From positions 1 to 50,278 of the forward strand of contig PBOG01000038.1 of NCBI GenBank assembly GCA_002724245.1: a DNA stretch of 50,278 nt. Direction: 5' to 3'. How positions within the stretch are numbered: the stretch's first letter is position 1; the number at the start of each line of letters is the position of its first letter. The DNA comes from Planctomycetaceae bacterium (GTDB lineage Bacteria > Planctomycetota > Planctomycetia > Pirellulales > Pirellulaceae). Below the pieces are notes generated by a model that was not told the DNA's origin, made no database searches, and saw nothing but the letters and a program-made list of their open reading frames with translations. The translations under genes and the position numbers were made by a program. Of the stretch, positions 1 through 50,278 are shown piece after piece.

Positions 1-752
1 CGATCGCCACCCGCAAGTCGTTCCAGGTATGCTTCCTGTGCCTCCCAGTCTGGTAGGGCGTTGTAATAGATGCGATTCTTGAAGATTTCAAATTCATTTT
101 CATGGCCATACCCTGGAGGTTCGTGGCCATAAAGAAACAAGTAGATTATACCGCCTTCTTTGACAAAGCTGGCAATCTGTCGAAGCGATTCATTGAAGCT
201 TTTGCAGTGATGCAAAACACCCCAGGAGAAAACAAGGTCGTAGCCGTCACCGTGAGTCAAGTTCTTTCCCAGATCTTCCAGCGGACTATGCACAAAAGAT
301 TTTTCTACTGGAAAGGGTGCCGTTGCGTCACGAGTCGCGTCCAGGCACGACTGGTTGATGTCAACTGCAGTGACGTTGGCTCCCAGTTTTGCCAACCCGT
401 ACGACCAGCGTCCGCCACCGCAGCCGCAGTCTAGTACGTTTTTTCCCGGAAACCAGGCCGCCGGTAACATCAATTCTTGTTCGCAGAGAATGCGAGTCAC
501 GTTGCTCTGGAACCAGGGGTCACGTGTCATGTATTCCCCGTCCTGAAGGCTGGCCCATTGGAACCCAAAGGCCGAAGCTGTTTGCGCAGCTGCTAGATCA
601 GGGGCACGTTCATTATCGTGGATGTACTTGTGCATGAAACGATAGAGGGCGTCTACCTCCGCCTGTGTTTTATTGACGCTGGTAAGACGGTCTGCCCAGG
701 AACGTATGCGATTTCGAAATGCTGCGCCTGTTCGTTTGATTAGTTTTTTCAT
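1..752 (-). CDS. Class I SAM-dependent methyltransferase (C-terminus off the window)
   Basis: An open frame reads leftward from ATG 752 and leaves the window after 250 codons without a stop. It carries the class I methyltransferase fold signature. Motif I is VLDCGCGGGRW at residues 106-116, followed by an acidic residue ending the second strand (VTAVD, D131). The motif IV region is YDLVFSWGVLHH at about 171-182. A basic N-terminal stretch (MKKLIKRTG) precedes it, with no clear membrane segment. The family transfers a methyl group from S-adenosylmethionine, and the C-terminal half that usually defines the substrate is missing. The layout resembles methyltransferase-11/25 type enzymes that often act on sugars or lipids, but the substrate cannot be read here. 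The next gene, a dioxygenase, is on the same strand 342 bp upstream and is probably a separate unit. Confidence 0.85.
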   Translation of the reverse strand, partial: MKKLIKRTGAAFRNRIRSWADRLTSVNKTQAEVDALYRFMHKYIHDNERAPDLAAAQTASAFGFQWASLQDGEYMTRDPWFQSNVTRILCEQELMLPAAWFPGKNVLDCGCGGGRWSYGLAKLGANVTAVDINQSCLDATRDATAPFPVEKSFVHSPLEDLGKNLTHGDGYDLVFSWGVLHHCKSFNESLRQIASFVKEGGIIYLFLYGHEPPGYGHENEFEIFKNRIYYNALPDWEAQEAYLERLAGGD

Positions 753-1094
753 CAGACCGTGAGTTGGGTGAATAAGGTGCGTAAACGTGCTTAACCTTTT
801 AGAGTAATTGGCGATCCGGAAGCGTAAAGAGAAATACCTCTGTACGACGGGAGAATGCGGGCTGTGATGCCTTGCCAGGGCACGATCATAGGCTAGGCTG
901 CTCGCAAAATTGGTGCCAGAAATTATCCGGTTCCGATCGTGACGGTAGAACCGTCTGTACTGGCCCCACGCATGAAACGTGCGGTGCACAAGCGTGTGTG
1001 TGGTTTGCTGAATCAGTGTCAGCCAGCACAACAACGCCACGCCTGTCGCGCCAACCGTTCGATGTTTCGGTGCAAGATGGAGTCGCACCAGTCG
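753..1094. other. Intergenic stretch, no supported gene
   Basis: This 342-bp gap lies between two leftward genes. Its reading frames are short or continue as shadows of the dioxygenase on the other strand. I see no tRNA-like cloverleaf, no strong terminator and no repeat. It should hold the promoter of the methyltransferase near its left end, where an A/T-richer patch lies around 780-830, but I cannot name a -35/-10 pair with confidence. Confidence 0.5.
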
Positions 1095-2030
1095 TCAGCT
1101 GGCGAAACCGGGAGTGGCCCGTGTGCGACCGCGCTGCTGGTTGGTCGCCATGTCCCCTTCCGCACCTGCCACGATACCTTCCTGCCAGCGATCCAGGCCG
1201 AGTAGTTTACGCCCTAGGGGCGTCAGGGCAGCGGTTGTGCCATGGGTTCGTTCCCAGTCACGCGGGTCGCCAGGAAATGGATTGCCTTCGGGGGCGATGC
1301 GATGGAGCCAGGAATCGATCCGCCACTGGCGGGCGACCTCATTGCCTTCCTGCGCGGGCGACATGGAAATGTACTGGGCCAGGCGGGGTTGGCTGGAACG
1401 GTTGGGACTGACTCCATGCGGGAGTTGGCTGTTCCAGATTAACAGATCACCGGCGCGCGTGGCGACGGTTTTGACCTCCAGACCGGCCATGTCAGGTCGG
1501 TGTGGGTTGCGATCGGCAGGTTGCGTGGCGATCCACTCAGGCAGCCTGGCGGGCATCCCAGGTACACACTGGAATCCACCCTGCTCCGGTGTGGTGTCCG
1601 TCAGGCTGAGGACGCCTTGCATATCGAACGGCAGGGGGGTCACGGACGTGTCGATGTCCCAGTGGATGAAGCCACCAAAATCGAATTCAGCCCGGTTGGG
1701 TACATTGAGATTACAGCGGTCGATGGTCACCCATAAATGGTCTGTTCCCCATAAATCGGCAAAAGCTCCATGGATTCTGGGTAACTGGCGATTCGCCCAG
1801 AGGGCGGGATGGTTATACATTTCCACCATCCCGGATCCGTTGAGTTCCACCATGCCGTTGACACGATCGGGCGTTCGATACCAGGACTCCGGGTCCTGGG
1901 GATTCATTTCCTGGAATTCCCAGATGGCATCAATGACGGACTGGAGATTTTCTGGCGGAGCGGCCTCTGGAATAATCACGTAGCCGTGTTCCTGCCAGAA
2001 TTCCAGGTCATCTGTGCTGAGGACGTGCAT
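1095..2030 (-). CDS. Phytanoyl-CoA dioxygenase (PhyH)-like Fe(II)/2-oxoglutarate oxygenase
   Basis: The protein is 311 residues from ATG 2030. A TTG-initiated extension to 2126 is possible but adds residues unlike the family. The N-terminus (FWQEHGYVIIPEAAP, residues 11-25) is the typical opening of PhyH proteins. The iron-binding facial triad is visible: H123 and D125 in the HWD motif, then a distal histidine at about 205 (LPHGVSPN), followed by R216, which would bind 2-oxoglutarate. The family hydroxylates diverse small molecules using O2 and 2-oxoglutarate; planctomycetes carry many paralogues of unknown substrate. No signal peptide is seen, so a cytoplasmic location is expected. The gene stands alone and diverges from the DinB gene. 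The last 30 or so residues are low-complexity and not family-like. Confidence 0.88.
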   Translation of the reverse strand: MHVLSTDDLEFWQEHGYVIIPEAAPPENLQSVIDAIWEFQEMNPQDPESWYRTPDRVNGMVELNGSGMVEMYNHPALWANRQLPRIHGAFADLWGTDHLWVTIDRCNLNVPNRAEFDFGGFIHWDIDTSVTPLPFDMQGVLSLTDTTPEQGGFQCVPGMPARLPEWIATQPADRNPHRPDMAGLEVKTVATRAGDLLIWNSQLPHGVSPNRSSQPRLAQYISMSPAQEGNEVARQWRIDSWLHRIAPEGNPFPGDPRDWERTHGTTAALTPLGRKLLGLDRWQEGIVAGAEGDMATNQQRGRTRATPGFAS

Positions 2031-2381
2031 GGTAGTGGAGACCTTCTGCAAAGAGGCTTTCCAATGATATTGGCCAATGGCATTGGCTGCGGCGGTGAGG
2101 CCACGTTGAATTCGAAAGGACGACAATCGCCTGGTTACCGGAGTCCGGGTTACGGTAGTGGGAAGTCGTGGAACCGGCCGCGAGTACGCCGCGTCGATGA
2201 TTCTAGCGAACCAATCGGGGGAAACATATCAGCGGTTGCCGCGCCTGGTAGTTCCCTGCCTGTGATTCCGTAATTGGCGGCAGTGGCTATGCTGGAAGCA
2301 GTGCGATGTGGAGTGGTACGAACAGGCCACCGTAGTATTGCCACAGAGGACCGCGTCAGTTTTTTACCACAGGAAATGCAG
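2031..2381. other. Divergent intergenic region between PhyH-like and DinB genes
   Basis: About 350 bp separate two diverging start codons, so both promoters should lie here. The frames that cross it are N-terminal extensions using alternative starts and have no family-like residues. I see no repeat or convincing promoter consensus. The only clear signal is the Shine-Dalgarno sequence of the DinB gene at 2371-2374. Confidence 0.45.
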
Positions 2382-2939
2382 ATGCCCACCAGCCAGCCAC
2401 TGGAAATCCTGCTTGCGACCAATCGCTGGGCGACCCACAACCTGATTGAAGCGTGCCGTGATCTTCCGGTCGAGAAATTTCACCAGGAGTTTCCTCTGGG
2501 ACCGGGTTCGCTGCACCACACGCTGTTGCACATCCTGGAATCGATGCAGCATTGGACGGACGTGCTGGCCGGTCGTGAAATGCAATTCGAGGACGATCCC
2601 GGACAGCCGCATCCACGGATGGTGGGGTCTTTTGGAATTGTGTATTTCGGTTCCGCCCTGCCGGACCAGCAGCGTACTCCGCAGCAGCTGCTTGAGTTGC
2701 TCAGTCGCATCGCCGACGAGCTGGAAAGTCTGGCGCTGAGTGGTCCGGTCGATGAAACTGTGACGTGGAAAACATTTGAGCAGAGCTTTGTATTTTCACG
2801 CGGCGGAGTGTTGACTCACGTGACGACGCATGGCATGCATCACCGGGCCCAGTGTCTCAACATGTTGCGTCATGTCGGTGTTGATCCACTACCGTCGTCC
2901 TCAGTACACGATTGGATGATGGCCGTTGATTGTCCGTAA
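2382..2939 (+). CDS. DinB-family metal-binding four-helix protein
   Basis: The start was set at ATG 2382 because AGGA at 2371-2374 sits 7 nt upstream; an in-frame ATG at 2376 is too close to that site. The 185-residue product has the layout of DinB/YfiT proteins, four-helix bundles that bind a divalent metal through three histidines. Candidate ligands are H46 or H50 (SLHHTLLH) and the C-terminal H150 and H154 (HVTTHGMHH). The opening ILLATNRWATHNLIEACRDL is typical of the family. Members include thiol-dependent hydrolases and transferases, but most, including this one, have no known substrate. It is probably soluble and cytoplasmic. It converges on the large membrane-protein gene, with only 36 bp between the stops. 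Confidence 0.85.
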   Translation: MPTSQPLEILLATNRWATHNLIEACRDLPVEKFHQEFPLGPGSLHHTLLHILESMQHWTDVLAGREMQFEDDPGQPHPRMVGSFGIVYFGSALPDQQRTPQQLLELLSRIADELESLALSGPVDETVTWKTFEQSFVFSRGGVLTHVTTHGMHHRAQCLNMLRHVGVDPLPSSSVHDWMMAVDCP

Positions 2940-2975
2940 GTGGCTGGGCTGTGGTGGGTGCCGGCTGGAATCCAG

Positions 2976-5900
2976 TCAGGCAAGGAACGACCAGTCGTGA
3001 TCCTGGGGGCACTCAGTTAACGAACCTGAGGCCACAAATCCGGAGAGATATTCTTTACAGGCTGCGGACTCTTGATCGTAGTCTCCGAGTTCCAGAACGT
3101 GTTCGCGGTAGTGCAATATGTCCAGGACGGTAAGCGTTTGGAGCATCCGCAGTGTGACGAGTTGCTCAGAAATACGATCGGGATGCAGCAGGAGTTTACC
3201 CAGACGGGCTTCTCCTTCGCGGTGAACTGCGTCCCCGTAGCGGGACCAGGCGAGTAACGCACCGGCGACACCATTTTCATCCTCGAGAGTTGCCTTCCAC
3301 GCCCGCCGTCGTAGACCACGATCAGCCGAACCATGTGCTTTCCAATAACGCCGAAATGCTTTGCGCAGACGAAACCGCGGCAGCAAATAGTCACGCAGCG
3401 ACGCAGTTGCTTCTGTCGTCTGGTAGACGTCCGCCAGCAACGTCTGGGAGAACAGGTGGCTGCGAATGCCATAAAGATCCGCGTGAATTGCGATGCCCGC
3501 GGCGCGCAAGTGGGAGCGAGTTGAAAACGCAGTGCTGTCGGCTCCGGTGTGTGTGGCGACGCGTTCCATCAATCCGTCGTCAAGCAGTGTCTCGAATCGG
3601 CGCATGCTGTCCTGCGAGCGTAGTCGTTCGAGGTGAATGTCGCGTTCCACAGCGGGTCCCAGTCGGAGGAATTCCAGGTCTTCGTGCGCTTCGGCGCCCT
3701 GCAGACGTGTTTCGGTTTCGCGTGGTAGTGGAGTACCTAGCCAGGCGGGGTCAAGGATGCCGCGGAGCCGTGCGCATTGCTCGGCGACGGGGCCACGAAT
3801 GCGGTTGATTTTGCGTACTGCGACTCGGAAGTCCGCTTGTGCCGAGTCGATGCGGAGATCACGCCGCTCGGGATAGCGGATTTCTTGGATTGCGTCGAGC
3901 AACCAGCCGAGTATGCGTCCCACCAGACGCAGGAGGGCACCCAGTATGAATAACGGGAGCAGGAAAATCCGGCCCGCCGCGATCCAGCCTTCGTAGAACG
4001 CGTAGAGATTGACGATCCGTTCGGCCCGTGGCAAACGATGGAGTGGTAGTGTTCCAAACGTGCGGCGAACGACGTGGCTGCGGTCTCGTTTCATGCGTTG
4101 CAGAACATCGTTCCCAAACCGTGTTCGGACATCGTCTTCACGTTGTGGGTCGGGGTCCAGGAAGTGCAGGGCAGTGAATTCGGTGGTTACGTAACGCGTT
4201 TCATCCTCGATATTCGTAGTGCGTTCCTTTTGCGTCTCGGCGTCGGTAGCCAGCCAGTTCGTGTAGGACTTCTTCAGCGAGTCGCTGGCATAGCCAAGGT
4301 CGCTCTGGGGCACCGCTCTGCGGTTATAATCGACCAGCAGGCAGGCCACCGAATGGGCGATCGACTGGGCAATGAAATGGAACCAAATGAAAGGCCCACG
4401 AAACAGGGACTTCTGCATTTCCAGGTCGACGGACGACAGTTTCTTCATGGTCTTGCTGGAAATGCGATGTGATGTCAGCAACAGTTGACGTAGTGCCGAA
4501 TTGCCGAGCAGCTGATTGGTGGCCCTTGTGTCGCCGCTGGTAAACAGCCCGCCACCCAGCCAGTCACGGTAGATCAAAACGAACCGGTCCAGAAAAGACC
4601 AGCCAGTATTCGTTACCTGGGGCGCCTCGTGGCTGCGGAGTAAGGATTGACGCATTCTCTCGATGGTCACCTGGAGGGGGGGCGAGGTGGAGGTAGACCC
4701 TTCAGGCCAATCCGGTTGGAGTACGCGCGTGTAGAGAATGGCGGCGTCGCGTTCAAGTTTTCGCGGCCGAATCATCTCCGTAAGGTGCAGGAACTGGGCC
4801 TGCACGGATTTTTCGTAAAACTCGGTGGCTTCGCGCGCCAGATGCTGGAGCCATTTGCCAAGTACCAGGAAAAACAGGCAGATACCACCGATCACCATCA
4901 CAGTAGCACCGACGACTTGCCGCAGAAAAGTGCGGGCTGATGTCAGAATAACGACGTGAAGCCCGTGTTCCGGTTCGGCCGTGCTGGAAGTTTGCGCTGC
5001 GTCCGCAGCAAGTGAGCCAGCCGGAGCCGTGGCAGCTGGCTGTATCCGAGTTCCACGGGGAATGGGGTCGGGCAATCCGATTAGTGTGAAAAGCACTTCG
5101 ATGAGTACCAGGAAGCCTCCGAACAACGCCAGCCTGATCGCAGGTCTCGCCGAACCTTTGACCAGGATACTACCAGCTCGGTCTACAAACTGGGCAGGTG
5201 TCACGGTGCCGTAAAGATCGGCGAACCAGAACCACAGGTCGTGGAACTTGCGCAGGAATGACGCCGTTCTACGGGATGCCGCCGCCACGAATTCCGCCTC
5301 GGTGTTGAGTGTCGCGTCGCGTGGTATGCAATGTCGGATGAGTGGCATCCAGCGGAACGGCGCAATACTCATCGTTTGGATAATCCGTGCAAGTTGCACC
5401 ATCATGGGTTCACCGAGTAACGGCTCGACGAGTGCTGGCTCAAGTGATTCCATGCGGTCGAGAAGCGCTTCGGCGGGAATGTCACGTGTGCCGATTCGCT
5501 GGCGACTGTTGCGAAAATGGATGCGCCGGATATCCGCAACACGGGCAAGCAGTTGTAGGCGAGCCTGGCTCACGGCGAGGCGGTCCGCCGGGGACGCTTC
5601 GAGCAACAGTCGTGACCAGATGTCATGGATCTGGTAGCAGAGCAGTTCCAGTTCCAGGTCAGCGTCGCGTTTTTCTTGTGCGTAACGCGCATATTCACCT
5701 TGAGTAGGGTGCAGAATTACATTGCAGTTGATCACATGTGAGTACTGGCGCACGACGCGATCGATACCCCGCGCCATCAGCCCCAGGGCGCGCGCAAACC
5801 GTAGTAATGGGCGCAGGCTCCGCGCGTATCGAATAATGCGGGGCAATTTCGCAAAACGCGCGAACCGTCCGGTTCGCACCAGGTCGGCTCTAGGCAGTGC

Positions 5901-6938
5901 GGTGAAGAGGAAGCCGAACGGGATCGAGGGGATAAAGTCGATCAGGAAATGTCGGCGGAACCAGCGGAGTTTGTTTTTCGCCAGTGATAGCTTGGTGAAA
6001 AACTCAACCAGGAAGCAAACGCAGGCGATGAGATCAATCGTTTCGAAAACAGACCGTGTTTGTTTCGACAACGGAAATGACCACTCGATGGTCAGTAAAG
6101 CCAACACAAGCAGGATGAGTACCAGAATGAAACGTTCAAACAAGCTGACCAGACGGATACCGAATTTTGATTCGAGCCGAGACTGTAATTGGCGTTCTTG
6201 GAGCTCGGCACGCAGACGGTTGACCCTGCTTTTGACGATGCGGCTCGATTTGGTGCGTGTGGGATCGACATGCGTAAGGTACCAATCGGCGTCATCGAGG
6301 GTGGATTCGATCTGCGTGGCAGCACGGTCCGGCGGCAAGTCGTCGATGGTGGTCAGCGTCGATACGCACTGGTCCGCTACCAGCCGCGCCCAACGCCCCA
6401 GCTGTTCTGGGGAAGCGGGGTTGTTCTTAAGCTGGTTGCGCAACAGGTCGCGTAGTTCCTCACGGGTCTCACTGACACGGTTGGTGGCGACTTCGCCGTC
6501 ACCATCGCGGCCATGAATGTCGGAGAGTAGATGTCCAGATTCTGTGAGGCGGTGAAATAGTGCTTCCAGGTCGGCATCACCAGGGTCGTCGGTCGATTGC
6601 CGGATCCACTCTTGTGCTGCCTCCTCGATCGCCTCATCGGCTAACGTACGACACTCCGCCGATTGGGCAGTTAGACCATGACGATTGCAGGCTTTTTGCC
6701 AGTGCGATGTGCGGGCCAGGAAGGCGGCCAGGCTAATCGTTTCCAGCGTGCCGTCCTCACGTTGTGCGACACGCGCCAGCGCCTCCCATTCGAGTTCGCT
6801 CAGGGCGGCGCAGCGCTGACTGGAGTCGGTAGGCCCGAAACGTTCCAACGCATGAATACGATCCCGCAATTCGGTCCAGGACGGACCGGGGTTGGCGTCC
6901 TTCGATGTGTTTGGCGGGAGGCTGCCGGGATTATTCAC
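2976..6938 (-). CDS. Large membrane protein with voltage-sensor-like module, function unknown
   Basis: The 1320-residue protein starts at a GTG (6938). Residues 1-260 are soluble and helical. A four-helix module follows: S1 about 268-286, S2 about 297-320 with E312 and K316 (VEFFTK), S3 about 331-348 with LIDFIPSIP (D334), and S4 about 353-383. S4 has basic residues every third position: R355, R358, R361, K364, R367, R370, R373, R376. That is the layout of the voltage-sensor half of ion-channel (Ion_trans) proteins. No pore helices or TVGYG-type filter follow directly; instead there are about 200 soluble residues. Two more membrane helices lie at about 600-621 and 672-697, and a hydrophobic amphipathic stretch at about 988-1017. 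The rest is charged and helical. It could be a channel with a divergent pore, a voltage-sensing regulator or a mechanosensitive-like protein. Function is not established. Confidence 0.8.
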   Translation of the reverse strand: MNNPGSLPPNTSKDANPGPSWTELRDRIHALERFGPTDSSQRCAALSELEWEALARVAQREDGTLETISLAAFLARTSHWQKACNRHGLTAQSAECRTLADEAIEEAAQEWIRQSTDDPGDADLEALFHRLTESGHLLSDIHGRDGDGEVATNRVSETREELRDLLRNQLKNNPASPEQLGRWARLVADQCVSTLTTIDDLPPDRAATQIESTLDDADWYLTHVDPTRTKSSRIVKSRVNRLRAELQERQLQSRLESKFGIRLVSLFERFILVLILLVLALLTIEWSFPLSKQTRSVFETIDLIACVCFLVEFFTKLSLAKNKLRWFRRHFLIDFIPSIPFGFLFTALPRADLVRTGRFARFAKLPRIIRYARSLRPLLRFARALGLMARGIDRVVRQYSHVINCNVILHPTQGEYARYAQEKRDADLELELLCYQIHDIWSRLLLEASPADRLAVSQARLQLLARVADIRRIHFRNSRQRIGTRDIPAEALLDRMESLEPALVEPLLGEPMMVQLARIIQTMSIAPFRWMPLIRHCIPRDATLNTEAEFVAAASRRTASFLRKFHDLWFWFADLYGTVTPAQFVDRAGSILVKGSARPAIRLALFGGFLVLIEVLFTLIGLPDPIPRGTRIQPAATAPAGSLAADAAQTSSTAEPEHGLHVVILTSARTFLRQVVGATVMVIGGICLFFLVLGKWLQHLAREATEFYEKSVQAQFLHLTEMIRPRKLERDAAILYTRVLQPDWPEGSTSTSPPLQVTIERMRQSLLRSHEAPQVTNTGWSFLDRFVLIYRDWLGGGLFTSGDTRATNQLLGNSALRQLLLTSHRISSKTMKKLSSVDLEMQKSLFRGPFIWFHFIAQSIAHSVACLLVDYNRRAVPQSDLGYASDSLKKSYTNWLATDAETQKERTTNIEDETRYVTTEFTALHFLDPDPQREDDVRTRFGNDVLQRMKRDRSHVVRRTFGTLPLHRLPRAERIVNLYAFYEGWIAAGRIFLLPLFILGALLRLVGRILGWLLDAIQEIRYPERRDLRIDSAQADFRVAVRKINRIRGPVAEQCARLRGILDPAWLGTPLPRETETRLQGAEAHEDLEFLRLGPAVERDIHLERLRSQDSMRRFETLLDDGLMERVATHTGADSTAFSTRSHLRAAGIAIHADLYGIRSHLFSQTLLADVYQTTEATASLRDYLLPRFRLRKAFRRYWKAHGSADRGLRRRAWKATLEDENGVAGALLAWSRYGDAVHREGEARLGKLLLHPDRISEQLVTLRMLQTLTVLDILHYREHVLELGDYDQESAACKEYLSGFVASGSLTECPQDHDWSFLA

Positions 6939-7317
6939 GGTTAACGTTGCCAGAGGAGTGGCGCGAGCGCGGAGGTGGGGCGATCGGTGGGGGACTTCCG
7001 CAGCCTCTATTCTACAAACTCGCGGCAGCTTTCGCTCGGAATCCTGTTCTGGCCGCTGCAGACAACCGATTGTGCAGGCTTGGAGATCGGTTTAGAGACG
7101 GTGTGCCGATTGTGGCGTCCCGACTAGCTGAAGGATGACTGGTGTTGTTGTGGGTGGCCGTTAGCTGGTGAGTTTCAGACATTGCGAGACGTGGCATACA
7201 CGAGTAGAGTGTGGAATGGAGAACTGGTGCTGTCTTCGTGAGCGCACGGTGCCGTTGTGTGCGGTGCCGGTGCGTGGCGAATCGCCATGATGTTTCCCAG
7301 TGATGTGAGGGTTCTCT
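6939..7317. other. Divergent intergenic region before the cytochrome gene
   Basis: This 379-bp region lies between the GTG starts of the large membrane protein and the octaheme cytochrome. Only short frames cross it, none with recognisable residues. A weak sigma-70-like pair, TTGCGA at 7182-7187 and TAGAGT at 7205-7210 with a 17-bp spacer, points toward the cytochrome gene. Each hexamer matches the consensus at only four of six positions, so it is a guess. Confidence 0.4.
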
Positions 7318-9285
7318 GTGGAATCTGTCGCTAGCCCACAGCTTGTCGCGGTCCTGACGGCGGTGCTGTTGTTCGTCGTGATTCGTTTACGCTGGAGCGG
7401 GTCGACCGCAGCGGTCGCAGCGCTGCTGACGTCCGGCGTAGTCTACTTTGTGGCGCTGCGTTGGAACGAAATTCCTGCGCCGGTTCCGGAGGTCGAAGTG
7501 CAGCTTCCGGTGCGGGAACGGTCGCTGGTGATTCGGCGCCCGCGGCAGCGTTTAGGAGATGGGTACGTCTCTTCGTCACGATGCGCGGAGTGCCATCCGA
7601 AGAATCACGCCAGTTGGCATGCTTCTTATCACCGCTCAATGACACAGTTGGCATCGTCGAAGACCGCGCTGGCACCGTTTGATGGGGTGGAAGTTCGCGT
7701 CGGTGACCAGCATGTGGAGCTTGAAGTGGAGGGTGAGCAGCTCTGGGCAACGATGGATGATCTGGATGTGCCGCCCGCTGCCAGGCCTGTGCGAATTAAG
7801 CGGCCGATTGTTTTGTCGACCGGTTCACATCACATGCAGATCTATTGGTACGCGACAGGACAGTCTCGCATTCTGGGGCAGTTGCCGATCGTCTATTTGA
7901 CGGAGGACCAACGCTGGATTCCTGCCGATGCAACGCTGCTGGCACCACCGGCTGCGGAGCCAGTGTCCAATACGGGAAAGTGGAATGAGAGTTGCGTTTA
8001 TTGCCATTCAACGCATGGGCGAACTGCACCCACCGAGACTGGAGGTGTCGATACGCAGGCGGCAGAATTTGGTATTTCCTGCGAAGCGTGTCACGGGCCC
8101 GGAGAGGCACACATCGATTTTCACCGCGGCCAGAGCGTCGACGATGCGAGTGATCCAATCGTCAATCCAGCGACGCTTTCGAACCGCTTGTCATCCCAGG
8201 TGTGTGGAGCCTGTCACGGATTTACTGCGGCGCTGACGTTCGAAGAGTACCAGCACGACCTTCTGGATGGATATCGGTATCGGCCAGGGGAAGACATCGC
8301 AAAGACCCGTTTGATTGAGGGCTTGAACGAGGAGACCCGCGCGCACGTTGGGCGATCCGGTGGTAATCAGGAAATCTATTTTCGTGAGCGATTCTGGGAC
8401 GATGGTATGGTGCGTCTCCTGGGACGCGAATACAACGCGATGATTGCCTCAGCCTGCTACACCGAAAAACAGGGGGGGATTTCTTGTTTCTCTTGCCACA
8501 ATATGCACCAGGAGGAAGATGACACACGCCGCGTTGACCAGTGGGCCGATGATCAATTGAAGCCGGCAGCGGTCAGCGATTCTGCGTGCACCCAATGCCA
8601 CCAGGCGACTACATACCAGGCGACGTCACATACGCATCACCTGGCCGAATCAAGTGGTAGCCGGTGCTACAACTGTCATATGCCCCACACTGCCTACGGT
8701 CTTCTGAAATCCGTACGCAGTCACCATATTGATCGACCAGGTGTACCCGCTGAGTTGGCTTCAGGTCGTCCGAATGCGTGTAACCTCTGTCATCTGGATC
8801 AGACGCTCCAATGGACTTCGGACTACCTGACCCGTTGGTATGGTGCGCCCGCGGTAGAACTTTCGAAGGATCAACAGACCGTTTCCGCGGCGGTTTTATG
8901 GATGTTGACCGGAGACGCCGGCCAGCGCGCGTTGGCTGCTGTCAGTATGGGACGCGATGCGCCCAGGGAAGCCAGTGGGGATGATTGGATGGCGCCTTTT
9001 CTGGCTCGGTTACTGGAGGATCCCTATGTGGCGGTGCGGTACTGTGCTGGCCGCAGTTTACGGAAGATTGACCAGTTTAGCGACGTTGAATATGACCATG
9101 TGGCGCCTGCGCAACAACGTGCCGCGGTAGCTGAACGCGTCTTGCAGGCTTGGACGGAAACGCCGCGTACTGAAACTGCGACTCGCGCTGCAACACTCGT
9201 CGACCCTGCAGGGAAGTTGCGACAAGGGGTTTTTGACCGACTTGGGGCGCAGCGAGATGACACGATCGTTAACCTGGCGGAGTAA
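7318..9285 (+). CDS. Membrane-anchored octaheme cytochrome c with HEAT-like tail
   Basis: From GTG 7318 the product has 655 residues. Two hydrophobic segments (about 7-24 and 31-47) should anchor it in the inner membrane. The soluble part contains eight CXXCH haem c attachment motifs, in order CAECH (from C89), CVYCH, CEACH, CGACH, CFSCH, CTQCH, CYNCH and CNLCH. The stretch around CEACHGPGEAH is typical of cytochrome c554-like multihaem proteins. Residues from about 520 onward have no haem motifs and look like HEAT/Armadillo helical repeats, with PYVAVRYCAGRSL. The protein probably moves electrons at the periplasmic face; donor and acceptor are unknown. It stands alone, with no oxidoreductase subunit beside it. 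The sulfatase downstream begins 207 bp later and has its own ribosome-binding site. Confidence 0.9.
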   Translation: MESVASPQLVAVLTAVLLFVVIRLRWSGSTAAVAALLTSGVVYFVALRWNEIPAPVPEVEVQLPVRERSLVIRRPRQRLGDGYVSSSRCAECHPKNHASWHASYHRSMTQLASSKTALAPFDGVEVRVGDQHVELEVEGEQLWATMDDLDVPPAARPVRIKRPIVLSTGSHHMQIYWYATGQSRILGQLPIVYLTEDQRWIPADATLLAPPAAEPVSNTGKWNESCVYCHSTHGRTAPTETGGVDTQAAEFGISCEACHGPGEAHIDFHRGQSVDDASDPIVNPATLSNRLSSQVCGACHGFTAALTFEEYQHDLLDGYRYRPGEDIAKTRLIEGLNEETRAHVGRSGGNQEIYFRERFWDDGMVRLLGREYNAMIASACYTEKQGGISCFSCHNMHQEEDDTRRVDQWADDQLKPAAVSDSACTQCHQATTYQATSHTHHLAESSGSRCYNCHMPHTAYGLLKSVRSHHIDRPGVPAELASGRPNACNLCHLDQTLQWTSDYLTRWYGAPAVELSKDQQTVSAAVLWMLTGDAGQRALAAVSMGRDAPREASGDDWMAPFLARLLEDPYVAVRYCAGRSLRKIDQFSDVEYDHVAPAQQRAAVAERVLQAWTETPRTETATRAATLVDPAGKLRQGVFDRLGAQRDDTIVNLAE

Positions 9286-9492
9286 TGCCCGCCGCCTGTA
9301 GCATGGGCGGCTGAAGCAGGTGGCTAGATTGAGTTGCGCGCAACGCGGTGCACCTCGGATCGTCTATGCCTGCCGGCAGCTTGATTCCGTTTGGAAGATT
9401 CGTGTGCTGAGACTGAGTGTGACGCTGCAATAGAGCCCAGGTGAACTGTCAAGCGAGTGTGGGCTGTCATTCAGGAGCTGGAGAAAAAAACG

Positions 9493-10986
9493 ATGTGGCG
9501 GATGATACTGGTTGCCAGTGGCGTGTGGTCGGTCCTGTCGGTGTCCATGGTCCTGGGGGCCGAAAAGCCGAATATCGTCCTCCTGTTTATCGACGATTTA
9601 GGGTGGCATGATGTCGGCTGTTACGGAAATGACTTTGTGGAAACGCCACGAATCGACCGGCTGGCTGCGGAGGGGCTCCGCTTTACCGACTTTTATGCTG
9701 CCGGCGCAGTCTGCTCTCCAACACGTTGCGCGGTACAGTCCGGACAGAACCAGGCGCGAATCGGGATCACGGCGCATATTCCAGGTCATTGGCGCCCGTT
9801 TGAACGTGTCATTACACCGATGACCACGATGGCGCTGCCACTTGAAGTGAAGACGGTGGCGGAGGCTCTTGGCGACAGCGGGTACGCGACGGGGTACGTT
9901 GGAAAGTGGCATCTCGGGAACAGCCGCAGTCACGGGCCCGGTAAGCAGGGGTACCAGTTTTCTGCTGTGATTAACGGTCCACACTTGCCGGGACGTTATC
10001 GCGTTGCAGAGCGCCCTGACTTGAAGCCCGCCGCGGGGCAGTATCGCACCGACTTCGAAGCAGATTTGGCGGTCCGGTTTATCGAACAAAACAAAACACG
10101 TCCCTTTTTCCTGATGGTTTCGCCCTATGCAGTCCACATCCCATTGGCTGCGATGTCCACCAAGGTGGAAAAGTATCGCCGCAAAGCTGGCGCTGCCGGT
10201 GACCGTCACCTACCGCACCCGGTCTATGCTGCCATGATTGAACATGTGGATGACCTGGTGGGGCGTGTCGTTGATACGATTGCTGAGACTGGGCTGACTG
10301 CGCGCACCATGATCGTCGTGACGTCGGACAATGGCGGGTTGTATCGACGTTATGACTACCAGCCACAGGTCGACCCAACGGTGACCGGGAACGGGCCACT
10401 TCGAGACGAGAAGGGGTCGCTCTACGAGGGCGGGATTCGCGTGCCACTGATCGTGAAGTATCCACCACTTGTGCCGCCTGGGAGTACCTCGGCAACCCCG
10501 GCAATCAGCTATGATTTCTTTCCCACTTTTACCGACCTTGCCGGCACACAGTTACCAGAAAACCAGGCCATCGACGGATTGAGTTTGCGGCCCGTCCTGG
10601 AGGATCCCAGTGCGGGCCTCGATCGTGAAGCGGTGCACTTTCATTACCCACACTATCATCACAGTCGGCCAGCCAGTGCAATCCGTAGTGGGAAGTGGAA
10701 ATTGATTGAGTTTCTCGATGGCACGGGTATGGAGCTGTACGATCTTGCTAGAGATATGGGTGAGAAAGAGAACCTGGCCTCGCAGCACCCAGGGCGCACC
10801 ACCGCGCTGCGCAAACAACTGCAGGTCTGGCGCGTCGCGGTCGGAGCCAGAATGCCTCTCGTGAATCCGCACTACGACAGTGCGCGGGCGGGTGAATGGT
10901 GGAACCGCAGGACGGCGCAGCCATTACACGCGGCGGGACAACTTAGGCGGCCGTTTCCGCGCACAGAGAAAGAGCAGTCGAAATGA
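9493..10986 (+). CDS. Secreted sulfatase (arylsulfatase family)
   Basis: The start is ATG 9493, preceded by GGAG at 9480-9483; an upstream in-frame GTG at 9457 lacks such support. The 497-residue protein opens with a signal peptide (MWRMILVASG... cleavage likely after VLGA). It has the sulfatase core: PNIVLLFIDDLGWHD for the Ca-binding aspartates, CSPTR with C74 as the residue converted to formylglycine, GKWHLG, and TSDNGG near the second metal-binding site. Family members cleave sulfate esters from polysaccharides or small molecules in the periplasm or outside the cell. The substrate cannot be read from sequence, and no glycoside hydrolase or carbohydrate-binding gene is adjacent. The formylglycine-generating enzyme must be encoded elsewhere. 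The stop codon lies in the loop of a predicted terminator. Confidence 0.93.
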   Translation: MWRMILVASGVWSVLSVSMVLGAEKPNIVLLFIDDLGWHDVGCYGNDFVETPRIDRLAAEGLRFTDFYAAGAVCSPTRCAVQSGQNQARIGITAHIPGHWRPFERVITPMTTMALPLEVKTVAEALGDSGYATGYVGKWHLGNSRSHGPGKQGYQFSAVINGPHLPGRYRVAERPDLKPAAGQYRTDFEADLAVRFIEQNKTRPFFLMVSPYAVHIPLAAMSTKVEKYRRKAGAAGDRHLPHPVYAAMIEHVDDLVGRVVDTIAETGLTARTMIVVTSDNGGLYRRYDYQPQVDPTVTGNGPLRDEKGSLYEGGIRVPLIVKYPPLVPPGSTSATPAISYDFFPTFTDLAGTQLPENQAIDGLSLRPVLEDPSAGLDREAVHFHYPHYHHSRPASAIRSGKWKLIEFLDGTGMELYDLARDMGEKENLASQHPGRTTALRKQLQVWRVAVGARMPLVNPHYDSARAGEWWNRRTAQPLHAAGQLRRPFPRTEKEQSK

Positions 10987-10996
10987 ACTGCTCTTT
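10969..10996 (+). terminator. Predicted intrinsic terminator overlapping the sulfatase stop codon
   Basis: AAAGAGCAGT (10969-10978) and ACTGCTCTTT (10987-10996) form a perfect 10-bp stem with an 8-nt loop, followed by one more T and then CGCC. The TGA stop of the sulfatase lies inside the loop. The stem is only moderately GC-rich and the U-tract is short. It also reads as a hairpin on the opposite strand, so it could end transcription of the convergent amidohydrolase. Confidence 0.55.
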
Positions 10997-11137
10997 TCGC
11001 CTGGCTTCACACGTTACGCCGGTACCAGAAGGTTTGAAAAATGCCGTGCGAGGCAGCCCTGGCGTATCTATTGACGGTTGTCGGTAGACGTCTGCGATGA
11101 CGTTGTTGTGATTGGAGTTGGCGGTGAGATCAGGTAG

Positions 11138-12103
11138 TCATGTGCGACGGAAGAAGAAGTTCTCCGCAGTACTGGTCAGGATTTTCTGTTTGTCGGTTGG
11201 GGAAAGGAATGGACAGTGGTCGCGAATGACCGCCACCGCGGCTGCGAAGGTGTGCCCGTCCCGCGATTGCAACGGTGCATCGCTTTCCCACATACAGCGC
11301 TGCGGACCAAACGCATCGACGACGCGGCGAATCAAAGGCACCATATCGAGATATGGGGGCTGCTGTGCTCCAAGTCCATAAAAGGCACCTAGCTTGACCA
11401 TCACGCGTGGGTGTTGTGCCATTTTGCAGAGCGTCTGGATTTCCTTTTCAACCAGAGTTTTCTCTCGGCCGATGAGGCAAAAGTGATCGAGAATCACCGG
11501 CGTCTGAGGAAAGCGTTTGCACATGCGGTCCACTTCCGGAAGGTCGCTGGGGCCCAGCAGGAAACTGAGCGCGAGGTTGTGTTGGGCACCTGTCCTGAAC
11601 ATGTTCTCGAAACCGGAGTAATCCATCCAACGCGGCCCGGTATCAATTCTGGGGCGGGTAGAATGGCCACGGATGCGGAATGCGTAGATCCCCCCGCGGG
11701 CGAGTTCGACCATGCTGCGTCCTGGATCGGCCAGGGCGACGTCCGTCACTGCCGGGACGATGCCGGTCCCAGCAAAATGCTGCGGATCCCGCGCGATGGC
11801 AGCGAGGATGTAGGAGTGGTCCAGCCCGTACCAGGTCATCTGTACGAGATTAAAGCGGGTTACACCGGCCGTTGCACCCAAACGGCGGACCTCTTCGACC
11901 GTATGGCTGGGGAACCAGAGGTCGGATTTTGAGAATCCAGGAGCCAGGGGGAACTCCGACGTATTCGGCGACCACACATGGACGTGCGCGTCGACGATAC
12001 TTGTCGCTTGACTGCTTGGAGTGGCAACTTTTGCGGAAGTGCTCGTGGCCATCCCGGTGGCGGCGATCCCCGCGAGGAACTTTCGTCGTGTTAACGTGGC
12101 CAT
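11138..12103 (-). CDS. Tat-exported amidohydrolase (amidohydrolase_2 family)
   Basis: ATG 12103 is preceded by GGGAG about 7 nt upstream; a TTG one codon earlier is less likely. The 321-residue product begins with a twin-arginine signal (TRRKFLAGIAATGMA), so it is probably exported folded. The mature part starts with VDAHVHVWSP, the metal-binding HxH motif of the TIM-barrel amidohydrolase_2 family. VILDHFC at mid-protein and MWESDAP near the end supply the later histidine and aspartate expected in this fold. Relatives include lactone hydrolases (2-pyrone-4,6-dicarboxylate lactonase, L-fuconolactonase type) and decarboxylases. A lactonase acting on a sugar-derived product would suit a polysaccharide-degrading cell, but that is inference. 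It converges on the sulfatase. Confidence 0.87.
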   Translation of the reverse strand: MATLTRRKFLAGIAATGMATSTSAKVATPSSQATSIVDAHVHVWSPNTSEFPLAPGFSKSDLWFPSHTVEEVRRLGATAGVTRFNLVQMTWYGLDHSYILAAIARDPQHFAGTGIVPAVTDVALADPGRSMVELARGGIYAFRIRGHSTRPRIDTGPRWMDYSGFENMFRTGAQHNLALSFLLGPSDLPEVDRMCKRFPQTPVILDHFCLIGREKTLVEKEIQTLCKMAQHPRVMVKLGAFYGLGAQQPPYLDMVPLIRRVVDAFGPQRCMWESDAPLQSRDGHTFAAAVAVIRDHCPFLSPTDKQKILTSTAENFFFRRT

Positions 12104-12270
12104 CAAGCGGCTCCCGGTAAGAGTGGCGAATCTGGCGGATACGGCGCGGCGTGCTGGTGCATTCTGGAACCTGCGTTTTTGGATTGCAAACCGTTTACGA
12201 AACGTTGTACAAAGTGGCCAGCAGTGGAGGTGTTTCAGCGCTGGGCTTGGTGCGGGGAGGCGGAACGAAA

Positions 12271-13146
12271 ATGGGTGTGGATACGGATCCGCGGTGGGGC
12301 CATGAAGCCGCGAGCCCTGCTGGGCCAGAAACGCCGTCCTCCGTGGCTGCCGAAAGTGAGGCCGGCGTTGCTCCCTCCGAGGCGGTCTGGGGCCAACGTT
12401 CGCTTTCTGTGGGGAGCGGGTGCCTGTTTCTCTTCGGTGGCTGTGTGGTCTGCAGCGGTTTGCTGCTGCTGTTCTTGCTGACGTCTGATACGGAACCAGA
12501 GGCGACCGGCGCGAACGAGGATGCCGTGGGGAAGGGTGTTGTAGAGGGTGGGGCAGTGGAGCAGCAGACGCCGGAGGGAATTGCGGCGCTTGGACAGCCG
12601 TTGTTTGCGGGTGGCCCGCCGGGTCCCGGTAAGGCCGACAGCGGGCCTCGCGAGGGAGGACTGTCCTATGGCGGACCGACTCTTAAAACGCTCGACGAAA
12701 TCGCGTTGGACGAACTGGGCCGATTGGATGGAAAGGGACGCCAGAACGAAGCAGGTGAATATGTCGAAGTGGAATTGCGTGGTGGGGTCTATGACAATGA
12801 TCTGAAACAGGTGGCCCGCTTGAAGTCATTGCAAATACTCCATCTGATTGACACGCAGATCAGTGGTGAGGGCTGCAAATCGCTGGTCGGTCTGAAGTCG
12901 CTACGGGAACTGGATTTGGCGGGTTCACCGATTACCGACCGTGGTCTGCAGCAGGTCATACGTTTACTGACGCTGCGTCGACTTGACTTGCGGGATACCC
13001 GCGTCACTTTCGACGGCGTGTTGAGTCTGAACAAACTGCCCGGCCTGAAGACCCTGGTGCTCAGTCCGGGCCAATTCAGCCAGCGTCGCCTTCGTGGGCG
13101 GCTGCCGGGATGCAAGATCACCTGGCAGGTACGCCCCGACGAGTAG
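12271..13146 (+). CDS. Membrane-anchored leucine-rich-repeat protein
   Basis: The start at ATG 12271 follows GGGGAGG at 12254-12260. The product has 291 residues. An N-terminal stretch rich in Ala, Ser, Pro and Glu precedes one membrane helix at about 70-92 (LFLFGGCVVCSGLLLLF). A low-complexity Gly/Pro/Glu linker follows, then three to four leucine-rich repeats from about 175 onward (LKSLQILHLIDTQISG, LKSLRELDLAGSPITD, LLTLRRLDLRDTRVTF). Such repeats bind proteins or glycans. With the helix oriented in the usual way the repeats would face the periplasm, though this cannot be decided here. Planctomycetes have many such proteins, mostly unassigned. It ends 44 bp before the stop of ureG on the other strand. 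Confidence 0.8.
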   Translation: MGVDTDPRWGHEAASPAGPETPSSVAAESEAGVAPSEAVWGQRSLSVGSGCLFLFGGCVVCSGLLLLFLLTSDTEPEATGANEDAVGKGVVEGGAVEQQTPEGIAALGQPLFAGGPPGPGKADSGPREGGLSYGGPTLKTLDEIALDELGRLDGKGRQNEAGEYVEVELRGGVYDNDLKQVARLKSLQILHLIDTQISGEGCKSLVGLKSLRELDLAGSPITDRGLQQVIRLLTLRRLDLRDTRVTFDGVLSLNKLPGLKTLVLSPGQFSQRRLRGRLPGCKITWQVRPDE

Positions 13147-13190
13147 CCCGGCGTACAGTACGGTCGCAATCTAGTTGCTTCTCTGTGGTT

Positions 13191-13913
13191 TCAACTGTTT
13201 TCCACGGCAGCCAGCACGTGATCGCGGATTGCCTCCACCCCGCCTCCGTGTCGAATCTGGGCAAACACGGTGGGGCCATTGCCTCGCATCCTGGCACTGT
13301 CTCGTTTCATCACTTCCAGATCAGCGCCGACCGCATCTGCCAGATCGATTTTGTTGACAACCAGCAGATCCGATTGGGTGACTCCTGGTCCACCTTTGCG
13401 GGGAATTTTATCCCCCCCGGCAACATCGATCACGTAAATCGTGTAATCGGCCAGCTCGCGGCTGAAATCGGCCGCCAGGTTGTCACCCCCCGACTCCAGT
13501 AGTAACAGACGCGGTTGAAATGTTTCCGTGAGTTCTTCCAGTTGAAGCAAGTTGGCCGAAATGTCCTCCCGAATCGCGGCGTGGGGGCAGCCGCCGGTTT
13601 CGACCGCCCGAATCCGTTCCTGGGGCAAGGCTTCGTTACGTGTCAGGAATTCGGCATCTTCCCGGGTGAAAATGTCATTCGTGACGACGGCGAGATTGGT
13701 TGAGTCGCGGAGTGCCTTACAGAGGGCCAGGACAAGCGCCGTCTTGCCGGTTCCGACAGGACCACCGACCCCCACGGTAAAAGCCCGTTGCGCGTAATCG
13801 CGTGTGGGAATCGGCAATTCACGTGTCGCGTATTCGCCAGGGTGATCCCAGGTCTCATGGTCGTGGCCGTGGTCGTGATCGTGGTGATGGTGGTCGTGGC
13901 CCGTTTCGTGCAT
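13191..13913 (-). CDS. ureG: Urease accessory GTPase UreG with histidine-rich tail
   Basis: UreG is the SIMIBI-class GTPase that delivers nickel to apo-urease with UreF and UreD. The 240-residue protein has the P-loop GPVGTGKTA (about residues 51-59), the nickel-binding CPH motif in [20 protein letters not shown], and the NKID specificity motif. It is about 35 residues longer than minimal UreG because of an N-terminal tail with 11 histidines in the first 24 residues, alternating with aspartates. Such tails are known to bind nickel in some UreG and HypB proteins. Start ATG 13913 has AGGA about 9 nt upstream. It follows ureF after 37 bp and reads the same way, so the two form an operon. No ureE lies in the window, and the tail may take over part of its role. 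Confidence 0.97.
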
Positions 13914-13950
13914 GCCCGGCTTCCTGATTCAGATCAAAGAGGGTGGAGAA

Positions 13951-14667
13951 CTAACTCTGAAATAGCTTGGAGTAAATACGATCGTGGGTCCCCTGAAAAA
14001 TGTCAATCAGCGGTGCTGTCTGACAGATGTCCTGGGGGAGTAGATCGGCCGTCTGGTTAACGGCTGCCTCGGCGTCTGGTCCCAGGTGGTGCTGGATGGC
14101 CTGCCCCTGCAGTGGTCCGACGATATTTAGCCGTACGGCTGCCGAGATCAAGCTTCGCAGATTACCAAACAGGAAAAGTCGCACGGCCTCTTCAACGGGG
14201 AGAGCGAGTAGTCCGGTTACGGCGCCAAAGACGGGACTGAGGTGGCCTGGTTGCTTTTCCTGGCGGCGTTGGCGATGTAGTTCGGTCAGTTCCGGAACCG
14301 GAAAGACGGTCGCGGAGGTCGAGAGAAAGGCGATTCCCTGCAGGCGACTGGCGCGGTTGGCCACGTGATTAGTCAGGAACGCGTCGCACCAGCCATCGGC
14401 AGCGGCAAAGGCACCGGCCCGGTGCGCGGCCCGGACCAGTGGAAGGTGGCTCCAGGCAACTTGCTGTAACGCGTTGCGGGCAAAGTCAAGTAATGCCGTA
14501 TCGTCGTCTACTTCCCCCCAGGCTAGGGCGGCCTCCAGACCCCCACTGTGGGCGAACCCGCCACAGGGGAAGGCTGAATCCGCCAATTGCCAGATCAGCC
14601 AGGTCTCGACAGATGCGTCCCGGTCAGTTGTCACGAGCGGAACCTTGGTTGGGTCTTTGGGGGGCAT
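13951..14667 (-). CDS. ureF: Urease accessory protein UreF
   Basis: UreF is an all-helical protein that bridges UreD and UreG and gates GTP hydrolysis during nickel insertion into urease. The 238-residue product shows the family's N-terminal region WQLADSAFPCGGFAHSGGLEAA (given in part), LQQVAWSHLPLVRAAHRA, and ALPVEEAVRLFLFGNLRSLISAAVR-like helices, where the conserved Arg/Leu-rich surface meets UreD. Length is normal for the family. Start ATG 14667 lacks a strong Shine-Dalgarno sequence. ureF is first in the leftward ureF-ureG unit and diverges from the porin gene. The roughly 300-bp gap between them must hold its promoter. Confidence 0.95.
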   Translation of the reverse strand: MPPKDPTKVPLVTTDRDASVETWLIWQLADSAFPCGGFAHSGGLEAALAWGEVDDDTALLDFARNALQQVAWSHLPLVRAAHRAGAFAAADGWCDAFLTNHVANRASRLQGIAFLSTSATVFPVPELTELHRQRRQEKQPGHLSPVFGAVTGLLALPVEEAVRLFLFGNLRSLISAAVRLNIVGPLQGQAIQHHLGPDAEAAVNQTADLLPQDICQTAPLIDIFQGTHDRIYSKLFQS

Positions 14668-14770
14668 GGGTACTTCTGGGTGAGATTGGCCGGGCAGACC
14701 CTATATCAGTCAAGCGCATCATAACTTAACAGGGAACCTGCCTGAAATGGCCGTCATCGTAGTAGAAACA

Positions 14771-14795
14771 GGTAATTTCGAAGACATAAATTACC
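14771..14795. promoter_or_regulatory. 25-bp inverted repeat, candidate activator site upstream of porin
   Basis: GGTAATTT (14771-14778) and AAATTACC (14788-14795) are perfect 8-bp arms around a 9-bp spacer. The site is in the ureF/porin divergent region, roughly 95-120 bp upstream of the porin transcript start predicted from the sigma-54-like element. That is the usual distance for an enhancer bound by a sigma-54 activator. It does not match the classical NtrC consensus. It could also serve the leftward ureF promoter or be a simple operator. Confidence 0.5.
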
Positions 14796-14863
14796 CGATG
14801 TTTTATTTGGATCGGATGCGATCACCGGGGGGGCGGACCGGAGCGTACCGACGTTGTGCCGCC

Positions 14864-14879
14864 TGGCATCGGCAATGCG
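14864..14879 (+). promoter_or_regulatory. Sigma-54-like -24/-12 promoter element before porin
   Basis: TGGCATCGGCAATGCG matches the sigma-54 pattern TGGCACG-N4-TTGCW at the key positions: TGGCA at -24 and TGC at -12, with the correct spacing between the invariant GG (14865-14866) and GC (14877-14878). The inferred transcript start, near 14890, is about 77 nt from the porin start codon. The -12 half is ATGC rather than TTGC. Confidence 0.5.
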
Positions 14880-14966
14880 TGCCCAGCAACGGGCTGTATT
14901 GAAGGTGGCGGTGCCCGGCGTGAAATCGTCAGATAATTTGTTCCGTGAGTGATCAAGGAGCCGGAA

Positions 14967-16289
14967 GTGAAGATCAATTTTATGCGAGCCATCGCGCTCA
15001 GTCTGGGAGTCATGGGGTTTGGGGGAGTGGCTGTGGCCGACGAGTTGATCTCGACGCCAGTAGAGACCGCCAGCTTTACCCTGAGTGATCTGGTGCAGAA
15101 GTCAGCTGCCCAGAAGTCTAAGGGCAAAAAGGCCAAGTCAGCGGAAAGCTGTGACACCAAGGGTCCGGGCAAGGTCAAATTCGACTGGGGCGCCAACACT
15201 TCGTTGAGCATCGGTGCTGGCTTGCGTACCAGTTACAATGCCATTGAAGGTGGCAATTCCGCGAATGGCGGGACTGCGCAGGATTTTTCCCTGAATAACG
15301 CCCGTATCTATCTTAATGGCCAGGGCCATGAGCGGATTGGGTTCGAATTCAACACCGACATCGATAACGCCCAGGGATTCAACCTGGACGGCACCGATGA
15401 AGGTGCCAGCGTGCGAATTTTGGATCTCATAGCCAAGTTCCAACTAACCGACCACATCTCGCTGTGGACAGGCCGTTTCCTGCCGCCGAGCGACCGTTCC
15501 AACCTGGACGGCCCTTTTTACCTGAATGCCTGGAATTTCCCCTGGGTTCAATTCGGCCATCCGAACATCTTCCAGGGTCGTGATGACGGTGCCGCATTGT
15601 TTGGCCAGTACGGTGATGGTGCCTTCAAGTGGCAGATTGGGGCCTTCGAAGGCGACCACGATGGCTCAGCAGTTCGCGTGGGTAATGCCGATACGGACAA
15701 CCTGATGATCACCGGGCGGCTGACCTTGAATTTGCTGGATCCGGAGCCCGGATATTACAACGCCAGTACCTATTACGGGGAAAAGGAAATCCTGGCTGTA
15801 GGTGTCGCCTTCATGCATCGCCACAACGCTTTGGCAGACGCCGCTGCGGCGGGTGTGTTCCAGGACCAGACCAGTTGGAGCATCGACGCACTTTTCGAGC
15901 GTCCGCTCAACAACGGTGGCGTGATGACGGTCGAAGGGGCCTACTATAACAATGACGACCACAATGGCGTGGACGGTGACGGTAATGAGGTGCTAATCGG
16001 TACCAACCGCCCCCGAACCGGAGATGGTTATTTCATTCTGGGAAGTTACCTGTTCCCCAACGCGATGAATATCATGTCCCTCGAGGGTAAGCTACAGTTC
16101 ATGACACGCTATATGGAATACACCAGCGCGTCCTGGACCAGCGGTCAGGATAACCAGACCGATTTCCAGTTGAACTACATCATGAATGGCCATAACGCCC
16201 GCATTTCCGCAGTCTGGTCGGTATATGATGACCACAGTGGCGCGGAAAACACGGATACCTTTACTCTAGGAACGCAATTGCAGTTCTAA
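14967..16289 (+). CDS. Outer-membrane beta-barrel porin, probably for urea/amide uptake
   Basis: GTG 14967 was chosen because AAGGAG at 14954-14959 sits 7 nt upstream; the GTG at 14949 precedes that site and the ATG at 14982 is too far away. The 440-residue protein has a signal peptide (MRAIALSLGVMGFGGVAVADE), a short Lys/Ser-rich stretch, then alternating beta-strand segments rich in Gly, Asn, Asp and aromatics (LNNARIYLNGQG, ISLWTGRFLPPSDRSNL, FKWQIGAFEGD). It ends in phenylalanine (GTQLQF), the C-terminal signal for outer-membrane insertion. The pattern is that of OprO/OprP-like porins. Placement between ureF and urtA and a similar promoter suggest it admits urea or short amides. That role is inferred from context, not shown by the barrel itself. 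Confidence 0.83.
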   Translation: MKINFMRAIALSLGVMGFGGVAVADELISTPVETASFTLSDLVQKSAAQKSKGKKAKSAESCDTKGPGKVKFDWGANTSLSIGAGLRTSYNAIEGGNSANGGTAQDFSLNNARIYLNGQGHERIGFEFNTDIDNAQGFNLDGTDEGASVRILDLIAKFQLTDHISLWTGRFLPPSDRSNLDGPFYLNAWNFPWVQFGHPNIFQGRDDGAALFGQYGDGAFKWQIGAFEGDHDGSAVRVGNADTDNLMITGRLTLNLLDPEPGYYNASTYYGEKEILAVGVAFMHRHNALADAAAAGVFQDQTSWSIDALFERPLNNGGVMTVEGAYYNNDDHNGVDGDGNEVLIGTNRPRTGDGYFILGSYLFPNAMNIMSLEGKLQFMTRYMEYTSASWTSGQDNQTDFQLNYIMNGHNARISAVWSVYDDHSGAENTDTFTLGTQLQF

Positions 16290-16318
16290 GAGAGAGAGTA
16301 TCTAAGGCGAATCTCTAA

Positions 16319-16346
16319 GGGCGGCCCAGCTGGGCCGCCCTTTTTT
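16319..16346 (+). terminator. Intrinsic terminator after the porin gene
   Basis: A perfect 22-nt palindrome at 16319-16340 (GGGCGGCCC, AGCT, GGGCCGCCC) gives a 9-bp GC-rich stem with a 4-nt loop, followed at once by six T residues. It lies 30 bp after the porin stop and should end the porin transcript, so urtA must have its own promoter. Confidence 0.92.
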
Positions 16347-16470
16347 GTGCGCCCAGGCGGCCAATTTTGGTGACGCCAGGGGCCAGTTTCGGTGCGCGTC
16401 GGGCGGGCAGGGAGTGCTAGCGTGGCGGGCACCCGGTGGCGGATGTCAGGAACTTGGATTTTTTCTGACG

Positions 16471-16508
16471 CGAAAACCGTCTGGTTTCAGGCGAAACGGT
16501 TCGTTTCG
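16471..16508. promoter_or_regulatory. Two tandem inverted repeats, candidate activator or operator sites before urtA
   Basis: The first dyad is AAACC-GTCT-GGTTT (16474-16487). The second is CGAAAC-GGTTC-GTTTCG (16492-16508), with perfect 6-bp arms. Both read roughly as CGAAA...GTTTC, so they may be two copies of one site, 20 bp apart centre to centre. They end 30 bp before the sigma-54-like element, i.e. about -94 to -57 from the predicted transcript start. Confidence 0.45.
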
Positions 16509-16538
16509 AGGTGTGGGTCCGTGTGCGCGGTCGGTATT

Positions 16539-16554
16539 CGGCACACGGTTTGCT
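16539..16554 (+). promoter_or_regulatory. Sigma-54-like -24/-12 promoter element before urtA
   Basis: CGGCACACGGTTTGCT matches TGGCACG-N4-TTGCW at GGCAC and TTGCT, with the correct GG-GC spacing (16540-16541 and 16552-16553). The only departures are the first T and one purine. The predicted transcript start near 16565 lies about 79 nt from the urtA ATG, almost the same as for the porin. Urea importers are commonly under nitrogen control through NtrC and sigma-54. Confidence 0.6.
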
Positions 16555-16643
16555 GGAACGGTTAGTGGACTTATTGACGCGCCGAGGAGGACGCGTGGTC
16601 CAAGACTACCCCCCCCAGACTGGGCAGAAAGGCGGTTCGGAAG

Positions 16644-18026
16644 ATGAGCAGGACGTGGAATTTAGCAGCAGTGTTGGCGCTGTTCGCGATGGTGGCAGCC
16701 ATCGGGTGCGGTGGAACATCGACAACCGGTTCGGAAGCAGGTGGTGATGCGCCGGCAGCGAGCGAGGGTGGCAGTGAGAGCACGGCCGCAGCTCCGGAGA
16801 GTGGGTCGAGTGATTCGTCCGGTGCCAAGGATGCACCGAGTGGCGAGACGGTCAAAGTAGGGATTCTGCATTCGCTGTCCGGTACCATGGCGATTTCAGA
16901 GACCTCGTTGCGGGACGTGGTATTGATGGCGGTGGAAGAGATCAATGCGTCCGGCGGCGTACTTGGCAAACAGGTTGAAGCGGTCGTGGTCGATCCGGCC
17001 AGCGACTGGGACTTGTTCGCGGAGAAGGCCCAGCAGCTGATCACACAGGATGAGGTCGCGGTGACGTTCGGTTGCTGGACGTCGGTCAGTCGAAAGTCCG
17101 TATTGCCAGTTTATGAAGAGCAGAACGCGCTGCTGTTCTATCCTGTCCAGTACGAAGGTGAAGAGCAGTCACTGAACGTGTTCTACACCGGTGCTTCCCC
17201 CAATCAACAGTTGATTCCCGCTGCGGAATACCTGATGAGTGAAGAGGGTGGCGAGTACAAAAAGTTTTACCTGCTCGGTACCGATTACGTCTTCCCGCGA
17301 ACCGCCAACAAGGTTCTCAAGGCGTTTCTCAAGAGTAAGGGCGTGGCGGATGAGAACATCATCGAAGAATACACTCCCTTCCACCATCAGGACTATCAAA
17401 CGATTGTGGGCAAGATCAAGGATTTCGCCGCCAGTGGCGACGCCTGCGTGCTCTCGACCATCAATGGCGACAGCAATGTGCCCTTCTACAAGGAATTTGC
17501 GAACCAGGGTCTGACTTCGGCGGATTGCCCGGTGATGGCGTTTTCGGTTGCGGAAGACGAATTGCGTGCGATGGACGTTCCTCCGCTAGTTGGTCACCTG
17601 GCTGCCTGGAATTACTTCCAGAGCATTGACAGCCCCGGTAACCAGACTTTCGTGGCCAATTTCAAGAAGTACTGTGAAGCTAACAATCTCCCCGGTGGTA
17701 GCGCCCGCGTGACGGACGACCCCATCGAGGCGGCCTATTTTGGCGTCTACGTCTGGAAAGCGGCTGCCGAAAAGGCGGGTAGTTTCGACGTCGATAAGGT
17801 CCGTGACGCGGTGTACGGGTTGGAGTTTGACGCTCCTGGCGGCAAGAAAAACATGCATGCCACCAACCAGCACACCCACAAGCCGGTTTACATTGGAGAG
17901 ATTCTGGCGGACGGTCAGTTCAAGATCGTTTACCAGACCGAAGGACTGGTCGAACCCGATTCGTACAGCAAGTACCTGCACGAAGACGGTCAAGTACCGG
18001 CACCCACGGGTGGTCCCAAAAAATAG
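16644..18026 (+). CDS. urtA: Urea ABC transporter substrate-binding lipoprotein UrtA
   Basis: UrtA captures urea in the periplasm for the UrtBCDE importer. The 460-residue product has a lipoprotein signal with cysteine at residue 22 (VAAIGC), then a Ser/Gly/Ala-rich linker to about residue 70. The binding domain of the Leu/Ile/Val-type fold begins with VKVGILHSLSGTMAISE. Sequences close to characterised UrtA proteins include VFGCWTSVSRKSVLPVYE-like and LFYPVQYEGEEQS stretches, and the C-terminal HKPVYIGEI. Length is normal apart from the linker. It leads the rightward urt-ure unit. A strong stem-loop after its stop probably keeps urtA transcripts more abundant than those of the membrane subunits. 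Confidence 0.96.
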   Translation: MSRTWNLAAVLALFAMVAAIGCGGTSTTGSEAGGDAPAASEGGSESTAAAPESGSSDSSGAKDAPSGETVKVGILHSLSGTMAISETSLRDVVLMAVEEINASGGVLGKQVEAVVVDPASDWDLFAEKAQQLITQDEVAVTFGCWTSVSRKSVLPVYEEQNALLFYPVQYEGEEQSLNVFYTGASPNQQLIPAAEYLMSEEGGEYKKFYLLGTDYVFPRTANKVLKAFLKSKGVADENIIEEYTPFHHQDYQTIVGKIKDFAASGDACVLSTINGDSNVPFYKEFANQGLTSADCPVMAFSVAEDELRAMDVPPLVGHLAAWNYFQSIDSPGNQTFVANFKKYCEANNLPGGSARVTDDPIEAAYFGVYVWKAAAEKAGSFDVDKVRDAVYGLEFDAPGGKKNMHATNQHTHKPVYIGEILADGQFKIVYQTEGLVEPDSYSKYLHEDGQVPAPTGGPKK

Positions 18027-18061
18027 GGCCCCGAAGGCTTGAGGTAAAACAAGGACTGTAC

Positions 18062-18100
18062 AGGGGGAGTCCGGGTCCCAGCCGACCCGCGGCTCCCCCT
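18062..18100 (+). terminator. Intercistronic stem-loop between urtA and urtB (leaky terminator or stabiliser)
   Basis: AGGGGGAG (18062-18069) pairs with CTCCCCCT (18093-18100). Inside, GGGTC pairs with GACCC around a 6-nt loop, with small bulges, giving about 15 base pairs. The sequence after it is TGCTTCTTG, too poor in T for a full terminator. In binding-protein-first operons such hairpins reduce read-through and protect the upstream message. Confidence 0.7.
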
Positions 18101-18281
18101 TGCTTCTTGTCAAACCTGGGACCTGTGGATTACAGTTGCATCCCACTGGAGGAGAAATGACGGGGCCGGCGGCGGGTGCTGTGGCACCGTAGTGCTCTCT
18201 CCCGGGTGGGTCGGTACTACGGCGGGCATCGTCTTGGTGCCGCGTCAAGCAGGCCCGTTCATCTTGCGGCAGGCGGAGCGC

Positions 18282-19976
18282 ATGGAATACAGGTGGAAAT
18301 CGTTGGTTTTTTTTGCCCTGGTATGGCAAGGCGCGTTCACGCTGGGCAAGGCGCAGACCGCGGACGAGGGAGCCCGCGATCTGATTACGCGGATTGCCAG
18401 CTCTGACAAGGAGACCCGGCAACGCGGTCTGGAGGCTGTGGGTGCCAACCGGGAAGGCCGGTTGCTTTCCTTTCTGGAGGCATTTCAACTCGGGCAGATC
18501 TACCGCTTCCAGGACCAGGTGGTGTGGTGCCCCGGGCTGCAAACCGTCGACGGAAAGTCGATGGCTCCGCTCTCCGACCCGCTTACCGGCGTGGAACGCC
18601 AGATGGATGGGGCCCGGCAGGTGGTTGCCAAGAGTGAGCTGGAGGCGGTGGGGCCCAGGCGGCGCGAACGGCGTCTGATCATGAATCTGGTGCGCAAGCT
18701 GCAACTGTTTGCCAGCGACGACGATGTGCGCCTGGCAGCGGCGGTCAAGATGGGGAGTGTCCGCAAGACCGAGGTACTGGCTGATCTGGAACTGGCACTG
18801 AAGCGCGAGGCTGACGCCAAGATCCAGCATGTGATGCAGGAGAGCCGGTCCCTGATCCAACTGGGGGCCCCTGCGGCTGAAGTTAGCGATGAAATTCGCC
18901 TGGAGGCGGCCCGAAATTTGGGGACCCTCTGCAGCGCGCGCGGAGGGGCGTTATTGAAAGAGCTTCTCGAGAAGGCGGCAAAGGCGGAGCCGGGGACAGC
19001 TTCTGTGCTGAGTGCGATTCAACTGGAGGTCTACCAGCAGTCGCTCGACGCGATCGAGTCGTACCAGTTGCGTGTACGTTGGCTGGGATATGTCTTCAGC
19101 GGACTGTCACTGGGTTCGGTCCTGGTGTTGATGGCGCTGGGGCTGTCGGTGATTTTCGGGCAGATGGGTGTGATCAACATGGCGCATGGCGAATTGATGA
19201 TGGTGGGCGCCTACACAACCTACGGAATGCAGTGGTTATCCGGGCATTCGCTGCCGGACAATCCTGTCAACGTTTATTTTATCTTTGCCATTCCGGCCGC
19301 GTTTTTCGTGGCGGGTTGCGTGGGCTGGCTGATGGAGTTTCTGGTGGTGAGGCACCTCTATGGACGCCCGCTCGATACGTTGCTGGCGACGTGGGGCATC
19401 GGGCTGGTCTTGATCCAGTTGGCCCGGGTGATCTTTGGTGACAACGTGGGCGTGAACAGTCCCACCTGGCTGGTCGGTAATACGGAACCGATGCAGGATT
19501 TGAATCTCCCCTACAACCGCTTGTTCATTCTGGGACTGACCACGAGTTGTGTGCTCGCGGTCTACTGGGTGATGAACTACACAAGGTTAGGGTTACTGGT
19601 CCGGGCAACCGTGCAAAACCGTGAAACGGCAACCAGCCTGGGTGTGAACACCCGCAGGACCGACGGCTTCACGTTCGCCCTGGGAGCGGGGCTGGCTGGG
19701 GTCGCCGGCTGTGCACTCACCTTGATTGGTGGAGTTACACCTGACATGGGGCAGAATTATATTGTCGATTCTTTCCTGGTGGTGGTAACGGGCGGTGTGG
19801 GTGAACTCGCAGGGGCTGTCTGGGCCGGGCTTGGGCTCGGTGTGATCAACAAGTTGCTGGAGCCGACTTTCGAAGCCATCTGGGGCAAAGTATTGATTTT
19901 GGCAATCGTAATCATTTTCATTCAGTGGAAACCGGCGGGACTGTTTCCACCTCGAGGCAGACTAGCTGACGTGTAG
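18282..19976 (+). CDS. urtB: Urea ABC transporter permease UrtB
   Basis: UrtB is one of two membrane subunits of the urea importer. ATG 18282, preceded by GGCGGAG, gives 564 residues; the frame extends to 18192 without family-like sequence. A signal peptide (KSLVFFALVWQGAFTLGKA) and a helical extracytoplasmic domain of about 240 residues, reminiscent of HEAT repeats, precede the LivH-like permease. That long N-terminal domain is usual for UrtB. From about residue 270 there are roughly eight membrane helices, with GQMGVINMAHGELMMVGAY (the conserved permease motif) and GVNTRRTDGFTFALG, the loop that docks the ATPase. It follows urtA after the stem-loop and is followed by urtC 36 bp later. Confidence 0.95.
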   Translation: MEYRWKSLVFFALVWQGAFTLGKAQTADEGARDLITRIASSDKETRQRGLEAVGANREGRLLSFLEAFQLGQIYRFQDQVVWCPGLQTVDGKSMAPLSDPLTGVERQMDGARQVVAKSELEAVGPRRRERRLIMNLVRKLQLFASDDDVRLAAAVKMGSVRKTEVLADLELALKREADAKIQHVMQESRSLIQLGAPAAEVSDEIRLEAARNLGTLCSARGGALLKELLEKAAKAEPGTASVLSAIQLEVYQQSLDAIESYQLRVRWLGYVFSGLSLGSVLVLMALGLSVIFGQMGVINMAHGELMMVGAYTTYGMQWLSGHSLPDNPVNVYFIFAIPAAFFVAGCVGWLMEFLVVRHLYGRPLDTLLATWGIGLVLIQLARVIFGDNVGVNSPTWLVGNTEPMQDLNLPYNRLFILGLTTSCVLAVYWVMNYTRLGLLVRATVQNRETATSLGVNTRRTDGFTFALGAGLAGVAGCALTLIGGVTPDMGQNYIVDSFLVVVTGGVGELAGAVWAGLGLGVINKLLEPTFEAIWGKVLILAIVIIFIQWKPAGLFPPRGRLADV

Positions 19977-20012
19977 CGTGGGCAGTGGGTTGGCAGAGAG
20001 ACGCGAGGGACG

Positions 20013-21251
20013 ATGACAGGTCAGCCGAAAGACGATGAGCTGGAGCCGGCGCCGGCTGCGCGCTCGCGCGGCCGCACTGCGGCACGCAGTAGTTCCGTGC
20101 GCCGCCTGGTGACCTGGGCGTTGCTGCTGGCAGCGGCGGTTTGCGTTCCTGGTCTCTACTGGCTGGATTGGATCAGTATCGAAACCGTTCGCATGATGGG
20201 ACGGTACCTGGCCCTGGCGATGGTCGCGCTCAGTCTCGACCTACTGTGGGGCTACACAGGGATGCTCTGTCTCTGTCAGTCTTTCTTTTTCTCCCTGGGT
20301 GGCTACGCGATGGGGATGTACCTGGCGCACCACGGAGGACCAGAGGGCATCATCGACAAGGCGGGCTGGAAAATTCCGGCCTGTTTATACGTTGTCTATC
20401 CCTACGGCGTGGGTGAATTGCCTGAGGATGCGTTGACCCCCTGGTTCTGGAAGCCGTTCTATTTTCTTTCTGCGACCGTCGGGTTGGGCATGTTGATTCC
20501 CGGACTGGTGGCGCTGGTGATCGGCTTTTTCGTGTTTCGCAGCCGGGTCCGCGGTGTTTTCTTTGCGGTGCTCACTCAGGCCATCACGCTGGCCGCCTGG
20601 CTGGTGTTCTGTATGAACGACATGAAGCTCTGCGGAACGAATGGGCTGACCCGCTTTGACAAGATCGGTGGGTTTCCACTCAACGACGATGCGACGCAGT
20701 TCACGCTGTACCTGATTACGTTGGCCTGTCTGGTTGGCGTGTATTTGCTAAGCAGGATGGTGGTCCGTTCCCGACTGGGACGCGTACTGGTTGCCATCCG
20801 GGACAATGAGACACGGCTGCGGTTTGCCGGCTACAAGCCGTATGCTTTCAAGGTGTTCGTCTTCAGTTTGTCGGCGATGATCGCGGGGCTGGCCGGGATG
20901 CTCTACACGCCCCAGATGAAAATTTTTACGCCGACCAACATGGAGGTGAAGGAGTCGATTGAAGTTGTTATCTGGGTCGCGGTAGGCGGACGCGGTACGC
21001 TGGGAGGCCCGGTCGCGGGAGCCCTGCTGGTGAATCTGCTGAAGAACAAATTGACGTCGCAGTTTGCCTTGTTCGGGTTTCTGGAGGGATGGTTGCCGGA
21101 TTCGGTTTACGCCTGGTTGCCGGTTTGGAAACAGGAGTACTGGCCGTTTGTGCTGGGAGGATTGTTCATTGTCGTGGTAAGGGCGCTGCCTGGAGGCTTG
21201 TCGAGTGTGTGGCGCAGATTGATCTCGCGAGAAGAGGCAGAGCGGCAATGA
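20013..21251 (+). CDS. urtC: Urea ABC transporter permease UrtC
   Basis: UrtC is the second membrane subunit of the urea importer, a LivM-type permease. ATG 20013 has GAGGGA just upstream. The 412-residue protein has a basic, Arg/Ala-rich N-terminus of about 30 residues, then around ten membrane helices. Family motifs include LDLLWGYTGMLCLCQSFFF-like sequence near residue 75, CGTNGLTRF, and IRDNETRLRFAGY, the cytoplasmic loop that contacts the ATPase. Near the end is AVGGRGTLGGPVAGALL. The stop overlaps the start of urtD by 4 nt (ATGA), so translation is probably coupled. Confidence 0.96.
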   Translation: MTGQPKDDELEPAPAARSRGRTAARSSSVRRLVTWALLLAAAVCVPGLYWLDWISIETVRMMGRYLALAMVALSLDLLWGYTGMLCLCQSFFFSLGGYAMGMYLAHHGGPEGIIDKAGWKIPACLYVVYPYGVGELPEDALTPWFWKPFYFLSATVGLGMLIPGLVALVIGFFVFRSRVRGVFFAVLTQAITLAAWLVFCMNDMKLCGTNGLTRFDKIGGFPLNDDATQFTLYLITLACLVGVYLLSRMVVRSRLGRVLVAIRDNETRLRFAGYKPYAFKVFVFSLSAMIAGLAGMLYTPQMKIFTPTNMEVKESIEVVIWVAVGGRGTLGGPVAGALLVNLLKNKLTSQFALFGFLEGWLPDSVYAWLPVWKQEYWPFVLGGLFIVVVRALPGGLSSVWRRLISREEAERQ

Positions 21252-22042
21252 ACCAGCAGCAGCCGGCGGTTATCTCGCCACGCGAATTGACACGTGAAAA
21301 TCGCTTGAACTCCTATCTGATCTACCTCGAGGAGGTGGTGGTTGAATTCGACGGGTTTCGAGCACTCGACATTGACCTGTTCGGTCTGAAATTCAACGAG
21401 CTCCGAGTGGTGATCGGTCCCAACGGCGCCGGGAAAACGACGTTGTGTGACGTGATCAGCGGGAAGACACCGACCACCAGGGGGCATCGCTATTGGCAGG
21501 GCAACTCGGTCGACGATAAATCGGATTCGGAGATGGCGCTGCTGGGAGTGGGACGTAAATTCCAGACGCCGACCGTCTTTGACAGCTTGACCGTTTTCGA
21601 GAACATGGAAATGGCTTTGCCGGGTGCCCACAATGTCTGGCGGACACTGCGCGGTCGCATGACGGATGCGGAGGACCGACGCATCCTGGAGATCCTCGAT
21701 CGCGTCAACCTGACTGAGTTACGTGAGGTCCCTTCACGCTTTCTCAGCCACGGACAACGCCAGTCCCTGGAACTCTGCATGTTGATTCTGGCGGGGCCCG
21801 ATTTGTTGCTGGTCGATGAGCCCGCCGCTGGCTTGACCGATGATGAAACCGACCTGATGGCCGACCTGTTGCTTGAATTGCGGGGACAGCATGCGATTCT
21901 GGTGATTGAGCACGACATGGAATTTGTCCGTCGGCTCAATGCTGGCGTGACGGTGTTGCATGAAGGCAAGATTATGACAGAGGGGTCCATGGAGGAGGTC
22001 CAGCAGAATCCCGCAGTGGTGGAGGCCTACTTGGGCCGCTGA
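21248..22042 (+). CDS. urtD: Urea ABC transporter ATPase UrtD
   Basis: UrtD is one of two ATPases that drive urea import. ATG 21248 overlaps the urtC stop by 4 nt; the frame runs further upstream inside urtC but is not coding there. The 264-residue product has Walker A GPNGAGKTT, Q-loop VGRKFQTP, signature LSHGQRQ, Walker B LLLVDEPAAGL and switch histidine in VIEHDMEFVRRL. This is the LivG-like layout. The signature has SHGQ where most ABC proteins have SGGQ, which is normal for UrtD. A short N-terminal extension of about 20 residues (NQQQPAVISPRELT) precedes the domain. urtE follows after 54 bp. Confidence 0.96.
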   Translation: MNQQQPAVISPRELTRENRLNSYLIYLEEVVVEFDGFRALDIDLFGLKFNELRVVIGPNGAGKTTLCDVISGKTPTTRGHRYWQGNSVDDKSDSEMALLGVGRKFQTPTVFDSLTVFENMEMALPGAHNVWRTLRGRMTDAEDRRILEILDRVNLTELREVPSRFLSHGQRQSLELCMLILAGPDLLLVDEPAAGLTDDETDLMADLLLELRGQHAILVIEHDMEFVRRLNAGVTVLHEGKIMTEGSMEEVQQNPAVVEAYLGR

Positions 22043-22096
22043 TGAGAGAAATGCTTGCCGCGATGACGCGGACGGGCGCCCGGAGGTGTAAAGAGC

Positions 22097-22816
22097 GTGA
22101 CGGAAAACAGACCAGACACGATGTTAGCGGTCGAAGACCTCACCTTTTCGTATGGTGCGGTGCGGGTGCTGAATGAGGTCAGCCTGTCTGTTCCTCGGGG
22201 CCGTATTACCTGCGTGATGGGACGCAATGGTGTTGGCAAAACCACGCTGATGAAGAATGTAATGGGGTTGTTGAACGCGGAGTCGGGAAAGGTGTTCCTG
22301 GAAGGCCGTGACGTGACGTCCTTGTCTGGATACCGCAGGGCGCGGGAAGGCATCGCGCTGGTACCCCAAGGCAGGCAGATCTTCCCTCGCTTGACGGTGG
22401 AGGAGAATCTTCGTGTGGGGATGGAGGCACGCGCGGCTTTACGCGGCAAAGTGCCTGAATTTGTCTACGACATGTTTCCCGTGCTCAAAGAGATGATTCG
22501 TCGCAAAGGAGGTGACCTGTCGGGTGGCCAGCAGCAGCAACTGGCGATTAGCCGTGCGCTGGTGGGGGATCCACGGGTATTACTACTGGATGAACCGACC
22601 GAGGGGATTCAGCCGAACATCATTCAGCAGATCGGTGAAACACTCCGTCAGCTGGTTGACGAGACCGGATTGACGGTTGTGCTGGTCGAGCAGTATCTCG
22701 ACTTTGTGCGTGAATTTGGCGACGAATTCAGCCTTATGGATCGCGGACGGGTTGTCGCCCAGGGGGAGACCGGCGACCTCACCAAGGAGATTGTTGAAGC
22801 CCACCTGACGGTGTAG
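22097..22816 (+). CDS. urtE: Urea ABC transporter ATPase UrtE
   Basis: UrtE pairs with UrtD as the ATPase dimer of the urea importer. GTG 22097 follows an excellent GGAGGT at 22082-22087. The 239-residue, LivF-like protein has Walker A GRNGVGKTT, ALVPQGRQIFPRLTVEENL around the Q-loop, signature LSGGQQQQLAISRAL, Walker B LLLDEPTEGIQPNI and VLVEQYLDF at the switch. Length is typical. It is the last importer gene; ureD begins about 80 bp later on the same strand, so uptake and urease maturation genes are probably transcribed together. Confidence 0.96.
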   Translation: MTENRPDTMLAVEDLTFSYGAVRVLNEVSLSVPRGRITCVMGRNGVGKTTLMKNVMGLLNAESGKVFLEGRDVTSLSGYRRAREGIALVPQGRQIFPRLTVEENLRVGMEARAALRGKVPEFVYDMFPVLKEMIRRKGGDLSGGQQQQLAISRALVGDPRVLLLDEPTEGIQPNIIQQIGETLRQLVDETGLTVVLVEQYLDFVREFGDEFSLMDRGRVVAQGETGDLTKEIVEAHLTV

Positions 22817-22896
22817 GCACGCGGCCGCCCATGCCGGTTCGTGTCGTTGTCGTGGCGTGCGTATTGGGATTCGTGCCGCAAAGGCTTTGCTCTCTT

Positions 22897-23733
22897 ATGA
22901 ATGACTTGATGACAGCGTCGCCGCCGGGCGCAGGTGTCCTGGAAACGGCACGAGCGGGCGACCAGACGATCGTCTTAAGAGCCCGGGCCACGGCGCCGCT
23001 GCGTCTGCTCTGCCCGCGCCGTGGAGCGTCTGCGGCATGGGTCTACGCCAGTAGTTACGGCGGTGGTCTGGTGGGGGGTGATCACACCAGGCTGCGTGTC
23101 GATGTACAACCTGGTTCCCAGTGTGTGTTGTGTACGCAGGCGTCGACCAAAGTCTACCGTTGTGGGCCAGGAAAGCAGTGCCGCCAGGAGGTCGAAGCGT
23201 CGGTGGGACGCGATGGCCTGCTGGTGGTGGCGCCCGATCCGATCACCTGTTTCGCTGACGCCTGGTACCAACAGCAACAGTCGTTTTGCCTGCAGGAGGG
23301 CGGGAATCTGGTGCTGGTCGATTGGGTCACCAGTGGGCGGCATGCCCGTAACGAGGTCTGGGAGTTTGCTCATTACGCGACACGGTTTTCGATTGAATAC
23401 GCGGGGAGGTTGGTGGTTGCTGATGCGCTCGTGCTGGATCCGGCTCAAGGGCCGTTGCGGTCGCCTTATCGCGTGGGCCGTTTCCACTGTCTGGCGACGA
23501 TGGTTGTCCTGGGAGATCAGCTGACACCGCTCGTCGATGTGGCGTGGCAGACGCAGACGACCGACACCCCCCAGCAGCATTCCCGCCAGATCGAAACCGT
23601 GAGTTCCTTTGACGGGGGCGTGATTCTGCGCGTGGCCGGGATGTCTACCGAAGGGGTTTTCCGGACCCTGCAGCAGCGCCTATCATTTCTGGAACCACTG
23701 CTTGGGGATGCGCCTTGGTCACGAAAATGGTAA
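22897..23733 (+). CDS. ureD: Urease accessory protein UreD (UreH)
   Basis: UreD is the scaffold that binds apo-urease and recruits UreF and UreG for nickel delivery. The frame opens at 22831, but ATG 22897 gives 278 residues, the family's usual length, and removes a hydrophobic leader (VRVVVVACVLGF) that a cytoplasmic protein should not have. ATG 22909 is also possible. Family motifs include the ASSYGGGLVGGDHTRL core, CVLCTQASTKVYRC, VVAPDPITCFADAWYQQ, and LVLVDWVTSGRHARNE. The gene lies between urtE and the fused ureAB, within the rightward unit, whereas its partners ureF and ureG are on the other strand about 8 kb away. Confidence 0.94.
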   Translation: MNDLMTASPPGAGVLETARAGDQTIVLRARATAPLRLLCPRRGASAAWVYASSYGGGLVGGDHTRLRVDVQPGSQCVLCTQASTKVYRCGPGKQCRQEVEASVGRDGLLVVAPDPITCFADAWYQQQQSFCLQEGGNLVLVDWVTSGRHARNEVWEFAHYATRFSIEYAGRLVVADALVLDPAQGPLRSPYRVGRFHCLATMVVLGDQLTPLVDVAWQTQTTDTPQQHSRQIETVSSFDGGVILRVAGMSTEGVFRTLQQRLSFLEPLLGDAPWSRKW

Positions 23734-23802
23734 GTTGATCTGTCCGGCGACGGTCAGGGGACCGGCCGCTACGCTGCGTTTTGCTTTGAGAAGGATCTGG
23801 AT

Positions 23803-24561
23803 ATGCATCTGACACCCCGCGAAACAGAAAAGCTACAGCTTCACTACGTGGGCTTTCTGGCGCAGAAGCGGTTGGCACGCGGCCTGCGATTGAACTACCC
23901 CGAGGCGGTTGGCCTGATCGCCAGCCAGATCCTGGAGTTGATTCGGGATGGCCGTTCGGTGGCGGATTTGATGGACCTGGGCCGAACACTGCTGGGGCGG
24001 CGACAGGTGATGCCAGGTGTGCCGGAGATGGTCGCCGAAGTACAGGTTGAGGGTACGTTTCCCGATGGTACCAAGCTCGTCACAGTTCATCATCCGATTG
24101 TGCTGGAGGATGGGGATCTGGAATTGGCGCTGTATGGCAGTTTTCTGCCGGTGCCCGCCTTGACCGACTTTACTGATGCGGAGGCGACTGAACCACCAGG
24201 GAAGTATGGAGTTGCCGAGGGCGAGATCACGCTCAATGAGGGCCGCGAAGCGATCGAAATGTCAGTCACAAACCTGGGAGATCGACCTGTCCAGGTCGGC
24301 AGCCATTACCATTTTGTCGAGACCAACGCCCAGCTCGTGTTTGACCGTGGGGCGGCGTACGGACGACGACTCGATATACCGGCCGGGACGGCGGTTCGTT
24401 TTGAACCCGGTGAGTCGAAGACCGTGATGCTGGTAGAAATCGCGGGTGAACGCGTGATTCGCGGGGGGAACAACCTGGCGGATGGACCGGTCAGTGATGC
24501 GGGCCGTGAGGCGACGCTGGCACGCGTGGCGGAACAGGGGTTTGGCCACCGTGCAGAATAG
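23803..24561 (+). CDS. ureAB: Fused urease gamma-beta subunit (UreA-UreB)
   Basis: Residues 1-100 are the gamma subunit ([53 protein letters not shown]-like). After a short linker, residues about 130-252 are the beta subunit ([58 protein letters not shown]). Most bacteria encode these as separate ureA and ureB; a single chain is known from Helicobacter UreA and occurs in some other lineages. Both are structural parts of the (abc)3 urease assembly. ATG 23803 follows GAGAAGGA about 8 nt upstream. It sits 69 bp after ureD and 53 bp before ureC. Confidence 0.96.
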
Positions 24562-24582
24562 CTGGCGGTGATGTCTTTTCTT

Positions 24583-24598
24583 TCTCTCTCTCTCTCTC
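24583..24598 (+). repeat. (TC)8 dinucleotide repeat in the ureC leader
   Basis: Eight uninterrupted TC units end 16 nt before the ureC ATG, within a longer pyrimidine run (from about 24574). No good Shine-Dalgarno sequence lies between the repeat and the start; the nearest is a weak GAAGA. The tract could alter ureC translation if its length varies, or act as a pyrimidine-rich binding site for ribosomal protein S1. Confidence 0.9.
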
Positions 24599-24614
24599 AG
24601 ACAACTGAAGACTT

Positions 24615-26330
24615 ATGGCTTATCGAATCAAGCGTTCCAATTATGCCGAGATTTACGGACCGACCACCGGGGATCGTGTCAGGCTGGGGGATACCAGTCT
24701 GGTGCTCGAAGTCGAACGTGACCACACGCACTACGGCGATGAGTGCAAGTTTGGCGGTGGGAAAGTTCTGCGGGAAGGCATGGGGCAGGCAGCCGGAGTC
24801 GGACAAGACGTGGCGCTGGACCTGTTAATCACCAATGCGCTTGTGGTCGATCATACCGGTATCTTTAAAGCAGATATTGGGGTCAAGGACGGACGTATTT
24901 CCGGCATCGGGAAAGCGGGCAATCCTGACGTGATGGCGGGGGTTGATCCAGGGATGGTCGTGGGGCCGACTACGGAAGTCACGGCGGGCGAAGGTTTGAT
25001 CCTGACCGCCGGTGGTTTGGACACCCACATTCACTTTATTTGTCCGCAGCAGGTACATGAGGCAATCGCCAGTGGTTTGACCACGATGCTGGGTGGCGGG
25101 ACCGGGCCGGCGACGGGAACATGCGCGACGACCTGTACACCTGGCGCTGGTTATATTCGCATGATGCTCGAGGCGACGGATAATCTGCCCCTGAACTTTG
25201 GATTCCTGGGCAAAGGCAATTCAGCTCAGCCCGCCGGATTGAATGAACAGATTGCGGGTGGCGCGGTCGGACTGAAATTGCATGAGGATTGGGGTACAAC
25301 GCCGGCTGCGATTGATTGTTGTCTGCAGGTAGCCGAGGCGCATGATGTTCAGGTCTGCATTCACACCGATACGTTGAACGAATCGGGATTTGTGGAAACG
25401 TCGATGGCCGCCTTTGCCGGCCGGACCATTCACACCTACCACACGGAAGGAGCTGGTGGCGGCCATGCGCCGGATATCCTGCGGGTCTGCGGCGAGGGCA
25501 ATGTGCTGCCCAGTTCCACCAATCCCACACGTCCCTACACGGTTAACACCATCGATGAGCATCTCGACATGCTGATGGTCTGTCATCACTTGGACAAAAA
25601 CCTGCCGGAGGACGTGGCCTTTGCGGAGAGCCGGATTCGGGGTGAGACAATCGCCGCGGAGGACATTTTGCATGACCTCGGAGCGATCAGCATTATGGGC
25701 TCGGATTCCCAGGCGATGGGGCGCGTGGGTGAGGTCATTACTCGCACCTGGCAGACGGCCGACAAGATGAAGCAGCAGCGCGGTTCGCTCACAGGGGATT
25801 CCGCCGAGAACGACAATCAGCGCATCAAGCGTTATGTCGCCAAGTACACCATCAATCCCGCCCTGGCCCATGGCATGTCACACCTGATCGGTTCAGTGGA
25901 AGTCGGTAAATTGGCAGACTTGGTCCTTTGGAAGCCAGCCTTTTTCGGCTCCAAGCCGGAGATGGTCATCAAAGGTGGGGTGATTGCCTGGTCACAAATG
26001 GGCGACCCCAATGCGTCAATCCCAACTCCTCAGCCGATTTTGATGCGACCGATGTTTGGTGCGTACGGCCGGGCAGCCAGCCCGGTGTCGGTCGCATTTG
26101 TCAGCCAGTTGAGTATCACTGACGGGATTGCTACGAACTATGGTTTGAACAAGCGTGTGGAGCCGGTGCGCGGTTGCCGTACCGTGGGCAAACAGGACAT
26201 GGTGCACAACAACGCGACCCCAGAGATCAAGGTAGATCCGGAGACCTATGAGGTCTGGGCCGATGGCCAGCATTTGACTTGTGAACCGGCGCAAAAGTTA
26301 CCGTTGGCACAGAGATACTTTCTGTTTTAA
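24615..26330 (+). CDS. ureC: Urease alpha subunit UreC (catalytic)
   Basis: UreC carries the dinickel site that hydrolyses urea to ammonia and carbamate. The 571-residue product is full length and every key residue is visible: nickel ligands H138 and H140 (THIHF), the lysine that is carbamylated to bridge the metals, K221 (GLKLHEDWG), H250 (CIHTDTLNE), H276 ([14 protein letters not shown]), the mobile-flap C323-H324 (MVCHHLD), and D364 ([11 protein letters not shown]). The protein is cytoplasmic. Its start at 24615 follows the TC repeat. The M48 peptidase gene begins 52 bp after the stop and may be on the same transcript. Confidence 0.98.
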
Positions 26331-26382
26331 GGGACGCGATTGTCCGAGCTCCGCAGGTGGTGCAAATGCGGGTGGTGGAAAT

Positions 26383-27288
26383 ATGGTACATCGGCATCAC
26401 TGGGCGGCTGTCACTGTCGGTAAGCAGCGTTTCCTGTTTGGCTGCTGGCTGGTGATCTGTGCTACACCGCTGGTCGCGCAGAATTCGCTACCGCCGCTGT
26501 TTAGTGAAGGTTCTGCGGAACAGCGTTTGCTGGACCAGATCAAAGTCAGCCGGCGACAGGAGAAACAGATTGGCCAGACGCAGTTTGCGAATTTTCGCAA
26601 GTCGCTGCGGGGTCGGGGTGTGAGGCTGTTAGTACGTGGCCGCGACGTGGAGTACATCCGGCAGTTAGTGGGTGTGTTACGCGAGCAAATGACCCATCGC
26701 GATCGTTATCCCAACTTTACGGTCTATTTGGCCAAAACCAGGTCGACAGACGCCCGCGCGTTTCCAGGCGGAATCATCATTGTCACGGCTGGCATGCTTG
26801 ATCTTGCCGAGACGGAAGCCGCGCTGGCGGGCGTGCTCGCACACGAGCTGTCTCACATTGATCGCGGTCACCAACTCGATCGTTACCGACGGCTGGCGGT
26901 TGCACAGGAGGGGTTTCCGCGGGGGCAGTTTTCCCTGACGGAGATGTTTTCTCGCGGGCGGCTTTTGATTAATACGTATGCACGCCCTTTTCGTCCCGAG
27001 CAGGAGAGTGAGGCAGACGCCGATGCCGCCCGCTGGACCTTGCGGAGCGGCTACAGTCCGCTTGAATTTGCACGGCTGTTTGATCGGTTTGCCAATCGTG
27101 CTGGCGGAGGGAATCCCCGCATAACTGATTTCTGGCGCAGCCATCCACCGCACCGCCAGCGATTAGCCGCCGTGGCTGACGTGGCGGCTGCGGAGGCCCG
27201 TCAACGCGGGATCGTGCTAACGCAGCTTTACGTAGGCCGAGAAAATCTCCAGCGACGTATTCCGCGGCACGAGAAAGCTTTTCCGTAA
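26383..27288 (+). CDS. Exported M48-family zinc metallopeptidase
   Basis: ATG 26383 gives 301 residues; the frame extends back to overlap the end of ureC but without family-like sequence. An N-terminal signal peptide (RFLFGCWLVICATPLVAQ) implies a periplasmic location. The zinc site is HELSH (H154, E155, H158), with the third ligand in the EAD motif at about E210. The segment FPGGIIIVTAGML and the C-terminal RSHPPHRQRL are typical of BepA/LoiP-like M48 peptidases, which act on misassembled outer-membrane proteins. A role in quality control of the porin is an attractive but unproven idea. It lacks the TPR domain of BepA. Confidence 0.88.
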   Translation: MVHRHHWAAVTVGKQRFLFGCWLVICATPLVAQNSLPPLFSEGSAEQRLLDQIKVSRRQEKQIGQTQFANFRKSLRGRGVRLLVRGRDVEYIRQLVGVLREQMTHRDRYPNFTVYLAKTRSTDARAFPGGIIIVTAGMLDLAETEAALAGVLAHELSHIDRGHQLDRYRRLAVAQEGFPRGQFSLTEMFSRGRLLINTYARPFRPEQESEADADAARWTLRSGYSPLEFARLFDRFANRAGGGNPRITDFWRSHPPHRQRLAAVADVAAAEARQRGIVLTQLYVGRENLQRRIPRHEKAFP

Positions 27289-27773
27289 CGTTCACGGATG
27301 CTCCTCAGCAAGCTCTGGCTGCTACCGGGCTGTCGAATAGTGCCAAGCCAGGGTACTCTCGGTATTGCAGAAAAAAAACAGTCAATTTGGGGGCAACGAT
27401 GGCAGCTTGGCTTGTCATTACCGCCCGCAGCGTTACCACTAATACAGGGCACCTATTGCGTCATAATGGCATGGCCAGGTTGGTCTCACGGGAAGTTGCT
27501 GGTCTGGACTGTGGTGATGGCCAGATTGGCAAAACCGGTTGGTGTGGCACATCGGGGGATGCCGATGGAATGGGTTGAGGTTATGCTGTTATGATCTGGC
27601 CTGTCCCGCTGGAGATGTTACTCGGGTTACTGTTGCCCTGATTGCGGCGGTGATTCGGTTTGTTGAGACTCGATAAACGACAAGGAAGTAACTCAGGACG
27701 CGTTTCCCAGCAAGAGCCAATTGCCTGAATGATGCGATTGGATCGCCACGTTTGCGTCCGGTACCGATAATCT
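27289..27773. other. Gene-poor stretch after the urea island
   Basis: Frames here are open for at most 98 codons (27298-27594, plus strand) and their translations look like no family I recognise, with no clear ribosome-binding site. There is an A-run at 27370-27377, but no hairpin precedes it. I found no terminator for the ureC/M48 transcript and no repeat or mobile-element remnant. Confidence 0.4.
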
Positions 27774-27917
27774 ATGTCTAAACGATGCCGCGATTGCCCT
27801 ACCATGGAGCTCAAACCAGATGCGTATCGATGGTACGAGACTCCATTAATGTTAGTGTTATTTGCACCCTATCGATGCAAACACTGCTTCAGACGCTACT
27901 TGCGTTGTATTCTCTAG
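27774..27917 (+). CDS. Small zinc-ribbon protein, 47 residues
   Basis: A short frame starting at ATG 27774 encodes 47 residues with two cysteine pairs, CRDC at residues 5-8 and CKHC at 35-38, around a segment containing RWYETPLMLVLFAPYRC. The pattern CxxC...R.WYE.PL......PYRCxxC.RRY matches small zinc-ribbon proteins seen in many bacteria, where the second pair is preceded by PYRC and followed by an aromatic. It should bind one zinc ion, and its hydrophobic middle might touch the membrane. No strong Shine-Dalgarno sequence is seen. An internal ATG at 27804 would lose the first pair. The stop is followed at once by a stem-loop. Function unknown. Confidence 0.6.
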   Translation: MSKRCRDCPTMELKPDAYRWYETPLMLVLFAPYRCKHCFRRYLRCIL

Positions 27918-27975
27918 GGCACCTGCAAGATGTGATCCCACTCGGGTTTCCTGGCTGATGACCTTGCAGGTTGCC
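27918..27975 (+). other. Stem-loop of 58 nt, possible terminator or structured RNA
   Basis: ACCTGCAAG (27921-27929) and CTTGCAGGT (27963-27971) pair perfectly, and GGC (27918-27920) pairs with GCC (27973-27975) past one bulged T, giving 12 base pairs. The 33-nt interior contains a small CCC-ACTC-GGG hairpin. It starts directly after the stop of the small zinc-ribbon ORF. There is no U-run after it, so it is not a standard intrinsic terminator. Confidence 0.5.
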
Positions 27976-28255
27976 GGGAGTACCGCCCCTGAGTATCTCG
28001 ATTTCCCGCGGATGGCTGGTGCACAGCAGCTGTCAGTGCAGAACGCTGTTGTGTTTCAACTGGCGATTCGTGACGGGGATTACAGCGCGGCAAGGCGCTG
28101 TCCCAGGGACAGTTTCTAAAAGCACCCCGTAGTGGGCGCAGTTAGGTAGATGGCGAGCGAAATGTTAAGCTGGCCGTTTGTGAGGGCACGTGGCTGGTGC
28201 CAGGCCAGTGAGCGTGTGATTCTACAACGCGATCCCAGAAAAAAGGGAATGTGAA

Positions 28256-29245
28256 ATGTCGACAATACGGATTGCTGTTTGTGTGACCGTGACGTGTTTC
28301 TTGGGAATCAATCACTCGTTCTCCAAGGCAGAGGAATTGCCGGAGGTGTCGCGGGCGGATGTCGAAAAGATGATCGGTCAACTTTCCAATTGGGGACGTT
28401 GGGGTGACACGGATGAGCTTGGTACGCTCAATTTGATTACTCCACAGAAACGGCGGGAGGCGGCTGCACTGGTGAAAGCGGGTGTGTCTGTTTCCATGGC
28501 CCACGACGCGGTAAAAATTGAGATGGATAGTTCCAGTCCGTTTGAACACGAGGTTTCCATTAATCGCAGTGCGGACGACGTGGGTGGAGCCGGTGACCGT
28601 TACAGTGTTTCCTATCATGGATTTACGCACACTCATATCGACGCGCTCTGTCACGTCTTCTACAAGGATCGAATGTACAACGGTCTTTCCGCTGAGCTCG
28701 TTACAAAAACCGGCGCTGGCCGGCTATCGATCCATGCCGTCAAACGGGGCATCTTTACACGTGGTGTTTTGATGGATATGCCGGCCCTGTTTGGCGTGCG
28801 TTATCTGGAAGGAAAGAAAGCGATTTATCCTCGGGATCTGGAGGCTTGGGAAAAAAAGGCGGGCTTCAAGGTTTCCAGTGGGGATGCGTTGTTGATTCAC
28901 ACGGGACGCTGGACACGGCGGAAGGTCGAGGGAAAGTGGGAAATTATGAAAAATTCAGCTGGCCTGCATGTCTCCTGTCTGCCTTGGCTCAAACAGCGCG
29001 ACGTGGCCATCGTGGGTAGTGATTTGGCGCTGGACGTCATGCCCTCGGGGTGCCCGGAGATTGAGTTGCCGGTTCATTTGGGAGTCGTCTATGGACTGGG
29101 ATCGTGCATTCTTGACGTGTGTGATTTTCGCGCCGTTGCCAAGGAGGCGCGTCAGCGTCGGCGCTGGACGTTTCTATTGAATGTCTGTCCACTCGCCGTC
29201 GAAGGCGGCACTGGCTCTCCCATTAACCCGATTGCCACGTTCTGA
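28256..29245 (+). CDS. Exported cyclase-family (kynurenine formamidase-like) metal hydrolase
   Basis: ATG 28256 follows AAGGGA about 8 nt upstream. The 329-residue product starts with a signal peptide ending near SFSKAEE. It belongs to the cyclase family (PF04199), whose members hydrolyse amides or lactones at a metal centre. The family motif HxGTHxDxPxH appears here as HTHIDALCH (H125-H133): histidines and aspartate are kept, but the usual Gly and Pro differ. WGDTDELGTLN near residue 50 and the C-terminal SPINPIATF match the long form of the family, found in many environmental bacteria. The substrate is unknown. The gene is 66 bp before the Gfo/Idh/MocA gene, so a shared transcript is possible. 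Confidence 0.85.
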   Translation: MSTIRIAVCVTVTCFLGINHSFSKAEELPEVSRADVEKMIGQLSNWGRWGDTDELGTLNLITPQKRREAAALVKAGVSVSMAHDAVKIEMDSSSPFEHEVSINRSADDVGGAGDRYSVSYHGFTHTHIDALCHVFYKDRMYNGLSAELVTKTGAGRLSIHAVKRGIFTRGVLMDMPALFGVRYLEGKKAIYPRDLEAWEKKAGFKVSSGDALLIHTGRWTRRKVEGKWEIMKNSAGLHVSCLPWLKQRDVAIVGSDLALDVMPSGCPEIELPVHLGVVYGLGSCILDVCDFRAVAKEARQRRRWTFLLNVCPLAVEGGTGSPINPIATF

Positions 29246-29311
29246 GGTACTGGCCAGACGGCGATCAGTGCAGGGTACGTACTTTGAGATACTTTCGTTG
29301 GGGAACTGTAG

Positions 29312-30628
29312 ATGGATAAAGGCAGTCGTCGTGGTTTCTTGAAGCAAACGGGGAGCCAGGCAGTCGGGGCGGGTACGGCGCTCGCTGTACGGGGAGCGGC
29401 TGGGGCAAACCGCCGGTTGCGTCTGGCGGTCATCGGTTGCGGAGGCCAGGGTACCAGTGGTCATGTGGACGGTTTGGCCTCGCTCAAGAACGATCAGGTC
29501 GATCTGGTCTACGTGTGTGACCCGGACAGAAAACGCCGTACGACTGCTGCGGAACGGGCGGGCGGCGCAGAGCCCGTGGGCGACCTGCGGAAAATTCTGG
29601 ATGACAAGTCGATCGACGGCGTAAGTATTGCAACTCCAGACCATTGGCATGTGCCGGCGGCCTTGTTGGCGCTCGAGGCGGGCAAGGGCGTCTACCTGGA
29701 AAAGCCATGTTCCCACAACGTCCGCGAAGGGCGTTTGCTTGTGGAGGCGGTTCGCAGGACTGGCGGAGTCCTGCAGCACGGAACGCAGGCTCGCAGTGAT
29801 CCGGGATTTACCGAGGCCGTCGGGATGCTACGTCAGGGCGTGATTGGAGAGGTCCTGGTGGCGCGGGCCTGGAACATTCAAAGACGATCTGCGATCGGAA
29901 ACGGCCAGCCCGGCCCTCCGCCAGCGGGGCTGGATTATGACACCTGGGTGGGGCCCGCCCCGATGATTCCCTTTCAGGCCAACCGACACCACTACAATTG
30001 GCACTGGTGGTATCACTATGGCACAGGTGACCTCGGCAATGATGGGGTGCACGAGTTTGATATGGCGCGTTGGGGCCTGGGGGTCACCGGCCATCCCAGC
30101 CAGGTGGCAGTGATTGGCGGTAAATACTTTTTTGATGATGATCAGCAGTTCCCGGATACGGTGACTGCCACATTTGAGTATCCAGGCGATGGGGCAGTAG
30201 GACATCGCAAGCAGCTGGTGTTTGAGATGAGGATTTGGTGCACGAACTACCCCCACCAGGTTGATGGTGGCGTTGAGTTTTACGGTACGAAAGGCAAGCT
30301 GTTTGTCAGCCGACGGGGGAAGTTCCAGGTCTGGGGTGAACGCAACCAGAAACACGCGGCGACACTTTCCAGGGCGCCGCAGATGAATGTCACCCGTCAT
30401 CTGCAGACATGGATTTCTGCGCTGCGTGGCGAAGGGGCTACTACGGCGAACGCGGAAGTTGCACACCATGCTGCAACATTGTGTCACCTGGCAAATATCG
30501 GCTGTCGCGTGGGACGTTCGTTCGGCTTTGATCCACAGGAGGAGGCGATCATGAATGACCCGCAGGCGGCTGCAGGCATGCGGCGCGCGTATCGTCCGCA
30601 ACATTGGGCGGTGCCCCGTGGTGCGTAG
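29312..30628 (+). CDS. Tat-exported Gfo/Idh/MocA-family oxidoreductase
   Basis: The 438-residue product begins with a twin-arginine signal (SRRGFLKQTGSQAVGAGTALA). The NAD(P)-binding Rossmann motif is LAVIGCGGQG (about 37-46), and the family's EKP catalytic motif is present as YLEKPCSHN. TPDHWHVPAALLALEAGKG is the usual sequence in the many planctomycete members. These enzymes oxidise, reduce or remodel sugars, and exported ones use tightly bound cofactor. The C-terminal half has NDGVHEFDMARWGLG, typical of the family. The substrate is unknown. It lies between the cyclase-family gene and the AroE-like gene on the same strand. Confidence 0.9.
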   Translation: MDKGSRRGFLKQTGSQAVGAGTALAVRGAAGANRRLRLAVIGCGGQGTSGHVDGLASLKNDQVDLVYVCDPDRKRRTTAAERAGGAEPVGDLRKILDDKSIDGVSIATPDHWHVPAALLALEAGKGVYLEKPCSHNVREGRLLVEAVRRTGGVLQHGTQARSDPGFTEAVGMLRQGVIGEVLVARAWNIQRRSAIGNGQPGPPPAGLDYDTWVGPAPMIPFQANRHHYNWHWWYHYGTGDLGNDGVHEFDMARWGLGVTGHPSQVAVIGGKYFFDDDQQFPDTVTATFEYPGDGAVGHRKQLVFEMRIWCTNYPHQVDGGVEFYGTKGKLFVSRRGKFQVWGERNQKHAATLSRAPQMNVTRHLQTWISALRGEGATTANAEVAHHAATLCHLANIGCRVGRSFGFDPQEEAIMNDPQAAAGMRRAYRPQHWAVPRGA

Positions 30629-30750
30629 GTGGCGGATCGCAGTGGTGTGACGACGCTTCACGATACATTGTTTGTCTGGAAGGTGTTGCTGACGTCGTTG
30701 TTGTTTGGGGTTTCAATTCTCGGGCATTTTTTTCTGATCGGGATTTCGGT

Positions 30751-31608
30751 ATGGCGACAGACTGGAACTTTTTGCAAGAACTTGTTTTTAATTTTGGTCA
30801 TCAGCTGGCGACGAACCCTACGCAATACATGATGGAGCAGGCGTTCGCCCATCACGGACTCAACTGGCGCTATGTTCAGTTCGAATTCACCGAGGACAAG
30901 CTTGCGGACGCAGTCCAGGCGATGCGCGTGCTGGGGTTCCGCGGCGGGAATTGCACCATTCCCTACAAGGTCGCCATCATTTCCCACCTGGATGGATTGG
31001 GGGAATCTGCTGCGCTTATGGAAGCAGTGAATTGTGTGGTGTTGCGCGAGGGACAACTCATTGGCGAAAATACGGATGGCAAAGGATTCTTGCAGTCGTT
31101 TCGAGGCGTTGCCGAACCGGCAGGTAAACGAGTGACCTTGTTGGGGGCAGGAGGCGCAGCGCGGGCCATCGCAGTCGAACTGGCGCTGGCCGGAGCCGCG
31201 TCGCTAACGATTGTCAACCGCGATGCGCAACGCGGTGAGGCATTGACGCGATTGATTGCAGACCGAACCGCGGCGCGTGCAAACTTCGTACCCTGGGACG
31301 GGCAATATGCAGTCGACCCAGACACAGAAGTTTTGGTGAACGCGACTTCCGTCGGCATGAATGACGCGACGGCGGAGGTTGCTCTGGCGTATGATTCACT
31401 GAGGGCGGATTTGCTGGTTGCTGATGTGATTGTCGACCCCCCACAGACAGCCCTGTTGCGGGCCGCTGCCGAACGGGGCTGCACGACATTGGATGGGTTG
31501 GGGATGGTCGTGAATCAGGCGCAGATCGCGTTTGGCTACTGGACTGGCATTGAGGCACAGCCTGGTGTGATGCGTGATGCGTTGCAGCAGGTGCTGCAAG
31601 GTGAGTAA
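30751..31608 (+). CDS. Shikimate dehydrogenase-like protein (AroE family)
   Basis: Start ATG 30751 gives 285 residues; the frame continues upstream without family-like sequence. AroE reduces 3-dehydroshikimate with NADPH in aromatic amino acid synthesis. Visible family features are the catalytic lysine in NCTIPYK (K73), GENTDGKGF, the NADP-binding LLGAGGAARAIAVEL, the NATSVGM motif, and DGLGMVVNQAQIAFGYWTG at the end. The N-terminal substrate motif is odd: where AroE has HSxSPxxHN, this protein has LATNPTQYMME, so the two serines that hold the shikimate carboxylate are replaced. It may therefore be a divergent AroE or a paralogue with another substrate. I leave the symbol blank for that reason. 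Confidence 0.82.
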   Translation: MATDWNFLQELVFNFGHQLATNPTQYMMEQAFAHHGLNWRYVQFEFTEDKLADAVQAMRVLGFRGGNCTIPYKVAIISHLDGLGESAALMEAVNCVVLREGQLIGENTDGKGFLQSFRGVAEPAGKRVTLLGAGGAARAIAVELALAGAASLTIVNRDAQRGEALTRLIADRTAARANFVPWDGQYAVDPDTEVLVNATSVGMNDATAEVALAYDSLRADLLVADVIVDPPQTALLRAAAERGCTTLDGLGMVVNQAQIAFGYWTGIEAQPGVMRDALQQVLQGE

Positions 31609-31684
31609 CAGACCTGCAAACGTCGTGGTCACACGGCCGGGTGCCGCTTGGCCGTCCCGTGCTGCGGTTTGCACGCTGGCGGTG

Positions 31685-33067
31685 TTAACCAAGCTCACGA
31701 ATAGGGCGCCGATTGGCTTCCACAAGATAGCGAGGACGACCATTCAGATCGGGGATCTTGACTTGGTTCACGTCGATACCCAGTCGCTGGTAAAGCGTGG
31801 CGAAGACTTCCTGGACGTGGACAGGGCGATCGACTGGCCGGCCGCCGCTCGGGTCGGTGGTACCGACGATCTGCCCCGGCTGCAGTCCACCGCCAGTGAT
31901 TAGCACCGATTGTGTGCCAGGCCAGTGGTCGCGTCCCCCTTTGGCGTTGATTCGAGGGGTGCGCCCAAATTCTCCCCAGACGACCACGGTGACGTGGTCG
32001 GAGAGTCCGCGTTGGTGCAGGTCATCAAGGAAGACCGACAGCGCGTGATCGAAGACAGGCAGGTATTTGCGGGAGAGGTACTCAATGCTTCCTTCGCGGT
32101 TGGCGTGCCAATCCCAGGCGCCAAAGGAAACGGTGACACAGCGGACACCCACTTCCACCAGCCGGCGCGCCAGTAAAAGATGTTTTGGGCTTTGTGGCGC
32201 GCCGCCGAAGCTGGGATCAGTCTTTTGCGTTTTCCCGTAGCGTTCAAGCGTTCGCGGATCTTCACGTTCCAGGTCGAGTGCCTCCGCGAGGCGACTGGAA
32301 GTCAGCAGACCGAAGGCCCGTTGCTGAAAGTTCGTGACACTGTCTGGCTGGCCTGAGGCTTCGCGGCGACGTAATGCGGCGAGCAACTTTCGCCGATGGT
32401 CGAAGCGGGCCAGATCAATTCCATTCAGGACGAGGTCCGATTGAACATCACCCTCCAGGGCCAGTGGGATATGGCTGCGCCCAGTGAATCCCGGCCAGGA
32501 AACTTTCCCGGATGCATCGTGCAGACCACGGTTATTGTAGGGTCCGTAACCCATCTTGGGAGCTGCGTCGATATAGGGCAGCATGCCCTGGCGGCCGGGC
32601 CCTAGTACGAGTGAAGCGACAGAACCAAAAGTGGGCCAGCCGCCGGCGGGTTCCATGTCGCCAGGCCGACCACCCGGTCGGCCGGTATAGCACTGAAACG
32701 ACTCATGTCGGTTTTGCATGCCGACCAGCGTGCGGATGATCGAGAAACGATGTGCCATGCTGGATAACTTGGGGAGCAGTTCGCAGAACTGGACCCCCGG
32801 AAGGCTGGTCGCGATCGGAGAGTAAGAGCCGCGAATCTCCGCAGGGGCATGGGGTTTCGGGTCGAATGTTTCGTGTTGGGTGGGGCCGCCGGGAAGATAA
32901 ACCATGATCACCGAACGCGTCGGTGTGTTCTCGACCGGGCTCGCCTCGGAGAACTGGACGGAAGGTAGTCCCAGTGCGCCGGTACCCAGTGCGCCGATAC
33001 GCAGAAAACTGCGTCGCGCCAAGCCATCACAAAAACCGTGTCGAGGGGTTCCAAATAAAGTCAGCAA
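31685..33067 (-). CDS. DUF1501 protein (sulfatase-like fold, exported)
   Basis: The family usually begins with LT.FG.P..GFCDG..RR.FL. Here that motif starts at a TTG (33067) with GGAG 8 nt upstream, so I prefer it to the GTG at 33091; the product is 460 residues. A twin-arginine-like signal (LARRSFLRIGALGTGALG) follows. Core features are VYLPGGPTQHETFDPKP, AWDWHANREGSIEYL, VVVWGEFGRTPRINAKGGRDHW and the closing region LNGRPRYLVE. DUF1501 proteins are abundant in planctomycetes, have an alkaline-phosphatase-like fold and usually pair with DUF1549/DUF1553 proteins; this copy has no such partner next to it. Function unproven. It converges on the aroE-like gene and diverges from xylF. Confidence 0.9.
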   Translation of the reverse strand: MLTLFGTPRHGFCDGLARRSFLRIGALGTGALGLPSVQFSEASPVENTPTRSVIMVYLPGGPTQHETFDPKPHAPAEIRGSYSPIATSLPGVQFCELLPKLSSMAHRFSIIRTLVGMQNRHESFQCYTGRPGGRPGDMEPAGGWPTFGSVASLVLGPGRQGMLPYIDAAPKMGYGPYNNRGLHDASGKVSWPGFTGRSHIPLALEGDVQSDLVLNGIDLARFDHRRKLLAALRRREASGQPDSVTNFQQRAFGLLTSSRLAEALDLEREDPRTLERYGKTQKTDPSFGGAPQSPKHLLLARRLVEVGVRCVTVSFGAWDWHANREGSIEYLSRKYLPVFDHALSVFLDDLHQRGLSDHVTVVVWGEFGRTPRINAKGGRDHWPGTQSVLITGGGLQPGQIVGTTDPSGGRPVDRPVHVQEVFATLYQRLGIDVNQVKIPDLNGRPRYLVEANRRPIRELG

Positions 33068-33349
33068 AGCAGGGGCTCCGGATAAAACCACTGACCACTA
33101 CGACGTGCGGGTAGGTTTATCATATATCGGCGCACTAGGCTGTGGAAAGCCAGATTGGTTCTCTTTGTGACGCTGTCCGGGGGCCGCCGGCGCCGCAGTT
33201 CGGCAGCGAATGTGACTGATGTGCTAGTCAAGGGTGCGGCGGTCCGCTGCCGCATCGATCCCTCTACAGCCTCTGAACACGGTTGGGCCTCAACTATGGT
33301 ACGATTGCGGCTGCCACTTCAGGAGCCGGAATTGACCGGAGAGGGTGCC

Positions 33350-34384
33350 ATGTCAGTGCGAACGAGTCTGGCTTGTCTTTCACTTGTGTTGAGCGTGTCG
33401 ATTGGTTGGACGATTTCCCGGTCCGACAGGGACGCGGCGGCGCCGGCCGAAGAATCCAAGGTGGTTTTGGGGTTGTCGTTAGGAACTCTGCAGCAGGAAC
33501 GTTGGATTCGCGATCAGGAACAGTTCAAGAAGCGGGCCGCAGAATTGGGCGCGGAAGTCCTTGTGCAATCGGGGAATAGCGATGGCCAAAAGCAGATTCA
33601 GGACATCGAATCCCTGATCACCAGAGAAGTTGACGTGTTGGTGATCGTCGCGTTCAATCCGGCGGCACTACAGAAAGCGGTTGAGTTGGCCCAGAAAGCG
33701 AACGTGCCGGTGATCTGTTACGATCGCATGATCATCGATTGTGACGTCGACTTGTACATCAGTTTTGACAACATTCGCGTAGGCAAGTTACAAGCCTCAT
33801 CGCTCGTGAAACGCCTGGGTGGGCGCGGCAGGATCGTACGGGTCCACGGGCCCAAGACGGATCACACCGCGCAGCTCTTCAAACAAGGTCAGGATCAGGT
33901 CCTGGAACCACTGATCAAGTCGGGAGCGATCGAAGTCGTGCACGAGGATTACGCGGAGAGTTACCGACCAGAAGCCGCCAAACGGATTGTGAATGCCGCG
34001 ATCACCGCCCAGGGCCGAGACCTGGACGCAATTCTGGCGGTCAATGATGGAACGGCGGGCGGTGCAGTGCAGGCTTTGCTGGATGAAGGCCTCGCCGGCA
34101 AAGTCTATGTGACGGGGCAGGATGCAGATCTGGCGGCGTGTCAACGCATCTTGCGGGGTTCACAAACAATGACGGTCTATAAACCGCTGCCACGTTTGGC
34201 GATTGCAGCAGCTGATGCTGCTTTTGCGATGGCGTCCGGCAGGCCGTTGATTGCCCGGTACGCGGTCTCCAATGGATACAAGGAGGTGCCCAGTATTCTC
34301 GAAGAGGTAATCGCCGTAAATCGCGAGAACCTGTTCGAGACGGTGGTCCAGGATGGATTTCATCGAGAGGAAGATTTGCGTTGA
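33350..34384 (+). CDS. xylF: Xylose-type sugar ABC transporter substrate-binding protein XylF
   Basis: ATG 33350 has GGAGAGG upstream and gives 344 residues. A signal peptide (SLACLSLVLSVSIGW) sends it to the periplasm. The sequence follows the XylF pattern: VVLGLSLGTLQQERWIRDQ, LVQSGNSDGQKQIQDIE, CYDRMIIDCDVDLYISFDN and VTGQDADLAACQRI with QTMTVYKP. XylF binds D-xylose in well-studied bacteria. The family also takes other pentoses, so the sugar here is likely but not certain. The stop overlaps the TTG start of xylG by 4 nt. No xylose isomerase or kinase gene is in the window. Confidence 0.9.
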   Translation: MSVRTSLACLSLVLSVSIGWTISRSDRDAAAPAEESKVVLGLSLGTLQQERWIRDQEQFKKRAAELGAEVLVQSGNSDGQKQIQDIESLITREVDVLVIVAFNPAALQKAVELAQKANVPVICYDRMIIDCDVDLYISFDNIRVGKLQASSLVKRLGGRGRIVRVHGPKTDHTAQLFKQGQDQVLEPLIKSGAIEVVHEDYAESYRPEAAKRIVNAAITAQGRDLDAILAVNDGTAGGAVQALLDEGLAGKVYVTGQDADLAACQRILRGSQTMTVYKPLPRLAIAAADAAFAMASGRPLIARYAVSNGYKEVPSILEEVIAVNRENLFETVVQDGFHREEDLR

Positions 34385-35910
34385 ACCGACAGGTGTTGCT
34401 AGCGGCCGAGAGTGTCAGCAAGGAGTTTGGAGGTGTTGCCGCACTTCGAGACGTCAGCTTTGATGTCCGCGAAGGAGAAATTCACGCCATTTGTGGTGAG
34501 AACGGAGCGGGAAAATCGACACTCATCAAACTGCTATCGGGACAGTTCACCCCGGGAAGTTATACCGGACAGTTGCGATTCCAGGGGAAACCCGTCGTGT
34601 TTCGCAACGTACGCGAAGCCGAGGCGGCAGGCATTGCAGTGATTCATCAGGAAATGGCACTGGTGGAATCACTCTCGGTTGCTGAAAACCTTTTCCTCGG
34701 TCGACTTCCGCAGCGCGCTGGGCGGATCGACTGGCGGCGTATGCTGGCATCCGCTCGGGAGGTTTTGGACCGAGTGGGCGCCGACCTTGATCCGGAGATG
34801 CGCGTAGCTGATTTGGGAATGGGACAGAAGCAACTGGTCGAAATCACGCGTGCGTTATCGCGCAACCCGCGCCTGCTGATTCTGGACGAACCGACAGCGG
34901 CGCTGGGTGAGGAAGAAGTGGAGATATTGTCCGAGCACCTCTGTCGATTGCGCGGCCAGGGGGTGTCCGCGATCTACATTTCGCACAAGCTTGGAGAGAT
35001 TCTGGCGTTGTCTGATCGGGTGACCGTGCTACGGGACGGTAGCTCCGTGCGCACCCAGGACGTGACTGAATTGACCCCAGATGCGCTGATTGAGCAGATG
35101 GTGGGTCGCGAACTGCGCGAAGTGTATCCGCCGCGAGGCACGCAGGCACGCGGCGAAGTGGCTTTGTGTCTGGAAGGATTGTCGGCACGCACGGAACGTC
35201 CCGGCGCTCCACAGTTGTGTAACATCTCGTTATCGCTTCGGTGTGGTGAGATCCTGGGCATCGGTGGCTTGATGGGTGCTGGGAGAACAGAACTGCTGAC
35301 CCACCTCTACGGCCTGTGGGGGCAGCGTCTGACGGGGACAGTGACGCTCAACGGGCGTTCCTACCCGCGGCCTTCACCGCGACGTTCTCTCGCCCGGGGG
35401 ATGATGCTCGTCACTGAAGACCGGCAGCGTTGGGGGCTAGTAGCACTGCGGACAGTGGACCAAAATCTCTCGCTCTCCTCTCACGAAGCAATCTCCCGCT
35501 GGGGCTGGGTCGTAGGTAGTGTCGAGCAGGATCGCAATACAGCAGCCATGAAGAAACTCAACCTACGTTCGGATCGACGCGTGCTCGCTGTGCGGCAGCT
35601 ATCGGGTGGTAACCAGCAAAAGGTGGTGGTGGGGCGTGGTTTGTTGTCGGCGCCGCAAGTGATTCTGTTGGATGAACCTACCAGAGGGATCGATGTGGGT
35701 GCTAGGCGAGAGCTGTACGAAGAGGTGCGGCGTTTGGCGGCAGCAGGCAAGGCGATTTTGTGGGTTTCCAGCGAATTGCCTGAATTGATGGGAATGAGTG
35801 ACCGGATCGCCATGATGCGTGCAGGTATCGTGGCGGGAGTTTTCGAGGGTCCGCAATTTGACGCGCGGCGTCTGATGGCTGCGGCAACCGGACAGACGAT
35901 GGCAACGTAA
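34381..35910 (+). CDS. xylG: Sugar ABC transporter tandem ATPase XylG
   Basis: The 509-residue protein has two ABC domains. The first has intact Walker A GENGAGKST, Walker B LLILDEPTAALG and IYISHKLGEI. The second has the degenerate P-loop GGLMGAGRTE, signature LSGGNQQK and LLDEPTRGIDVG; this asymmetry is normal for sugar importers such as XylG, RbsA and MglA. The start is TTG 34381, inside the last codons of xylF (4-nt overlap), so translation is probably coupled. The ATPase powers sugar uptake with XylF and XylH, and xylH starts directly after the stop. Confidence 0.93.
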   Translation: MNRQVLLAAESVSKEFGGVAALRDVSFDVREGEIHAICGENGAGKSTLIKLLSGQFTPGSYTGQLRFQGKPVVFRNVREAEAAGIAVIHQEMALVESLSVAENLFLGRLPQRAGRIDWRRMLASAREVLDRVGADLDPEMRVADLGMGQKQLVEITRALSRNPRLLILDEPTAALGEEEVEILSEHLCRLRGQGVSAIYISHKLGEILALSDRVTVLRDGSSVRTQDVTELTPDALIEQMVGRELREVYPPRGTQARGEVALCLEGLSARTERPGAPQLCNISLSLRCGEILGIGGLMGAGRTELLTHLYGLWGQRLTGTVTLNGRSYPRPSPRRSLARGMMLVTEDRQRWGLVALRTVDQNLSLSSHEAISRWGWVVGSVEQDRNTAAMKKLNLRSDRRVLAVRQLSGGNQQKVVVGRGLLSAPQVILLDEPTRGIDVGARRELYEEVRRLAAAGKAILWVSSELPELMGMSDRIAMMRAGIVAGVFEGPQFDARRLMAAATGQTMAT

Positions 35911-37083
35911 GTGAGCGTGATGACGAGTACGCAACGGGACCGCAAGTTTGGCTCAGCAAAGCCCCCGGTGTCCGGGGTTCTAGTGATGCCGTTTGTGACC
36001 GTGCTCTTATGGGTCGCCTTTGCGATCTGGGAGCCGCAATTTATCAGCCCGCGTAATTTGTCGATGCTGATGATTGAGTTATCGGTGACGGCCACGTTGG
36101 CGATCGGGATGTTGCTCGTGATTCTTGCCGGGCATATTGATCTGTCGGCCGGCTCGGGAGTAGGGCTGCTGGGGGGCGTGGCGGCGGTGCTTGTTTTCCA
36201 GCATGGCTGGCCCGCACCACTGGCTTTGACCGCGGCGCTACTGGTGGGACTCTGTTTATGGGGCGGCATGGCCTGGCTGGTGGTGCGATGGCGGATTCAG
36301 GCGTTCATCATCACCCTGGGTGGACTGCTGGTTTTCAAAGGGGCGTTCTGGTTGGTGATTCAGAGTTCAACCGTTCCGGTGGTTGGCCGAGAAGGCGCGA
36401 ACTTGTACAGCATCTTGACGACCTGGTACGTACCTCCAGCGTACGGCCTGCTCGCGTTGCTGGTATTGGGGAGCTGCTGGAGCGTGAGGTTGTGGATACA
36501 GTGGCGCCAGCGGCACCGAGCCGGTCTGGCTGCAGAGAGTGGAGAGGTCACGTTCCTGCGTGCTTTCACCATTGGCCAAACGTTGTTGCTGGTGGTTTTG
36601 ATCTGTAATGCGTATCGCGGTGTGCCCTTGGCCTTTCTGATTTTGATGGCTCTCGCCGGGCTGGCCCACGTGCTTACTCAGGAGACCGCTTTTGGACGCA
36701 ATCTCTACGCCGTGGGCGGCAATCTAGCGGCAGCGCGGGCTTGTGGAGTCCCCGTCGACCGCGTGGTGTTGTTGGCTTTTACGCTGATGGGTGCCGTCGT
36801 TGCGGTGACAGGGTTCATGCAGACCGCCTACGCGGGTGCATCGACAACGACCGTGGGTGAGTTAATGGAGCTGGACGCCATCGCGGCTTGCGTGATTGGT
36901 GGAGCCAGCCTCAAAGGCGGACGCGGTAGCGTTGTCGGTGCCCTGTTGGGATCACTCATCATGGCCACATTACTCAATGGCATGACGCTGCTGGCTGTGG
37001 CTCCGGAGGCGAAACTGATTGTCCGTGGTTCCGTCCTGGTGCTGGCGGTCCTTGTTGATGTGCGGATGAAACGTGACTCGTAA
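35911..37083 (+). CDS. xylH: Sugar ABC transporter permease XylH
   Basis: The 390-residue protein has around ten membrane helices and the BPD_transp_2 permease signature, with ILAGHIDLSAGSGVGLLGG (about 70-88), AFIITLGGLLVFKG and the C-terminal IGGASLKGGRGSVVGALLG. The start is either GTG 35911, with no gap after the xylG stop, or ATG 35920; the former is reported. A 40-residue soluble insertion between helices, including RHRAGLAAESGEVTFL, is typical of XylH rather than RbsC. With XylF and XylG it completes one importer. The next gene, a glycerol-channel homologue, converges on it 89 bp away. Confidence 0.92.
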   Translation: MSVMTSTQRDRKFGSAKPPVSGVLVMPFVTVLLWVAFAIWEPQFISPRNLSMLMIELSVTATLAIGMLLVILAGHIDLSAGSGVGLLGGVAAVLVFQHGWPAPLALTAALLVGLCLWGGMAWLVVRWRIQAFIITLGGLLVFKGAFWLVIQSSTVPVVGREGANLYSILTTWYVPPAYGLLALLVLGSCWSVRLWIQWRQRHRAGLAAESGEVTFLRAFTIGQTLLLVVLICNAYRGVPLAFLILMALAGLAHVLTQETAFGRNLYAVGGNLAAARACGVPVDRVVLLAFTLMGAVVAVTGFMQTAYAGASTTTVGELMELDAIAACVIGGASLKGGRGSVVGALLGSLIMATLLNGMTLLAVAPEAKLIVRGSVLVLAVLVDVRMKRDS

Positions 37084-37172
37084 ACCAGCCTCGGAGGTGA
37101 CGCTGTCAGCGTGTGGCACGTACCACCACGAAGAGGACGGATTGGTTCTGCCGCCGCAAACCATGGGACCAG

Positions 37173-37907
37173 CTACGGGGCCAGGATTCGGGCCAGGATG
37201 CCAGCCAGTACACCTCCCAGCAGCGGACCCACAACCGGAATAGCGGCATAGCCCCAATCGCTATCACGTTTACCGGAAATCGGCAGCAGGAGGTGGAGAA
37301 TCCGCGGGGCGAGGTCGCGGGCCGGATTCAAGGAGTGGCCGGTCGTGCCGCCCAGTGAGAGTCCGATTGCATACACGATCATGCCTACCGGCAGCGCGCC
37401 CAGGGAACCGAGGCCCAGTTGGGCACCGCGGTCCGGAGTCAGCGCTGGGCCCGCAAAGATAAGAACAGCAAAAACAAGGATGAACGTTGCGACGACCTCA
37501 GATCCAATATTGGAAGCCGGCTTACGAATGTTGGGTGCGGTGCAGAATGTCGCCAGGATTGCGTCGGGATCATCACAGACGTCATAGTGCGGTTTGTAGA
37601 ACATGTATGCCGCCAGCCCTCCCGCTGCGGCGCCCAGGAATTGTGCTAGCACGAAGGCGGGGACACCAGTCCAGGAAACTTCGCCAGCGACCGCGAATCC
37701 GACGGTAACGGCAGGGTTGAGGTGGGAAGAACCGAGCGCCTCACCGCACCAGACGGCGGTAAACACTGCCATTCCCCATCCAGCTGCGATCACGTGCCAG
37801 CCCGAGCCGTTGCCTTTAGTGCAAGGCAAGAGCACATTGGCCACGACCCCATTGCCCATCAGTAGCAGGATTGCGGTACCGATGAATTCTGCCAGCAACT
37901 CCCTCAT
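37173..37907 (-). CDS. Aquaglyceroporin (MIP family, GlpF-like)
   Basis: The start is set by a perfect AGGAGG at 37915-37920, 7 nt before ATG 37907; the ATG at 37913 is too close. The 244-residue membrane protein has six helices and two NPA half-helix motifs, HLNPAVTVG and SLNPARDLAPR. Aspartate after the second NPAR is the mark of glycerol-conducting members rather than strict water channels. It should allow passive flow of glycerol or similar small polyols across the inner membrane, and some GlpF proteins also pass urea. The gene stands alone, converging on xylH; a glycerol kinase is not in the window. Confidence 0.92.
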   Translation of the reverse strand: MRELLAEFIGTAILLLMGNGVVANVLLPCTKGNGSGWHVIAAGWGMAVFTAVWCGEALGSSHLNPAVTVGFAVAGEVSWTGVPAFVLAQFLGAAAGGLAAYMFYKPHYDVCDDPDAILATFCTAPNIRKPASNIGSEVVATFILVFAVLIFAGPALTPDRGAQLGLGSLGALPVGMIVYAIGLSLGGTTGHSLNPARDLAPRILHLLLPISGKRDSDWGYAAIPVVGPLLGGVLAGILARILAP

Positions 37908-38188
37908 GCGCATGCCTCCTGCTGGAGCGTTGGATGGATGTATCGACGTGGTTTGATGATACCGATTCCACGGCGGCAGACACAGGTGGCCCGCATAGCG
38001 TGCTACGCTTGGTAAGACCGGTGCCGTTGTGATTCCACGTCGGTTGCCCAGAAATCGATCTTGCCCCACCAACCGGTTGCTCTCCAAAATAGGTTTCCGA
38101 CGTTATCCCCGGGCCAACCAGGCCGGGTTTTCAGAGCGAACTGACCAGGGCGTCACCTCCAACCCCCTCAACGAAGGGCAAGCGGCTT

Positions 38189-39298
38189 ATGAGCCGGAAG
38201 CGAAAAGCCTGTTTTGCAATGGTCGCGATAGCACTCGGGCTGTTGTTGCTGGAGGGGTTGGCGAGTGTGGCGGTGGTGGCCAACAAAATGCTCACCCAAC
38301 GCCGTCTGGCAGAACGACTCCATACGGAATACGACGCCCAACTGGGATGGATCAACAAGAGCGATTTTCATGGCCGCGACCTGTATGGGGAGAGTCTCCA
38401 TTTGCACACCAATGCGCAACGGTTTCGCGCGACAGAGCCAACTTCCGAGCAGGTACCCCCGGGACGCGTCCGTGTTGTTTGTACAGGTGACTCGTTCACT
38501 TTGGGATATGGAGTTGCCGACGGTGACACCTGGTGTGCGCAGCTGGAGCAGTGCGATGGCACATTGCAGCCCGTCAACCTGGGGCAGGGTGGATACGGCG
38601 TCGACCAGGCATACCTCTGGTACCAGCGAGTGGAATCACGCTATCAACACAAGATTCATTTGTTTGCGTTTATCACAGAGGATTTTCGTCGGATGGCGAA
38701 CGATACATTCGGGGGCTATGGAAAGCCCGTATTGGATCTGGATGGTGACCGTCTCGCGGTCACCAATGTGCCGGTCCCCCGTACGTCCTACCTCCTGTCC
38801 TCGTTGCTGCACAACGGGAATCTGCTGTCCGATTTAAATACGGTGCGTGTGATGCGGAGAGTGATTTGGGGGAAGCCATACATCAAGAATGCACGCGAAG
38901 TGGACAGCTATAGCAGACGTATTGCCAACCAAGTGTTCTCTGAGCTCGCACGTGAGCACGCCCGACGCGGACGCGTGTTTGTGCTTGTTCACTTGCCCGT
39001 CAAGGCAGATCTGACGCAGCGTTCGTCGAAGTGGCGTGACTATCTGGTACGTGCCGCCAAGGAAGCGGGGTGGAATTATTTCGACCTGGCCGAGGAAATG
39101 TCGCGGCTGCCCCAGGACCAGGTCGATGCACTCTATCTGGGGAATGAAGTGCCCTATCAGGCGGCGGCAGGGCATTATAGTGTTCGGGGCAACCGGTTTG
39201 TCGCGACCGCCTTGTACGCGCGTTTGACAGCGCGGGACGACGTGCGCCAATTACTTGAGCAGGCACAGCAAACGGACTCTCCTGTGAGCTCCAATTGA
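38189..39298 (+). CDS. Membrane-anchored SGNH/GDSL hydrolase-like protein
   Basis: The 369-residue protein has an N-terminal membrane helix (CFAMVAIALGLLLLEGLA) and an extracytoplasmic catalytic domain. Block I is CTGDSFTLGYGV (serine in GDSF), QPVNLGQGGYGVDQ supplies the glycine of block II, and GHYSVRGNRFVATAL near the end carries the catalytic histidine block. SGNH enzymes remove or transfer acyl groups on polysaccharides, lipids or peptides; AlgX and PatB-type acetyltransferases share this fold. The asparagine of block III is not obvious. It is 28 bp before the GT39-like gene on the same strand, so the two may jointly modify a surface glycan. The substrate is unknown. Confidence 0.82.
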   Translation: MSRKRKACFAMVAIALGLLLLEGLASVAVVANKMLTQRRLAERLHTEYDAQLGWINKSDFHGRDLYGESLHLHTNAQRFRATEPTSEQVPPGRVRVVCTGDSFTLGYGVADGDTWCAQLEQCDGTLQPVNLGQGGYGVDQAYLWYQRVESRYQHKIHLFAFITEDFRRMANDTFGGYGKPVLDLDGDRLAVTNVPVPRTSYLLSSLLHNGNLLSDLNTVRVMRRVIWGKPYIKNAREVDSYSRRIANQVFSELAREHARRGRVFVLVHLPVKADLTQRSSKWRDYLVRAAKEAGWNYFDLAEEMSRLPQDQVDALYLGNEVPYQAAAGHYSVRGNRFVATALYARLTARDDVRQLLEQAQQTDSPVSSN

Positions 39299-39326
39299 CA
39301 GGTGACAACGCGTGCACGCTGGTTCC

Positions 39327-41072
39327 ATGACAGCAAAGCCCCGGGCGAGACTGGCGATTGCCGTGCTAGGGTTGTTCCTGGTTGCCGCCGGCATGCTGGC
39401 GATGGGGTTGACGCTGGTGTCGGTAGAGACGATGCAGGGTATCGCCGGTGGAATTCGCAAACCGGCCGATGTAACGCCTCAGCGGGTCATGCGGTTCAGG
39501 CAGGTGGCCTGGGTATTCGGGGCTGCCGGTCTGGCAGCGGGCGCAAGCGTGATCCGCGGGCGACGGCGGGTGTTGGTGGCAGTCCAGCGGTTCCAGGAAG
39601 AAGTGCTGGATTGGGTGAGATCGATTCCTGCCAGGTCTTGGGGGGGGCGTCTCTTCTTGCTCGTTGTCGTCCCCGCCAGCCTGTTGCGGATCATGCTGCT
39701 GCAGCGTTCGGTGGCGTATGACGAAGCGTATTCGTTCGTCAACTTTGCCAGTCGCAGCTGGTATCTGGCAATTTCCGATTACAACTCACCGAATAACCAT
39801 TTGCTCAATACACTGCTGATGTGTGTCTGTCGTTACTGGGGTGGCCAGAACGAAGCACTGTGGCGGATTCCGACGTTGTTGTTTGGTATCGTACTGGTGA
39901 TTGGCATCTATCGGTGGGCCGTCGCTTGGGGAGATCGGTGGACGGCACTGGTAACAGCAACCCTGGCCGGTTGTTCTCCTCTGTTAATCAGCTACTCGGT
40001 CGATGCGCGGGGTTACACCCTGGTGGCTTTGTTTGCCATCCTTTTGGATCACAGCTTGGGGCGGATTCACAATGGGGCTGGGCGGGCGGCCCTCTACTGG
40101 TTCCTGGCGTGGACGAGTCTCGTGTGCGGTTTTTTTGCGATTCCGGTGATGCTGTATCCGGCTGCAGGGATCCTGGGGTGGTTCAGCATGGCCCCTGTTT
40201 GGGAAGCAAATTCGGCGGCCCGCGTGTGCTGGAAAGATCGGCTGCTGCAGGTGGCTCTGTTGGTGGGACTTGCCAGTATCACCGTTCTTGTTCTGTATGC
40301 ACCAGGTTACGTCTTTCGTGGGACACAGGTGTTCGCGAACCGGCAGTTTGACCGTTTGCCAGTCCCACAGTTTCTGACACAGTGCTGGGCCAATCTGGTG
40401 ACCAGTTGGCGTTACTGGAACAGTGGGCCGCTGTTGTGGTGGAGTGGAGTACCGCTCGCCGGTGCGGGGTTGATTTGGCGATTTCGAAATCGTGCGAGAC
40501 TGCTGCGATTTGGTTTTCCTTTCGTGGCGGTGCTGGTCATCATGGCTTGCCAGGGAGTGGTGCCACCACCACGGGTCTTGTTGTTTCTCGCCCCCTGGTG
40601 GTATTTGTTAGTGGCTTGGGGGTGGCGGTGGCTGGTGCGGCAGATGCGGATTGGCCGCTGGATATTTTATGCCGGTCCGCTCGGTGTAGCAGTGGCGACT
40701 TGTTTGTTCCCGATGACGCTGCGGTCGGGGTATTTGAAAACCGATGTGTACGTGTCGATCCCCGCAGCCGTTAAAACTGTGGGCGCAGCCTTGAAGCAGA
40801 CCCCGGGTCGGCACCGCCTGTTGGTGCCGGTGCCGTGTGATTTACCCGCCCGCTATTACATCCTGCAGCAAGGGCTGCAACTTCCGATCAACGGGATTCC
40901 TCAACCGGGAGAGACGATCTGGGTCCTGGGGCCACGCGAGAAACAGGCTGCCTTTACATTACGCAACTCCACGGTCCGTCTGGAAGATTGGGAAGAGCGT
41001 CTGGGGACGTGGCGTGTGTTTACTTCCTTGCCAACAGTCGATGTGTTGCGTTTTGACCAACCAGTGCGTTAG
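39327..41072 (+). CDS. Polytopic GT39/ArnT-like glycosyltransferase
   Basis: The 581-residue protein from ATG 39327 (GTG 39312 also possible) has about 11-12 membrane helices. The extracytoplasmic loop after the third hydrophobic segment carries VAYDEAYSF, the acidic DE pair expected at the active site of PMT/ArnT-type enzymes, and ISDYNSPNNHLLNTLLM, with the NNH sequence common in this superfamily. Such enzymes transfer a sugar from a polyprenyl-phosphate donor to a protein, lipid A or other acceptor at the outer face of the inner membrane. The donor and acceptor cannot be told. Its stop overlaps the stop of the convergent sulfatase gene. Confidence 0.85.
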   Translation: MTAKPRARLAIAVLGLFLVAAGMLAMGLTLVSVETMQGIAGGIRKPADVTPQRVMRFRQVAWVFGAAGLAAGASVIRGRRRVLVAVQRFQEEVLDWVRSIPARSWGGRLFLLVVVPASLLRIMLLQRSVAYDEAYSFVNFASRSWYLAISDYNSPNNHLLNTLLMCVCRYWGGQNEALWRIPTLLFGIVLVIGIYRWAVAWGDRWTALVTATLAGCSPLLISYSVDARGYTLVALFAILLDHSLGRIHNGAGRAALYWFLAWTSLVCGFFAIPVMLYPAAGILGWFSMAPVWEANSAARVCWKDRLLQVALLVGLASITVLVLYAPGYVFRGTQVFANRQFDRLPVPQFLTQCWANLVTSWRYWNSGPLLWWSGVPLAGAGLIWRFRNRARLLRFGFPFVAVLVIMACQGVVPPPRVLLFLAPWWYLLVAWGWRWLVRQMRIGRWIFYAGPLGVAVATCLFPMTLRSGYLKTDVYVSIPAAVKTVGAALKQTPGRHRLLVPVPCDLPARYYILQQGLQLPINGIPQPGETIWVLGPREKQAAFTLRNSTVRLEDWEERLGTWRVFTSLPTVDVLRFDQPVR

Positions 41073-42664
41073 CCGTCCAGTGCCGGAAAAGGGAACACGG
41101 GCGATGGCTGGTGCTCTTGGTCCATTAACGCTCTGAGCTGTTTTACGACCTCGGGGTGTGCTGCGGAGACATCCCGGGATTCAGAGGTGTCGGCCTCCAG
41201 GTCGTAGAGTTCAATCTTCAAGGGGTGCGGGTTGTTTCGTTTGAGAATCCGCTGCCGGATGCCTTTCCAGCGACCCTTCCAGACAGCTTGCTGGCCACCG
41301 TAACCTGAAAACTCTCGGTACAGAAATGGACGGGGATTCTGTGGATGACCTGTCAGGGTCGGTGCGATACTGATGCCATCGAGGTCGCGTGGGCGTCTTC
41401 CAGAAGCGTTGATCAGCTCTAGCAACGTCGGAAGCCAATCCTCCAGACCGGTGACCATGTTGGAGGTGCTCTGGGGTTGGATGTGTCCTGGCCAGCGCAC
41501 GATCAAAGGCACCCGCACGCCGCCTTCGTAGAGCGAGCCCTTTAGGCCACGGAGGGGTTTGACACTTTGGAAGAACTCGTAATCGACCTCCCTTTTCAAG
41601 TGGGTGGTGCCATTGTCAGAGGTAAAGATCACGATCGTGTTGTCTGCTAAATCCAGTTCGCGTAACAGGCCCAGCAGACGGCCGATATACCGGTCCATGC
41701 GGGTAATCATCGCGGCGTACGCGGCGCGGGGCGTAAAGTGGGGAGTGTAACCACCACCAGTGCGCCGGGTGAAGGGTGGGTCGTTCCAGCGTAAGGCCAG
41801 ATAAGGTTGGAGATCTTCGTCTGGAACATGGAGCGCCACGTGGGGAATGATTGTTGGGTAGTAGAGGAAGAAAGGTTTGTTCTGATGTTTGCGGATAAAG
41901 GAGAGGGCCTGCTGGTGGATGCGGTCTGGTGCGTAGTCTTTTCCTTTGTAGCGGTTGTAACTGGCAGGGTCAGCTGGATCCGCTCCACGCGGTAAACGGG
42001 CGTGACCTGGAATCGGTGGGTTGTTCTGCAGGGCAACACGCCGCGTATTGTCCCAGAGGTACGCGGGATAATAGCTGTGGGCGTGTCGTTGGCAGTTGTA
42101 CCCGTAGAAGCGTTGGAAGCCCTGGTGGATTGGGTCTCCTGTAGAACCGGGCGCACCCAGTCCCCATTTACCAAAGGCGCCGGTCACGTAACCTTCTTCC
42201 GTGAGGAGTTCCGCCAAGGTGATGGCATTCGGCGAAAGCGGACGCTGGCCCTCGGGACGGACTTCGGAATTGTTGCGGATTTCCGCATGTCCGGGGTGTC
42301 GTCCGGTCATCAACACACATCGTGATGGCGCGCAGACGGCGTTTCCGGCATAATTTCGAGTGAAACGCATTCCTTGTTGGGCGAGTTGATCGAGATGTGG
42401 CGTGCGTATTTTCTGTTGGCCATATGATCCCAGTTCCGCGAATCCAAGATCGTCTGCCATGATCAGAACGATATTTGGTTTCGTGGTGGGTTCCGAAGCT
42501 GTCAGACAGCTGCCAGGAACGAGCCCTGCCAGCTGGCAGATCAGTACGGTGCAACAGGCGACGGCAGCATTGACTGGGTAGCCTACACACAGCACGGTCA
42601 GCGGCCGTCGCAGGTGGTGTGGCTGGCGAGGTCGATCCTTGATAGCGTTTGGCATTGGCTTCAT
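41069..42664 (-). CDS. Secreted sulfatase, second copy
   Basis: ATG 42664 gives 531 residues; the frame extends upstream to 42823 with unlikely residues. An N-terminal hydrophobic segment (VNAAVACCTVLICQLAGLV) should direct export. The core has PNIVLIMADDLGFAELG, CAPSR with C111 converted to formylglycine, GKWGLG and TSDNGTTHLKRE. Later regions EGGVRVPLIVRWPG and LEDWLPTLLEL are typical of planctomycete arylsulfatase A-like enzymes. It differs from the copy at 9.5 kb in the CxPxR context (CAPSR versus CSPTR) and in length, so it is probably not a recent duplicate. The TAA stop shares bases with the TAG of the facing glycosyltransferase gene. Confidence 0.92.
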   Translation of the reverse strand: MKPMPNAIKDRPRQPHHLRRPLTVLCVGYPVNAAVACCTVLICQLAGLVPGSCLTASEPTTKPNIVLIMADDLGFAELGSYGQQKIRTPHLDQLAQQGMRFTRNYAGNAVCAPSRCVLMTGRHPGHAEIRNNSEVRPEGQRPLSPNAITLAELLTEEGYVTGAFGKWGLGAPGSTGDPIHQGFQRFYGYNCQRHAHSYYPAYLWDNTRRVALQNNPPIPGHARLPRGADPADPASYNRYKGKDYAPDRIHQQALSFIRKHQNKPFFLYYPTIIPHVALHVPDEDLQPYLALRWNDPPFTRRTGGGYTPHFTPRAAYAAMITRMDRYIGRLLGLLRELDLADNTIVIFTSDNGTTHLKREVDYEFFQSVKPLRGLKGSLYEGGVRVPLIVRWPGHIQPQSTSNMVTGLEDWLPTLLELINASGRRPRDLDGISIAPTLTGHPQNPRPFLYREFSGYGGQQAVWKGRWKGIRQRILKRNNPHPLKIELYDLEADTSESRDVSAAHPEVVKQLRALMDQEHQPSPVFPFPALDG

Positions 42665-42859
42665 CCACAGTCCAGCATCATTTGAGTCCGAGTCTGGCAA
42701 CACGCCAGGCACCTGCCGAAGACGGTTCCACAGCCTAACAGGCGTACTTGGAGCGGCCAAGGGAATCCGCGAGAGGCTGCCCGGCGTGTCTTCTGAATCT
42801 GGTATCTTACGGGGTAGGGACACACCAGGGTTGGAGACGGAATGGAAAAGGAGGGGGAG

Positions 42860-43795
42860 ATGCAGCCGGTCTATCTCATTACGGGAGGCGCTGGGAATCT
42901 TGCTTGCCAGCTGACGTTTCCGTTAGCGGCCCGTGGCATTCGATGTGTGCTTCTGGATGTGGCGGCAGAGCCGGTTGCGCCGGTTGCAGAGGGGTGCCAG
43001 TACGTGCGTGGTGACGTCACGAATGCCGAAGACATGAAGACGGTGTTTCGAGATTATGAACCGCGTGTGGTGGTCCATTTTGCCTCGCTCCTCTCAGCGG
43101 CTTCGGAAGCTGATCGGCCGGCCGCGTGGGAGTTGAATGCGAATGGTGCCTTTGCGCTTCTGGAAATGGCACTGGCCCATCGAGTGGATCGCTTCTTTTT
43201 TCCCAGTTCACTGGCGGCCTACGGAGGTGCATTGCCGGATCTGATTTCGGACCATCAGGTCCAGTGGCCGGATGGTATGTATGGTGTCACCAAGACGACG
43301 GTTGAGCGTTTGGGTGTGTATTATGCGCGCCGCCATGGCCTTGACTTTCGGGGGCTGCGATTGCCGATCGTCGTGTCGCGTTACGCGCATCTTGGCGCAG
43401 CCAGTTCTTATGCTTCACGAGCCTTTATGGAGACGGCGCAGAGCGGAAAGTTTGTGTTCCAGGTGCGGCCAGAGAGTCGGCCGGCTTTAATCTACACACG
43501 GGATGTCATTGACGCGGTGGTACTGCTTTTGGAGGCTCCAGCTGCAAAGTTGCGGCAATGTGTCTACAATATTCAGGCCCTGTCACCGACCGCGGAGGAA
43601 CTGGCCGCAGCGATCAGGACGCACTATCCAGACGCGTCGTTAACGTTTCAGACGGACGAGCGGATCGCCGATCTGATCGATAGTTGGCCGAGACGGTTTG
43701 ACGATTCGGCAGCCAGGAAAGATTGGAATTGGAAGAGTACCTACGATCTGGCGGCCATGGCGGCTGATTTCGCCACGACACTGGCAACCGCATAG
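42860..43795 (+). CDS. L-threonine 3-dehydrogenase, SDR type
   Basis: ATG 42860 follows AAGGAGG at 42848-42854; the in-frame ATG at 42842 lies upstream of that site, so the shorter 311-residue form is preferred. It is an extended SDR/NAD-epimerase-fold protein: Rossmann ITGGAGNLA, SS at 116-117 and the YxxxK pair (Y141, K145 in MYGVTK). The C-terminal WPRRFDDSAARKDWNW followed by YDLAAMAADF matches short-chain-type L-threonine dehydrogenases, which oxidise threonine to 2-amino-3-oxobutanoate with NAD. The companion 2-amino-3-ketobutyrate CoA ligase is not adjacent. A UDP-sugar epimerase is the alternative, made less likely by the C-terminal signature. Confidence 0.82.
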   Translation: MQPVYLITGGAGNLACQLTFPLAARGIRCVLLDVAAEPVAPVAEGCQYVRGDVTNAEDMKTVFRDYEPRVVVHFASLLSAASEADRPAAWELNANGAFALLEMALAHRVDRFFFPSSLAAYGGALPDLISDHQVQWPDGMYGVTKTTVERLGVYYARRHGLDFRGLRLPIVVSRYAHLGAASSYASRAFMETAQSGKFVFQVRPESRPALIYTRDVIDAVVLLLEAPAAKLRQCVYNIQALSPTAEELAAAIRTHYPDASLTFQTDERIADLIDSWPRRFDDSAARKDWNWKSTYDLAAMAADFATTLATA

Positions 43796-44008
43796 CCAGG
43801 AAACGCCTTGGCTTTCAGCAGATCGCGCAACGGCGGTTAAGGCTGCGCCTCATGACGCGAATGGACCCTGTGCGACGCCTCCGCGGCGAGCAACGGCACG
43901 CAGGCCAGATTGAGTCCTGGTATACTCTGGCATCAGGCGGTGGTGCGAGTGTCTGGTTGAAAGGTCGCGATCGCGGCCGTTACTTGAACAAGAGGCAGGA
44001 GGTGCGCG

Positions 44009-45298
44009 GTGGACAAACGTGGGCAGCTCAATCGTCGTAGTTGGCTTGGCATCTCAAGTTCGCTTGCACTGGGGTCGCTCGCACAGCAAGCGGGAGTAGG
44101 CTGGAACACGCAGGCGCACTCGGCGGAGCCGCTGCAGGCGAAGCCCGTGGCGGGCATTGTGACCGCCTATGAAAAAATACTGCACGCGGATGTGTTGTTG
44201 ACCAAGGTGCTGGCGGGGTGGGGGCAGGATGGCGGGCCCGGGCCCGCCATCAAACTCGCATCCCTCTATGTGGATCAATTCGGTCCCAAAGATCTCGCGC
44301 GTCCCATGGCGAAGAAATATGGTGTGCCGATCTTCGACTCAATCGAGGGCGCGGTGACGCTGGGCGGAAATCAGGTTGCGGTTGACGGCGTGATCAGTAT
44401 TGGTGAACACGGTAAATACCCACTCAACAAAAAGGGGCAACAACTGTATCCGCGGCGGCGGTTCTTTGATGGGATTGCGGATACCTTTGAGAAACACGGC
44501 CGAGTGGTGCCCGTGTTCAGTGACAAGCATCTTGGTCCTGAGTGGCGAGACGCGTCGGCGATTTACGAGCGCGCACGGAAAATGAAGATCCCGATGATGG
44601 CGGGTTCTTCGCTACCAGTGACATTCCGGCGTCCTGCGCAGACAATTCCCATGGGGGCAGAGATTGAGGCGGCCGTGGGGGTGGGGTACGGTGATCTGGA
44701 CCGTTACGGAAGCCACACGCTTGACTGTTTTCAGTGCCTGGTGGAACGCCGGCGAAACGCCGAAGGTGGAGTGGAGTGGGTGGAATGTTTGCGGGGCGAC
44801 GCGATCTGGAAGGCCGTGGATCAGGGGGTGGTACGGGAGGACCTGATGCAGGCGGTGCTGCGTTTAATTCCCGTTCGAGGCGGTAGCGAAGTTCGGGGAG
44901 ATTCGTCGTCTTCGCTGTTGCTGTTTCGATATACCGATGGACTTCTCGGTGCCGTATTCATGTTGCCGCATTATGCGGGTGGAATTGGCGCAGCCATCAA
45001 GCTGCGGGGGCAAGCGGACCCGGTCGCGGTGCATTTTGAAGAACGCGCGGAGCCTGCAATTCCACACTTTGCCTACCTGCTTAAGGCAATTGAACGCATG
45101 GTTCACACGGGTAAGCCGTCGTATCCCGTTGAACGAACGGTTCTGACGAGCGGCATCCTGGACCAAGGAATCACGTCGCGGTTGGAGGAGAGCAAACGGC
45201 TGCTCACCCCACAACTGCAAATCGGCTACGAACCGGTGGACTACCCGTTCGCTCCGCACATTGACTTGAATTCGGATCCCCGTAAACCGCTATCTTAG
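44009..45298 (+). CDS. Tat-exported conserved protein of unknown function
   Basis: GTG 44009 follows a perfect AGGAGGT at 43997-44003. The 429-residue protein starts with a twin-arginine signal (LNRRSWLGISSSLALGSLA). The mature part has a sequence I associate with an uncharacterised family in planctomycetes and acidobacteria: VKLASLYVDQFG-like strand, ISIGEHGKYPLNKKGQQLYP with RRRFFDGIADTF, VVPVFSDKHLGPEW and MAGSSLPVTFRRPA. The N-terminal half resembles a Rossmann-type fold like that of Gfo/Idh/MocA proteins, but the glycine-rich loop and the EKP motif are absent. It could be an oxidoreductase-derived binding protein. No function can be assigned. Confidence 0.82.
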   Translation: MDKRGQLNRRSWLGISSSLALGSLAQQAGVGWNTQAHSAEPLQAKPVAGIVTAYEKILHADVLLTKVLAGWGQDGGPGPAIKLASLYVDQFGPKDLARPMAKKYGVPIFDSIEGAVTLGGNQVAVDGVISIGEHGKYPLNKKGQQLYPRRRFFDGIADTFEKHGRVVPVFSDKHLGPEWRDASAIYERARKMKIPMMAGSSLPVTFRRPAQTIPMGAEIEAAVGVGYGDLDRYGSHTLDCFQCLVERRRNAEGGVEWVECLRGDAIWKAVDQGVVREDLMQAVLRLIPVRGGSEVRGDSSSSLLLFRYTDGLLGAVFMLPHYAGGIGAAIKLRGQADPVAVHFEERAEPAIPHFAYLLKAIERMVHTGKPSYPVERTVLTSGILDQGITSRLEESKRLLTPQLQIGYEPVDYPFAPHIDLNSDPRKPLS

Positions 45299-45315
45299 CG
45301 GTAGAGCGTTCCGCG

Positions 45316-45804
45316 TTATTTCTTGCGTGTTGAGGTACCTTGTACCTCCGCCTGTCCACCGTTTGCGGTTTTGAATTTGCCCGTCCACTGGTAGCCCTTG
45401 GCGGTTTTTGTCAGGGTCATTTGGCCTGTGTAGGCACCCAGACCTTCCGCCTGGCCCGTCTGCGTACCGGTAATCGAGTTCGCAGTAATCTTGTTGAAAG
45501 TAATGCGGAAATACATGCCGGTATTGTCGTAGGACGTCATCACCAGTGCTTTTTTGTCTGGTTCCCAGGCGGTCACAGTGACGATTTCCAGTCCGAGTGA
45601 GTTTTTGCCTTTGGCGACGACTAGGTTGCCGTCGAGACGCAGGTCGGCTTTGCTTTCGCCCGTTGTGCCCATCGAGTCTTTGCTGGCCCACGTGCCAGAT
45701 AAGTGTTTGAGCCAATCTTTGTGGAGTTCTGCGGCCACGAGTTCAGGTGTTAACAGAGCACTAGTCAGCAGGAGGGTCGCTAACGCCACGGTGTATCGCT
45801 TCAT
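45316..45804 (-). CDS. Small exported lipocalin-like protein
   Basis: ATG 45804 gives 162 residues; the frame continues seven codons upstream. A signal peptide (RYTVALATLLLTSALLTPELVA) directs export. The mature protein opens with WLKHLSGTWASKDS, a start seen in lipocalin-like and DUF1579-type proteins, and continues as beta-strands (ADLRLDGNLVVAKGKN, LVMTSYDNTGMYFRITF, YTGQMTLTKTAKGYQW). This suggests a small beta-barrel that might bind a ligand. It has a basic C-terminus (STRKK). It faces the unknown Tat protein gene, stops 17 bp apart, and lies downstream of the YihY gene. Confidence 0.75.
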   Translation of the reverse strand: MKRYTVALATLLLTSALLTPELVAAELHKDWLKHLSGTWASKDSMGTTGESKADLRLDGNLVVAKGKNSLGLEIVTVTAWEPDKKALVMTSYDNTGMYFRITFNKITANSITGTQTGQAEGLGAYTGQMTLTKTAKGYQWTGKFKTANGGQAEVQGTSTRKK

Positions 45805-45927
45805 TGGGGGCTCGCTTTTTTGCACAGTTCATCGGGTGAGGGGGCGGTACGTGCGGCACTTTGGCAAGGAGAACGATTTAACGCAAGGTCAATTCGTGTT
45901 GCGGAGAGATCGCGGTAGGGGGATCCG

Positions 45928-46866
45928 CTATGGTTTGCCAGCGGATTTGTTGCCAGCTGTGGAGGGCGTGGACGCAGCAAGGCTGTCTACCGGGAAGGGA
46001 TGATGCTGCAGATAAATGATGCTGTTGATCAGTCCTCCCATCATCAGCACCGCACCTGTCAAATAGAGCCAGACCAGCAAAATGATCGTTCCCCCAATAA
46101 CACCGTACGTTTCGTTATAGCGTGCGACGGTTTCCACGTAGATCTGGAATCCGCGGCCAGTGACCGCCCACCCTGAAGCGGCAAACAGGCTACCGGGTGT
46201 CAATAGGGACCAGCGGACCTTGGCGGCTGGAGCAAGCCAGTAAATCACCGATGCAGATGTCAACGCGACTAATCCCAGAATGAGCCAGCGAAATCCTCGG
46301 TTAAGCAGGAATCCGAGACGGGGATCGAAAGCATGGTTTGTCATCCACTGCGTGATGATTGGACCAAGTAATAACAGTAAGAGTGCTACCAGGAGCATGA
46401 TGAAGGCCCCCAGGGTCACGAGCAGTGCCAGGCAACGCACCTGCCAATCGTGTCGAACTTCGACGACACCGTAGGCGGCATTTAAACCTCGTGAGATCGT
46501 GAGGAATAGCTGCGAGCCGGCAAAGCCGGCCACGAGCAGGGCGAACAGCACGAGTTTGAGAGTCGAGGACCGCTGGATATCTTCAATCTGCCGTAACAGG
46601 ACGCTGTCCGCACCCGTTGGGAACGCGCGCCCTGTCGTCTCGGTAAGGCTCTCCATTTCGCCTTCCAGCGGAATTTGAGCCAACGCGGCAATCAACAGGA
46701 TTAAGAGCGGCGCGATAAACAGCATTGCGTAGTAGGCAAACTGGGCGCTTCTGGCATCAAGGTGATGCTCGCGAAAACCGTGGAAAGCACGTGTCACCAG
46801 CTGGCTGAATCGCAGGCCGCCCAGGTTCCACTGTGACTTCACGACGTGTTGGTGCGGCATGGACAT
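45928..46866 (-). CDS. YihY/BrkB-family inner-membrane protein
   Basis: The 312-residue protein starts at ATG 46866 (or ATG 46860). It has six predicted membrane helices and the features of the YihY/UPF0761 family: RSAQFAYYAMLFIAPLLILL near the N-terminus, GFAGSQLFLTISRGLNAAYG, WLILGLVALTSASVIYWLAP, and YNETYGVIGGTIILLVWLYL with GGLINS at the end. The name virulence factor BrkB is historical; the family's molecular role is not settled, with transport or RNase BN assignments disputed. A lone gene on the minus strand, with the aldolase gene ending 188 bp upstream. Confidence 0.9.
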   Translation of the reverse strand: MSMPHQHVVKSQWNLGGLRFSQLVTRAFHGFREHHLDARSAQFAYYAMLFIAPLLILLIAALAQIPLEGEMESLTETTGRAFPTGADSVLLRQIEDIQRSSTLKLVLFALLVAGFAGSQLFLTISRGLNAAYGVVEVRHDWQVRCLALLVTLGAFIMLLVALLLLLLGPIITQWMTNHAFDPRLGFLLNRGFRWLILGLVALTSASVIYWLAPAAKVRWSLLTPGSLFAASGWAVTGRGFQIYVETVARYNETYGVIGGTIILLVWLYLTGAVLMMGGLINSIIYLQHHPFPVDSLAASTPSTAGNKSAGKP

Positions 46867-47054
46867 GCGATGAGCCAGGTAGACGGTGTGTGTGGTTCGC
46901 TGGTACAGGACCTGCTTTCGTTGTCAGGGTTCACAAGCAGGCTGTGTGGAAAGGTGGGCTATCGGTATGCCGTAACCGGGATGTGCCAGGCGGTTAAGAG
47001 GAAAGGTGGGGGTGAAGGCGGGCCAGGTGGTACAGCGGATGGTTGACTAAAGTA

Positions 47055-47903
47055 CTACGGTAGATCAGCGGTGCCCGGTAACGCACGGTATTCATTGACC
47101 AGACGGGCAGCGCCTTCGGCGATGAGTGTCAGTTCATCGACGGCTTCAAAGAATCCCGCTCCCTGACGGATCCACTCCCCAGCAGCGGTGGTGCTGGCGG
47201 CGGTGGTTCCGAACGGCACATCGTGCTGTTTACAGAGTGTCAGGATCTCTTCCATGGCGCCACGGACTACGGGATGTTCGTAGTCACCAGGATGGCCCAT
47301 TTCAATCGAGAAGTCGCCGGGCCCGACGTAGACCATGTCGACGCCCGGCGTGCTGACAATTTCTTCTGCGTTTTCGTACCCGCGGCGGGTTTCGATATGT
47401 ACGACCAAAGTCGTTTCCTGATCCTGTTCTGCCATCCAGGTAGCCCAGTTTTCGGGTTGCGTGTACCCGCTGCTGCCATATCCGGGTGCGATGGCACGGG
47501 TGCCTCGAGGCGGGAACTTGATGTAGTCGAGCAGGCATTCCACGTCGGCACGCGTCTCGGTTCGTGGTAGCTGGATTCCGACGATTCCACACTCCAGTAG
47601 TTTGGCAACCGCGGCCCGCTCCAGTTGGGGTGTTTTGGCGATCACGGGGAGATCGTTATCACGTGCGCAGAGTACGGTGTCAGCCAAGGTGGCTAGGTCA
47701 AAAAAACCGTGTTCGTATTCGATATAGAGAAAATCGAAACCGGCATGTACATAGAGCTTGACGAGTCCTGGACGCGCGTATTCTGTCAACATTCCTCCCA
47801 CCAGCGCACGGCCGTTGCCCAGAGCGGACTTCAGAGTACGGCCCGGCCGACGTTCAGTTCCAGTAGCGCTGCGGGTTGCTATTGGAGAATTTGATTTTGC
47901 CAT
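47055..47903 (-). CDS. HpcH/HpaI-family class II aldolase
   Basis: ATG 47903, with AAGGA about 9 nt upstream, gives 282 residues; the frame extends to 48212 but the extra 100 residues are unlike the family. HpcH/HpaI enzymes split 2-keto-3-deoxy acids into pyruvate and an aldehyde using a divalent metal. Active-site residues are visible: the catalytic base H65 (IEYEHGFFD) and metal ligands E171 (HIETRRG) and D197 (GPGDFSIEMG). GYGSSGYTQPENW is also typical. The substrate is open; 2-keto-3-deoxy sugar acids from polysaccharide breakdown are candidates. It is divergent from the DUF1549 gene. Confidence 0.9.
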   Translation of the reverse strand: MAKSNSPIATRSATGTERRPGRTLKSALGNGRALVGGMLTEYARPGLVKLYVHAGFDFLYIEYEHGFFDLATLADTVLCARDNDLPVIAKTPQLERAAVAKLLECGIVGIQLPRTETRADVECLLDYIKFPPRGTRAIAPGYGSSGYTQPENWATWMAEQDQETTLVVHIETRRGYENAEEIVSTPGVDMVYVGPGDFSIEMGHPGDYEHPVVRGAMEEILTLCKQHDVPFGTTAASTTAAGEWIRQGAGFFEAVDELTLIAEGAARLVNEYRALPGTADLP

Positions 47904-48191
47904 CCTGGGAAGTCCTTGCTGAAGGAGGCTGGGTGCGAAGACTGCGAGGAACGTTTGCCGACCACATTGTAGCAGTCTCCTGGAAGACAAGGGGCGGTTG
48001 CATAGCGTTGGTGGGTGCCAAGTCGACGTGTACACCGGCCCCGCGGTCGTGGTAATATGGGCGGTGTGTGGGATGGCGTTCTCTGCACACACTCCCTGAC
48101 AGAGCAGGGAGTGCTGTGGTCGATGTGCCAGGTTGTCTGGCGTCCTCTCCGAGAGTGGTCCGTAACCCCCGATATTGTCGGAGCGCAAAGC

Positions 48192-49778
48192 ATGCGATGG
48201 TCTCTGACGCAACTTGGGTTGCTCGCGTTCTCTCTCTACGTGCCTGCGCTGCTAGTCGCAGCGGATCCACTCCACCAGGTCATTGATCATCATATCGGTG
48301 GTGCGGCAGGTGGTCCCGTTGCTCCGGCTGCGAGTGATGCTGAATTCCTGAGGCGAGTGACCCTCGATCTGGCGGGCCGAGTGCCGACGATTAAGGAAAC
48401 ACGGGCTTTCCTGGAGAACGTGGATGCGGAGAAAAGAGGGCAAGTCGTCGACCGGCTGCTCGCCTCGCAGGATTACGCGAGGTGGATGCAGGAGTTTGTC
48501 AGCGTCTGGGTACTGGAACGACGCAATGAAACCACTATCGCCCAGCCGGACTGGGTCCGCTATCTCGAAGAATCGTTAGCTGCTGACCGGCCGTGGAATG
48601 AGATTGTGGGTGAACTTCTGTTTGTTCCGACGGAAGAGCCTGAGCATCCAGCGGCTGCAAAATTCATGTTGGTTGCCGGTCGCAAGGGGAATTCTCACCA
48701 GATCACCCAGGATATCGCGAGATTATTCCTGGGAAGAGACATCATGTGTGCTCAGTGCCACGACCATCCGTCGGTAGAGAGCTATACCCAGCGTGACTAT
48801 TTCGGTTTGTATTCGTATGTCCAGGAGAAACCGAGTCAGGCCCGGTCGGAATTTGAGTCTGTCTTTGAGCCAGGGCAGCAGTCCACTGGACCGCGACTAC
48901 CTGGACGCCCTGAACGCGAGATACCAGACTTTGAGACAGCACCGGAAGCGGCAGCCGCCGCCTACCGTCCACGTTTGATGTTGTCTACAGATCTTCCGCA
49001 TCCGGAAAACCGTCTTTTCGTACGAACGTGCGTCAATCGCTTCTGGTATCTGATGATGGGGCGTGGCCTGGTCCATCCTCTCGATGCAGATCACCCGGAA
49101 AACCCGCCATCGCACCCCGAGTTGCTGGAGGCCTTGCAGGCCGGATGGGTAACCAGTGCGTTGCGTATCAAGCCGCTGCTGCGGCAGATTGCCTTGAGTG
49201 ACGCCTACCAGAGGGCGGGCAGCTGGACCGGGCTCAGAGAGGGGGAGACGATTCCCGAGGACCGATACAGAGTGGCGCTTCCCAAGCCTCTGACGCCAGA
49301 GCAGCTTGCGTGGTCCTTGTTGGTGGCGACCGGGAACCGCGGGCGTATGGAGCAGGCGCCAGCCAGCGATCCAAAGTTCAACTGGTACGATTACATTAAT
49401 GGACGCAGTGAACAGTTGCCGGCAAATACTGCCGAGACGTTGGACCTGTTTGGGCGAGTGCTGGGCGCACCCGAAGGTGAGAACCAGGATCAATTCAATC
49501 CAGCCATGGGGCACGCATTGTTTTTGATGCACGAGCCGTTGGTGCTGGATTGGCTCGAAGCCCGTCCCGGGTCGACCATAGAACGCGTGCTGGCTGCCAA
49601 GGACGCGTCCGCTCAAATTGAGGAGATCTACTTGAGCGTTCTGTCGCGCCAACCCGATGCTCAAGAACACCGTGACACACTCGAGTACTTGCAGGCCCAT
49701 CAGGATGCACCCGCGCGGGCGGTTGTCGACCTCGTATGGTCACTGCTGGCTGCTGCGGAATTTCGTTTGAACCACTAG
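48192..49778 (+). CDS. Exported DUF1549/DUF1553 protein
   Basis: ATG 48192 gives 528 residues with a signal peptide (LTQLGLLAFSLYVPALLVAA). DUF1549 spans about residues 25-220, with FLRRVTLDLAGRVPT, LASQDYARWMQEFV, and the C-containing CAQCHDHPSVESYTQRDYFG (given up to 20 residues). DUF1553 spans about 250-520, with HPENRLFVRTCVNRFWYLMM, GRGLVHPLDADHPENPPSHP and YLSVLSRQPDAQE. These domains occur together almost only in planctomycetes and related phyla and are usually followed by DUF1501, as here. The CAQCH motif resembles a haem site but is characteristic of DUF1549 and need not bind haem. Function unknown. Confidence 0.92.
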   Translation: MRWSLTQLGLLAFSLYVPALLVAADPLHQVIDHHIGGAAGGPVAPAASDAEFLRRVTLDLAGRVPTIKETRAFLENVDAEKRGQVVDRLLASQDYARWMQEFVSVWVLERRNETTIAQPDWVRYLEESLAADRPWNEIVGELLFVPTEEPEHPAAAKFMLVAGRKGNSHQITQDIARLFLGRDIMCAQCHDHPSVESYTQRDYFGLYSYVQEKPSQARSEFESVFEPGQQSTGPRLPGRPEREIPDFETAPEAAAAAYRPRLMLSTDLPHPENRLFVRTCVNRFWYLMMGRGLVHPLDADHPENPPSHPELLEALQAGWVTSALRIKPLLRQIALSDAYQRAGSWTGLREGETIPEDRYRVALPKPLTPEQLAWSLLVATGNRGRMEQAPASDPKFNWYDYINGRSEQLPANTAETLDLFGRVLGAPEGENQDQFNPAMGHALFLMHEPLVLDWLEARPGSTIERVLAAKDASAQIEEIYLSVLSRQPDAQEHRDTLEYLQAHQDAPARAVVDLVWSLLAAAEFRLNH

Positions 49779-49787
49779 GGGAATGGT

Positions 49788-50278
49788 ATGTCACAGCGTG
49801 ACGGCTGTAACCGCCGCGACCATAACATCAGCCGGCGGCAGGTACTGGGTTCGTTGGCAGGAGCGACCGGGCTAGGAGGCCTGGGAACGCTGCTGGACCC
49901 CGGTGTCGCAGAGGAGATCAAACGCAAGAATCGTCAGGTACTCTTCATCTGGCTCGACGGTGGCATCAGCCAGTTGGAGAGCTGGGATCCGAAGCCGGAA
50001 AGTGAGTTTGGTGGTCCCTTTCGTAGTATTCCCACGATTCTTCCGGGAACCCACTTTAGTGAGTTGACACCGCATACGGCGCAGATCGCGGACCGTCTGG
50101 CCGTGATTCGCAATATGTCCACTAAAGACGAGAACCACTCCAGCGCTGTTCCCCGTGTGCAACGCGGCGATCCCAAGAATCGTGGCGTCACCTATCCGTT
50201 TCTAGGGTCCGCCGTCAGCCACTTGTTGCCGCCTCCAGAAAACCAGCTGCCTGCTTACATGCATGTCAAACCTGGGCG
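49788..50278 (+). CDS. DUF1501 protein (C-terminus off the window)
   Basis: The frame starts at ATG 49788, with AGGGGA 5 nt upstream, and is open to the window edge (163 codons). A twin-arginine-type signal (ISRRQVLGSLAGATGLGGLG) is followed by the DUF1501 core opening VLFIWLDGGISQLESWDPKP and FGGPFRSIPTILPGTHFSEL, then RLAVIRNMSTKDENHSSAV. It begins 9 bp after the DUF1549/DUF1553 stop, so the pair is an operon, as is usual in planctomycetes. It differs from the stand-alone copy at 31.7-33.1 kb, which has GGPTQHETFDPKP at the same place. Family function is unproven. Confidence 0.93.
   Translation, partial: MSQRDGCNRRDHNISRRQVLGSLAGATGLGGLGTLLDPGVAEEIKRKNRQVLFIWLDGGISQLESWDPKPESEFGGPFRSIPTILPGTHFSELTPHTAQIADRLAVIRNMSTKDENHSSAVPRVQRGDPKNRGVTYPFLGSAVSHLLPPPENQLPAYMHVKPG

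Follow-up and report, generated by a model that had tools for sequence, protein, structure and literature searches.

Introduction

Within the 50,278-nucleotide stretch of planctomycete DNA analysed here (the window), one gene encodes a protein in which the helices of a voltage sensor are followed by no recognisable pore, which raises the question of what a bacterial voltage sensor might serve if not an ion channel. According to a 2023 review, a pore domain for K, Na or Ca accompanies every prokaryotic voltage-sensor domain (VSD) known so far (PMC10377628). The kinds of VSD protein that another review presents as reported up to that time are voltage-gated channels, sNHE, a protozoan adenylyl cyclase with a K+ pore, Ci-VSP and Hv1 (PMC10651576); none of these accommodates a bacterial family that is conserved, has a full VSD and lacks such a pore. 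The planctomycete family of big VSD proteins to which the window protein belongs appears to be an exception to the first review's statement, and no paper on the family was among those listed in searches of the open-licence literature.

The Gene and Its Family

The frame of 1320 residues is a genuine gene, as its substitution pattern indicates: computed with L001, a relative of the same length, dN/dS is 0.12 (NG86) or 0.15 (YN00). Its coordinates agree with those of the initial annotation, which did not give the strand (minus). The homologue alignment has 39 rows representing 38 distinct planctomycete proteins, L072 being the same record as L001; A3, A4 and A5 do not include L072, A4 also omits the truncated L066, and L050, L059, L065, L066, L069 and L071 were removed from A5 by hand as near-copies, truncated, or carrying long S1-S2 insertions. 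A single match running from model position 290 or earlier to 1200 or later was found in at least 46 of 392 genomes of the phylum, such counts being lower bounds with two to four candidates scored per genome. No conserved gene neighbour that might point to a pathway emerged from the 26 of 28 loci in which the gene was recovered, the largest neighbour cluster covering four loci. PADLOC reported no system, a plasmid search matched nothing, and the sole PHROGs match was phrog_7872, which overlaps the VSD and has no assigned function.

Table 1. Features of the window protein; all lie on the minus strand.
Feature	Residues	Window positions	Observations	Basis
P0001, whole protein	1-1320	2979..6938	GTG start	ORF list; 82% identical relative L001
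N-terminal region	1-254	6177..6938	N-terminus variable; helical bundle, predicted to be cytoplasmic; model starts at 125	Alignment; AlphaFold2 model
S1	261-287	6078..6158	E285 acidic in 38/39 rows	Homologue alignment; AlphaFold2 model; hydrophobicity
S2	292-319	5982..6065	D302 39/39; F309 33 F + 6 L; E312 E/D 39/39; K316 K/R 39/39	Homologue alignment; profile alignment to Nav1.5 S2
S3	323-351	5886..5972	D334 34 D + 2 E of 39; P337 and P340 39/39	Homologue alignment; AlphaFold2 model
S4	355-398	5745..5876	K/R at 355, 358, 361, 364, 367, 370, 373, 376; RGxDR motif at end	Alignment; AlphaFold2 model; spacing test
Linker, VSD to 2TM module	399-570	5229..5744	Predicted cytoplasmic	AlphaFold2 model; hydrophobicity
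2TM and helical module	571-1293	3060..5228	Homologous to VSD-less 2TM proteins	hhalign 99.9%, E 3.1e-32, 470 columns
TM5	597-621	5076..5150	Net charge of 586-602 averages about +3; side assigned as cytoplasmic	Charge and hydrophobicity
TM5-TM6 loop	622-671	4926..5075	50 residues in window protein; first part low pLDDT	AlphaFold2 model; loop count
TM6	672-697	4848..4925	Within predicted helix 658-720; G684, C687, G694 in 39/39 rows	Model; alignment; hydrophobicity
C-terminal region	698-1320	2979..4847	All-helical, predicted cytoplasmic; holds hydrophobic stretch 992-1010	Model; family, profile and fold searches

The Voltage-Sensor Domain

Residues 261-398 are, on the joint evidence of alignment and model, a true VSD, with four transmembrane helices and a basic residue at every third position of S4. 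The initial annotation had proposed such a domain from an S2 E/K pair and an S3 aspartate; the motifs it cited, VEFFTK (311-316) and LIDFIPSIP (332-340), are present, and conserved acids, a Pfam match and the modelled fold all support the proposal. Ion_trans matches the window protein with an E-value of 7e-10 over profile positions 3-127 of 241 only, and five of six further homologues match as well, ending at positions 109-123 (two of the five scoring under the curated cut-off), while the sixth has no match. A VSD profile in turn finds chains of Nav, Cav, KvAP and bacterial Nav (best E 7.5e-12), and aligns with S2 and S3 of Nav1.5. The charge-transfer residues of a VSD (S2 aromatic, S2 E/D, S2 K/R and S3 D) correspond to F309, E312, K316 and D334 (the last D or E in 36 of 39 rows), and the outer S2 acid to D302.

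The claimed ladder from R355 to R376 is real, comprising eight K/R at an exact spacing of three with K at position 364, and only 1 of 20,000 shuffles of the window protein reached a run of at least eight basics at that spacing. Loss of these residues among homologues would have spoken against a sensor; instead K/R is kept, its share of rows with a residue ranging from 58% at 355 through 82% at 358, 97% at 361, 92% at 367, 87% at 370, 97% at 373 and 93% of 30 rows at 376 (nine rows gapped) to 100% at 364.

A VSD fold is present in the AlphaFold2 model. Residues 260-393, S4 included, match the VSD of Kv4.2 (Z 10.2, rmsd 3.2, 115 residues), the model VSD matches those of Ci-VSP (Z 10.1, rmsd 4.0, 123 residues) and Nav1.7 (Z 10.1), and Foldseek pairs it with KvAP 1ors at probability 0.99 and a TM-score of 0.65 of the target, but with an E-value of 1.3. 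S4 is placed inside the domain rather than as a detached cytoplasmic helix, at low pLDDT (block means 47-74).

Relation to 6TM Channels

The initial annotation also called S4 unusually regular, which the comparison does not support. At least 31 short 6TM relatives were collected, 28 of them distinct after removal of identical rows, and 25 of the 28 distinct K+-type sequences have a run of at least eight basics with this spacing. The regularity is thus ordinary, being common to plain 6TM K+-type channels of planctomycetes, one of which is encoded in the same genome (G000:C52, filter TVLTGGFGD). The VSD of this paralogue is homologous to that of the window protein, with 35% identity over residues 207-394, and an RGxDR/K-type motif occurs in 10 of the 28 channels listed. 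Unlike the big VSD proteins, these channels have S5-P-S6 and a filter, and in all six scanned Ion_trans reaches profile positions 223-239, with Ion_trans_2 in addition. We infer that a VSD like theirs was joined to a 2TM module. A VSD tree of 60 rows, 32 from big proteins and 28 from short ones, requires two changes of the label 'big', and 28% of its bootstrap trees have a branch that sets the big rows apart; it decides neither the direction of pore change nor whether the VSD came from a 6TM channel.

Absence of a Recognisable Channel Pore

The Ion_trans match stops at profile position 127, and no K, Na or Ca filter motif is found in the window protein or in any of the 39 homologue rows, whereas the same pattern matched 31 of 31 short 6TM relatives among the matches listed; the lack of a filter motif reported earlier is therefore sound. 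TM5 and TM6 are joined by 15 residues or fewer in 35 of 39 rows, and these loops are therefore too short for a P-loop. Loop length and filter pattern together rule out a divergent P-loop pore in TM5-TM6. Of the earlier suggestion that helices at 600-621 and 672-697 could form a divergent pore, the helices stand and a P-loop pore does not; the helices belong instead to a 2TM and helical module. The broader claim, of a large protein of undescribed architecture with a real VSD and no recognisable pore, holds.

The 2TM and Helical Module

The predicted order of the protein is a canonical S1-S4 VSD, a linker of about 170 residues whose net charges agree with a cytoplasmic location, two transmembrane helices, and about 600 mostly cytoplasmic residues. 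By family mean, the most hydrophobic 19-residue stretches are 270-288, 675-693, 603-621, 297-315, 992-1010 and 331-349. The stretch at 992-1010, missing from the initial annotation's list, is as hydrophobic as S3 (1.42 vs 1.38); should it be a further transmembrane helix, the final 300 residues would be external, and for them the present topology would be wrong.

The sequence from residue 571 onward forms a module that has not been described before, in which no domain or fold was recognised and which is also present without a VSD. Four VSD-less 2TM proteins were found: L130, L131 and L135 (526, 574 and 588 aa as a set) and L137, a 453-aa frame whose C-terminal end is lost at the contig end. 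They share TM5-TM6 and the helical module with the window protein, but have no VSD, and the region around 992-1010 is a gap in the profile alignment. ORFs of at least 90 aa on the four loci gave no VSD match, the two of these four proteins that were scanned had no Pfam match, and no description of these proteins was found in the open-licence literature searched.

The family search proposed earlier for the region after the VSD likewise returned no known family: Pfam and NCBIfam gave no family of note, no phosphatase and no known enzyme. Weak TrbC matches in 3 of 38 (best E 0.029) and six families with one member each were taken as chance. Profile matches in the PDB, with E 0.0093 for a designed diiron helical bundle and E 0.16 for ribosomal protein L3, were put down to chance or to generic similarity between helices. 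Among the matches listed for the C-terminal module, the best Foldseek probability was 0.16 against the PDB, with none at E ≤ 0.001, and 0.14 against viral structures. A structural aligner gave at best VIA Z 8.1, its rows falling mostly over the long-helix hairpin of TM5-TM6, and the C-terminal module may therefore still have a known fold.

Interpretation

We favour, at a probability of roughly 0.6, a pore-less, voltage-sensor-coupled membrane protein in which VSD and linker would act on the 2TM/helical module as effector. S4 would shift with membrane potential, its movement would be relayed by the RGxDR helix that follows S4, and then by the linker, to the TM5-TM6 hairpin, and would alter the state of the helical module, the putative effector. 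The protein may thereby convert membrane voltage to a signal instead of a current of ions. The effector role is a guess, given that neither a catalytic motif nor a fold was recognised in the module. The logic would be a bacterial counterpart of that of voltage-sensing phosphatases, with a putative effector that is apparently not a phosphatase. Ci-VSP and TPTE likewise combine a pore-less VSD, matched in fold as above, with a cytoplasmic part, whereas the window protein is bacterial, has the additional TM5-TM6 and gives no Pfam phosphatase match. The PTEN-like phosphatase with CX5R that marks a voltage-sensing phosphatase is not found: no such match follows the VSD, and CX5R is absent from the window protein, the motif occurring somewhere, at differing places, in only 16 of 39 rows.

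Other arrangements would keep a current. TM5-TM6 hairpins might oligomerise into a non-P-loop pore opened by the VSD, in which case the protein would be a voltage-gated channel with a pore of a new class; in order and topology, VSD-2TM does mirror a 6TM channel, and the invariant TM6 residues G684, C687 and G694 would by their spacing share one helix face, as in some pore helices. Small residues fit helix packing equally well, however, a P-loop is impossible in most rows, and the Pfam-negative VSD-less relatives show no channel domain, so that such a pore seems unlikely. Conduction by the VSD itself, as an Hv1-like proton or cation leak with the remainder as scaffold, is the least probable arrangement considered. 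Hv1/VSOP proton channels and TMEM266 are likewise VSDs without a pore domain, and isolated VSDs can leak (PMC10651576), but the big VSD proteins have an extra 2TM part and about 600 further residues. The Hv1 selectivity aspartate sits about mid-S1 (PMC10377628); none of the 39 rows has D or E in columns 270-284, and just two rows, neither of them the window protein, contain RxWRxxR/K, so that the mid-S1 acid and S4 motif of an Hv1 proton channel are not found in the window protein.

An auxiliary role is improbable too, if slightly less so than a conducting VSD: the VSD would pack against a different channel or complex, such as the genome's own 6TM TGGFGD channel, with the helical module as scaffold. 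That the same genome encodes a VSD-related channel favours this, but its gene lies on a different contig, no neighbour is conserved across the recovered loci, and the VSD-less form lacks the very part that would make contact.

Implications

Taking the pore-less, voltage-coupled reading further, we put at about even the chance that this is the first voltage sensor from a prokaryote to lack an ion-channel pore, joined to a new 2TM and helical effector for direct conversion of voltage to signal. If voltage sensing holds true, bacteria would be able to read membrane potential without passing current, with a bearing on bacterial electrical signalling and on the recruitment of VSDs to different effectors. 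The VSD-less relatives offer a natural comparison between the presence and absence of the sensor.

The voltage-sensor domain

That the protein encoded at 2976-6938 carries a voltage-sensor domain (VSD; S1-S4) may be taken as established, given that sequence and predicted fold are considered together. Its sole Pfam match, at residues 266-386, is to Ion_trans (E 7e-10) and covers profile positions 3-127 of 241, and a profile of the VSD region built from 32 rows retrieves Nav, Cav, KvAP and bacterial Nav chains from the PDB (best E 7.5e-12). The S2 E/K pair and S3 aspartate of the initial annotation are conserved in an alignment of 39 long homologues, or 38 distinct proteins since the window's near relative is counted twice (L001, L072): D302 is present in 39/39 rows, position 312 is E/D and position 316 K/R in 39/39, position 309 is F in 33 and L in 6, position 334 is D/E in 36 and position 285 D/E in 38. 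In three of these proteins (L065, L069 and L071) an insertion between S1 and S2 makes the VSD segment 64-87 residues longer than the window's. The voltage-sensor-type S4 also stands. Its eight basic residues at spacing 3 (K/R, 355-376) form a run of a length reached by 1 of 20,000 shuffles of the protein, and, counting only rows with a residue at the position, K/R is conserved at 92-100% at 361, 364, 367 and 373, 93% of 30 at 376, 87% at 370, 82% at 358 and, lowest, 58% at 355.

In the AlphaFold2 model of residues 125-1320 (pLDDT 80, pTM 0.77), S1-S4 form a bundle that contains S4 and aligns with the VSDs of KvAP (Foldseek probability 0.99, E 1.3), Kv4.2 (Z 10.2, rmsd 3.2, 115 residues), Ci-VSP (Z 10.1, rmsd 4.0, 123 residues) and Nav1.7 (Z 10.1, rmsd 3.0, 111 residues), although a Z of about 10 is by itself inconclusive for helical models and the low pLDDT of S4 (block means 47-74) counts against the VSD reading.

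What does not survive is the description of S4 as unusually regular. Runs of at least 8 occur in 25 of 28 distinct short relatives, six-transmembrane (6TM) K+-type channels with a related VSD; among 32 long proteins the run is 8 in 12 and longer in none. The regular S4 is thus ordinary. The closest short relatives are complete channels, 6/6 scanned matching Ion_trans up to profile 223-239 as well as Ion_trans_2. The paralogue in the window's own genome has an unusual filter, TTVLTGGFGD instead of TVGYGD, and TGGFGD recurs in one set of such channels from the same family. The VSD tree does not give the direction of change between pore-bearing and pore-less forms.

Absence of a recognisable pore, and topology

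A single filter pattern for K, Na or Ca channels matches 0/39 rows of long proteins, in contrast to 31/31 short relatives (filters such as TVLTGGFGD or TVTTVGYGD), in keeping with the original remark that none was visible. The distant helices first mentioned as a possible divergent pore, TM5 (597-621) and TM6 (672-697), are separated by at most 15 residues in 35/39 rows, too few to hold a pore helix plus filter; only L002 (26 residues) and the window protein with its near relative (50 residues, A/P/S/T-rich) have longer loops. By sequence, therefore, the long proteins lack a P-loop pore. The mean net charge is about +3.0 ahead of TM5, close to 0 in the TM5-TM6 loop, +3.3 in S2-S3 and -1.1 in S3-S4, consistent with a cytoplasmic linker between VSD and TM5. 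Residues 992-1010, with two internal arginines in a region assumed cytoplasmic, lie in a gap of the profile alignment with VSD-less relatives; AlphaFold2 predicts a helix at 991-1021, its membrane position not being indicated by the model. This may be a seventh transmembrane helix or one lying on the membrane; were it to cross, the C-terminal 300 residues would lie on the outer side.

Gene, distribution and neighbourhood

The long ORF was correctly called; it lies on the minus strand. L001 (record PAQH01000003.1, Planctomycetaceae, on the contig of genome G849, which belongs to the window's genus) is an equally long relative with 82% identity that starts at the same codon position. A dN/dS of 0.12 (NG86) or 0.15 (YN00) for this pair shows purifying selection on the gene. 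The module is single-copy in its own genome. Distribution is patchy: as lower bounds because few candidates were scored per genome, one match spanning model position <=290 to >=1200 occurs in 46/392 genomes across the phylum and in 2/241 of the family (both in the window's genus), and the long protein, by single-sequence query, in 7/296 of the order. One scan of genome contigs returned two relatives, both Planctomycetota. The GTPase/UreF pair at 13194-14667 appears to belong to a urease maturation cluster.

Features in the window and on related loci
Feature	Sequence	Position	Strand	Remarks
Long-protein ORF	window	2976-6938	minus	1320 residues, GTG start
Hydrophobic stretch, residues 992-1010	window	3909-3965	minus	hydrophobicity like that of S3
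Cytochrome c-type protein, 655 aa	window	7318-9282	+	divergent neighbour; Cytochrome_C7
Sulfatase	window	9457-10983	+	next after cytochrome c-type gene
CobW/HypB/UreG-type GTPase and UreF gene	window	13194-14667	minus	adjoining
Short paralogue	G000:C52 (L004)	3-1196	+	398 aa, 35% identity, 6TM channel
VSD-less 2TM + helical protein	L130	3675-5396	minus	no Pfam match
VSD-less 2TM + helical protein	L131	3089-4666	+	no Pfam match
VSD-less 2TM + helical protein	L135	1231-2994	minus	TM5 near the N-terminus
VSD-less 2TM + helical protein	L137	2-1360	minus	C-terminal end cut by the contig end

A separable C-terminal module

The second half of the protein is, judging from its homologues, a separate module. 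A profile built on residues 400-1295 has matches in 60/392 phylum genomes, among them G017 and G406, which, with G512 and G528, encode VSD-less proteins with TM5 near the N-terminus (three of 526, 574 and 588 aa, and a fourth frame of 453 aa that the contig end cuts C-terminally). The VSD profile matches no ORF of at least 90 aa on these four loci (2-10 kb), and the two groups align profile to profile with 99.9% probability (E 3.1e-32, 470 columns, residues 571-1293). A search of 362 genomes using a profile of the four VSD-less proteins recovered these four and added none, the other 26 matching genomes doing so through long proteins or their fragments. The suggestion of a new architecture is supported. 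Neither Pfam (38 long proteins, L130 and L131) nor NCBIfam (38 long proteins) assigns the module to a notable family. Modelled alone, it is predicted well (560-1300; pLDDT 84, pTM 0.82); it has no clear match among solved and viral folds, but one hairpin filled the aligner's list, so that a known fold could have been missed. Both groups share D-x2-DG-x5-D (G replacing the second D in the window), WFxxI, VFG/FG after an Arg-rich stretch, and LRxxxDxEY; no catalytic signature was recognised among these recurring motifs, and their recurrence suggests a conserved function.

Possible roles

The long protein is probably (roughly 60%) a voltage-to-signal transducer. The VSD and the modular make-up have support here; from S4 movement onward we infer every step. 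Membrane voltage would displace S4, and the post-S4 helix with RGxDR (R[GA]xD[RK] in 27/32 long rows) and the linker would relay this displacement to TM5-TM6 and the helical module. TM5 and TM6 could instead form a novel, non-P-loop pore, which is rather unlikely. A role as auxiliary subunit of another complex is more doubtful still, and no gene neighbour is conserved in more than 4 of 28 loci. Conduction by the VSD itself is the least probable: unlike Hv1, the long proteins have no mid-S1 acid (39 rows), and RxWRxxR/K occurs in 2/39, the window protein not among them.

The VSD proteins listed by PMC10651576 are voltage-gated channels, sNHE, Ci-VSP, Hv1 and, from a protozoan, an adenylyl cyclase with a K+ pore; PMC13095418 adds TMEM266. 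According to PMC10377628, the prokaryotic VSDs known so far are always accompanied by a pore domain for K, Na or Ca. The long protein is a VSD-containing protein; unlike voltage-gated channels it has no S5-P-S6 with filter. It resembles VSP in architecture, and by architecture only might work like one, but it lacks the phosphatase that defines a VSP. Among result listings from open-licence literature, no description of a family combining a pore-less VSD with a 2TM/helical module was found. The function of the VSD-less proteins may reveal the effector.
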